From Chitinophagaceae bacterium (GTDB lineage: Bacteria > Bacteroidota > Bacteroidia > Chitinophagales > Chitinophagaceae): a DNA stretch of 37,675 bases. Shown here in pieces: positions 1 to 37,675 of this stretch; position 1 is the stretch's first letter, and each line of letters opens with the position of its first letter. Under the pieces are notes generated by a model, which ran no database searches, had not been told where the DNA came from, and was given only the letters and a program-made list of their open reading frames with translations. The stretch covers positions 1-37,675 of the forward strand of contig CANFGZ010000003.1 of NCBI GenBank assembly GCA_947446585.1, written 5' to 3'. The position numbers and the translations under genes are program-made.

Positions 1-420
1 ATCTTCTGAAATAGCGACTCCAGCACAATGACCTGCATGATAAATAAACAATTTGCCGTTGCTGTTATGAGGATGGAATAAATAAACCTTGGCTTTACTT
101 GGAAAGTTTGCGACGCTGGAATCTACAGAAACCACCCATTTGTCAATAGAATCTAGATTGCCATTGGGAAAAATAATGTTGGAATATGGAAACCCTCTGA
201 AATAATCAATGCTGTTTACATTAGTAACCATCGAATCCGGGAAAATATTGTATGGTAAGCCGTGAGTTCCAAAAATTTTTAATGTTAAGGAATCGCGATA
301 AAGTCTGGCATTGGCTTCTGTGATTTTTATATGCCGAACCTTTTGTGCGCTTGCAGATAACTGATTCAAAAATACAATCAATATCAATAGACTTAAGAAT
401 ATCGAAAGGCTTTTCTTCAA
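1..420 (-). CDS. Partial secreted protein (runs off window edge), possible alpha/beta-hydrolase-like; probable TTG start
   Basis: Not in ORF track. Manual reverse translation from 420: (M)KKSLSIFLSLLILIVFLNQLSASAQKVRHIKITEANARLYRDSLTLKIFGTHGLPYN...GKLFIYHAGHCAGVAISED, open to base 1; clear signal peptide; no ATG between the upstream in-frame stop and the signal peptide. Confidence 0.6.
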   Translation of the reverse strand, partial: MKKSLSIFLSLLILIVFLNQLSASAQKVRHIKITEANARLYRDSLTLKIFGTHGLPYNIFPDSMVTNVNSIDYFRGFPYSNIIFPNGNLDSIDKWVVSVDSSVANFPSKAKVYLFHPHNSNGKLFIYHAGHCAGVAISED

Positions 421-557
421 TTCAAAAACAGCGTTTTGTTGTAGTAATATTTAAATAAAATACAAGTTAGCAATATTAAAAGGTAATTCAAGAATATAGA
501 GGATGGATTTTTATGAATAACATGGTTTAAAACAAGGGTTAACTCGCAATCGAAGGT

Positions 558-565
558 TATCTTTG
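558..565 (+). promoter_or_regulatory. Bacteroidota -7 promoter element TATCTTTG, 5 nt before ATG
   Basis: Exact TAnnTTTG match; no clear -33 TTG seen. Confidence 0.5.
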
Positions 566-570
566 CAGCT

Positions 571-2469
571 ATGCATTATGCTTCAGTTGAAAATATTTCA
601 AAATCATTTGGAATTAGAACCCTGTTCAAAAACATTACCATCAATATTGAGGAAGGAGATAAAATTGCTTTGGTAGCCAGAAACGGATCCGGAAAAAGTA
701 CACTGATGAAGATTATCGCCGGTATAGACACCGCTGATTCGGGAACCGTATGGGTTCACAAGGATATAAAAACAGTAATGCTGCAGCAGGATCACAACTT
801 TGATACCGAAAAAACAATTTGGGATAATGTACTTCGTTTGGATAATCCTGTAGTGAAAGTGGTGAAAGAATATGAGGAATTCCTTGAAAAAGGCGCTGAT
901 AATCACGAACAGCTCGCCGAGCTGATGAGCAAACTTGATGATTTGAATGCCTGGACTTTTGAGAGTGATCTGAAACAAATTTTAGGTAAACTTAATTTGC
1001 ACCAACTGAATGAGAAGGTTGGCAATCTGAGCGGCGGTCAGAAAAAACGTGTTGCACTTGCTCAGGCATTGATCGAATCTCAATTGCATGAAGGCCGATG
1101 CCTGCTCATTCTTGATGAACCTACCAATCATCTTGATGTATCAATGATAGAATGGCTGGAAGAATTTCTGGGCGCACAAAAAATAACACTATTGCTGGTT
1201 ACCCACGACAGATATTTTTTAGATGCGGTATGCAATGAAATTGTAGAAATTGACGATGAAAAAGTTTTTATCTATACCGGCAATTACGATTACTTCCTGG
1301 AACAAAAAAGCCTGCGTATTGAAATTCATCAAAGTGAATTACAAAAAGATAAAAATATTTTTCGCAAAGAGCTTGAATGGATGCGTAAACAACCCAAAGC
1401 ACGTACCACAAAAAGCAAAAGCCGTCAGGATGCTTTTACAGAAATTGAAGACCGTGTAAAACAACAAAAAGATATTGCCGAAGTAAGTCTGCAGGTTAAA
1501 ATGACCCGGCTCGGAGGCAAAATTCTTGAAATGAAAAAAGTAAATAAAAGCTATGGTGATCTCGTTATCATGAAAGGATTTGAATATACTTTCAAAAGAG
1601 GAGAAAGAATTGGTGTGGTAGGAAAAAATGGTGTAGGTAAATCAACTTTTTTAAAAATAGCACTTCAATTAGAGCTTCCCGATAGTGGAAAAATAAATCA
1701 TGGTGATACTGTAGTTTTCGGAAATTTCAGTCAGGAGGGACTGGTATATAAAGAAGATAAACGCGCTATTGAATACGTAAAATCTTTTGCCGAATTTTTT
1801 CCTTTGGCCGATGGTTCTAAAATTTCTGCCAGTCAGTTTATGGAGAAATTTGGATTTACCGGAGAGCAGCAATATACAATGCTCAGCAAATTAAGCGGAG
1901 GAGAAAAAAGAAGATTGCACCTCATGAGTGTATTATTTCTTAATCCCAATTTTTTAGTGCTGGATGAGCCGACGAATGATCTTGATTTGCAAACCCTGAG
2001 AACGCTTGAAGAATTTTTGCTTGAATACCCTGGATGTATTTTAATTGTTAGTCATGACCGATATTTTATGGACCGAATGGTAGATCATCTGTTTGCCTTT
2101 GAAGGAGATGGTGTAATCAGAGACTTTCCGGGAAATTACACTCAATACAGAGAAGCCATGGCCAAGGGATTGCTCGATAAAAATCCGCAGCAAATCATGA
2201 AGCATAGCGAAGAAAAAATAGAAAAGCCTGTTATAAATACAGAAACTTCAACGGTAAAAAAACTTTCCTTCAAAGAAAAATACGAACTGGAATCACTGGA
2301 AAAAGAAATGCCGGAATTGCAGAAAGAAAAAGAAATGCTCGAAGAAAAAATGAGCACAAATCTTTCTTATGAAGATTTACAAAAAGCGGCAGACCGCATC
2401 AGCAACATTATTAAAATGCTTGATGATAAAGAGTTGCGATGGCTTGAACTCAGTGAAAGAACAACATAA
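571..2469 (+). CDS. ABC-F family ATP-binding protein (Uup-like)
   Basis: Two ABC cassettes with Walker A (ARNGSGKST, GKNGVGKST), LSGGQ/LSGGE signatures, LDEPTNHLD/LDEPTNDLD, coiled-coil C-terminus, no TM. Confidence 0.95.
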   Translation: MHYASVENISKSFGIRTLFKNITINIEEGDKIALVARNGSGKSTLMKIIAGIDTADSGTVWVHKDIKTVMLQQDHNFDTEKTIWDNVLRLDNPVVKVVKEYEEFLEKGADNHEQLAELMSKLDDLNAWTFESDLKQILGKLNLHQLNEKVGNLSGGQKKRVALAQALIESQLHEGRCLLILDEPTNHLDVSMIEWLEEFLGAQKITLLLVTHDRYFLDAVCNEIVEIDDEKVFIYTGNYDYFLEQKSLRIEIHQSELQKDKNIFRKELEWMRKQPKARTTKSKSRQDAFTEIEDRVKQQKDIAEVSLQVKMTRLGGKILEMKKVNKSYGDLVIMKGFEYTFKRGERIGVVGKNGVGKSTFLKIALQLELPDSGKINHGDTVVFGNFSQEGLVYKEDKRAIEYVKSFAEFFPLADGSKISASQFMEKFGFTGEQQYTMLSKLSGGEKRRLHLMSVLFLNPNFLVLDEPTNDLDLQTLRTLEEFLLEYPGCILIVSHDRYFMDRMVDHLFAFEGDGVIRDFPGNYTQYREAMAKGLLDKNPQQIMKHSEEKIEKPVINTETSTVKKLSFKEKYELESLEKEMPELQKEKEMLEEKMSTNLSYEDLQKAADRISNIIKMLDDKELRWLELSERTT

Positions 2470-2549
2470 ATGCTGAAGCAAAAATACTCCGCTGACGATT
2501 CTCATATTTTCCATTGACTGCCATTATTTAAATCGTTTGGTACAGATTA

Positions 2550-2557
2550 TAAATTTG
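2550..2557 (+). promoter_or_regulatory. Possible -7 element TAAATTTG upstream of hsp20
   Basis: Matches TAnnTTTG; no well spaced TTG. Confidence 0.35.
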
Positions 2558-2588
2558 ACTTGTAATTATTTTTAATCAATAAAAAAAC

Positions 2589-2595
2589 AAGGAGG
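2589..2595 (+). promoter_or_regulatory. Shine-Dalgarno-like AAGGAGG before hsp20 ATG
   Basis: caAGGAGGattttATG. Confidence 0.5.
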
Positions 2596-2600
2596 ATTTT

Positions 2601-3047
2601 ATGTCGACAAAATTATTAACCAGAAATGGAGGAACATTGCCAACCGTATTTGATGATTTCTTTAAGCCATGGAATGAGTGGTTTGACACTAGCAGTACTT
2701 TAATGAATCGTACACTTACGGTTCCTGCCGTAAACATTACCGAAACAAAAGAAGAATATAAATTATCTTTTGCTATTCCAGGAATGAGAAAAGACGATTT
2801 CGAAATTGGTGTAGATGGAAATATGCTTACCGTAAGTTGCGAGAAAGAAGAATCAAAAGAAGAAAAAGAACACAGATTCACGCGTAAAGAGTATAATTAT
2901 TCTTCCTTTAGCCGGAATTTTTCATTGCCAGAAGAAGTGAGTAAGGATAAAATTCAGGCTAGTTACACAGATGGTGTGTTGACATTAATGCTCCCCAAAA
3001 AAGAAGAAGCTAAGAAATTAGCTGCTAAAAGCATAATGGTTAAATAA
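2601..3047 (+). CDS. Hsp20/alpha-crystallin family small heat shock protein
   Basis: Alpha-crystallin domain (VNITETKEEYKLSFAIPGMRKDDFEIGVDGNMLTVSCEKE...ASYTDGVLTLMLPK). Confidence 0.97.
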   Translation: MSTKLLTRNGGTLPTVFDDFFKPWNEWFDTSSTLMNRTLTVPAVNITETKEEYKLSFAIPGMRKDDFEIGVDGNMLTVSCEKEESKEEKEHRFTRKEYNYSSFSRNFSLPEEVSKDKIQASYTDGVLTLMLPKKEEAKKLAAKSIMVK

Positions 3048-3066
3048 TAATTATGACTCTGATTAA

Positions 3067-3098
3067 ACAGCTCACCTTTAAAAGTGGGCTGTTTTTTT
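3067..3098 (+). terminator. Rho-independent terminator after hsp20
   Basis: ACAGCTCACctttaaaaGTGGGCTGT followed by T tract; one G-T wobble. Confidence 0.85.
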
Positions 3099-3099
3099 G

Positions 3100-3111
3100 T
3101 GATTTAAATCA
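3100..3111. promoter_or_regulatory. FNR/Crp-type palindrome TGATTTAAATCA
   Basis: Perfect 12-bp palindrome TGAT-N4-ATCA upstream of the 3230 gene. Confidence 0.45.
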
Positions 3112-3229
3112 TATGTTTCATTAACTCTAGTCATATAAAATAAATTATGATTTTTTATCTTAGCAAAGTAATTAAGTAATTAATGAATCAATTTATACGT
3201 AATTATACTTACTCAATAAAATAACCAAA

Positions 3230-3613
3230 ATGAGAAACATTATTAATAACCAGATTCTTTTTGAAGCCGAAACTTCCAAACGTTATTTGGATTTTATGCA
3301 AATGGAATTAAGCCTTATGAAAAATAGACTCGTTGAAATTTTAAAAGAATTGCCTTCGAAGTCTATGCTGGAAACACTTGAACATTATCAAAGTGTTTTA
3401 CTTGAACTGGAAGAGCCTTTGTTTATTTTCAGAAAAGATATTTTAAAACAAATTGAGTTGATAAAAACAAATTTTTCTGATTCCAAAATGTCTGAAAATA
3501 TTGATATACAAGAAAACCTCAGAAAGGATATTGTGTTATTAGAAAACCTATTCAAAAAAATAAAAGCTGAATTCAATTCTTCATTTTCCATTCAACTTTT
3601 AGAGCAAGCGTAA
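3230..3613 (+). CDS. Hypothetical coiled-coil protein
   Basis: 127-aa ORF, helical/coiled-coil composition, convergent with the response-regulator gene. Confidence 0.7.
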   Translation: MRNIINNQILFEAETSKRYLDFMQMELSLMKNRLVEILKELPSKSMLETLEHYQSVLLELEEPLFIFRKDILKQIELIKTNFSDSKMSENIDIQENLRKDIVLLENLFKKIKAEFNSSFSIQLLEQA

Positions 3614-3614
3614 A

Positions 3615-4676
3615 TTAATTAATCATCCCTTCAAGTTTTTTGTCATTCATGATGGTAATATGACCGTCTTTAATTTCTATAAGTTTTTCATTCTTAAAAT
3701 CACTTAAAGTTCTAATCAAAGATTCTGTAGCTGTTCCTGCAATATTTGCTAGGTTTTCTCTGCTAATATCTATTTTGAAATTTCCCGCATCACCATCAAC
3801 CTGATATTTATTTTTAAGAACAACTAAGGCATCGGCAACTTTTTTTCTTAAAGAGTTGTAAGCGAGATTCAATAAATGATGTTCTTTATCAGCAATATTT
3901 TTAGCCAGTAAATTGATGAATTTCTGAGCCACTTCTTTGCTGTTACTTAAAAGATCTTCAAATTCTTTTTTTGGAATGATAGCTATTTCACAATCATCTA
4001 TAGCTTCTGCTGTTTCTTTATAAACACCTCCTTGTAAAAGGGCAATATGTCCCAGGAAATCTCCAGTTGAATAAAGATCGGTAACCAGTTCTTTACCATC
4101 ATCATTTGATTTAAATGTTTTTATTTTTCCACTAAGCACATAATACAACTGTGTAGGATGATTGCCTTCTTTGTAAATAACTTGTTTTTTCTTGTACGAA
4201 TTTGTACTTCTGTTTTCAACTAAAGATTTCATCATATCGCCATTAGAACTTTCCAAAATAAGCTGTTGAACACCGTCCATATCTTTAGTAAATTCTTTTT
4301 TAAGCAAGTCTACTTTTTTAAGGCGACTATCAACGGCATTTAATAATTCAGTACCATCAAAGGGTTTCGTAATATAATCATCAGCTCCAAGTTCCATCCC
4401 TTTTCTGAAATCATTTCTTTCTGTTTTTGCCGTCAGAAAAATAAATGGTGTATTCTTAATAACTTCATTTTTTTGAATAGCATGCAATACCCCGTAGCCA
4501 TCAAGTACCGGCATCATGATGTCACATATAATTAAATCTGGTTTAACATCCAGTGCTTTTTCAACTCCGATTTTTCCATTAGCTGCTGTAAAAACATTGT
4601 ACATCGCCAATTCTAAGATTTCAGCAGTATTTTCTCTTATTTCATCGTTGTCTTCAATCAATAATATTGTTTTCAT
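3615..4676 (-). CDS. Response regulator: receiver domain fused to cNMP-binding and Crp/Fnr-type HTH
   Basis: CheY-like receiver (LLIEDNDEIRENT...DLIICDIMMP...FLTAK...DDYITKPF), then YVLSGKIKTFK... cupin and C-terminal HTH (SRENLANIAGTATESLIRTLSDF). Confidence 0.93.
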   Translation of the reverse strand: MKTILLIEDNDEIRENTAEILELAMYNVFTAANGKIGVEKALDVKPDLIICDIMMPVLDGYGVLHAIQKNEVIKNTPFIFLTAKTERNDFRKGMELGADDYITKPFDGTELLNAVDSRLKKVDLLKKEFTKDMDGVQQLILESSNGDMMKSLVENRSTNSYKKKQVIYKEGNHPTQLYYVLSGKIKTFKSNDDGKELVTDLYSTGDFLGHIALLQGGVYKETAEAIDDCEIAIIPKKEFEDLLSNSKEVAQKFINLLAKNIADKEHHLLNLAYNSLRKKVADALVVLKNKYQVDGDAGNFKIDISRENLANIAGTATESLIRTLSDFKNEKLIEIKDGHITIMNDKKLEGMIN

Positions 4677-6324
4677 AATCAGTTGGTTTAAAAGTTTTAA
4701 AATTTATAGTAAACGTTGTTCCTTTTTCGATTTCACTTTCGAAAGTCATAGTTCCTCCAAGCCGCTCTACATATTTTGATACAATATGTAATCCGAGTCC
4801 TGTTCCCTGAATATTTACTGCATTGCTGGCTCTGAAAAATCTTTCCATTAAATGTCCCTGATCTTCTTTTGAAATTCCAATACCATTGTCTTTAATTATC
4901 AATTTAATTTGAGACTCATCGGCAAATGTTGAGATCGCAATTTTACTGTCCTCAGGAGAAAATTTTATTGCATTTGATAATAAATTCAAAATAATATTTT
5001 TAAGCAATGTTGATTCAAAATAAATGATGTTATTTCCTAAGTGATTAAATTCAATATTTTGTCCTTTCTTCAGCAATGAGTTTAAATCAGATACTATTGA
5101 TTGTATTAATTTGCTGAGATTAAATTCCGATAAATTCAATGCAACTTTTCCTTCTTCTATTTTTCCCACGCTTAAAAATTCATTTAAAATATTTATAAGA
5201 TTATTTACAGAAGAAATGATTCTGTTCAGATGCTTTTCTCTTTTTTTCTGATCTGATTCTTCTGAATATTTTTCAATAAGATAAGCTGAAGACAAAATGG
5301 TACTTAATGGTGTTCTGAATTCATGAGAGGCCATAGAAACAAATCGACTTTTCAATTCTCCGAGTTTTTTTTCTTTGCTTAGGGCATCTAACAGATTAGA
5401 TTCGTATGATTTTGCATCTGAAATATCAATAGCAACTCCCATAAATCCGGATAGTTGATTTTTTTTATCTCTGATAGGTGATATCGTTAAAGAGACCGGA
5501 AATTCATTTCCATTCTTATGAATAAATTTACATTCCAGACCTTTTATATGATTTAATAATGATTTTTGCTTTATAACATCAAAATCAGATTTTGCAGTAA
5601 TGTGAAAATCAAAAGAAAGCTCTTGCCTGCATTTTTCGATATCCAATGGCTGATGAAAAACTACCGGTGTAAGCTTATTTACAACTTCTGATTCAGAAAA
5701 CCCGGTTAATCTTGATGCCTCGGGGTTAAAAAACTGAATTATGCCTTCATTGTTCATGGCAAATAACATGACGCTGGCAGTATTTAAAATAGCTTTCTGA
5801 CTCAGTAAAGTGTTTTCCAGTTTCTCATTCAACAATTCCAGCACCTGAAGAGTACGCGATAATTCTCTTGTTCTGTTTACTACATTATTTTCAAGGTCAT
5901 TGTTCAGTTGTTCGATTTCGTTTCTGTCATTGTATCTTTTAGTGTTATCACTCAAAAAAGCGATAACAAATTTTTCATTGGTTTCGTTATAATAGTTGCT
6001 TAGACTTACTTCAACAGGAAATTCGAGGCCATTTTTTTTAATTCCAAATAAATCCAAACCAGTTCCCATGGGCCTGCTTTTGGGATTTTGAATATACCCA
6101 TTTCGGTCTTTTGAATGCTGCGTGTGGTATCTTTGAGGGATCAGGGTTTCGATTTTTTTTCCGAAAAGCTCTTCTAATTCATATCCAAAAAGCTGCAATA
6201 AAAAGGGATTTGCAAGAATTATTTCTGCTTGTTCATTAACCAGAATAATTCCAATAGAAGCCTTATTAAAAAAAGCTTCGTATTGTACTGATAATCCTTT
6301 TACGGTATTCTGAATAATATCCAT
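4654..6324 (-). CDS. PAS-domain sensor histidine kinase (no obvious TM)
   Basis: Two PAS domains, HisKA (FVSMASHEFRTPLSTI), HATPase (N/G1/G2 boxes: LLSNAIKFSPE, IKDNGIGIS, GTGLGLHIV); overlaps response regulator by 23 nt. Confidence 0.95.
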   Translation of the reverse strand: MDIIQNTVKGLSVQYEAFFNKASIGIILVNEQAEIILANPFLLQLFGYELEELFGKKIETLIPQRYHTQHSKDRNGYIQNPKSRPMGTGLDLFGIKKNGLEFPVEVSLSNYYNETNEKFVIAFLSDNTKRYNDRNEIEQLNNDLENNVVNRTRELSRTLQVLELLNEKLENTLLSQKAILNTASVMLFAMNNEGIIQFFNPEASRLTGFSESEVVNKLTPVVFHQPLDIEKCRQELSFDFHITAKSDFDVIKQKSLLNHIKGLECKFIHKNGNEFPVSLTISPIRDKKNQLSGFMGVAIDISDAKSYESNLLDALSKEKKLGELKSRFVSMASHEFRTPLSTILSSAYLIEKYSEESDQKKREKHLNRIISSVNNLINILNEFLSVGKIEEGKVALNLSEFNLSKLIQSIVSDLNSLLKKGQNIEFNHLGNNIIYFESTLLKNIILNLLSNAIKFSPEDSKIAISTFADESQIKLIIKDNGIGISKEDQGHLMERFFRASNAVNIQGTGLGLHIVSKYVERLGGTMTFESEIEKGTTFTINFKTFKPTDYENNIID

Positions 6325-6408
6325 CTTATGATTTGAATCAGAAATTTTCTTTGTAATACTACGTTGAAATTAGCTCCCTAAGTTCATTAATCATCCATAA
6401 TTGATAAA

Positions 6409-6420
6409 TGATGCCTATCA
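6409..6420. promoter_or_regulatory. FNR/Crp-type palindrome TGATGCCTATCA
   Basis: TGAT-N4-ATCA about 90 bp upstream of the histidine kinase start. Confidence 0.45.
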
Positions 6421-6616
6421 GTCATATTCGTGTTGAGAAACAATAATGTTGAACAAATTTTCTCATTAATGTTTCCTGTAATTGAGTTTGTGTATAGATG
6501 GATGAGTTGTTTGCTGGATAATCCATCTTCTTAGAATGTCTCCTGCAAGGGACATTGAGTTAAAGAAGTTTGGTTTAATAGATTTAATTATTTAAAAATG
6601 TTCGGCAGTAAAAAAT

Positions 6617-6643
6617 AAAAAAGCCACCAATGACGGCTTTTTT
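6617..6643. terminator. Bidirectional-looking Rho-independent terminator
   Basis: AAAAAAGCC-accaatgac-GGCTTTTTT. Confidence 0.75.
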
Positions 6644-6668
6644 AAAAATCAATTTTATAATTGAGTAA

Positions 6669-7322
6669 TTATTTTTTGTTGGGTGCTAATTTAATTGTGA
6701 TACCCCCGCCCAATCCAAATTGGAAAACAGATGAATTGGTATTGATGGCAGCACCAGAACCGCCGGTGCCAAAATACAATCCACCGCCAATAGATTGAAC
6801 AGCAGATAAAACCTGAGCTTGAAATTTGATACCCACTTGTTTAGTGGCCCAAACGTTTACGCCGGTTTTCAATCCCCATGCAAATTTGGTAATGGTCCCT
6901 GTATTATTATTTTCAAGATTCTTATACCCATAAATAACTACACCTGCTTGTGCACCAGCATAAGGCTCAATCATTTTATTTTTTGTATCGAAATATCGAT
7001 TGCTGCCTAATAAGATATAATTGGTACCTAAATTGTAATTCGTTGTTTTTTTGGAAAAATTATAGGAATATGACATCAATGCAGAAGAATTCATTCTTAA
7101 ATATGAAAGCTCTATACCATAATCATCATTTGCCATGAATTCAAAACCACCGCCAAACATAAATCCATCTTTTAATGTACCATTGTAGTAATCATTATTA
7201 TCGGATACAAAATCAACCCTGTCCTTAAAATTATAAGAACCATAAGCATTGATTCTTAATCCCTGAGAAAATGAGCTCATTGAAATCATGCTCACAAATA
7301 AAAAAATTACTCCTTTCTTCAT
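6669..7322 (-). CDS. Outer-membrane beta-barrel-like protein
   Basis: Start moved to MKKGVIFLFVSMISMSSFSQ signal peptide (ATG at 7322, not 7358); glycine/aromatic alternation; ends in basic tail. Confidence 0.75.
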   Translation of the reverse strand: MKKGVIFLFVSMISMSSFSQGLRINAYGSYNFKDRVDFVSDNNDYYNGTLKDGFMFGGGFEFMANDDYGIELSYLRMNSSALMSYSYNFSKKTTNYNLGTNYILLGSNRYFDTKNKMIEPYAGAQAGVVIYGYKNLENNNTGTITKFAWGLKTGVNVWATKQVGIKFQAQVLSAVQSIGGGLYFGTGGSGAAINTNSSVFQFGLGGGITIKLAPNKK

Positions 7323-7380
7323 ATAGTTTGTTTTTAATGAGGATGTAAAATAAAGCAAACAAATTAAATGGCAAAAATCA

Positions 7381-8112
7381 TTAGAATCGGAATCCTACTT
7401 GTATCAAGTATCTAAAATTGAAACTGGTAACTCCACTGCTGCCCGTTTTTGCGAAATCATCTGGAATAACAACATTGTAACCGGGTAATTTGTCTGCTAG
7501 TGCATTGTTTATTTTTTCCAACAATGCCAATTTATCTGGACTAGGTAATTCGGTATCAAAGCCGGTTTTTAAGGTATAAGCAGCAACACCCGGACCCATA
7601 AGCACAAAGTCGAGTGAAAGACGATTCCACAAAACAAACTGGTAGCCTAATTCTGCTCCTATTGTATGTATGTTCAATGAAATATCGGTGTTAACATTAC
7701 CAACGTGATTGGATGTATTTAATGACCAGGTATTTTGCTTTTGAAATGAATTGAATGAATAATAAGGAGCCAAATAAACACCTCTTGGAGCATTGTATTT
7801 ATTTTCTTTGCCTAAATAAAATCTGTATTCAACAGCTGCATGGAATCCATTATTTTTATTGCTGCCTATAACACTCATAGAATCAGAGCTGATACCCGTA
7901 AATTTTGGAAGAGAGGTTGTGCCTACATTTATCGAGAGGCTACGTTTTTTATTTAAAACTCTTTCATAACCTAAAATATGTACATTCTTTCCAAAAATAA
8001 ATGGATTGGTAATGTTATATTTAATGGTGTTTTTGTATTCTTTTTCTGTTTTTTGCTGTGCATGAAGCAAATTGGAACTAAGTACAAATAATAATAGTAA
8101 AATCTTTCTCAT
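7381..8112 (-). CDS. Putative secreted/outer-membrane protein
   Basis: Signal peptide MRKILLLLFVLSSNLLHAQ; beta-barrel-like C-terminus ending NFRYLIQVGFRF. Confidence 0.75.
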   Translation of the reverse strand: MRKILLLLFVLSSNLLHAQQKTEKEYKNTIKYNITNPFIFGKNVHILGYERVLNKKRSLSINVGTTSLPKFTGISSDSMSVIGSNKNNGFHAAVEYRFYLGKENKYNAPRGVYLAPYYSFNSFQKQNTWSLNTSNHVGNVNTDISLNIHTIGAELGYQFVLWNRLSLDFVLMGPGVAAYTLKTGFDTELPSPDKLALLEKINNALADKLPGYNVVIPDDFAKTGSSGVTSFNFRYLIQVGFRF

Positions 8113-8149
8113 TTTATATAGTCGCTTTATTAGTAATCTTTAATTGAAA

Positions 8150-8929
8150 TTATAGAAAGAACGTAGTTCCCAATCTGTAAACATACAACTTATTAGTAAA
8201 ATCAGGATTGAAAGCCAAATTCATTTTTAATTTATTAGGGATCATCACTCGGTTTAAGCTGAAATCACCAGACCAATAAGATTTCCACATTCCATTGGTA
8301 TTGATAAATGAAGGCGTCGGGTTGATAAACATAAACGTTCTTTTGCTGAAAGAAAACGAACCATTTAATTGTAATCCTATTCCATTCGATTTAAATGAAA
8401 TGCTGTCTGCAAAATAATTGGGCTTGGTTAGATGCACATAACCCACTCCCGGAAATACGGCGAATCTTGCTGTTACAATATAGCCAATAACGGCTCCGGC
8501 TGAAATGGACCAGCTTCCTGATCCTAAGCTATCTTTCACCGAACCTGTTGGAGCAGTAATGTCCAAAAATGGAGCCAAGGCAATTAATCTTGGTGTGATA
8601 TTTCTTTTCACTGCAGAAAAATAGCGAACACGCAAATCAGAAAGTCCGGTTTTCTTAGTAGCCATGCTGTGTAAAAAAGGAACTTCTATGATAAACAAAT
8701 TGTCTGCATTAGCTGCATACTGAATATTGAATCGGCTACCATATTTGTCGCTGCCACCTTTGAAATGCTGGTACTCCGGCAACACATTTACTTGCGTATA
8801 AAGATTAGTAGGCTTTGATGCATCAATTTCTTTTTCCGCAGGTATAGGTTCAACAATTGTGGTGGTGTCCTGAGCGAATGTCGAAAAAGAAAAAATGATA
8901 AATAGTAAAGAGATAAAAATTCGATTCAT
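8150..8929 (-). CDS. Putative outer-membrane beta-barrel protein
   Basis: Signal peptide MNRIFISLLFIIFSFSTFAQ; C-terminal LYVYRLGTTFFL. Confidence 0.75.
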   Translation of the reverse strand: MNRIFISLLFIIFSFSTFAQDTTTIVEPIPAEKEIDASKPTNLYTQVNVLPEYQHFKGGSDKYGSRFNIQYAANADNLFIIEVPFLHSMATKKTGLSDLRVRYFSAVKRNITPRLIALAPFLDITAPTGSVKDSLGSGSWSISAGAVIGYIVTARFAVFPGVGYVHLTKPNYFADSISFKSNGIGLQLNGSFSFSKRTFMFINPTPSFINTNGMWKSYWSGDFSLNRVMIPNKLKMNLAFNPDFTNKLYVYRLGTTFFL

Positions 8930-8970
8930 TTTATTATTGATTAGGAATTATTGATAAAAATTCTGGAAGC

Positions 8971-10698
8971 TTATTGTTTTTCAGCAAACACAGATTTGCC
9001 CTCTTTTATGGTTTCAACCACTTTAATATTTTTGATTTCATTTACATCAACCTTTAAAGGATTCTTACTGAGGATAACCAAATCAGCAAGTTTACCGGCC
9101 TTCAAACTGCCTTTGCTATTTTCTTCAAAATATTCGTAAGCGCCATTAATGGTAAGCGCTTTCAATCCTTGATATGGTGTTATTTTTTCGGATTCCCCTA
9201 AAACTTTTCCTGATTTTGTTTCACGAGCAACTGAAGTCCAAAGTAAAAATAGCTGATCCATTGGTGTTACCGCACAATCTGTATGGTTGGTGCAAATAAT
9301 TCCCATATCAAAAGTTGACTTCATTGGACTGATAAAATCAGCTCTTTCTTTTCCGAGATTTTCAAGATGTGCATCACCCCAATAGTAACAGTGATTGGTA
9401 AAATAAGAAGGGAATAATTTATATTTTTTGTAGGCCATCAACTGATCCTTTCTCATGATTTGAGAATGAATAATAACAGTTCTTCTGTCGGTAGTGCTGT
9501 CTCCGGTTAGGGCAATGGCGTTTTCGTGTCCTTTAATCATCATGTCGATAGAAGCATCTCCATTGCAATGAGAATAAACTTGCACCTTATTTTTATAACA
9601 CAATACTAAAAGCTGGTTGATTTGTTCTTGATTTAAATTAGGGAAACCTTTACAATCGTGACTACAGCCCGGAACTTCTGTAAGATAAGGTTGAGTTAGA
9701 AAAGCTGTTTTTCCCTGAGGTGAGCCATCAACAGCCATTTTAATACCGGTATATTTTAAGTGATTGTTGAAAGTGCCCCATTTGAAATTTTTATTGCCAA
9801 CGATTTTATCTGCAATGGTATAAGCAGGTAATGTTTCAATGTCAATGAACAATTCTTTTCTGGCTGCAGCACTATCCAGTATGGTCATTTTTTCAGGAAA
9901 GGCAAGATGTTCTGCAGCAGTAGTTACGCCATTACTTGCATAATATTGTTGAGCAGATTTTAATTTTTCAAGTTCCTGTTCAATAGGGATAGGCTTAAAT
10001 AAAAATGGAATAAAAATTTGCTGCGCTACCTCTTGTAATAAACCTTCTGGTTCTGTAGTTCCTTTTTTTCTGATGATCGTTCCACCGTCAGGGTCTTTTG
10101 TAGCGGCATTGATTCCTGCTTTTTTCAATGCTACCGAATTGGCCACTAACATATGACCAGACACATGCATCAATATTACCGGATTTGTAGGGAAAGCCAC
10201 ATCTAGATCGGCAGCAGTTGGATGTCTTTTCTCAATCAATAAATCTTGGTCGTAATTAAAACCAATAAGCCATGAAGTGTCATCTGCTTTAAGTTTTACT
10301 TTAAGATCCTGCATCGATTTAATGATATCTGAAATATTGTTGATTTTGCCCAGTGGAGGTGAGCTTAAATCGGCTTGCATCAAACCATCTGCATATTTAG
10401 TGATATGGCTATGACCATCAATGAATCCTGGCAATAAGGTTTTTCCATTCAGGTCAATCATTTGATGTCCTTCACCTGCTTGTTTCATGGCTTCTTCTTT
10501 ATTGCCGACGAAAATTATTTTACCGTCCTTAACGACTAAAGCCTCTGCGTATTCTGGCTGATCACCTTCCATCGTAAGAATATCGCCATTGTAATAAACT
10601 ACTGCAGCGTTGTTGTCTGTAGATTTTTCTGAATTGTTTTTACAGGAACAAAAAAATGAACTGTAAAATAAAATTGCTGCGATAAATATTTTTCTCAT
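8971..10698 (-). CDS. Amidohydrolase family lipoprotein (YtcJ-like)
   Basis: Lipobox FFCSC; DLNGKTLLPGFIDGHSH, HCNGDASIDMMI, HTDCAVTPMDQLFLLWTSVAR, GSLKAGKLADLVIL motifs. Confidence 0.92.
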   Translation of the reverse strand: MRKIFIAAILFYSSFFCSCKNNSEKSTDNNAAVVYYNGDILTMEGDQPEYAEALVVKDGKIIFVGNKEEAMKQAGEGHQMIDLNGKTLLPGFIDGHSHITKYADGLMQADLSSPPLGKINNISDIIKSMQDLKVKLKADDTSWLIGFNYDQDLLIEKRHPTAADLDVAFPTNPVILMHVSGHMLVANSVALKKAGINAATKDPDGGTIIRKKGTTEPEGLLQEVAQQIFIPFLFKPIPIEQELEKLKSAQQYYASNGVTTAAEHLAFPEKMTILDSAAARKELFIDIETLPAYTIADKIVGNKNFKWGTFNNHLKYTGIKMAVDGSPQGKTAFLTQPYLTEVPGCSHDCKGFPNLNQEQINQLLVLCYKNKVQVYSHCNGDASIDMMIKGHENAIALTGDSTTDRRTVIIHSQIMRKDQLMAYKKYKLFPSYFTNHCYYWGDAHLENLGKERADFISPMKSTFDMGIICTNHTDCAVTPMDQLFLLWTSVARETKSGKVLGESEKITPYQGLKALTINGAYEYFEENSKGSLKAGKLADLVILSKNPLKVDVNEIKNIKVVETIKEGKSVFAEKQ

Positions 10699-10778
10699 AA
10701 AATAAATTGAATACGTTTTTATAAAATAAAATTAGATGTGATTAATTATTGCGCTGTAAATAATATTGCTTGTCCGAA

Positions 10779-11756
10779 TTAATTTCCAAGTAAATAACCC
10801 CATGCTGCATCAAAATTAGCTGCAGCTCCGCCTGTATTGTTTTTAGGCACATAAGAATCAAGGCTTGTTATATTGTGATCAGGAAATAACACGCTGGTAG
10901 CAGGAGTAGCGCTTGTCGTTAGTGTATGGCTATTAAAATAAGGTGGTTGATTGGAATCGATACTTACTGCTGGACCGGTAAAACCCATTTCAGCCAATTG
11001 AGTTTGTACATTGGCGTAACTGAATATCTGATCACGAATCCCATTAAATGAATACAATCTGGCAACATCAGTGGCTCCTGGTTGTGTAACCCAATCTGCA
11101 CTTCTGCCTAAATTACTATTCCAGTCGATTGAAGAAAAACTAATCGCCTTGTCTACTGAATATAATTTAGAAATAAAAAGTGCATGTCCTCCTCCCTGTG
11201 AGTGACCCGCAATAACAACCTTACTCCAATCAATATCATTATTTAAAATGAATTGCTGCCAGTTTTGTGATGGAGTTAATTGTTGCAGATAAACCAGTAA
11301 TTGATATAATCTTGTTTTGATACAATTGTTATTGTCTACAGTTACTCCAGTAGAAAGATCTATACCTTCAATAATTTCCTGACGACATTTTCCAAACTGA
11401 GTATTATCTGTATTGGAAGCAGCGGCAGTGTACAAATCGCTGTTATTAGGGTACATCAATCCTATTGAGTGATAACCCATCGCTGCGGCTTTTTTTACAA
11501 TCAATTTATAAAATTGTGGCGAACCCGTTGTGCCTGGAAGAAAAACAAATAATTTATTTCTCAAGGCCACCGTATCAATATAAACATAATGTTGACTGTT
11601 ATAGGCCGTAACCGCAGAATTAACCGTTGAAGGTGAAATTAATCTTTCAAATAATTGAGTTGTGTTATTGTTGTTATTATTATTTGAATCAACCACTTTT
11701 GTTTTCTTACAAGAGAAAAGTAAAATAGTAAAGCAGAAGTAAAAAACATTTTTCAT
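10779..11756 (-). CDS. Alpha/beta-hydrolase-fold lipoprotein
   Basis: Start at MKNVFYFCFTILLFSCKK (11756) because 11792 lies in a terminator; nucleophile elbow VVIAGHSQGGGHALF. Confidence 0.85.
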   Translation of the reverse strand: MKNVFYFCFTILLFSCKKTKVVDSNNNNNNNTTQLFERLISPSTVNSAVTAYNSQHYVYIDTVALRNKLFVFLPGTTGSPQFYKLIVKKAAAMGYHSIGLMYPNNSDLYTAAASNTDNTQFGKCRQEIIEGIDLSTGVTVDNNNCIKTRLYQLLVYLQQLTPSQNWQQFILNNDIDWSKVVIAGHSQGGGHALFISKLYSVDKAISFSSIDWNSNLGRSADWVTQPGATDVARLYSFNGIRDQIFSYANVQTQLAEMGFTGPAVSIDSNQPPYFNSHTLTTSATPATSVLFPDHNITSLDSYVPKNNTGGAAANFDAAWGYLLGN

Positions 11757-11790
11757 TTTAAAAAATTTAAACGCATTAAGTTTTAGCATC

Positions 11791-11822
11791 AAAAAAGCTG
11801 CTTAAAAATAAGCAGCTTTTTT
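11791..11822 (-). terminator. Rho-independent terminator
   Basis: AAAAAAGCTGCTTA-aaaa-TAAGCAGCTTTTTT, perfect 14-bp inverted repeat. Confidence 0.9.
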
Positions 11823-11853
11823 GAATATACGTTTACTATTTTGAAGAATAGTA

Positions 11854-13251
11854 TTAATGATGATAATCTGCGGTAGTCGTTGTGCCGGCTGTATCAATAA
11901 ATTCAAAATGATAGTTTCCTGCATTATCCCAGCTATAATTTACATGGCCATTTCTTGAGTTGATTTGGTATGTAAGATTGTATGATGTAGAAGTAGGATT
12001 AGTAAAGTTGGTAATAACCGCTCCACGCAATGGTGTCAATGGTGGTCTTATTGGAGTGGCAAAGGCTTGTGGTAAAATTTGATTTTCTGGTGCAGGAGTT
12101 GTAGGGTCGATAGTAACTTTTCCTTTCATTGCGCCTACAACATAAGGATAAGTTGTGGTGCCATGATAATGATATACGCCACTGTTATAAATATGACCAT
12201 GGCAAGTATCTAAACTTTGCATATTTGTGCCATCGGGTTCTTTTGCTCCATACACTGCAAATCCATCTAAAGCAAAAGCGATAGGCATTAACCCAGAGGT
12301 TGCAGACAAATGCAAAGGCGCCGCATGATAATGGTAATCGTCTGCCTTTCCGCAATGTCCGCCCCAGTTATCCAATTCTCCAATAGCATAAGAATCTTCT
12401 CCTCTGTTATTCAAAGCATTGAAAATGGGAATACCATTAACGGCAATGGCAACAGCACCTTTCATGAAATTATATCTAGTACTTAATGGCGTTGTTGCAT
12501 ATACAGGCTGCAAAGGAATACTCCAGTGGTTTGATCCTGTGTAAGCTTGTGGTAAAGGAACTTGCTGTTGCCAACTAGTAATACCAATCATCATATTATG
12601 GTTTGGAAAACCTCCGCCAGAAACGTAGAAATAAGTAGAATCCCAGCTTGTTGAAATAGATGGTTTATAAGGAGTAAATGCTGAATCAATAAAACTTGTG
12701 GAAGACTTAGGAATTCCGGTATCTGTTGGTCCAGGACTCGGAGTGACGGGTGTGTTTTTTTTACACGAAACAAAAAACAATATTATAAAACAAATTGTCA
12801 TTGTAGAAAAAGCAAATTGCCATTGTTTTCTATAATTATTTTTATAGGCAAATACACTCAAAAAATAAAAACCAATGGCAATCAACGCCAGTAAAGCCAG
12901 TTGAAAAAAATAGTGAAAATCCCATGGTGTACGGATAACTCTATCAGAAATCAAAGGAAGATTAATTCCGTTTTTTAAATTGATATTGCTAATTTCTGTG
13001 TTAAGATATTTTTTATCGTTGGAGGTTATTGAACCGGCAGACAATCTCCATATTTTTCCTTCTATGCCTTCAATTAAAATGAAATCATTTTTCGACATCA
13101 AATAATTCCCAACAATAGATTCATTATTTATCCTAGTTTCCCAATGATGAAGTAATGATAAGTCTTGTTTTTTGTAATGTCCACCTGGATGTGCAAATGA
13201 TGACATTGCAATTATTGATAAGAATAAAAGGCCGAAGCTGATTTTTTTCAT
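11854..13251 (-). CDS. YHYH domain-containing protein with N-terminal secreted/membrane region
   Basis: WGGHCGKADDYHYHAAPLHL...CHGHIYNSGVYHYHGTTTYPY; realistic start MKKISFGLLFLSIIAMSSFAHPGGH at 13251; the ORF-track extension to 13440 overlaps the next gene. Confidence 0.88.
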   Translation of the reverse strand: MKKISFGLLFLSIIAMSSFAHPGGHYKKQDLSLLHHWETRINNESIVGNYLMSKNDFILIEGIEGKIWRLSAGSITSNDKKYLNTEISNINLKNGINLPLISDRVIRTPWDFHYFFQLALLALIAIGFYFLSVFAYKNNYRKQWQFAFSTMTICFIILFFVSCKKNTPVTPSPGPTDTGIPKSSTSFIDSAFTPYKPSISTSWDSTYFYVSGGGFPNHNMMIGITSWQQQVPLPQAYTGSNHWSIPLQPVYATTPLSTRYNFMKGAVAIAVNGIPIFNALNNRGEDSYAIGELDNWGGHCGKADDYHYHAAPLHLSATSGLMPIAFALDGFAVYGAKEPDGTNMQSLDTCHGHIYNSGVYHYHGTTTYPYVVGAMKGKVTIDPTTPAPENQILPQAFATPIRPPLTPLRGAVITNFTNPTSTSYNLTYQINSRNGHVNYSWDNAGNYHFEFIDTAGTTTTADYHH

Positions 13252-13268
13252 TTTTTTTATTTTAAAAT

Positions 13269-14057
13269 TTAAGGTCTTGCATAACCAACGGTTATCATGG
13301 AAGTATCTAAAGTAATGCCACTCATAGCTGCTTGTAAAACATCCATAGTAACCTGGCTTTGAGGTACTGTTAATGTGGGTTGTTGTGAAAGCGCATAAAC
13401 AGTGATATAATAATATTTTAAACCTGGTCCCTGAGAACATGGTGGCTCGTAACGAAGTGGATTGGCGAATGTATTGGCTCCGTATGTTCCAACTGTAGTA
13501 TTATTTTCGGGTACGCTTAATACCGAAGCTGGTAAATTATATACCACCATATAAACATGATTAGGTGGTGTTGGTGTTATGGTATGCATAGTAATCGCAT
13601 AAGCATTGGTTCCTGCCGGTGCATCTCTCCATGCAATTGGAGGTGCAATTCCTGTACTATCGCAAGTATATAATTTGGGATAAAGACCATTGTTTACAAA
13701 TGCTGAACTGTACGCTACTAACTTGGGTGCAGGTCCTGCAAGCACCGTGAAAGTACCGCCAACTGTGGTTCCGGCAGAAGTAGTAATATTTATAGTTCCG
13801 GTTGTTGCACTTACAGGTACCGTAAACGTTATGGTTGAATCATTAATCACAGTAAAGTTGGTTACGGTGATTCCATTTATAGTAATAGAAGTGGTTCCGG
13901 TTAAATGCAAACCATTAATTGTTACAGTAGAGCCTACTGTTCCACTGTTGGGCGAAAAAGAAGTTATCGTTGCACCAGAAGGAGTTGGATCGGTTGTTTT
14001 CTTGCAAGATAAAAAAGTGAAAATTGCGATTCCAAATAATACTGCAGATAGTTTCAT
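13269..14057 (-). CDS. IPT/TIG domain plus PEBP (YbhB/YbcL-like) lipoprotein
   Basis: Lipobox FTFLSCKK; ITSFSPNSGTVGSTVTINGLHLTGTTSITINGI (TIG); FVNNGLYPKLYTCDSTGIAPPIAWRDAP...HVYMVVYNLPA...PCSQGPGLKYYYITVYAL (PEBP). Confidence 0.9.
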   Translation of the reverse strand: MKLSAVLFGIAIFTFLSCKKTTDPTPSGATITSFSPNSGTVGSTVTINGLHLTGTTSITINGITVTNFTVINDSTITFTVPVSATTGTINITTSAGTTVGGTFTVLAGPAPKLVAYSSAFVNNGLYPKLYTCDSTGIAPPIAWRDAPAGTNAYAITMHTITPTPPNHVYMVVYNLPASVLSVPENNTTVGTYGANTFANPLRYEPPCSQGPGLKYYYITVYALSQQPTLTVPQSQVTMDVLQAAMSGITLDTSMITVGYARP

Positions 14058-14260
14058 GAAGAATGATTAAAAATAATATTATGACAAAAAGTAAAAAACA
14101 AAAGTAAATCTTATCGGTAAAAAAATAATAAAAATCGTTATTTCGATTTTGTTTACACTTTGACTGAAAAAACCTAATTGGTTTAACCTGTCTTAAACTA
14201 TTTTAAATGCGACAAGTCTATTAATTTTAAATAAATTTTATAGCCTTTTTATTAATTATT

Positions 14261-16090
14261 ATGGAGTATAATTTATCATTTGGAATTAAAAACCGTTCTC
14301 TTTGTAAATCCGGAATCTCTGTAATTATTTTATTCATTTTTGTATCGACTGTTTTTGGTCAGAATTACTCTGTAATTTTAGGAAGACCTACTGATACTTC
14401 AATCACAGTCAGTACTATGTTTAATCAAAATGTTTATTTAATCATAGAATATGGTGTTCAATCCGGAGGTTATAGCAACTCGAGTTCAGGATACACCAAT
14501 CAGGCAAACATACCCGACGAAATTGATTTGCACAATCTGATTCCTAACACCAAATATTATTACAGATTAAAATATCGTCAAACGGGTACGACTAATTATA
14601 ATTACTCTCCCGAATATTCTTTTCAAACCCAACGTCCGCCGGGAAGTTCGTTTAGCTTTACCATAGAAGCAGATGAACATCTCTATGATATTAAAGGCGT
14701 GAAGAGTTTATACCGCATATCTTTAAATAATCAGGCCAATGATAAGCCTGATTTTATGATGTCGTTAGGGGATATTTTTGGTGATGATCACTCTTATCTA
14801 GACGATACTTATACTATAACTGCTGGTGAACTGGATACGTTACATTATAATTACAGACCTTTCTTAGGCCAGATTTGTCATTCTGTGCCTTTCTTTATTG
14901 CTTTGGGCAACCATGAAGGCGAAAGAAAACATCATTTCAATTATCCCATTCCCCCACCAAATAACTTACCTATAAATGGCACCATAGCCAGAAAAAAATA
15001 TTTTCCAAATCCTTTTCCTAATTCTTTCTATTCCGGGAATACGGCTTCGGAATTGTACGGCGTTGACAAACCTGAAAATTATTATGCCTGGACCTGGGGT
15101 GATGCACTTTTCGTTGTGTTAGACCCATATAGATATGACAGTCGCTCTGATACGTCTGCAAAGCCAACCGGTTGGGACTGGACGCTTGGTATTTCTCAAT
15201 ATTTATGGCTAAAAAACACTTTAGAAACCAGCAATGCTAAATTTAAATTTGTCTTCGCCCATCATATCAGAGGAGAAGGAAGAGGAGGAATTACCAATGC
15301 AATTACGAATGAATGGGGCGGCTATCAAAGAGCAAATGGAACTATCGGAAATGGCTATACTTTTGATGCCAACAGACCGGCGAGTGAAGGCTGGACAAAA
15401 CCCATTCATCAATTGTTTATCGACAATCATGTTACCATTTTCTTCCAGGGGCACGACCATGTGTTTGCTCATGAAATGCTTGATGGTATTACTTATCAGT
15501 CATGCCCAATGGCCGCCGATTCTACTTATGAAATTGGCATGCTGGCTAACGCAGGTGCTTATACAGCAGATACACTTCCGGGTTCAGGGCACATCAAAGT
15601 AAGTGTTACTCCATCTTGTGTAAAAGTAGATTTTGTAAGAGCTTATTTACCCGCAGATACGATGGGTGTTCATAAAAATGGTGAGGTCGCTTTCTCTTAT
15701 GCAATTGGAAATTGTGTGATAACACCATGTCAATTTAATTATGGAAATTGGACCGACTGTGATTCAAGTGGATTTCAAACCAGAACATACATTAGCACTC
15801 CATTAGGATGCCTTGGAACACCGCCAGCAGACAGTATCAGAATAACGTGTCAATTTGCAACAAATGAATTTGTAACCGTTTATCCTAACCCTGCAAAAAA
15901 CTCAATTCATTTGAAATTCAGTAACGATGTAACAAATCTTCAAACCGAATTGATAAATAATATTGGGCAAACATTATATAAAGGAAACACTAATACCATT
16001 GATATCAGTAAATTTTCAATGGGGATTTATTTCTTGAAAATAGATACTGATCAAGGAAAAACCAGTAAAAAAATTATGATTCAACATTAA
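14261..16090 (+). CDS. Secreted metallophosphoesterase with N-terminal Fn3/PAP-like domain, TSP1-like segment and T9SS type A sorting domain
   Basis: EADEH, SLGDIF, ALGNHEGE, FAHH, FQGHDHVF metal-binding motifs; C-term VYPNPAKNSIHLKF...GIYFLKIDTDQGKTSKKIMIQH. Confidence 0.93.
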   Translation: MEYNLSFGIKNRSLCKSGISVIILFIFVSTVFGQNYSVILGRPTDTSITVSTMFNQNVYLIIEYGVQSGGYSNSSSGYTNQANIPDEIDLHNLIPNTKYYYRLKYRQTGTTNYNYSPEYSFQTQRPPGSSFSFTIEADEHLYDIKGVKSLYRISLNNQANDKPDFMMSLGDIFGDDHSYLDDTYTITAGELDTLHYNYRPFLGQICHSVPFFIALGNHEGERKHHFNYPIPPPNNLPINGTIARKKYFPNPFPNSFYSGNTASELYGVDKPENYYAWTWGDALFVVLDPYRYDSRSDTSAKPTGWDWTLGISQYLWLKNTLETSNAKFKFVFAHHIRGEGRGGITNAITNEWGGYQRANGTIGNGYTFDANRPASEGWTKPIHQLFIDNHVTIFFQGHDHVFAHEMLDGITYQSCPMAADSTYEIGMLANAGAYTADTLPGSGHIKVSVTPSCVKVDFVRAYLPADTMGVHKNGEVAFSYAIGNCVITPCQFNYGNWTDCDSSGFQTRTYISTPLGCLGTPPADSIRITCQFATNEFVTVYPNPAKNSIHLKFSNDVTNLQTELINNIGQTLYKGNTNTIDISKFSMGIYFLKIDTDQGKTSKKIMIQH

Positions 16091-16133
16091 TCATCTTCAA
16101 TAGAAATTTCAAATTATTTATAACTTATAGCAA

Positions 16134-17918
16134 ATGAACAAAATTCTAATTCTGCTAAGCTTTACTTTTCTTGCTTTCAAAAATATAAATGCACAAAATA
16201 TAAGATTCACCGAAATGGTGGGCAAGCCAACTAACAGCAGCGCCACTATACAAATGTTTTTTACCGATACTGCTGAAATGCAAGTTCAATATGGAACGGT
16301 ATCTGGTACTTATCCCAATCAAACACCCTGGGCTTCTTTCTCAGCTAACCTTCCAGCAGAAATTACCATCAACGGATTACAGTCCGACACCAAATATTAT
16401 TATCGTGTAAGGCACCGTGTTCCAGGAACAAATACACCGACTTCAAGAACAGAACATTTCTTTCATACACAAAGAAATCCGGGCAGCGTGTTTTCATTTG
16501 TTGTAGAAGCAGATCCTCATTCAGATGAGCAAAGCGATTCTACCTTATATGCACAATGTTTACAAAATCAATTAACCGACAATCCTGATTTTATGATTGA
16601 CCTGGGAGATTTTTTAATGACTGACAAATTAAAAAACAGAACTACGAATACTATTCCCCGCGATACAATTACTTACAGATGTGACATATTCAGAAAGTTT
16701 TATCAAATTTCATCACATTCAGTTCCATTATTTATCGCTTTAGGTAATCATGAAGGAGAAGCGGGATGGAACAGAGTGGGAAACAGAATCGACTCTTCCA
16801 ATAACATTGCTATTTGGGATGTGATTGATAGAAAAAAATATTTTATGAATCCTGCACCCGATGCATTTTATTCTGGAGATACATCCCATCAGGCCTTTGT
16901 TGGACAGAGAGAAAATTATTACTCTTGGACCTGGGGAGATGCATTATTTATTATACTCGATCCATATTGGTACACTTCAACTAAACCAGACTCTTTACAT
17001 GGGTGGAGATGGACTTTAGGAAAAACTCAATACGATTGGATGAAGAAAACACTCGAAGACAATGACAGTAAAAAATTCAAATTTGTTTTTGCCCATCAAA
17101 TTATTGGTGGAGATCCAGATGGCCGCGGTGGAGTTGAATTTGCAGATCGTTACGAATGGGGTGGAAAAAGTTTAAATGGTCAAGATTCTTTCGCTTTCTA
17201 CAGATCAGGATGGTACAAGCCTATAAAGGACTTATTCAAAGAACATAAAGTAAATATCTTCTTTCATGGTCATGATCATTTTTATGGCAAGCAGGAAAAA
17301 GATTGTTTGGTTTATCAGGAAACTCCTCAGCCCAGTCATCCCAATCCATCCAATTCTGATGTTGTAACTTATGCAGATGATTACGGTTATCATGAAGGTA
17401 TTATTCAGGCCAGCTCAGGACATTTAAAAATAACCGTAGCTCCAGCAGGAGTAACAGTTGATTATGTAAGAACCTATTTGCCGGCAAATGAAGATGCTAC
17501 ACATCATAATAAAGATGTTTCTGCAACATATTTTATTGGATCAACTAATTGTTATGATTCAACAAATGGCGGAGATACAACAACGCCGGTAATTCATGAT
17601 ACTATAGTAAGTGGTGTTTCTCCTGTATTATGGAGTAATAATAATCCGAATGAATTAATATATCCAAATCCTTCTTCAGGAAGTGTAAATATAATTTTCT
17701 CTTTACAAAGTTCAGAGAGGCTACATTTTTATATATACAATTCAGCAGGCCAATTGGTAAGACGCTGGGATTACAACAATGCTATTAGCAGCGGTAAATA
17801 TAAAATAATCTGGGATGGAAACACAAGTAGTGGAAGCAGATTGCCAAATGGAGTTTACCTATATTCAATTAGGGGTGAAAATAATTTTATAAAATCGGGG
17901 AAAATTGTTTTGGAATGA
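16134..17918 (+). CDS. Secreted metallophosphoesterase, tandem paralogue, C-terminal sorting/FlgD-like domain
   Basis: EADPH, DLGDFL, ALGNHEGE, FAHQ, FHGHDHFY; C-term IYPNPSSGSVNIIF...NGVYLYSIRGENNFIKSGKIVL. Confidence 0.93.
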   Translation: MNKILILLSFTFLAFKNINAQNIRFTEMVGKPTNSSATIQMFFTDTAEMQVQYGTVSGTYPNQTPWASFSANLPAEITINGLQSDTKYYYRVRHRVPGTNTPTSRTEHFFHTQRNPGSVFSFVVEADPHSDEQSDSTLYAQCLQNQLTDNPDFMIDLGDFLMTDKLKNRTTNTIPRDTITYRCDIFRKFYQISSHSVPLFIALGNHEGEAGWNRVGNRIDSSNNIAIWDVIDRKKYFMNPAPDAFYSGDTSHQAFVGQRENYYSWTWGDALFIILDPYWYTSTKPDSLHGWRWTLGKTQYDWMKKTLEDNDSKKFKFVFAHQIIGGDPDGRGGVEFADRYEWGGKSLNGQDSFAFYRSGWYKPIKDLFKEHKVNIFFHGHDHFYGKQEKDCLVYQETPQPSHPNPSNSDVVTYADDYGYHEGIIQASSGHLKITVAPAGVTVDYVRTYLPANEDATHHNKDVSATYFIGSTNCYDSTNGGDTTTPVIHDTIVSGVSPVLWSNNNPNELIYPNPSSGSVNIIFSLQSSERLHFYIYNSAGQLVRRWDYNNAISSGKYKIIWDGNTSSGSRLPNGVYLYSIRGENNFIKSGKIVLE

Positions 17919-17934
17919 TGTTTTAAGCCTTGAA

Positions 17935-18351
17935 CTACTTTTTGATAAATAATGAATCTGATATTATTTTATTTATTATCACATTTGAAAAAGATTTAGC
18001 TAAATAATAATGCCCTTTTTCATTTAAATGTTCGTCATATTTTGACAATACAAATTGAACGCCATTTTTGTAATTAATCGAGTCTCTGTAATTGTAATAA
18101 TTAACTTCAGGAAATTGTGTAAAGAAGTTTTTTATGACGTTATCAGCATTTTTAAAAATTATAGGATAATTTAACAAGTCCATCTCCGGTAAATTAGCGA
18201 CGAAAACCTTGCAATTGTTTTTCTTGGCGTGATTAATCATCTCCGATAATAACTCTTTAGGATAAACCCAATTTGATCGATTTTCTGTATAGGATTTAAG
18301 ATATTGATCAAAGATGCTATTAGGAATTATTATGCCATAATTTTTTAGTAT
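17935..18351 (-). pseudogene. 5'-truncated SGNH/GDSL-hydrolase-like remnant
   Basis: Frame open upstream of the annotated Met (ILKNYGIIIPNSIFDQYLKSYTENRSNWVYPKELLSE-MINHAKK...) to a TAA at 18352-18354 with no ATG/GTG/TTG; retains YDEHLNEKGHYYLA (C-terminal D-x-H block) but lacks the N-terminal GDS block. Confidence 0.5.
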
Positions 18352-18398
18352 TTATTTCTTATCACTTTATAGCTTACTTTTATTTCAACAAACATGGC

Positions 18399-18908
18399 AT
18401 GACAAATAATGATATGCTTGAACAGCTAAAAACAGAAAACGAACAACTTCAATTTCAGTTGAAAGATCTGGAGTATTTTATTGAAATAAAGGAAGAGGAA
18501 CTAGCCTTTCTGAAAAACAAAGCGAAGTCGGTTGCTGAAATGCAAAGTGCGCTCGATCAGCGATTATATGAGATCGAACAGATGCAGCATTTCATAGGAA
18601 ATATTCAACAGAAGTCAATTGGAGATGCTAAAAGAGAAGCAAATCTCGAAGAAGAATTGATTCAGAATATCAAAATAGAAAAAGAGTTTTACGAATTAAG
18701 AGATCAATTTAAAAGCACCACTTTGGCTTTGGAGGATACCAACAATCAATTATCCGAAGCTGTTGAACTTTATAAAAAATTAAATGATTGCCATTCAAAA
18801 ATTGCAGCATTGCAAAGTAATTTGGAAATTGCATTACTGGACAATCAATTTTTAAAAGAAGAACTTGAAGAATTGAGATCAAATGAATCAAATACAAATC
18901 AGGAATAA
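18399..18908 (+). CDS. Hypothetical coiled-coil protein
   Basis: 169-aa, heptad-rich, 10 bp upstream of pdxH. Confidence 0.75.
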   Translation: MTNNDMLEQLKTENEQLQFQLKDLEYFIEIKEEELAFLKNKAKSVAEMQSALDQRLYEIEQMQHFIGNIQQKSIGDAKREANLEEELIQNIKIEKEFYELRDQFKSTTLALEDTNNQLSEAVELYKKLNDCHSKIAALQSNLEIALLDNQFLKEELEELRSNESNTNQE

Positions 18909-18917
18909 AAAATCAAA

Positions 18918-19556
18918 ATGAATATAGCTGATATCAGAAAAGAGTACATATTACAATCGCTTTCAGAAAATGATATTGAAAGTGATCCGATTTTACAATT
19001 TAATAAATGGTGGAATCAGGCTATAGAAAGCAATATTGAAGAAGTAAATGCGATGACGCTGGCTACTGTAAATAAGGAAGGAATGCCATCGGCAAGAATT
19101 GTTTTACTGAAAGGTTTTGATTCAAATGGTTTTATTTTTTTTACAAACTATTTAAGTAAAAAAGGAACAGACCTCGAAATTAATCCAAAAGCCTGCATTG
19201 TTTTTTTCTGGAAAGAATTAGAAAGACAGGTTAGAGTTGAAGGAATCGTAAACAAAATCAATGAAAGCGAAAGTGAGGATTATTTTCAATCAAGACCTAC
19301 CATCAGTAAAATTGGCGCCTGGGCTTCACCACAAAGTCAGGAAATCACTTCAAGAGAAAGCCTTGAAAATAAATTTAAAGAATACGAAACTGAATTTAAA
19401 GAGGGAAGCATCCCAAGACCGAAACATTGGGGCGGTTATCGGTTAAATCCTAATAAAATTGAATTCTGGCAAGGAAGACCCGGGAGATTACACGATAGAA
19501 TTGAATATGCTAAATCAAGTGAAAATAAATGGAAGGTGGTAAGACTCGCTCCTTGA
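18918..19556 (+). CDS. pdxH: Pyridoxamine 5'-phosphate oxidase
   Basis: MTLATVNKEGMPSARIVLLKGFDSNGFIFFTNYLSKKG...RQVRVEG...FQSRPTISKIGAWASPQS...EFWQGRPGRLHDRIEY...RLAP. Confidence 0.97.
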   Translation: MNIADIRKEYILQSLSENDIESDPILQFNKWWNQAIESNIEEVNAMTLATVNKEGMPSARIVLLKGFDSNGFIFFTNYLSKKGTDLEINPKACIVFFWKELERQVRVEGIVNKINESESEDYFQSRPTISKIGAWASPQSQEITSRESLENKFKEYETEFKEGSIPRPKHWGGYRLNPNKIEFWQGRPGRLHDRIEYAKSSENKWKVVRLAP

Positions 19557-19614
19557 TTTTTTAAAAAGGATAAGTTGAATGGATCTGCCAGTCAACTTAT
19601 CAACACAGATTTAC

Positions 19615-19743
19615 TTACTTTTTTGCAGCAGCTTTTTTTGCAGCAGCATTTTTTGTTGTTGTTTTTGATTTTGCAGGTCTTGTTTTACCAAAGCTTCCGG
19701 CAAATGTTTTTCCTTTTTTTGTCTTAATGTCTCCACGTCCCAT
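19615..19743 (-). CDS. 30S ribosomal protein THX-like small protein (42 aa)
   Basis: Not in ORF track; manual translation MGRGDIKTKKGKTFAGSFGKTRPAKSKTTTKNAAAKKAAAKK resembles THX family (MGKGDxKTKRGKxFxGSYGKxRP). Confidence 0.88.
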   Translation of the reverse strand: MGRGDIKTKKGKTFAGSFGKTRPAKSKTTTKNAAAKKAAAKK

Positions 19744-19774
19744 AATATATAGATATTTATTGTTTAACTTTTAA

Positions 19775-19812
19775 TAAAAAAAGCAAGATGCAAATTGCAT
19801 CTTGCTTTTTTT
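19775..19812 (-). terminator. Rho-independent terminator downstream of HU gene
   Basis: AAAAAAGCAAGATGCAA-ATTGCATCTTGCTTTTTTT near-perfect hairpin. Confidence 0.88.
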
Positions 19813-19822
19813 GACTTTCTAA

Positions 19823-20092
19823 TTAGATTTTAGAAGACAATTCTTTTCCGGCTTTAAACTTAGCAACTTTTTTTGCTTTGATTTTGATAACCGCGCCTGT
19901 TTGAGGATTACGTCCGTTACGAGCAGCTCTTTTTGAAACTGAAAAAGTTCCAAATCCAACTAATGTAACTTTGTTACCGCTTTTCAAAGTTTTTGTTACT
20001 GCTTCGATAAAAGAATCTACAACAGCGTTTGCTTGTGTTTTTGTGATTTCGGCATCATCTGCCAATTTTGCAATTAATTCGGCTTTGTTCAT
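19823..20092 (-). CDS. HU family DNA-binding protein
   Basis: MNKAELIAKLADDAEITKTQANAVVDSFIEAVTKTLKSGNKVTLVGFGTFSVSKRAARNGRNPQTGAVIKI. Confidence 0.97.
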   Translation of the reverse strand: MNKAELIAKLADDAEITKTQANAVVDSFIEAVTKTLKSGNKVTLVGFGTFSVSKRAARNGRNPQTGAVIKIKAKKVAKFKAGKELSSKI

Positions 20093-20121
20093 AATATAAA
20101 TTTTGTAATTTTTTACTGCAA

Positions 20122-20150
20122 CAAATATAGAGGGTTTTTAAATCCAACAA
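20122..20150 (-). promoter_or_regulatory. Bacteroidota-type promoter for HU: TTG-N18-TATATTTG
   Basis: Minus strand TTG ttggatttaaaaaccctc TATATTTG, matches -33/-7 consensus and spacing. Confidence 0.7.
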
Positions 20151-20373
20151 AATTATTTTTTATTTTTTCAAAAAAACAAAATCCGCTGCAATCCACAATT
20201 AGAAAGGATTTTAAGATCCAGTGCTGAATTTATTTTTTTTCCAGATTCGCTGAAACCCTGTCTGATAAAGGGTTTCAGAAGCAATCGCCTGAAAGCCTTT
20301 ACAGATGCCAATTGTAAGGGATTATAAATAATTTTTAAAACCAAAAAAAATAAGAAAGCCTTGTTTTGCACAA

Positions 20374-20679
20374 TTAGTTAACAACCTGCATTACCGATCG
20401 AAAAGCAATAAATGCATCTCCCCATTTATCAAAAGATTTCTGGCGAAGCGCCTCCGCATATATTTCTATGTATTGATTATAAGAAGCTTTGCTTTCTGCT
20501 TTATATTGAATGGCATAAGTGGGTCCTTCACTATCATCAATTTCAAGCAATCTTAAAATAGTTGCATTATAAAAACAACCGGTAGCCAATACTTCAGGTA
20601 TATGTTCTTGCTGTAACCATTCCATCCATAAAGATTGAATATCTTCTCTAACTTTTATTGTTACATTATATATGTACAT
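20374..20679 (-). CDS. DUF4286 family protein
   Basis: MYIYNVTIKVREDIQSLWMEWLQQEHIPEVLATGCFYNATILRLLE...TYAIQY. Confidence 0.85.
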   Translation of the reverse strand: MYIYNVTIKVREDIQSLWMEWLQQEHIPEVLATGCFYNATILRLLEIDDSEGPTYAIQYKAESKASYNQYIEIYAEALRQKSFDKWGDAFIAFRSVMQVVN

Positions 20680-20697
20680 CTTTGAATTGTTGACTGT

Positions 20698-21465
20698 TTA
20701 ATGTTTGATTTCCAGATAAACCGGACAATGGTCACTGTGTTTTACATCTGGATAAATTTCAGCCTCTTTTAATTGATTTATTAAAGACTCGGTAACCGTG
20801 ATATAATCTATTCTCCACCCTTTGTTATTCAATCTCACACTTGGGAAACGCTGACTCCACCAGCTATAGCGATGAGGTTCTTTATGAAATTCTCTGAAAC
20901 TATCTATCCATCCTGATTCAAGAAATTTAGTCATCCATGCTCTTTCTTCGGGTAAAAAACCGGTTGTATTTTTATTGCCTTTGGGATCATGAATATCTAT
21001 TTCCTGATGTGCAATATTATAATCACCACAAAGTATAATTTTAGGATTTTTCTTTTTTTCCTGATTTAGATATTTTAAAAATTCATCGAGCCATTTATAC
21101 TTAAAAACTTGTCTTTCTTCGCCAGAAGTACCAGAAGGAAAGTATGCGTTGATTAATTTTATATCTCCAAACTGCATTTCAATCACCCTTCCTTCAAAAT
21201 CGCTTTCATAATGACCATTCCCTTTTTTTACGGATGTTGGTTTTATCTTCGATAAAATGGCTACTCCACTATATCCTTTTTTGTTGGCACTAAACCAATG
21301 ATGTTCAAAGCCCAGGTTTTCTATTTCTTTCATATCTACGTCTGATTCTGTGGCTTTTGTTTCCTGTAAACAAATAACATCAGCAGGATTTGTTTTCAGC
21401 CAATCAATAAATCCTTTTTTTATGGCTGCTCTAATTCCATTAACATTATAACTGATAATTCGCAT
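20698..21465 (-). CDS. xth: Exodeoxyribonuclease III (AP endonuclease)
   Basis: MRIISYNVNGIRAA...CLQETKA...LCGDYNIAHQEIDIHDPKGN...WRIDYITVTESL...KHSDHCPV. Confidence 0.96.
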   Translation of the reverse strand: MRIISYNVNGIRAAIKKGFIDWLKTNPADVICLQETKATESDVDMKEIENLGFEHHWFSANKKGYSGVAILSKIKPTSVKKGNGHYESDFEGRVIEMQFGDIKLINAYFPSGTSGEERQVFKYKWLDEFLKYLNQEKKKNPKIILCGDYNIAHQEIDIHDPKGNKNTTGFLPEERAWMTKFLESGWIDSFREFHKEPHRYSWWSQRFPSVRLNNKGWRIDYITVTESLINQLKEAEIYPDVKHSDHCPVYLEIKH

Positions 21466-21545
21466 AAATTATTATTAAGCAAGAAATGGTACTGTATTTA
21501 GTCAGAATATTATTTGCAAAAAAAAAATTAATGATTAAAGATTTC

Positions 21546-24239
21546 TTACTCCAAAATTGGTCTCAACCACTTTGTAGCTTCTTCAATACTCATCCCTTTT
21601 CTTTTTGCATAATCTTCCAGCTGATCTTGTTCAATTTTTCCTACACCAAAATATTTGCTTTCGGGATTTGCAAAATACCATCCACAAACTGATGATGCAG
21701 GATACATGGCAAGAGACTCTGTAAGATGAATGCCAGTTGCTGCTTCGCCACCGAGCAATGCAAACAATTTATATTTTTCGGTGTGATCCGGACAAGCAGG
21801 ATAACCGGGCGCCGGGCGAATGCCCGAATAGTCTTCGCTGATTAATTGTTCTGTAGACAACTGTTCATCAATTGCATATCCCCAAAATTCTTTTCGGGTT
21901 TTATGATGCAATAATTCTGCAAATGCTTCTGCAAGTCTGTCGGCAAGAGCTTGTAATATAATTTTATTATAATCATCAAGCTTTTCTTCAAATATTTTTA
22001 TATGTTTTTCAATACCTTGTATGGTTACAGAAAATGCGCCCAAATAATCAATGCGATTGGGATGTATAAAATCAGCTAATGATAAATTAGGCTGTCCCTC
22101 TGCTTTTTTTATTTGTTGTCTTAAAAATTCAAGATGGACATTTTTATTTTCATGCTTCACCAAAATACTATCTGGTGCTGTTTTAGAAACTTCCCAAAAA
22201 CCAACTACTCCTTTTGCGGTGAGCCAGTTTTCTTCAATGATTTGTTTTAACAATTGTTGTGCATCCTTGTATAATTTTGAGGCTTCCTCTCCAATAACAG
22301 TATCAGTAAGTATTGCAGGAAATTTTCCATGCATCTCCCAGGCAATGAAGAAAGGCTGCCAATCGATATAGGTAGCAATTTCTGCCAGCGAGTAATTTTC
22401 TAATTCTTTAGTTCCGGTAAACTTAGGTGTTATAGGATTATATTCCTTCCAGTTTAATGATGCATTTTTTTTCTGTGCCTGTTCAAAAGGCAGTAATTGT
22501 TTGGATGATTTTTTATTTCCAAAATCCAGTTTAAGTTTATCATACTCTGATGTTATGTCAGAAAGAAAATTAATTTTCTGGTCTTTATTTAATAAACTAC
22601 CGGCAACAGTTACACTTCTTGAAGCGTCTAGCACATGCACAACACCTTCTTCATATTCGGGAGCAATTTTTACTGCAGTATGCATTCTGCTGGTAGTGGC
22701 GCCACCAATTAATAATGGAATGTTCATTTTCAGGCGCTTCATTTCTCTGGCAATATGCACCATTTCATCCAAAGAAGGTGTGATTAAACCACTCAATCCA
22801 ATGATATCAACATTATGTTTTCTAGCTTCCGTTAAAATTTTATCTGCAGAAACCATTACGCCAAGATCAATAATTTCATATCCATTACAACCGAGCACGA
22901 CACCAACGATGTTTTTACCAATATCATGTACGTCGCCTTTTACAGTGGCTAATAAAATTTTAGCAGGACCTTTTTCTTCTACAGCATTGGTATTGTTTAA
23001 TTTTCTGTCTGCTTTTTCTTGTTCAATATACGGTGTAAGAACAGCTACTGCTTTTTTCATTACGCGTGCGCTTTTCACAACCTGAGGTAAAAACATTTTT
23101 CCGGCGCCAAATAAATCACCTACAATGTTCATACCTGCCATCAACGGACCTTCAATAACATCCAATGGTTTTGGATATTTCAATCTCGCTTCTTCGGTGT
23201 CGGTGTCGATATATTCTGTAATACCATGCACCAAAGCATGTTCCATTCTTTTTTCTACAGATTCATTTCTCCAGCTTTCATCTTTTACGGTTTCCTTTCC
23301 TTTGGCTTTTACGGTTTCAGCAAATGCAATTAATCTTTCTGTGGCACCATTGTCATCATTGTTTTTATTAAGGATGACTTCTTCACATAGCTGTTTTAAA
23401 TTGGGTTCTATTTCATCGTAAATTACTAATTGACCTGCATTTACAATGCCCATATCCATTCCAGCTTTTATAGCATGAAATAGGAATACACTATGAATAG
23501 CTTCTCTAACGTGATCGTTTCCTCTGAAAGAAAAAGAAACATTGCTAACGCCACCACTAATCTTAGTTAGAGGCATTAATTTTTTTATCTCTCTTGTAGC
23601 TTCAATAAAATCAACTGCATAATTATTGTGTTCTTCGATACCTGTTGCAATGGCAAAGATGTTGGGATCGAAAATGATATCTTCGGGTGCAAAGCCAACT
23701 TGTGCTGTCAAAATTTTATATGCCCTGTAACAGATTTCAATCTTTCTTTCTTTGGTATCTGCTTGTCCTACTTCATCAAATGCCATTACAATAACTGCAG
23801 CTCCAAAGTTTTTACAGATAATTGCCTGCTCAATAAATTTTTGTTCGCCTTCCTTCATGGAAATCGAATTCACAATACATTTTCCCTGTACACATTTCAA
23901 TCCGGCTTCAATGATTTCGAACTTGCTACTATCAATCATAATCGGAATGCGTGCGATATCAGGTTCTGATTGAACCAAATTTAAAAAGGTAGTCATCGCT
24001 GTCACGCCGTCCAATAAGGCGTCATCCATATTCACATCAATTACCTGTGCACCGCTTTCTACTTGCTGACGCGCTACAGATAAAGCTTCTTCGTAAAGTC
24101 CTTCTCTGATTAGCCTGGCAAATTTCTTACTGCCGGTTACGTTGGTACGTTCACCAACATTCACAAAATTTGTTTCCGGACGAACGATGAGTGGTTCGAG
24201 GCCGCTGAGTCGGAGATAAGGTTGTATGTGTTGTGTCAT
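21546..24239 (-). CDS. metH: Methionine synthase, pterin-binding, B12-binding and activation modules
   Basis: [37 protein letters not shown] (B12 DxHxxG), [15 protein letters not shown]; lacks Hcy domain. Confidence 0.96.
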
Positions 24240-24249
24240 AATTAATAAT

Positions 24250-24344
24250 GTTTGGAAGGTTCAAGAGGTTCAATGAGTTTAAAAGGTTGGTTGAACCTGT
24301 TGAACTCCTGCCTGCCGGCAGGTAGGTATTGAACCTTTTAAACT
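24250..24344. repeat. Intergenic palindromic repeat element between the two methionine synthase genes
   Basis: AGTTTAAAAGGTT (24276-24288) / AACCTTTTAAACT (24332-24344) perfect 13-bp inverted repeat enclosing CCTGCCTGCCGGCAGGTAGG (24307-24326). Confidence 0.85.
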
Positions 24345-25350
24345 AAGAACTTGTAATTGGCAATTCCCTCGGCTTATACTTACGCACTTCATCTGCAATA
24401 TGCTTAATATGATCCGGTGTGGTACCACAGCAACCTCCTACTATATTTAAAAATCCTTGTTTCGCCCACTCTTCAACGATATGAGCCGTTTCGTGTGGCT
24501 GTTCATCATATTCCCCAAATGCATTCGGCAACCCTGCATTTGGGTAAGCAGAAGTAAAACATTTTGCAATGGAAGACAACTCTTCAATATGTGGTCTCAT
24601 TTCGCTTGCACCTAATGCACAATTTAATCCAATGCTGAGTGGATTAGCATGAACAACAGAAATATAAAATGCTTCAAGTGTTTGGCCGCTTAAGGTTCTG
24701 CCACTGGCATCGGTTATAGTGCCACTAATCATAATCGGGAGTTCCGCAATTTTGTTTATTCCAAAAAAGTTCTTTATTGCATAAATGGCTGCTTTTGCAT
24801 TCAATGTATCAAAAATGGTTTCCACCAGTAAAATATCAACTCCGCCATCCACAAGCCCTTTCACCTGTTCTTCATAGGCAGCTACCACTTCATCAAATGT
24901 TACCGCTCTGTAACCAGGATTATTTACGTCGGGGGAAAGTGATAATGTTTTGTTTAATGGACCAATGGCACCGGCAACAAATCTTGGCTTATCTGGATTA
25001 TTTTTCGTGTATTCGTCTGCGGCAGTACGGGCACAATTTGCAGAAGCTACATTTAATTCATAAGCTAAAGACTGCATATCATAATCTGCCTGAGCAATTG
25101 TAGTGCTGCTAAATGTATTGGTTTCAATAATATCAGCGCCAGCTTCCAGATATTGTTTATGAATAGCGATGATTATTTCCGGCTGAGTAATACTTAATAA
25201 ATCATTATTCCCTTTTACATCTTTATGCCATGATTTAAAACGATCGCCACGATAATCTTCTTCTTCCAATTTATAACGTTGTATCATAGTACCCATAGCT
25301 CCGTCTATGATGAGAATACGCTGTTTGAGAACTTCTTTTATGTCTGCCAT
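24343..25350 (-). CDS. Homocysteine S-methyltransferase module of methionine synthase
   Basis: [13 protein letters not shown]...[11 protein letters not shown]...[17 protein letters not shown]; MetH N-terminal module. Confidence 0.95.
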
Positions 25351-25367
25351 TTTTAAGTGTTTAATGG

Positions 25368-25432
25368 GTTTGGAAGGTTCAATAGGTTACATCAACTTTT
25401 TAAACATATTGAACGTTTTGAACCTTTGGAAC
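25368..25432. repeat. Second copy of the palindromic repeat family, in the 5' leader of the Hcy-methyltransferase gene
   Basis: GTTTGGAAGGTTCAA (25368-25382) identical to 24250-24264; AAGGTTCAA / TTGAACCTT inverted repeat. Confidence 0.7.
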
Positions 25433-25511
25433 TTATTATTTGTTTGTTGGTAAAATTGAAAAGCTGATAAACGTCTTGCAAATCCGTAGAAATGTGAAGG
25501 AGTTGTAGGTC

Positions 25512-25576
25512 GTTTATTAGTTCAATAATTTACCAAGTTGCAGGGGTTGAACAATAAACAAATCCTCACCTGCAAC
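25512..25576 (-). ncRNA. Candidate H-type pseudoknot leader RNA (cis-regulatory?)
   Basis: Minus-strand order GTTGCAGG - tgaggattt - GTTTATTGTTCAA - cc - CCTGCAAC - ttggtaaatta - TTGAACTAATAAAC: two interleaved complementary pairs (8 bp perfect; 13 bp with one bulged T). Confidence 0.5.
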
Positions 25577-25581
25577 GGATG

Positions 25582-25611
25582 CAAATATATAATAAGATAG
25601 GGTTATCACAA
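25582..25611 (-). promoter_or_regulatory. Bacteroidota-type promoter TTG-N19-TATATTTG upstream of the pseudoknot leader
   Basis: Minus strand TTG tgataaccctatcttatta TATATTTG; predicted start falls about 5 nt downstream, at the first pseudoknot strand. Confidence 0.65.
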
Positions 25612-25628
25612 AATGCAAATCAATAAAA

Positions 25629-26252
25629 TCAATTGATAGAAGTAATATAATGCTCAACAGAAATACGATTGCTGATGCTTTTTGCCAAAGTCATCTCGTC
25701 AGCATATTCCAAATCTCCGCCGAAAGCAATTCCACGCGCTATTGTTGTAATCTTTACAGGCGTCGCTTTTAATTTACGACCAATATAATAAATAGTAGTG
25801 TCGCCCTGAATATTAGGACTCAATGCAAAAATAATTTCTTTGGTATTTTCTACAGCAATTCTGTTAATCAAAGATTCTATGTTAAGCTGCTCAGGACCAA
25901 CGCCATCTAATGGAGAAATAATCCCACCCAAAACATGAAAAGTTCCATTGAATTGTTGCGTACTTTCAATTGCAATAACTTCTCTAATCGTTTCTACCAC
26001 ACATATCATGTCCTGCTTGCGTGAAGGATTAGCGCAAATATTACAAAGTTCTTTGTCTGAAATGTTATGGCAACGGTTACAGAATTTAATTTCTTTACGC
26101 ATTGCAGAAATGATTTCACTGAAATGCTCCACTTCTTTTTCATTCTGCTTAACTAAATGCAAAACGAGTCGTAGCGCGGTTTTTTTACCAATGCCAGGAA
26201 GCTTGGCAAATTCATTTACAGCATTTTCCAATAAAGTGGAGGAAAAAATCAT
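25629..26252 (-). CDS. recR: Recombination mediator RecR
   Basis: FAKLPGIGKKTALRLVLHL, C4 zinc finger (CNRCHNISDKELCNIC), Toprim ICVVE...GGIISPLDGVGPEQL. Confidence 0.97.
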   Translation of the reverse strand: MIFSSTLLENAVNEFAKLPGIGKKTALRLVLHLVKQNEKEVEHFSEIISAMRKEIKFCNRCHNISDKELCNICANPSRKQDMICVVETIREVIAIESTQQFNGTFHVLGGIISPLDGVGPEQLNIESLINRIAVENTKEIIFALSPNIQGDTTIYYIGRKLKATPVKITTIARGIAFGGDLEYADEMTLAKSISNRISVEHYITSIN

Positions 26253-26256
26253 GTTG

Positions 26257-26264
26257 CAAAAATA
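26257..26264 (-). promoter_or_regulatory. -7 element TATTTTTG, 4 nt before recR ATG
   Basis: Minus strand TATTTTTG-CAAC-ATG. Confidence 0.45.
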
Positions 26265-26324
26265 ACCTTTGGCAAATTGTTAACTGCATTTGAGGACGGT
26301 TTTTTATCAAGATATTCAAAACAA

Positions 26325-28634
26325 TTAGTGAATATGTTTACGCAGTTTTAATACAATGTACTTGCTGGTTGGTGTATTGCTTTTCATTGCAACGCTATCA
26401 ATAGGAACCAGCACATTGGTTTCGGGAAAATAAGTAGCCGTACAGCCTTGGGGAATATTAAATTCAATAATCAGAAATTTTCGGGCTATCCTTTCTATCC
26501 CATTGTGGGAATTAATTAAATCAACAATATCTCCAGGCAGTAACCCTCTTGATTGAATATCTTCTTTGTTCATAAAAATAACCCTTCGTTCATTACTTAC
26601 ACCCCTATATCTGTCATTTAATCCATATATAGTGGTATTAAATTGATCATGACTTCTTACCGTCATCATGATTAACTCATCAGGTTCATGTTTTTGAAAT
26701 TCAATATCAGCAATATTAAAATTGGCTTTTCCAGAAAATGTGTTGAATTTTCCTTCACGAGATCCATTGGGCAGATAAAAACCACCGGGCTTTCTTACTC
26801 GCTCATTATAATTTTCAAATCCAGAGATGGTATTTTCAATGGCCTGTCTGATATGATCATAATTTGATGCATATGAATCCCAATTTACTGTTGATGTATT
26901 TCCAAAAACCTGTTTTGCCAGCTTACAAACAATCAAAGATTCGCTCATTAATTCTTTACTCACCGGCTTTAAATTTCCTTTACTCATTTGTACCACTCCC
27001 ATCGAATTTTCACAACTGATGAATTGCTCCACGCCATCGATAATATCTTTATCACTTCTGCCGAATGTAGGAAGTATCAACGCTTCTTCTCCGGTAATCA
27101 AATGGCTTCGGTTTAATTTGGTGGATACCTGAACCGTCAGCTTACATTTTTGTAAAGCTTCGGCGGTATATTTTGTATCCGGTGTTGCTGATAAAAAATT
27201 TCCACCCATGGCAAAAAATATCTTTGCTTTACCATTATACATGGCATTAATGCTATCGACCACATCCAATCCATGTTTTCTTGATGGTGCAAAACCAAAA
27301 CTTTTTTCAATGGCATCCAGAAATTTTTCAGAAGGCTTTTCGTAAATACCCATGGTTCTGTCGCCTTGTACATTACTATGTCCGCGCACAGGACAAGTTC
27401 CCGCGCCCGGCTTGCCAATGCTCCCCTTTATTAACAACAGATTTACAATTTCCTGAATGGTGTCTACTGCATTCTTATGCTGCGTTAATCCCATCGCCCA
27501 GCAAGCAATAATTTTTTTACTGTTTTTTAAAATATCAACGGCTTCTTCCAACTGTATATTTGAAATTCCTGCAGCTTCTAAAAGTTCTTTTTTTGAATAT
27601 TTATTTAGGTTGCTGATAAATTCATCATAACGATAAGTATGTTCTTTGATGAAATTTAAATCAAAAACTGAGCCTGGATTTTTTTGTTCTTCCTCGAATA
27701 ATCTTTGTTCAATCGCTTTAATCAAAGGGAGGTCTCCATTAATCTTTATTTGTAAAAACAAATCCGTTAACTGTGTTTTGATACCGAGCATCCCTTTTAA
27801 CTGCTGAGGATTATTAAAACCAATTAACCCTGTTTCGGGCAAAGGATTCACCGAAATAATTTTACATCCGTTTTGTTTGGCTTTCTGCAATGCCTGCAAC
27901 ATACGCGGATGATTAGTTCCAGGATTCTGACCTAATATAATGATTACTTCTGCTTCATAGAAATCTTCTAGCGTAACCGAACCTTTTCCTATTCCTAGAG
28001 ATTCTGTCAATGCTACGCCGCTGCTTTCGTGGCACATATTGGAGCAGTCAGGAAGATTATTAGTGCCAAATTCTCTAACAAATAATTGATATAAAAAAGC
28101 GGCTTCATTGCTGGTTCTGCCCGAAGTATAAAACACGGCTTCGTCGGGTGAATCAAGTTCATGAAGATTTTTTGCGATAATCCTGAATGCATCATCCCAG
28201 GAGATTGGTTCGTAATGAGTAGCCTCTTTACGGAGATACACAGGTTGTGCAATTCGTCCTTTTTTGCCAATAGTAAAATCATCTAGCTGAGATAACTCGG
28301 CAACAGAATTTTCTTCAAAAAATTTTGCAGTTAGTTTTTTACTGGTGGCTTCTTCTGCAATAGCCTTCACTCCATTTTCGCAATATTCACCTATGCTTGA
28401 CCGGTCATCATCAGGATCAGGCCATGCACAACCCGGACAATCAAAACCTTTCATTTGGTTGATGCCCAATAATGCTTTTAACCCTCGAACAGGATCCATC
28501 TCGGAAAGTATATGCTTTGCAGACACAATCACAGCAGGCATTCCAGCTGCAGCAACTTTAGGATGCGATAGTTTTAATCCAGTGAATTTTTCCGGATTTT
28601 CTGCGTTGGGATTATCGTGAAGATGTTCACTCAT
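26325..28634 (-). CDS. FdhF/YdeP family molybdopterin oxidoreductase
   Basis: GFDCPGCAWPDP, FYTSGRTSNEAAFLYQLF, NLPDCSNMCHESSGVALTESLG, GQNPGTNHPRM, HSNVQGDRTMGI, RSHDQFNTTIYGLNDRYRG. Confidence 0.95.
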   Translation of the reverse strand: MSEHLHDNPNAENPEKFTGLKLSHPKVAAAGMPAVIVSAKHILSEMDPVRGLKALLGINQMKGFDCPGCAWPDPDDDRSSIGEYCENGVKAIAEEATSKKLTAKFFEENSVAELSQLDDFTIGKKGRIAQPVYLRKEATHYEPISWDDAFRIIAKNLHELDSPDEAVFYTSGRTSNEAAFLYQLFVREFGTNNLPDCSNMCHESSGVALTESLGIGKGSVTLEDFYEAEVIIILGQNPGTNHPRMLQALQKAKQNGCKIISVNPLPETGLIGFNNPQQLKGMLGIKTQLTDLFLQIKINGDLPLIKAIEQRLFEEEQKNPGSVFDLNFIKEHTYRYDEFISNLNKYSKKELLEAAGISNIQLEEAVDILKNSKKIIACWAMGLTQHKNAVDTIQEIVNLLLIKGSIGKPGAGTCPVRGHSNVQGDRTMGIYEKPSEKFLDAIEKSFGFAPSRKHGLDVVDSINAMYNGKAKIFFAMGGNFLSATPDTKYTAEALQKCKLTVQVSTKLNRSHLITGEEALILPTFGRSDKDIIDGVEQFISCENSMGVVQMSKGNLKPVSKELMSESLIVCKLAKQVFGNTSTVNWDSYASNYDHIRQAIENTISGFENYNERVRKPGGFYLPNGSREGKFNTFSGKANFNIADIEFQKHEPDELIMMTVRSHDQFNTTIYGLNDRYRGVSNERRVIFMNKEDIQSRGLLPGDIVDLINSHNGIERIARKFLIIEFNIPQGCTATYFPETNVLVPIDSVAMKSNTPTSKYIVLKLRKHIH

Positions 28635-28646
28635 TAATTGAAAGGG

Positions 28647-29015
28647 TTAACAAACTGCATTGGGATTAGGGTAATTATCACTTTGATCTTCAAATGTATT
28701 ATCCAAGCAAACAAAATCTTTTTCTACAAGCAGAAATAAATATTTATCATTTCCAATTTGCATCTTGTGTTCAAATCCTACCTGATCCGTATTTGTCCAT
28801 TCTTCAGCAATTTTTTTTGGAACATGAATAGTGATTTTGTTTCCGGAATAATCTGCAAAAAGAAAATCATTTTCTGCACATGATTCCATTCTGTAAGAGA
28901 AATGATTAATACCGAATTCTGTTTTTTCTTCAATAAAACCATGAATCGAAAAATGATCCACTTCTTTTTTTGTTAATCTAAATCTGATAGAATTTCCTTT
29001 GATTCTAATCTTCAT
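28647..29015 (-). CDS. Hypothetical protein in molybdopterin cluster
   Basis: 122 aa, same strand, 12 bp from the oxidoreductase gene. Confidence 0.8.
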   Translation of the reverse strand: MKIRIKGNSIRFRLTKKEVDHFSIHGFIEEKTEFGINHFSYRMESCAENDFLFADYSGNKITIHVPKKIAEEWTNTDQVGFEHKMQIGNDKYLFLLVEKDFVCLDNTFEDQSDNYPNPNAVC

Positions 29016-29059
29016 TATTTTTTTATTTGATTGCCTAAAAATAAGTCCAAAAAATCAGA

Positions 29060-29905
29060 TTACCATTGAATTCTCTGAGGATTTGAATACACGTTGAAGC
29101 GATTGTTTTTTAAAAACCCAACTAAGGTAATATCAAATTTTATCGCCGTTTCAACAGCTAAGCTTGATGGGGCTCCAACAGCGCAAATAATTGATATGCC
29201 AGCCATGGCTGATTTTTGCAACAATTCGAAACTTGCTCTGCCACTGAGTAATAATACACTATTATCGGGTATAATTTTTTTATCGGAAGATTTTAAAAAA
29301 TAGTTGCCAATTAATTTATCTAGGGCATTATGTCTTCCAACGTCTTCTCGCATTTCTAAAAGCAGACCTTCTTTATTAAATAATGCTGCTGCATGAATGC
29401 CTCCCGTATGTTTGAAAATATTTTGTTGGGTACTTAATAATTCCGGAAGCTGAATGATAATGTCTTTTGAAACGATGAAATTTTCTTTGGAAGAAATACC
29501 TGGCGCAATAGTGTAAATAGCATCAATACTTGACTTTCCACAAACACCACATGCCGATGTGGTATAAAAATTTCTTTGTAATAACGATTTATCTATTACG
29601 ACATCCTGATTGCATTCAATATTAATGGTATTTTGAAAATCCAGATGCCGAGATGCAAGCTGGTCTGATTTTAGCTGATCAATGCTGGTTATAATTCCTT
29701 CTGTAAACAAAAATCCAACAGCCAATTCGTAATCATTTCCTGGAGTCCTCATCGTAATTGATACATTCATTAACTGTCTTTCGTTTGTAATACCATGAAT
29801 CAATTTAATTTCCAGGGGTTCTTCAACAGCAATCAAATCATCTGTAGTAGTTAGAATTCCATCTTTGTAATTGTGTATTTGGATTTCGTTTATTGAATGG
29901 TTCAT
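29060..29905 (-). CDS. fdhD: Formate dehydrogenase accessory sulfurtransferase FdhD
   Basis: TTSACGVCGKSSIDAI (CxxC), GGIHAAALF, EDVGRHNALDKLIG, GRASFELLQKSAMAGI, VGAPSSLAVE. Confidence 0.97.
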   Translation of the reverse strand: MNHSINEIQIHNYKDGILTTTDDLIAVEEPLEIKLIHGITNERQLMNVSITMRTPGNDYELAVGFLFTEGIITSIDQLKSDQLASRHLDFQNTINIECNQDVVIDKSLLQRNFYTTSACGVCGKSSIDAIYTIAPGISSKENFIVSKDIIIQLPELLSTQQNIFKHTGGIHAAALFNKEGLLLEMREDVGRHNALDKLIGNYFLKSSDKKIIPDNSVLLLSGRASFELLQKSAMAGISIICAVGAPSSLAVETAIKFDITLVGFLKNNRFNVYSNPQRIQW

Positions 29906-30993
29906 TTAAATGGTTTATTATGAAAGGAACGAAAATCTTCTGGTGTATCAAAGCTCTTCAAAAAAGATTCATCTTCAACAAGAATTTTAAGTGTATTCAA
30001 TTTATCTAACAATTTTTTAATTGAAGTATTCCCAGATGTAAACGAATGAAATAATTTTTCTTTAACTGAATTATTATAAAACGTGAGCAACGGTTCGTTG
30101 ATGGTATGATTCGATTGTCGTACATAACATACCGCGTCGAAACCATATTGACTTAAAGTAGCCAGTGTTTCAATATGATGTTGTTGAATAAGCGGATAGT
30201 CGCAACCCACAAGAATAATTGAATCATCCGGCTTATTTCGAAATGCAGTTAGTAACCCTGAAATAGGTCCATTGTTTTTAAATTCAACATCATCTTTTAA
30301 AGAAGCATATTCATTGCTGATTTTTTTTTGTTGTAAATCATTGCAGGAAATTAAAACCGGTATTTTTAAATTGATGAAATGCTGAGCAATGAATTTATAT
30401 TGTTCTTGTTGATGATATTTTAAAAAGGCTTTATCTGCGCCCATTCGCGAACTTTTGCCTCCGCATAGTACAAGTCCGGATAAAATAACAGGCTTTAATG
30501 TTTTATTATTGAAATCAAAATGATCAGCCGTAATTACTTTCGCATCTTGAATATTAAATTTCGATATTACTTCTTTCAGCAAAGTATCTCTTACTATCAA
30601 GACCAACCTATGGTTACTGTTAGGTTGCCGAATAATTTGTAAATGATGAATCAAAGATTTAAAAAAACCTTTTTCAATCAATTCGAGCTTTCCTATTTCA
30701 TCAATGATGATTTCTGAATTTTCTTTCGGTTGGATGTTAATGAGATAATCATTAGAAATATCAAAAGCTTTGTTTAAAAAATTAAACCGGCCAATTGTTG
30801 TTGACTCTTCAGGTTTTAGTGTTTCAAAATCAATTAGATTTCTTTTTCCTATTAATAATATTTTTCGAACGCCGTTTACATCTGGAGACAGAACACCATC
30901 TGTGTCTGTAATTAAATTTATCCTGTTCATTAAGGCGGTGGTTTTGCCCGAACGAATTGGTTGTGAGATGATAATTATTTTAGCGTTATTCAT
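29902..30993 (-). CDS. Fusion: THEP1-like nucleoside-triphosphatase + MobA molybdenum cofactor guanylyltransferase
   Basis: N-term IIISQPIRSGKTTALMN...IIDEIGKLELIE (THEP1-like); C-term LSGLVLCGGKSSRMGADKAFLKY...NNGPISGLLTAF...LVGCDYPLI (MobA). Confidence 0.85.
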   Translation of the reverse strand: MNNAKIIIISQPIRSGKTTALMNRINLITDTDGVLSPDVNGVRKILLIGKRNLIDFETLKPEESTTIGRFNFLNKAFDISNDYLINIQPKENSEIIIDEIGKLELIEKGFFKSLIHHLQIIRQPNSNHRLVLIVRDTLLKEVISKFNIQDAKVITADHFDFNNKTLKPVILSGLVLCGGKSSRMGADKAFLKYHQQEQYKFIAQHFINLKIPVLISCNDLQQKKISNEYASLKDDVEFKNNGPISGLLTAFRNKPDDSIILVGCDYPLIQQHHIETLATLSQYGFDAVCYVRQSNHTINEPLLTFYNNSVKEKLFHSFTSGNTSIKKLLDKLNTLKILVEDESFLKSFDTPEDFRSFHNKPFK

Positions 30994-31966
30994 CTATGTT
31001 ATCGGAGATGGAGAAATGAATTAAATACAAAATAAAATACTTATACCTGTTGATACCATTAAATGATTTTTTTGCCAGAGCATAAGAAGGTGCAACATAA
31101 CTTCTAATTTTAGGCATCAAATTCATGACCTGAGTAAACTCTTCTTTTTTATTTTTTCCTAAATTATTAATCAGTAAAACAATCAAAGGTCTTACTATTA
31201 CAAACAACAGCATCGTTACAGCCAATGAACGTAAGACGATATATACAACGTGATTAATTTTTCCATCAATAAAAAATATTATGGCAATGAATGAAAGAAC
31301 CAATAAATAAGAAAGCCATTTGAATTTATTTTTCCTTTCATTAAATATTACTGATGCCTTTTCAATTTTAATATTTTCTGATTTTATTTTATCTAAAGCA
31401 ACAGGCATTCCGCTGATGAAAATTCCGAGTATTAATCCCCAGGCTGCATAAATAATAATATATGCGGCAACCATCCATAAAGAAAAAGAAAAATTATTGG
31501 GTAAATGTAAATCTTCAAGCACAGATTTTACAAAAATGTCCAGCGCCACCCATACCGATTTCCCAAAAATCAAAGTGGTAAATAAAAATTTTTGTACGGC
31601 CGATTCGGTAATTGCAAGGAAGCCATAAAGAGGTGCTGATCGTTTAAAGTTTTTTGAGACAGAAAATATAACAGCGCCCAAAAAACCCTGAAATGACACC
31701 GCAATGTATGCGGGAACTGGCGTGTGGGGACTAACTCCTGCTTTCACCATTAATACAATAATGGTGGCCTTCATCACTTCTTTGAAAACAGAATGAGCAT
31801 GAAAAGAAATTAATGCAATAGAAATGACGGCCAGACCTCCAACAAATATTCCGGTAAATGGAATCTTTAAGGCATGCATAATTCCACCCAGTGCACATTC
31901 TGATAATGCCCATAAAGCAGTAAGTCTGGTGATAATAATTGATTGATGATTTGCTGAGGCAGACAT
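30986..31966 (-). CDS. Multi-TM membrane protein of unknown function, coupled to THEP1-MobA
   Basis: Start revised to MSASANHQSIIITRL (31966); several TM segments; overlaps 30993 gene by 8 nt. Confidence 0.8.
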   Translation of the reverse strand: MSASANHQSIIITRLTALWALSECALGGIMHALKIPFTGIFVGGLAVISIALISFHAHSVFKEVMKATIIVLMVKAGVSPHTPVPAYIAVSFQGFLGAVIFSVSKNFKRSAPLYGFLAITESAVQKFLFTTLIFGKSVWVALDIFVKSVLEDLHLPNNFSFSLWMVAAYIIIYAAWGLILGIFISGMPVALDKIKSENIKIEKASVIFNERKNKFKWLSYLLVLSFIAIIFFIDGKINHVVYIVLRSLAVTMLLFVIVRPLIVLLINNLGKNKKEEFTQVMNLMPKIRSYVAPSYALAKKSFNGINRYKYFILYLIHFSISDNIDE

Positions 31967-31974
31967 TGATTTTA

Positions 31975-33378
31975 TTATTTCAAATCTATTTCTCTTTCGT
32001 TTTCCCAATCTGCTTTTATAGATATTTTTTGTGGAAGCGTTGTTGCTCTTTCTGGTTGTAATTTTTTTGAATAATCTCCCGGATCCCATTTGCCATTATT
32101 GTTTTCATCATATAGCAATTGCACATCGTATTCGCCAGGTAAAATCATTTTTACATCCCATTCATTAGCTATTACTGGAAATTTCCATTTAATTGATTCT
32201 CCTTCCATGAATTCTAAAATTGGATGCCTGGAAAGATCGATATTCTTAAAAGTTAATTTTAAAGAACCGTAGTCTGTTGTATTTTTAGTAATAAAATTAA
32301 GTGTGTCATTTACTAAAAGTGTGAGGCCCGAAGAGTCTTCAAATGCTCCTTTGAAAACAATCAGCTTAATCATCATATTTGGTTGCCATTTTTCGGATAT
32401 AGAAATTTTCTTTCTGGAACTATCAATACTGAAACGAGCTGTTGATAATTTTTTATAATTGGTATCACAAATAATAACTGAATCCAGATTAATGTTTTTT
32501 AGTGCACTTTTGAAGATGATTTCAAAAGGTTCTAACAAATCCTGTTTCCCCGAAGAAAGATTATTGCTAAACTTTAATTTCTTATCCGCTAATTTTTTTT
32601 CAACAGAATGAGAAGTAGGAGATTCTATTTTTTCGGCATAAGCAAATAAATTAATGGGTAGCGTTTTTTGTCCGGTATTTATTATTTCGTCGTAAAAAGC
32701 GAATGTTTCAGTTTTTGTATTGTACCATTTATTACCATCACCATCTTTTAAAGCATAAATTCTGAAATTATCTGAGGGCAAATATTTAAATGTAAAGCTT
32801 CCATCACCTTTTAACCGACTTATATAATCCGGTTTTTTTGAATTGATTGCAGTATCGGTTGCATTTCTATAAAGTAACACCAAAATAGTACTGTCTACTT
32901 TTCCATTTTGTGCCAATAAAACCTTTCCTGTTAATTCCAACGAATCAATTGAATTCCCAGTAGAAAAAATATAAGAAAAATCCTTAAGCACGTTTCCTTC
33001 ATTAATATCTTTTATGGCATTTCCAAAATTGATACTGTAGGTGGTGTTGGGATTTAAAGTGTCTTTTAATTTTATTGTAATTGTTCTGAGATTTGAATTA
33101 ATCGATGGGTTAATTTTCTGTAATGGAGAAACCAATAGATTTGATTGCAAATCCTGCAGCTCTATAAATTCATTAAACGTCAGCGTGATTTTATTTTCAG
33201 TAAAATTAATTTTATTTAATTCGGGCAGGGCCTTAACCAATTTCGGTGCAGTAGTATCTTTTGGACCGCCCGTTGGAGCACTTATCTGAGCACAACCACC
33301 TGAAATCATTGCGATTAATTGTGCAATAAATACGACACATAAAAATCTAATTACATTATCTTTCATCCCAAATTTCAT
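31975..33378 (-). CDS. Lipoprotein with SbsA-type Ig-like domain
   Basis: Lipobox ISGGCAQISAPTGGPKDTTAPKLV; Ig-like KITLTFNEFIELQDL; FDENNNGKWDPGDY-like ending. Confidence 0.85.
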   Translation of the reverse strand: MKFGMKDNVIRFLCVVFIAQLIAMISGGCAQISAPTGGPKDTTAPKLVKALPELNKINFTENKITLTFNEFIELQDLQSNLLVSPLQKINPSINSNLRTITIKLKDTLNPNTTYSINFGNAIKDINEGNVLKDFSYIFSTGNSIDSLELTGKVLLAQNGKVDSTILVLLYRNATDTAINSKKPDYISRLKGDGSFTFKYLPSDNFRIYALKDGDGNKWYNTKTETFAFYDEIINTGQKTLPINLFAYAEKIESPTSHSVEKKLADKKLKFSNNLSSGKQDLLEPFEIIFKSALKNINLDSVIICDTNYKKLSTARFSIDSSRKKISISEKWQPNMMIKLIVFKGAFEDSSGLTLLVNDTLNFITKNTTDYGSLKLTFKNIDLSRHPILEFMEGESIKWKFPVIANEWDVKMILPGEYDVQLLYDENNNGKWDPGDYSKKLQPERATTLPQKISIKADWENEREIDLK

Positions 33379-33417
33379 TATTAAAGCGTAAAAGTAAAGA
33401 ATGTTAATCGTCTTCGA

Positions 33418-36400
33418 TTAAACTTCTTCTGTTTCCTGTTCATGCAATTTTACAGCAAGTTTATTTGTTTTTACAAAACTGCACCAATGGCATTCTTCTT
33501 TACCACATCCAATGTAAAATTCTCTGTTTTGAATTTTTTTCCAGGTTTGTTTGATTTGCTGTGTCACTGTTGTCAAATCTTCTGGCTGCAACTGTACTTT
33601 TTGTTTTTTATATTTTTTCTTTTTATCAGGTTCAATGAAATCAAATTCGCAGCTTACTGCAGTCCAGTCTTTTCCGGATTTGTTATCTACCAAAAGTTTA
33701 TAAAATACGGCCTGTCTCCAATAATCACCGCCGTTAGGTTCTTTTGCTGAAGGGCCTTTTAATTTATCAAGTCCTTTATCAGGATCACCAGATTTATAAT
33801 CAACCACATTTACATTTTTGCCATCAAATTCAAGTTTATCTAGTTTGCCTTTTATGGGAACGCCTTCAATAACGCCCGTGATGCTGTGTTCAAGTAAAAT
33901 GATTTTATTAACATGATTGATGTAAGTATCATAATAATTACCAAGTACTTCATGACCATGTTCTAATCTTCTGTTGAATTGTTCTTTTGAAAAACTTTCC
34001 CGGTGTTTGTTCATGTAAAATTCAAAAAGTTCGATGAATATTTTTTTGGAAGGAAATTCCTGTTGTGGGTGGTTCTTCATTTTATCGAACAAATAATGTA
34101 ACGCATAGTGTACCGCCGAACCAAATTCAGTGGCTTCGTTTTTAGCTGAAGGAATGCGAATAAAATTATTGTAGTAAAATCCGAGCGGGCATTTCAGATA
34201 ACTATTCAGTGCTGTTACATTCATTACAAATCTTTCAAGAATCGGAGCCACCAAATCATCTTCAAGTTTTTCAACTTCGGGAGAAGCGCCCTGACCAAAT
34301 ATCAAAATGCTGAATTCGGAAACCACATCTGTATTCAGTACTATTGATTCTGTGGGCAACTGATATTGCTCCTGTATCTCAGCAATAAACATGGAAGGCT
34401 CAATTGGCTTTCCGTCGTTTTTAAATTTGCTGTAAGAGATAAACAAATGTTGTTCGGCACGAGTTATCGCTACATAAAACAATCTTCTTAATTCCTGATG
34501 ATCTTTGGCTGAAGTGATGGAACCAAAAACAGTATCCGGAATTTTGTAATTTTTATTTCCTGGTTTTTTCTTCTCCCAAACATCTGCATTAGCACCCACT
34601 ATAAAAACATATTCAAACTCGAGGCCCTTTGAACCATGCGCGGTCATTAAGTTTACGCCTTTCTCACTTCCGCTTACCTGTACCAGTGGAATGGTAATCT
34701 TTTCTGTTTCCATTAGCTCGATAAGGGTTACCAGCTTTTGCAGATCGAGAAAAGGATTGCGGTGGGTTTCATCTTTTATGAAATCAAATAATGCGGTCAG
34801 TATCTGAAGTTGCCAGTGTTTGTCGTGACTATTCATAACCGTGGAAATAACTCCGGTTTCACGGATGATTTCTTCAAACAGCAGCTGTAAAGTATTATTG
34901 GATACTGCAGTAATTAATTTTTCTATGATTTCCGAAGCCCTCTTTAAAGATTCGCTGATATTTGGATTAAATAAATCTTTTGAAGGTGTATTGATTTTTT
35001 CCTGCAGTAATTCACGAATAGACGTTTTGTTTTCTTTATATTTTCTATCCGCAACCTGCATTGAAATTTTTGCAATTTCAATAGGCTTAATTTCAAACCA
35101 ATCGAAATGCAGTATTTCGAACAGCATTTCGTCGCCACTGTAAGCAATGTAATGTTCTGAAGCCAGGTATTTTAATATTAAAATTAATTTCTGTGCCAAA
35201 GGCAATTCTAAAGCATTCATGTGGCGTTTACTGTACACCGGTATATTCATCAGATTAAAATACTGAGAAAGTGTTTCGCCATATTTATTTTCTTTATAAA
35301 TAATTCCAATCTTTCCGGGCGCTGTACCATTATTCAGCAACGATTCTGTTTTTTTTACAATACCAATCATTTCATGACGTTGCGTTTCATATTCATGAAT
35401 TACCGGAAGGTGAGTAAGATGATTAATATTGCTGTTTGAAGCAAGCAACTCTTTGCTTAATCCTTCAATCTGATTTACTAATCTATCGGCATTTCTACTG
35501 ATTAATGCTTTTGAGGTATCTAAAATAGGTTGAGTAGATCGGTAATTACTGGTCAGCACTATTTTAATCAAATCATCGCTGTAAGTTGTTGCAAAGTGAA
35601 GCATGTTTTCAACATTGGCACCCTGAAAGCGATAAATACTTTGGTCATCATCTCCCACAACAAAAACATTAGGTTTATCCCAGAAACTGATGAGCAGCTT
35701 TACCAGCTGATTCTGCGTGCCACTGGTATCCTGATATTCGTCAACCAAAATATATTGATACTTCTCCTGATAACCAGCAAGCAAATTTGCATTTTCACTA
35801 AGGGCCTGTAATACCCAATTAATCATATCATCAAAATCGTAACGATTTATTTTTTTCATTAATGCTTTAAACCGTTCGAATTGATTTACTGCCGCTTTGA
35901 GCTTGTCCATTTTTTCCAACTCATCATAATATGCGGGCTTCAAGTCTCCTTTTTTAAAGTTTCCTCTATTTACTTTATAAATAAATTCTTCTCTGTTGGG
36001 TAAATCTTTGATATATGAATCAATACATCTAATTAAAAAATCAGGAGTCCAACCTTCTCTTTTCATGCTACCAAATAAGGCTTCCAGAGGCGTAGCTTCA
36101 TAATATACATCTCCTCTGTATCTTTTGAGTACATGATTTTTAGGAAGCGTATCAATGAGTTCTTTATAGAGTTGTATTTTTTCAAGTTCTGAAATAGGAT
36201 CTAATGTGTTTTTTTCAAACAACGTAAGATTGTCCTGAATGATGTCATTACAGAAAGCGTGAAAAGTATAGATATTAACTTTGTAGGCATCGGGACCAAT
36301 AAATTGCAATAGTCTTTTTCGCATGGCCACAACGCCTGCATCGGTGTAAGTAAGACAAAGAATATTTTCAGGACTGGCATCTGTATCCAATAAAATCTTT

Positions 36401-36558
36401 CCTATTCTGCTGGCAAGGATTTGCGTTTTGCCTGTGCCCGGTCCGGCAATCACCATAACCGGACCTTCAATGGTATCTACGGCTATTCGTTGCTGTGGGT
36501 TTAATTTCTGATATTCTTTTTCGTAAGTTTCCTGTAGCTTTTTTCTTTGAGTGGACAT
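33418..36558 (-). CDS. UvrD/Rep-type DNA helicase with C-terminal PD-(D/E)XK nuclease domain
   Basis: LNPQQRIAVDTIEGPVMVIAGPGTGKT, VDEYQDTS, VVGDDDQSIYRFQGA, TAHGSKGLEFEYVFI, RRLFYVAITRA; C-term FGSAVHYALH...GKLDKLEFDGKNVNVVDYKSG; CGKEECHWC. Confidence 0.95.
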   Translation of the reverse strand: MSTQRKKLQETYEKEYQKLNPQQRIAVDTIEGPVMVIAGPGTGKTQILASRIGKILLDTDASPENILCLTYTDAGVVAMRKRLLQFIGPDAYKVNIYTFHAFCNDIIQDNLTLFEKNTLDPISELEKIQLYKELIDTLPKNHVLKRYRGDVYYEATPLEALFGSMKREGWTPDFLIRCIDSYIKDLPNREEFIYKVNRGNFKKGDLKPAYYDELEKMDKLKAAVNQFERFKALMKKINRYDFDDMINWVLQALSENANLLAGYQEKYQYILVDEYQDTSGTQNQLVKLLISFWDKPNVFVVGDDDQSIYRFQGANVENMLHFATTYSDDLIKIVLTSNYRSTQPILDTSKALISRNADRLVNQIEGLSKELLASNSNINHLTHLPVIHEYETQRHEMIGIVKKTESLLNNGTAPGKIGIIYKENKYGETLSQYFNLMNIPVYSKRHMNALELPLAQKLILILKYLASEHYIAYSGDEMLFEILHFDWFEIKPIEIAKISMQVADRKYKENKTSIRELLQEKINTPSKDLFNPNISESLKRASEIIEKLITAVSNNTLQLLFEEIIRETGVISTVMNSHDKHWQLQILTALFDFIKDETHRNPFLDLQKLVTLIELMETEKITIPLVQVSGSEKGVNLMTAHGSKGLEFEYVFIVGANADVWEKKKPGNKNYKIPDTVFGSITSAKDHQELRRLFYVAITRAEQHLFISYSKFKNDGKPIEPSMFIAEIQEQYQLPTESIVLNTDVVSEFSILIFGQGASPEVEKLEDDLVAPILERFVMNVTALNSYLKCPLGFYYNNFIRIPSAKNEATEFGSAVHYALHYLFDKMKNHPQQEFPSKKIFIELFEFYMNKHRESFSKEQFNRRLEHGHEVLGNYYDTYINHVNKIILLEHSITGVIEGVPIKGKLDKLEFDGKNVNVVDYKSGDPDKGLDKLKGPSAKEPNGGDYWRQAVFYKLLVDNKSGKDWTAVSCEFDFIEPDKKKKYKKQKVQLQPEDLTTVTQQIKQTWKKIQNREFYIGCGKEECHWCSFVKTNKLAVKLHEQETEEV

Positions 36559-36562
36559 GGAG

Positions 36563-36570
36563 CAAAGGTA
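36563..36570 (-). promoter_or_regulatory. -7 element TACCTTTG, 4 nt before helicase ATG
   Basis: Minus strand TACCTTTG-CTCC-ATG. Confidence 0.5.
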
Positions 36571-36604
36571 AATGTTTGGGGTGGAACTGGAGGGGATGGA
36601 TCAA

Positions 36605-36666
36605 CTAGATAAGCTGGATAGGCTAGATAAGCTAGATAGGCTGGATAGGCTAGATAAGCTGGATAA
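36605..36666. repeat. 9-bp tandem repeat CT(A/G)GATA(A/G)G, about 7 copies
   Basis: CTAGATAAG CTGGATAGG CTAGATAAG CTAGATAGG CTGGATAGG CTAGATAAG CTGGATAA; inverted arm at 36687-36715 (CTTATCCAGCTCTATCCATCTAATCTATC). Confidence 0.9.
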
Positions 36667-36750
36667 TGCCGATCGTTACGAAACTGCTTATCCAGCTCTA
36701 TCCATCTAATCTATCAGAGAACCTTTTCATTACTTAATTGTTATAATTTC

Positions 36751-37215
36751 ATGAGCAAAGTATACAGCATCAAAACCATTCAGTTACTGAAAATCAGTAT
36801 GGATGAGGCCTGGGATTTTTTCAGCAGTCCGAAAAACCTTCAAAAAATAACGCCTTCACAACTGGGATTTAAAATTATTTCGAAACATCATGGAGAAAAA
36901 ATGTATCCCGGACAAATCATTGAATATATGGTGAGTCCGGTTTTAGGCATTCCGCTTTACTGGATGACAGAAATTACTCATGTGGAAGATAAAAAGTATT
37001 TCATTGATGAACAGCGATTTGGACCTTATTCGCTTTGGCATCATCAGCACCATTTCAGGGAAGTAGAAGGAGGAGTTGAAATGACAGATATAGTTCATTA
37101 TAAATTACCTCTGGGATTTCTGGGAGATATTGCCAATAGCTTATTTGTAAAAAAACAATTGAAAGGCATTTTTGACTATCGACATAAGATAGTTGAAGAA
37201 AAGTTTAATTCGTAA
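36751..37215 (+). CDS. SRPBCC family protein
   Basis: MDEAWDFFSSPKNLQKITPSQLGFKI...WMTEITHVEDKKYFIDEQRFGPYSLWHHQHHF...DIVHYKLPLG. Confidence 0.88.
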   Translation: MSKVYSIKTIQLLKISMDEAWDFFSSPKNLQKITPSQLGFKIISKHHGEKMYPGQIIEYMVSPVLGIPLYWMTEITHVEDKKYFIDEQRFGPYSLWHHQHHFREVEGGVEMTDIVHYKLPLGFLGDIANSLFVKKQLKGIFDYRHKIVEEKFNS

Positions 37216-37257
37216 AGGATAAGAAAGGCGTTACGTCCATGCTTCTTTTTCCAAATA

Positions 37258-37675
37258 CTATCCTGGCATTCTTGTGATATATTTCTCTATCTGCTTAATC
37301 TGATCTACAATCTGTGGTGTTGTAGCTTTGAATGATTTTGCTTTTCTGAAATATTCTTTTGCCGCTCTGAATTCTCTTTTATTCATCATTATTGAACACA
37401 ATTGTAAATAAGCTGCTGCGTTATTTTCGCTATCTGGCAACCCTGCTCTTATAGCCTGACGAATGTAGGCTTCTCCTTGCTTCATGTCTCCTTTCTGAAT
37501 ACAAAGCATTCCTAATTGCAATTTACTGGGTCCTTCAGCTTGCTGGGTTAAAGAACCTCCCAATGAAAGTCCTTTTTTCATTAATCTTTCAGCCCCATCA
37601 AAATCCTGATTGGCCATAGCCAAATTACCCTGAATAGTATAATAAACCGATCGGATGGGCTTGATTAATAGTGCA
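37258..37675 (-). CDS. TPR-repeat protein, partial (runs off window edge)
   Basis: Frame open to the edge beyond the tracked Met (...ALLIKPIRSVYYTIQGNLAMANQDFDGAERLMKKG); TPR-like repeats (LGMLCIQKGDMKQGEAYIRQAIRAG). Confidence 0.8.
   Translation of the reverse strand, partial: ALLIKPIRSVYYTIQGNLAMANQDFDGAERLMKKGLSLGGSLTQQAEGPSKLQLGMLCIQKGDMKQGEAYIRQAIRAGLPDSENNAAAYLQLCSIMMNKREFRAAKEYFRKAKSFKATTPQIVDQIKQIEKYITRMPG

Follow-up and report, generated by a model that had tools for sequence, protein, structure and literature searches.

The leader of metH on the DNA analysed here was found to carry a conserved bistable cis-regulatory RNA that is absent from Rfam 15. The DNA, hereafter the window, is the whole stretch of 37,675 nucleotides from a Chitinophagaceae bacterium (contig CANFGZ010000003.1). 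As judged from sequence comparison, the element is very probably a riboswitch, and it is read here, with middling confidence, as a variant H-type pseudoknot riboswitch for metH, for which we infer the ligand (SAM or a relative), the sign (OFF when stem P2 is formed) and the output step. If this reading is correct, most of the genera sampled in a large bacterial family would possess a riboswitch dedicated to metH that Rfam 15 does not record.

Layout and pairing of the element

In 107 distinct relatives, the element follows the order P1a - GAUUU - GUUUAUUGUUC - P1b - linker - GAACUAAUAAACG. In the window, the element and its gene comprise the following features.

25582-25589, minus strand: promoter -7 element TATATTTG, Bacteroidota-type, predicted from sequence
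25569-25576, minus strand: P1a GTTGCAGG, 5' strand of stem P1, 5 nt after TATATTTG
25560-25564, minus strand: loop 1, GATTT (GAUUU), counterpart of SAM-II G8-U12 and putative third strand of a triplex
25549-25559, minus strand: P2a GTTTATTGTTC (RNA GUUUAUUGUUC), 5' arm of P2, the pseudoknot stem
25537-25544, minus strand: P1b CCTGCAAC, 3' strand of the covarying stem P1
25523-25512, minus strand: P2b GAACTAATAAAC, with a bulged T at 25519
25511-25523, minus strand: P2b as RNA, GAACUAAUAAACG, shared by P2 (as its 3' strand) and P3 (as its 5' strand)
25516, minus strand: U in P2b, at the A47-equivalent position
25461-25473, minus strand: 3' strand of P3, CGUUUA (25473-25468) and AGCUU (25465-25461), competing for P2b
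24343-25350, minus strand: first part of metH, homocysteine S-methyltransferase domain (PF02574, E 1.5e-103)
21546-24239, minus strand: second part of metH, pterin-binding, B12-binding and activation domains (PF00809, PF02607, PF02310, PF02965)

All four strands of the interleaved arrangement P1a-P2a-P1b-P2b, as proposed on the minus strand in the initial annotation, are present at their places, and the leader of about 225 nt expected before the Hcy-methyltransferase ATG measures 226 nt from P1a to the metH ATG (25350). The eight perfect pairs described for P1 were recovered, and the register common to the relatives adds one more, G25567-C25546, across a T-C mismatch. The -7 assignment is accompanied by the occurrence of TAnnTTTG at most 60 nt upstream in 101 of the 107 copies, mostly 13-19 nt 5' of the UUUG core.

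The fold of the leader beats 200 of 200 shuffles (z -3.0), and among 2000 dinucleotide-shuffled leaders seven contained an interleaved pair of 8-bp and 11-bp stems, with one bulge allowed. Conservation was decisive in judging the pairing real, as 107 distinct relatives carry the element, all of them (107/107) directly before metH, with P1 covarying; the element thus withstood the check in related genomes that had been proposed for it. The pairing is real and above chance, and its conservation lies far beyond expectation. In a MAFFT alignment of 35 sequences, the joint covariation score of P1 and P2 exceeded that of 500 of 500 shuffles and was carried by P1. In a model-based alignment of 100 copies, for which P1 and P3 but not P2 had guided the fit, eight of the nine P1 pairs were changed on both sides, and the P1 covariation score was reached by none of 500 shuffles.

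Stem P2 is mostly invariant, with 99.5% of cells being standard pairs and with compensatory changes confined, apart from wobbles, to two diverged copies, in each of which a U-A pair has become A-U (the fourth pair in L200, the second in L195); this invariance is partly due to selection, as the motif used for the final collection allowed little change in the core, and the first 50 copies were reached via the gene and not the motif. In loop 1, the UUU of GAUUU is invariant, and its G and A are present in 105 and 104 of the 107 copies, respectively.

The arrangement in the initial annotation held for P1 and P2 and missed a second partner of P2b, CGTTTA at 25473-25468. This downstream CGUUUA is the complement of UAAACG, the 3' half of P2b, giving a hairpin, P3, that is paired in 91.6% of cells, with three of seven pairs changed on both sides and with a covariation score that none of 500 shuffles matched. 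Because the downstream CGUUUA is conserved and covaries, P2 and P3 are taken to compete for a single strand, P2b. In L185, a C-G pair of P3 has become U-A, while the matching P2 pair becomes C-U. The energies calculated for the window are near balance (P2 duplex -8.6 vs P3 hairpin -9.0 kcal/mol). An H-type pseudoknot and a bistable switch had been offered as alternatives, and both descriptions apply, with P2 and P3 sharing P2b and with P1 and P3 covarying. CGUUUA is often followed by AGUUC or AGUUU, either of which can pair with GAACU, and in this the P3 strand resembles P2a. GGATTTG is also repeated at 25485-25479, just 5' of the P3 strand CGTTTA, and a similar GGA lies 5' of CGTTT in 30 leaders; by sequence, the aptamer segment GGATTTG-GTTTA seems to be partly copied on the 3' side of P3.

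Distribution

Of 59 genomes of the host genus, 55 yielded homologues of the downstream gene, and each of the 50 upstream regions read contains the core GATTTGTTTATTGTTC ... GAACTAATAAACG, with a slight change in two. The exact pattern GTTTATTGTTCN{8,38}GAACTAATAAA was present in 176 of 297 host-family genomes, representing 74 of 104 genera, and its reversed control gave no matches in host-family genomes. Among 48 host-family genomes without the exact pattern, 20 possess a variant or longer-linker copy before metH; in several other pattern-negative genomes of the family metH seemingly has almost no leader, and in one (G090) a SAM-I riboswitch precedes metH instead. Across the host order, 25 of 35 host-family genomes matched, whereas 21 other families (164 genomes) gave no match, and in a phylum-scale model search 13 of 13 matches fell inside the host family, both searches being of a kind that would miss strongly diverged copies. 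The type of promoter and the neighbouring families point to Bacteroidota as the taxon, probably to Chitinophagaceae. Each genome yielded one match, except for G106, whose two copies are identical in sequence, the second possibly being an assembly duplicate. Weak reverse-strand matches of model R1 (at most 31 bits) fit the self-complementarity of P2b with both its partners.

Comparison with known riboswitches

No Rfam family reached its gathering score in the window, and at E values up to 10 only chance-like matches (miRNA, snoRNA and similar) were obtained; a known Rfam family was rejected, with no match in the window, the leader or 18 relatives. SAM-II models were not among the matches at E up to 10 for the leader and 18 relatives, the SAM-II family model gave no genome matches over its cut-off in 20 genomes, and covariance models of SAM-II and of the element did not recognise each other. 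A literature search, made without most subscription journals, found no description of the element.

The element is nonetheless laid out like SAM-II and SAM-V. With SAM-II (RF00521) it shares an H-type pseudoknot of P1 and P2, a single bulged U in P2b and a position before methionine or SAM genes, and it differs in its 11-bp P2, its competing hairpin P3, one core pair and one further core letter. SAM-II fully conserves U10-U12, U20, U21, G22, C23, G42, C43 and U44-A47 (PMC3764141). Ten of these 13 invariants (U10, U11, U12, U20, U21, G22, C43, U44, A45 and A46) are kept in 107 of 107 copies, whereas the C23-G42 pair is U-A in all copies and A47, which reads the amino and carboxyl groups at the methionine end of SAM, is replaced by U in 107 of 107. 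The GATTTG following P1a, which had been considered reminiscent of SAM-II, is indeed the counterpart of SAM-II G8-U12, and its GAUUU is likely, by analogy with SAM-II (PMC3764141), to provide the third strand of a triplex in loop 1. The SAM-II hallmark was described as absent; CUAA with a bulged U at the U44 position does lie opposite UUG, as in SAM-II, and the departures are at the next letter (A47) and the C23-G42 pair. With shuffled bases, a loose pocket signature arose in 0.7% and a strict one in 5e-6 of trials, figures that are flattering because the signature was chosen post hoc. The likeness may reflect common descent or convergence.

SAM-II_long_loops (RF01726; PMC2864571), which occurs in the same class as the element, likewise has an H-type pseudoknot, with (A/G)AUUUG, AUUG and CUAA plus a bulged U in the same order. 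In the element, however, replacements are seen at A47 and in the GC pair under the bulge, the upper and lower parts of P2 differ from those of RF01726 copies, which come from other families, and the two models show no cross-recognition. RF01726 was absent from the host family in the sample, and it and the element exclude each other by family. SAM-V shares the bulged U, two U:A.U triples and a matchable A18-type position, whereas its aminoacyl reader, A50, is U in the element; A50, equivalent to A47, binds the aminoacyl group, and inosine at this position severely reduced binding (PMC6061858). SAM-V hides the Shine-Dalgarno sequence in P2a, whereas in the element only start-adjacent copies come close to this, over the start codon; in 104 of 107 copies, 50-210 nt separate P2b from the downstream start codon. 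As defining features of SAM-II and SAM-V were tested and found to differ in this way, the element was not filed as a member of either. A divergent SAM-II-like RNA or a new element had been suggested, and the combination of SAM-II-like features with no Rfam match agrees with this.

The SAH riboswitch contains a pseudoknot and controls metH in other bacteria with ON logic; it shares no recognised sequence with the element, which gave no Rfam match. In related families and in one host-family genus, the corresponding position upstream of metH is taken by SAM-I (RF00162), and control of metH by SAM is thus usual in related bacteria. The SAM-I fold is unrelated, and in the host family SAM-I serves other methionine genes and has canonical terminators. 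SAM-I was found in 161 of 199 host-family genomes, and the loci examined there precede metY-, metB- and homoserine dehydrogenase-like genes, named from sequence alone; no SAM-I match was obtained in the window's own genome (88% complete).

Proposed mechanism and alternatives

The element has the general layout of a riboswitch, i.e. a conserved aptamer and a mutually exclusive alternative in the leader of a metabolic gene. The aptamer would consist of P1, the loop GAUUU and P2, whose core (UUG opposite CUAA, the bulged U and the third-strand UUU) agrees with most of the SAM-II/SAM-V pocket. P2 would be held by a ligand, most likely SAM or a closely related adenosyl compound, without which P2b would swap to the downstream CGUUUA to form P3. 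With P2 formed, metH is most likely OFF, a sign that rests on three copies (L200, L113 and L118) in which the start codon lies at most 11 nt from P2b, P3 is absent and P2 would cover the start codon.

The U at A47 in every copy, taken with the importance of A50 for SAM binding in SAM-V, argues against SAM as the ligand. A riboswitch that keeps this frame but has ceased to sense SAM, and responds instead to another MetH-relevant ligand (SAH, MTA, homocysteine, folate or cobamide), possibly with ON logic, is accordingly entertained as a tentative alternative; SAM-I already serves other methionine genes in most of these genomes, and SAM-I variants that switched ligand to spermidine provide a precedent for an altered pocket (PMC10853860). 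Against it, the uracils facing the SAM sulfonium and the adenine-reading bulged U are kept, and related metH genes are under SAM-I. Equally tentative is the proposal of a new riboswitch class restricted to one family, with a SAM-II/V-like triplex pocket, a replaced amino-acid reader, a non-SAM ligand and a P2/P3 strand swap without an intrinsic terminator. More than 100 natural sequences have U fixed at this position and otherwise keep the core, which makes the part played by A47/A50 in the SAM-II/V pocket directly testable.

The AU-rich composition and similar stability of P2 and P3, together with the single gene target, would also suit a structured leader without a small-molecule ligand, in which an RNA-binding protein or temperature shifts the P2/P3 balance. 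This is rather unlikely, given that loop and core letters are near-invariant beyond the needs of pairing and are arranged as in a known metabolite pocket.

Intrinsic termination does not appear to be the output step in the long-leader copies. Were P3 a terminator and P2 an antiterminator, the ligand would switch metH ON, a scheme that draws on the conservation of P3 and on the enrichment of T-runs 3' of it (43 of 101 leaders vs 17 of 119 control windows). It is disfavoured and regarded as improbable, since canonical intrinsic terminators were found in one of 104 long leaders vs 10 of 12 leaders with SAM-I in this family; moreover, the T-run sits away from the P3 stem, and P3 is missing in three copies. 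Many leaders with a T-run continue into a dispersed repeat, of which the T-run may be the edge. The segment between P2b and P3 is rich in C (32%) and poor in G (11%), which, speculatively, would suit Rho loading when P3 is unformed.

A DNA operator for a transcription factor, suggested by the near-perfect dyad and almost fixed sequence of the P2 arms, is highly improbable and disfavoured by an arm spacing of 10 to 70 nt around a covarying P1, by the location of the site downstream of the promoter and by the existence of a third complementary strand.

Further observations on metH loci

The RNA control of metH differs among related bacteria, with SAM-I, the element or none seen. In the window (21546-25350), MetH is divided between two proteins, one for homocysteine methyltransferase and the other for the pterin/B12/activation part; open frames of 1218-1274 aa, as for unsplit MetH, occur in G386, G413, G421, G504, G508 and G524. 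A short ATG frame of some kind is present in 38 leaders. The dispersed repeat, CGTTGTGTCACTCACTT, was seen between P3 and the metH start in L011, L017, L019, L021, L023 and others; it was not found in the window's own genome, and most searched members of the genus that carry it at metH have 5-27 copies, with 105 in G061. G154 has two metH homologues, one (of L203 and L182) with the element and the other, a 703-aa frame, with a SAM-I-like leader recognised by pattern only. At L137, a SAM-I riboswitch upstream of metH is followed by an opposite-strand Flavo-1 RNA (1062-1171 and 1278-1354).
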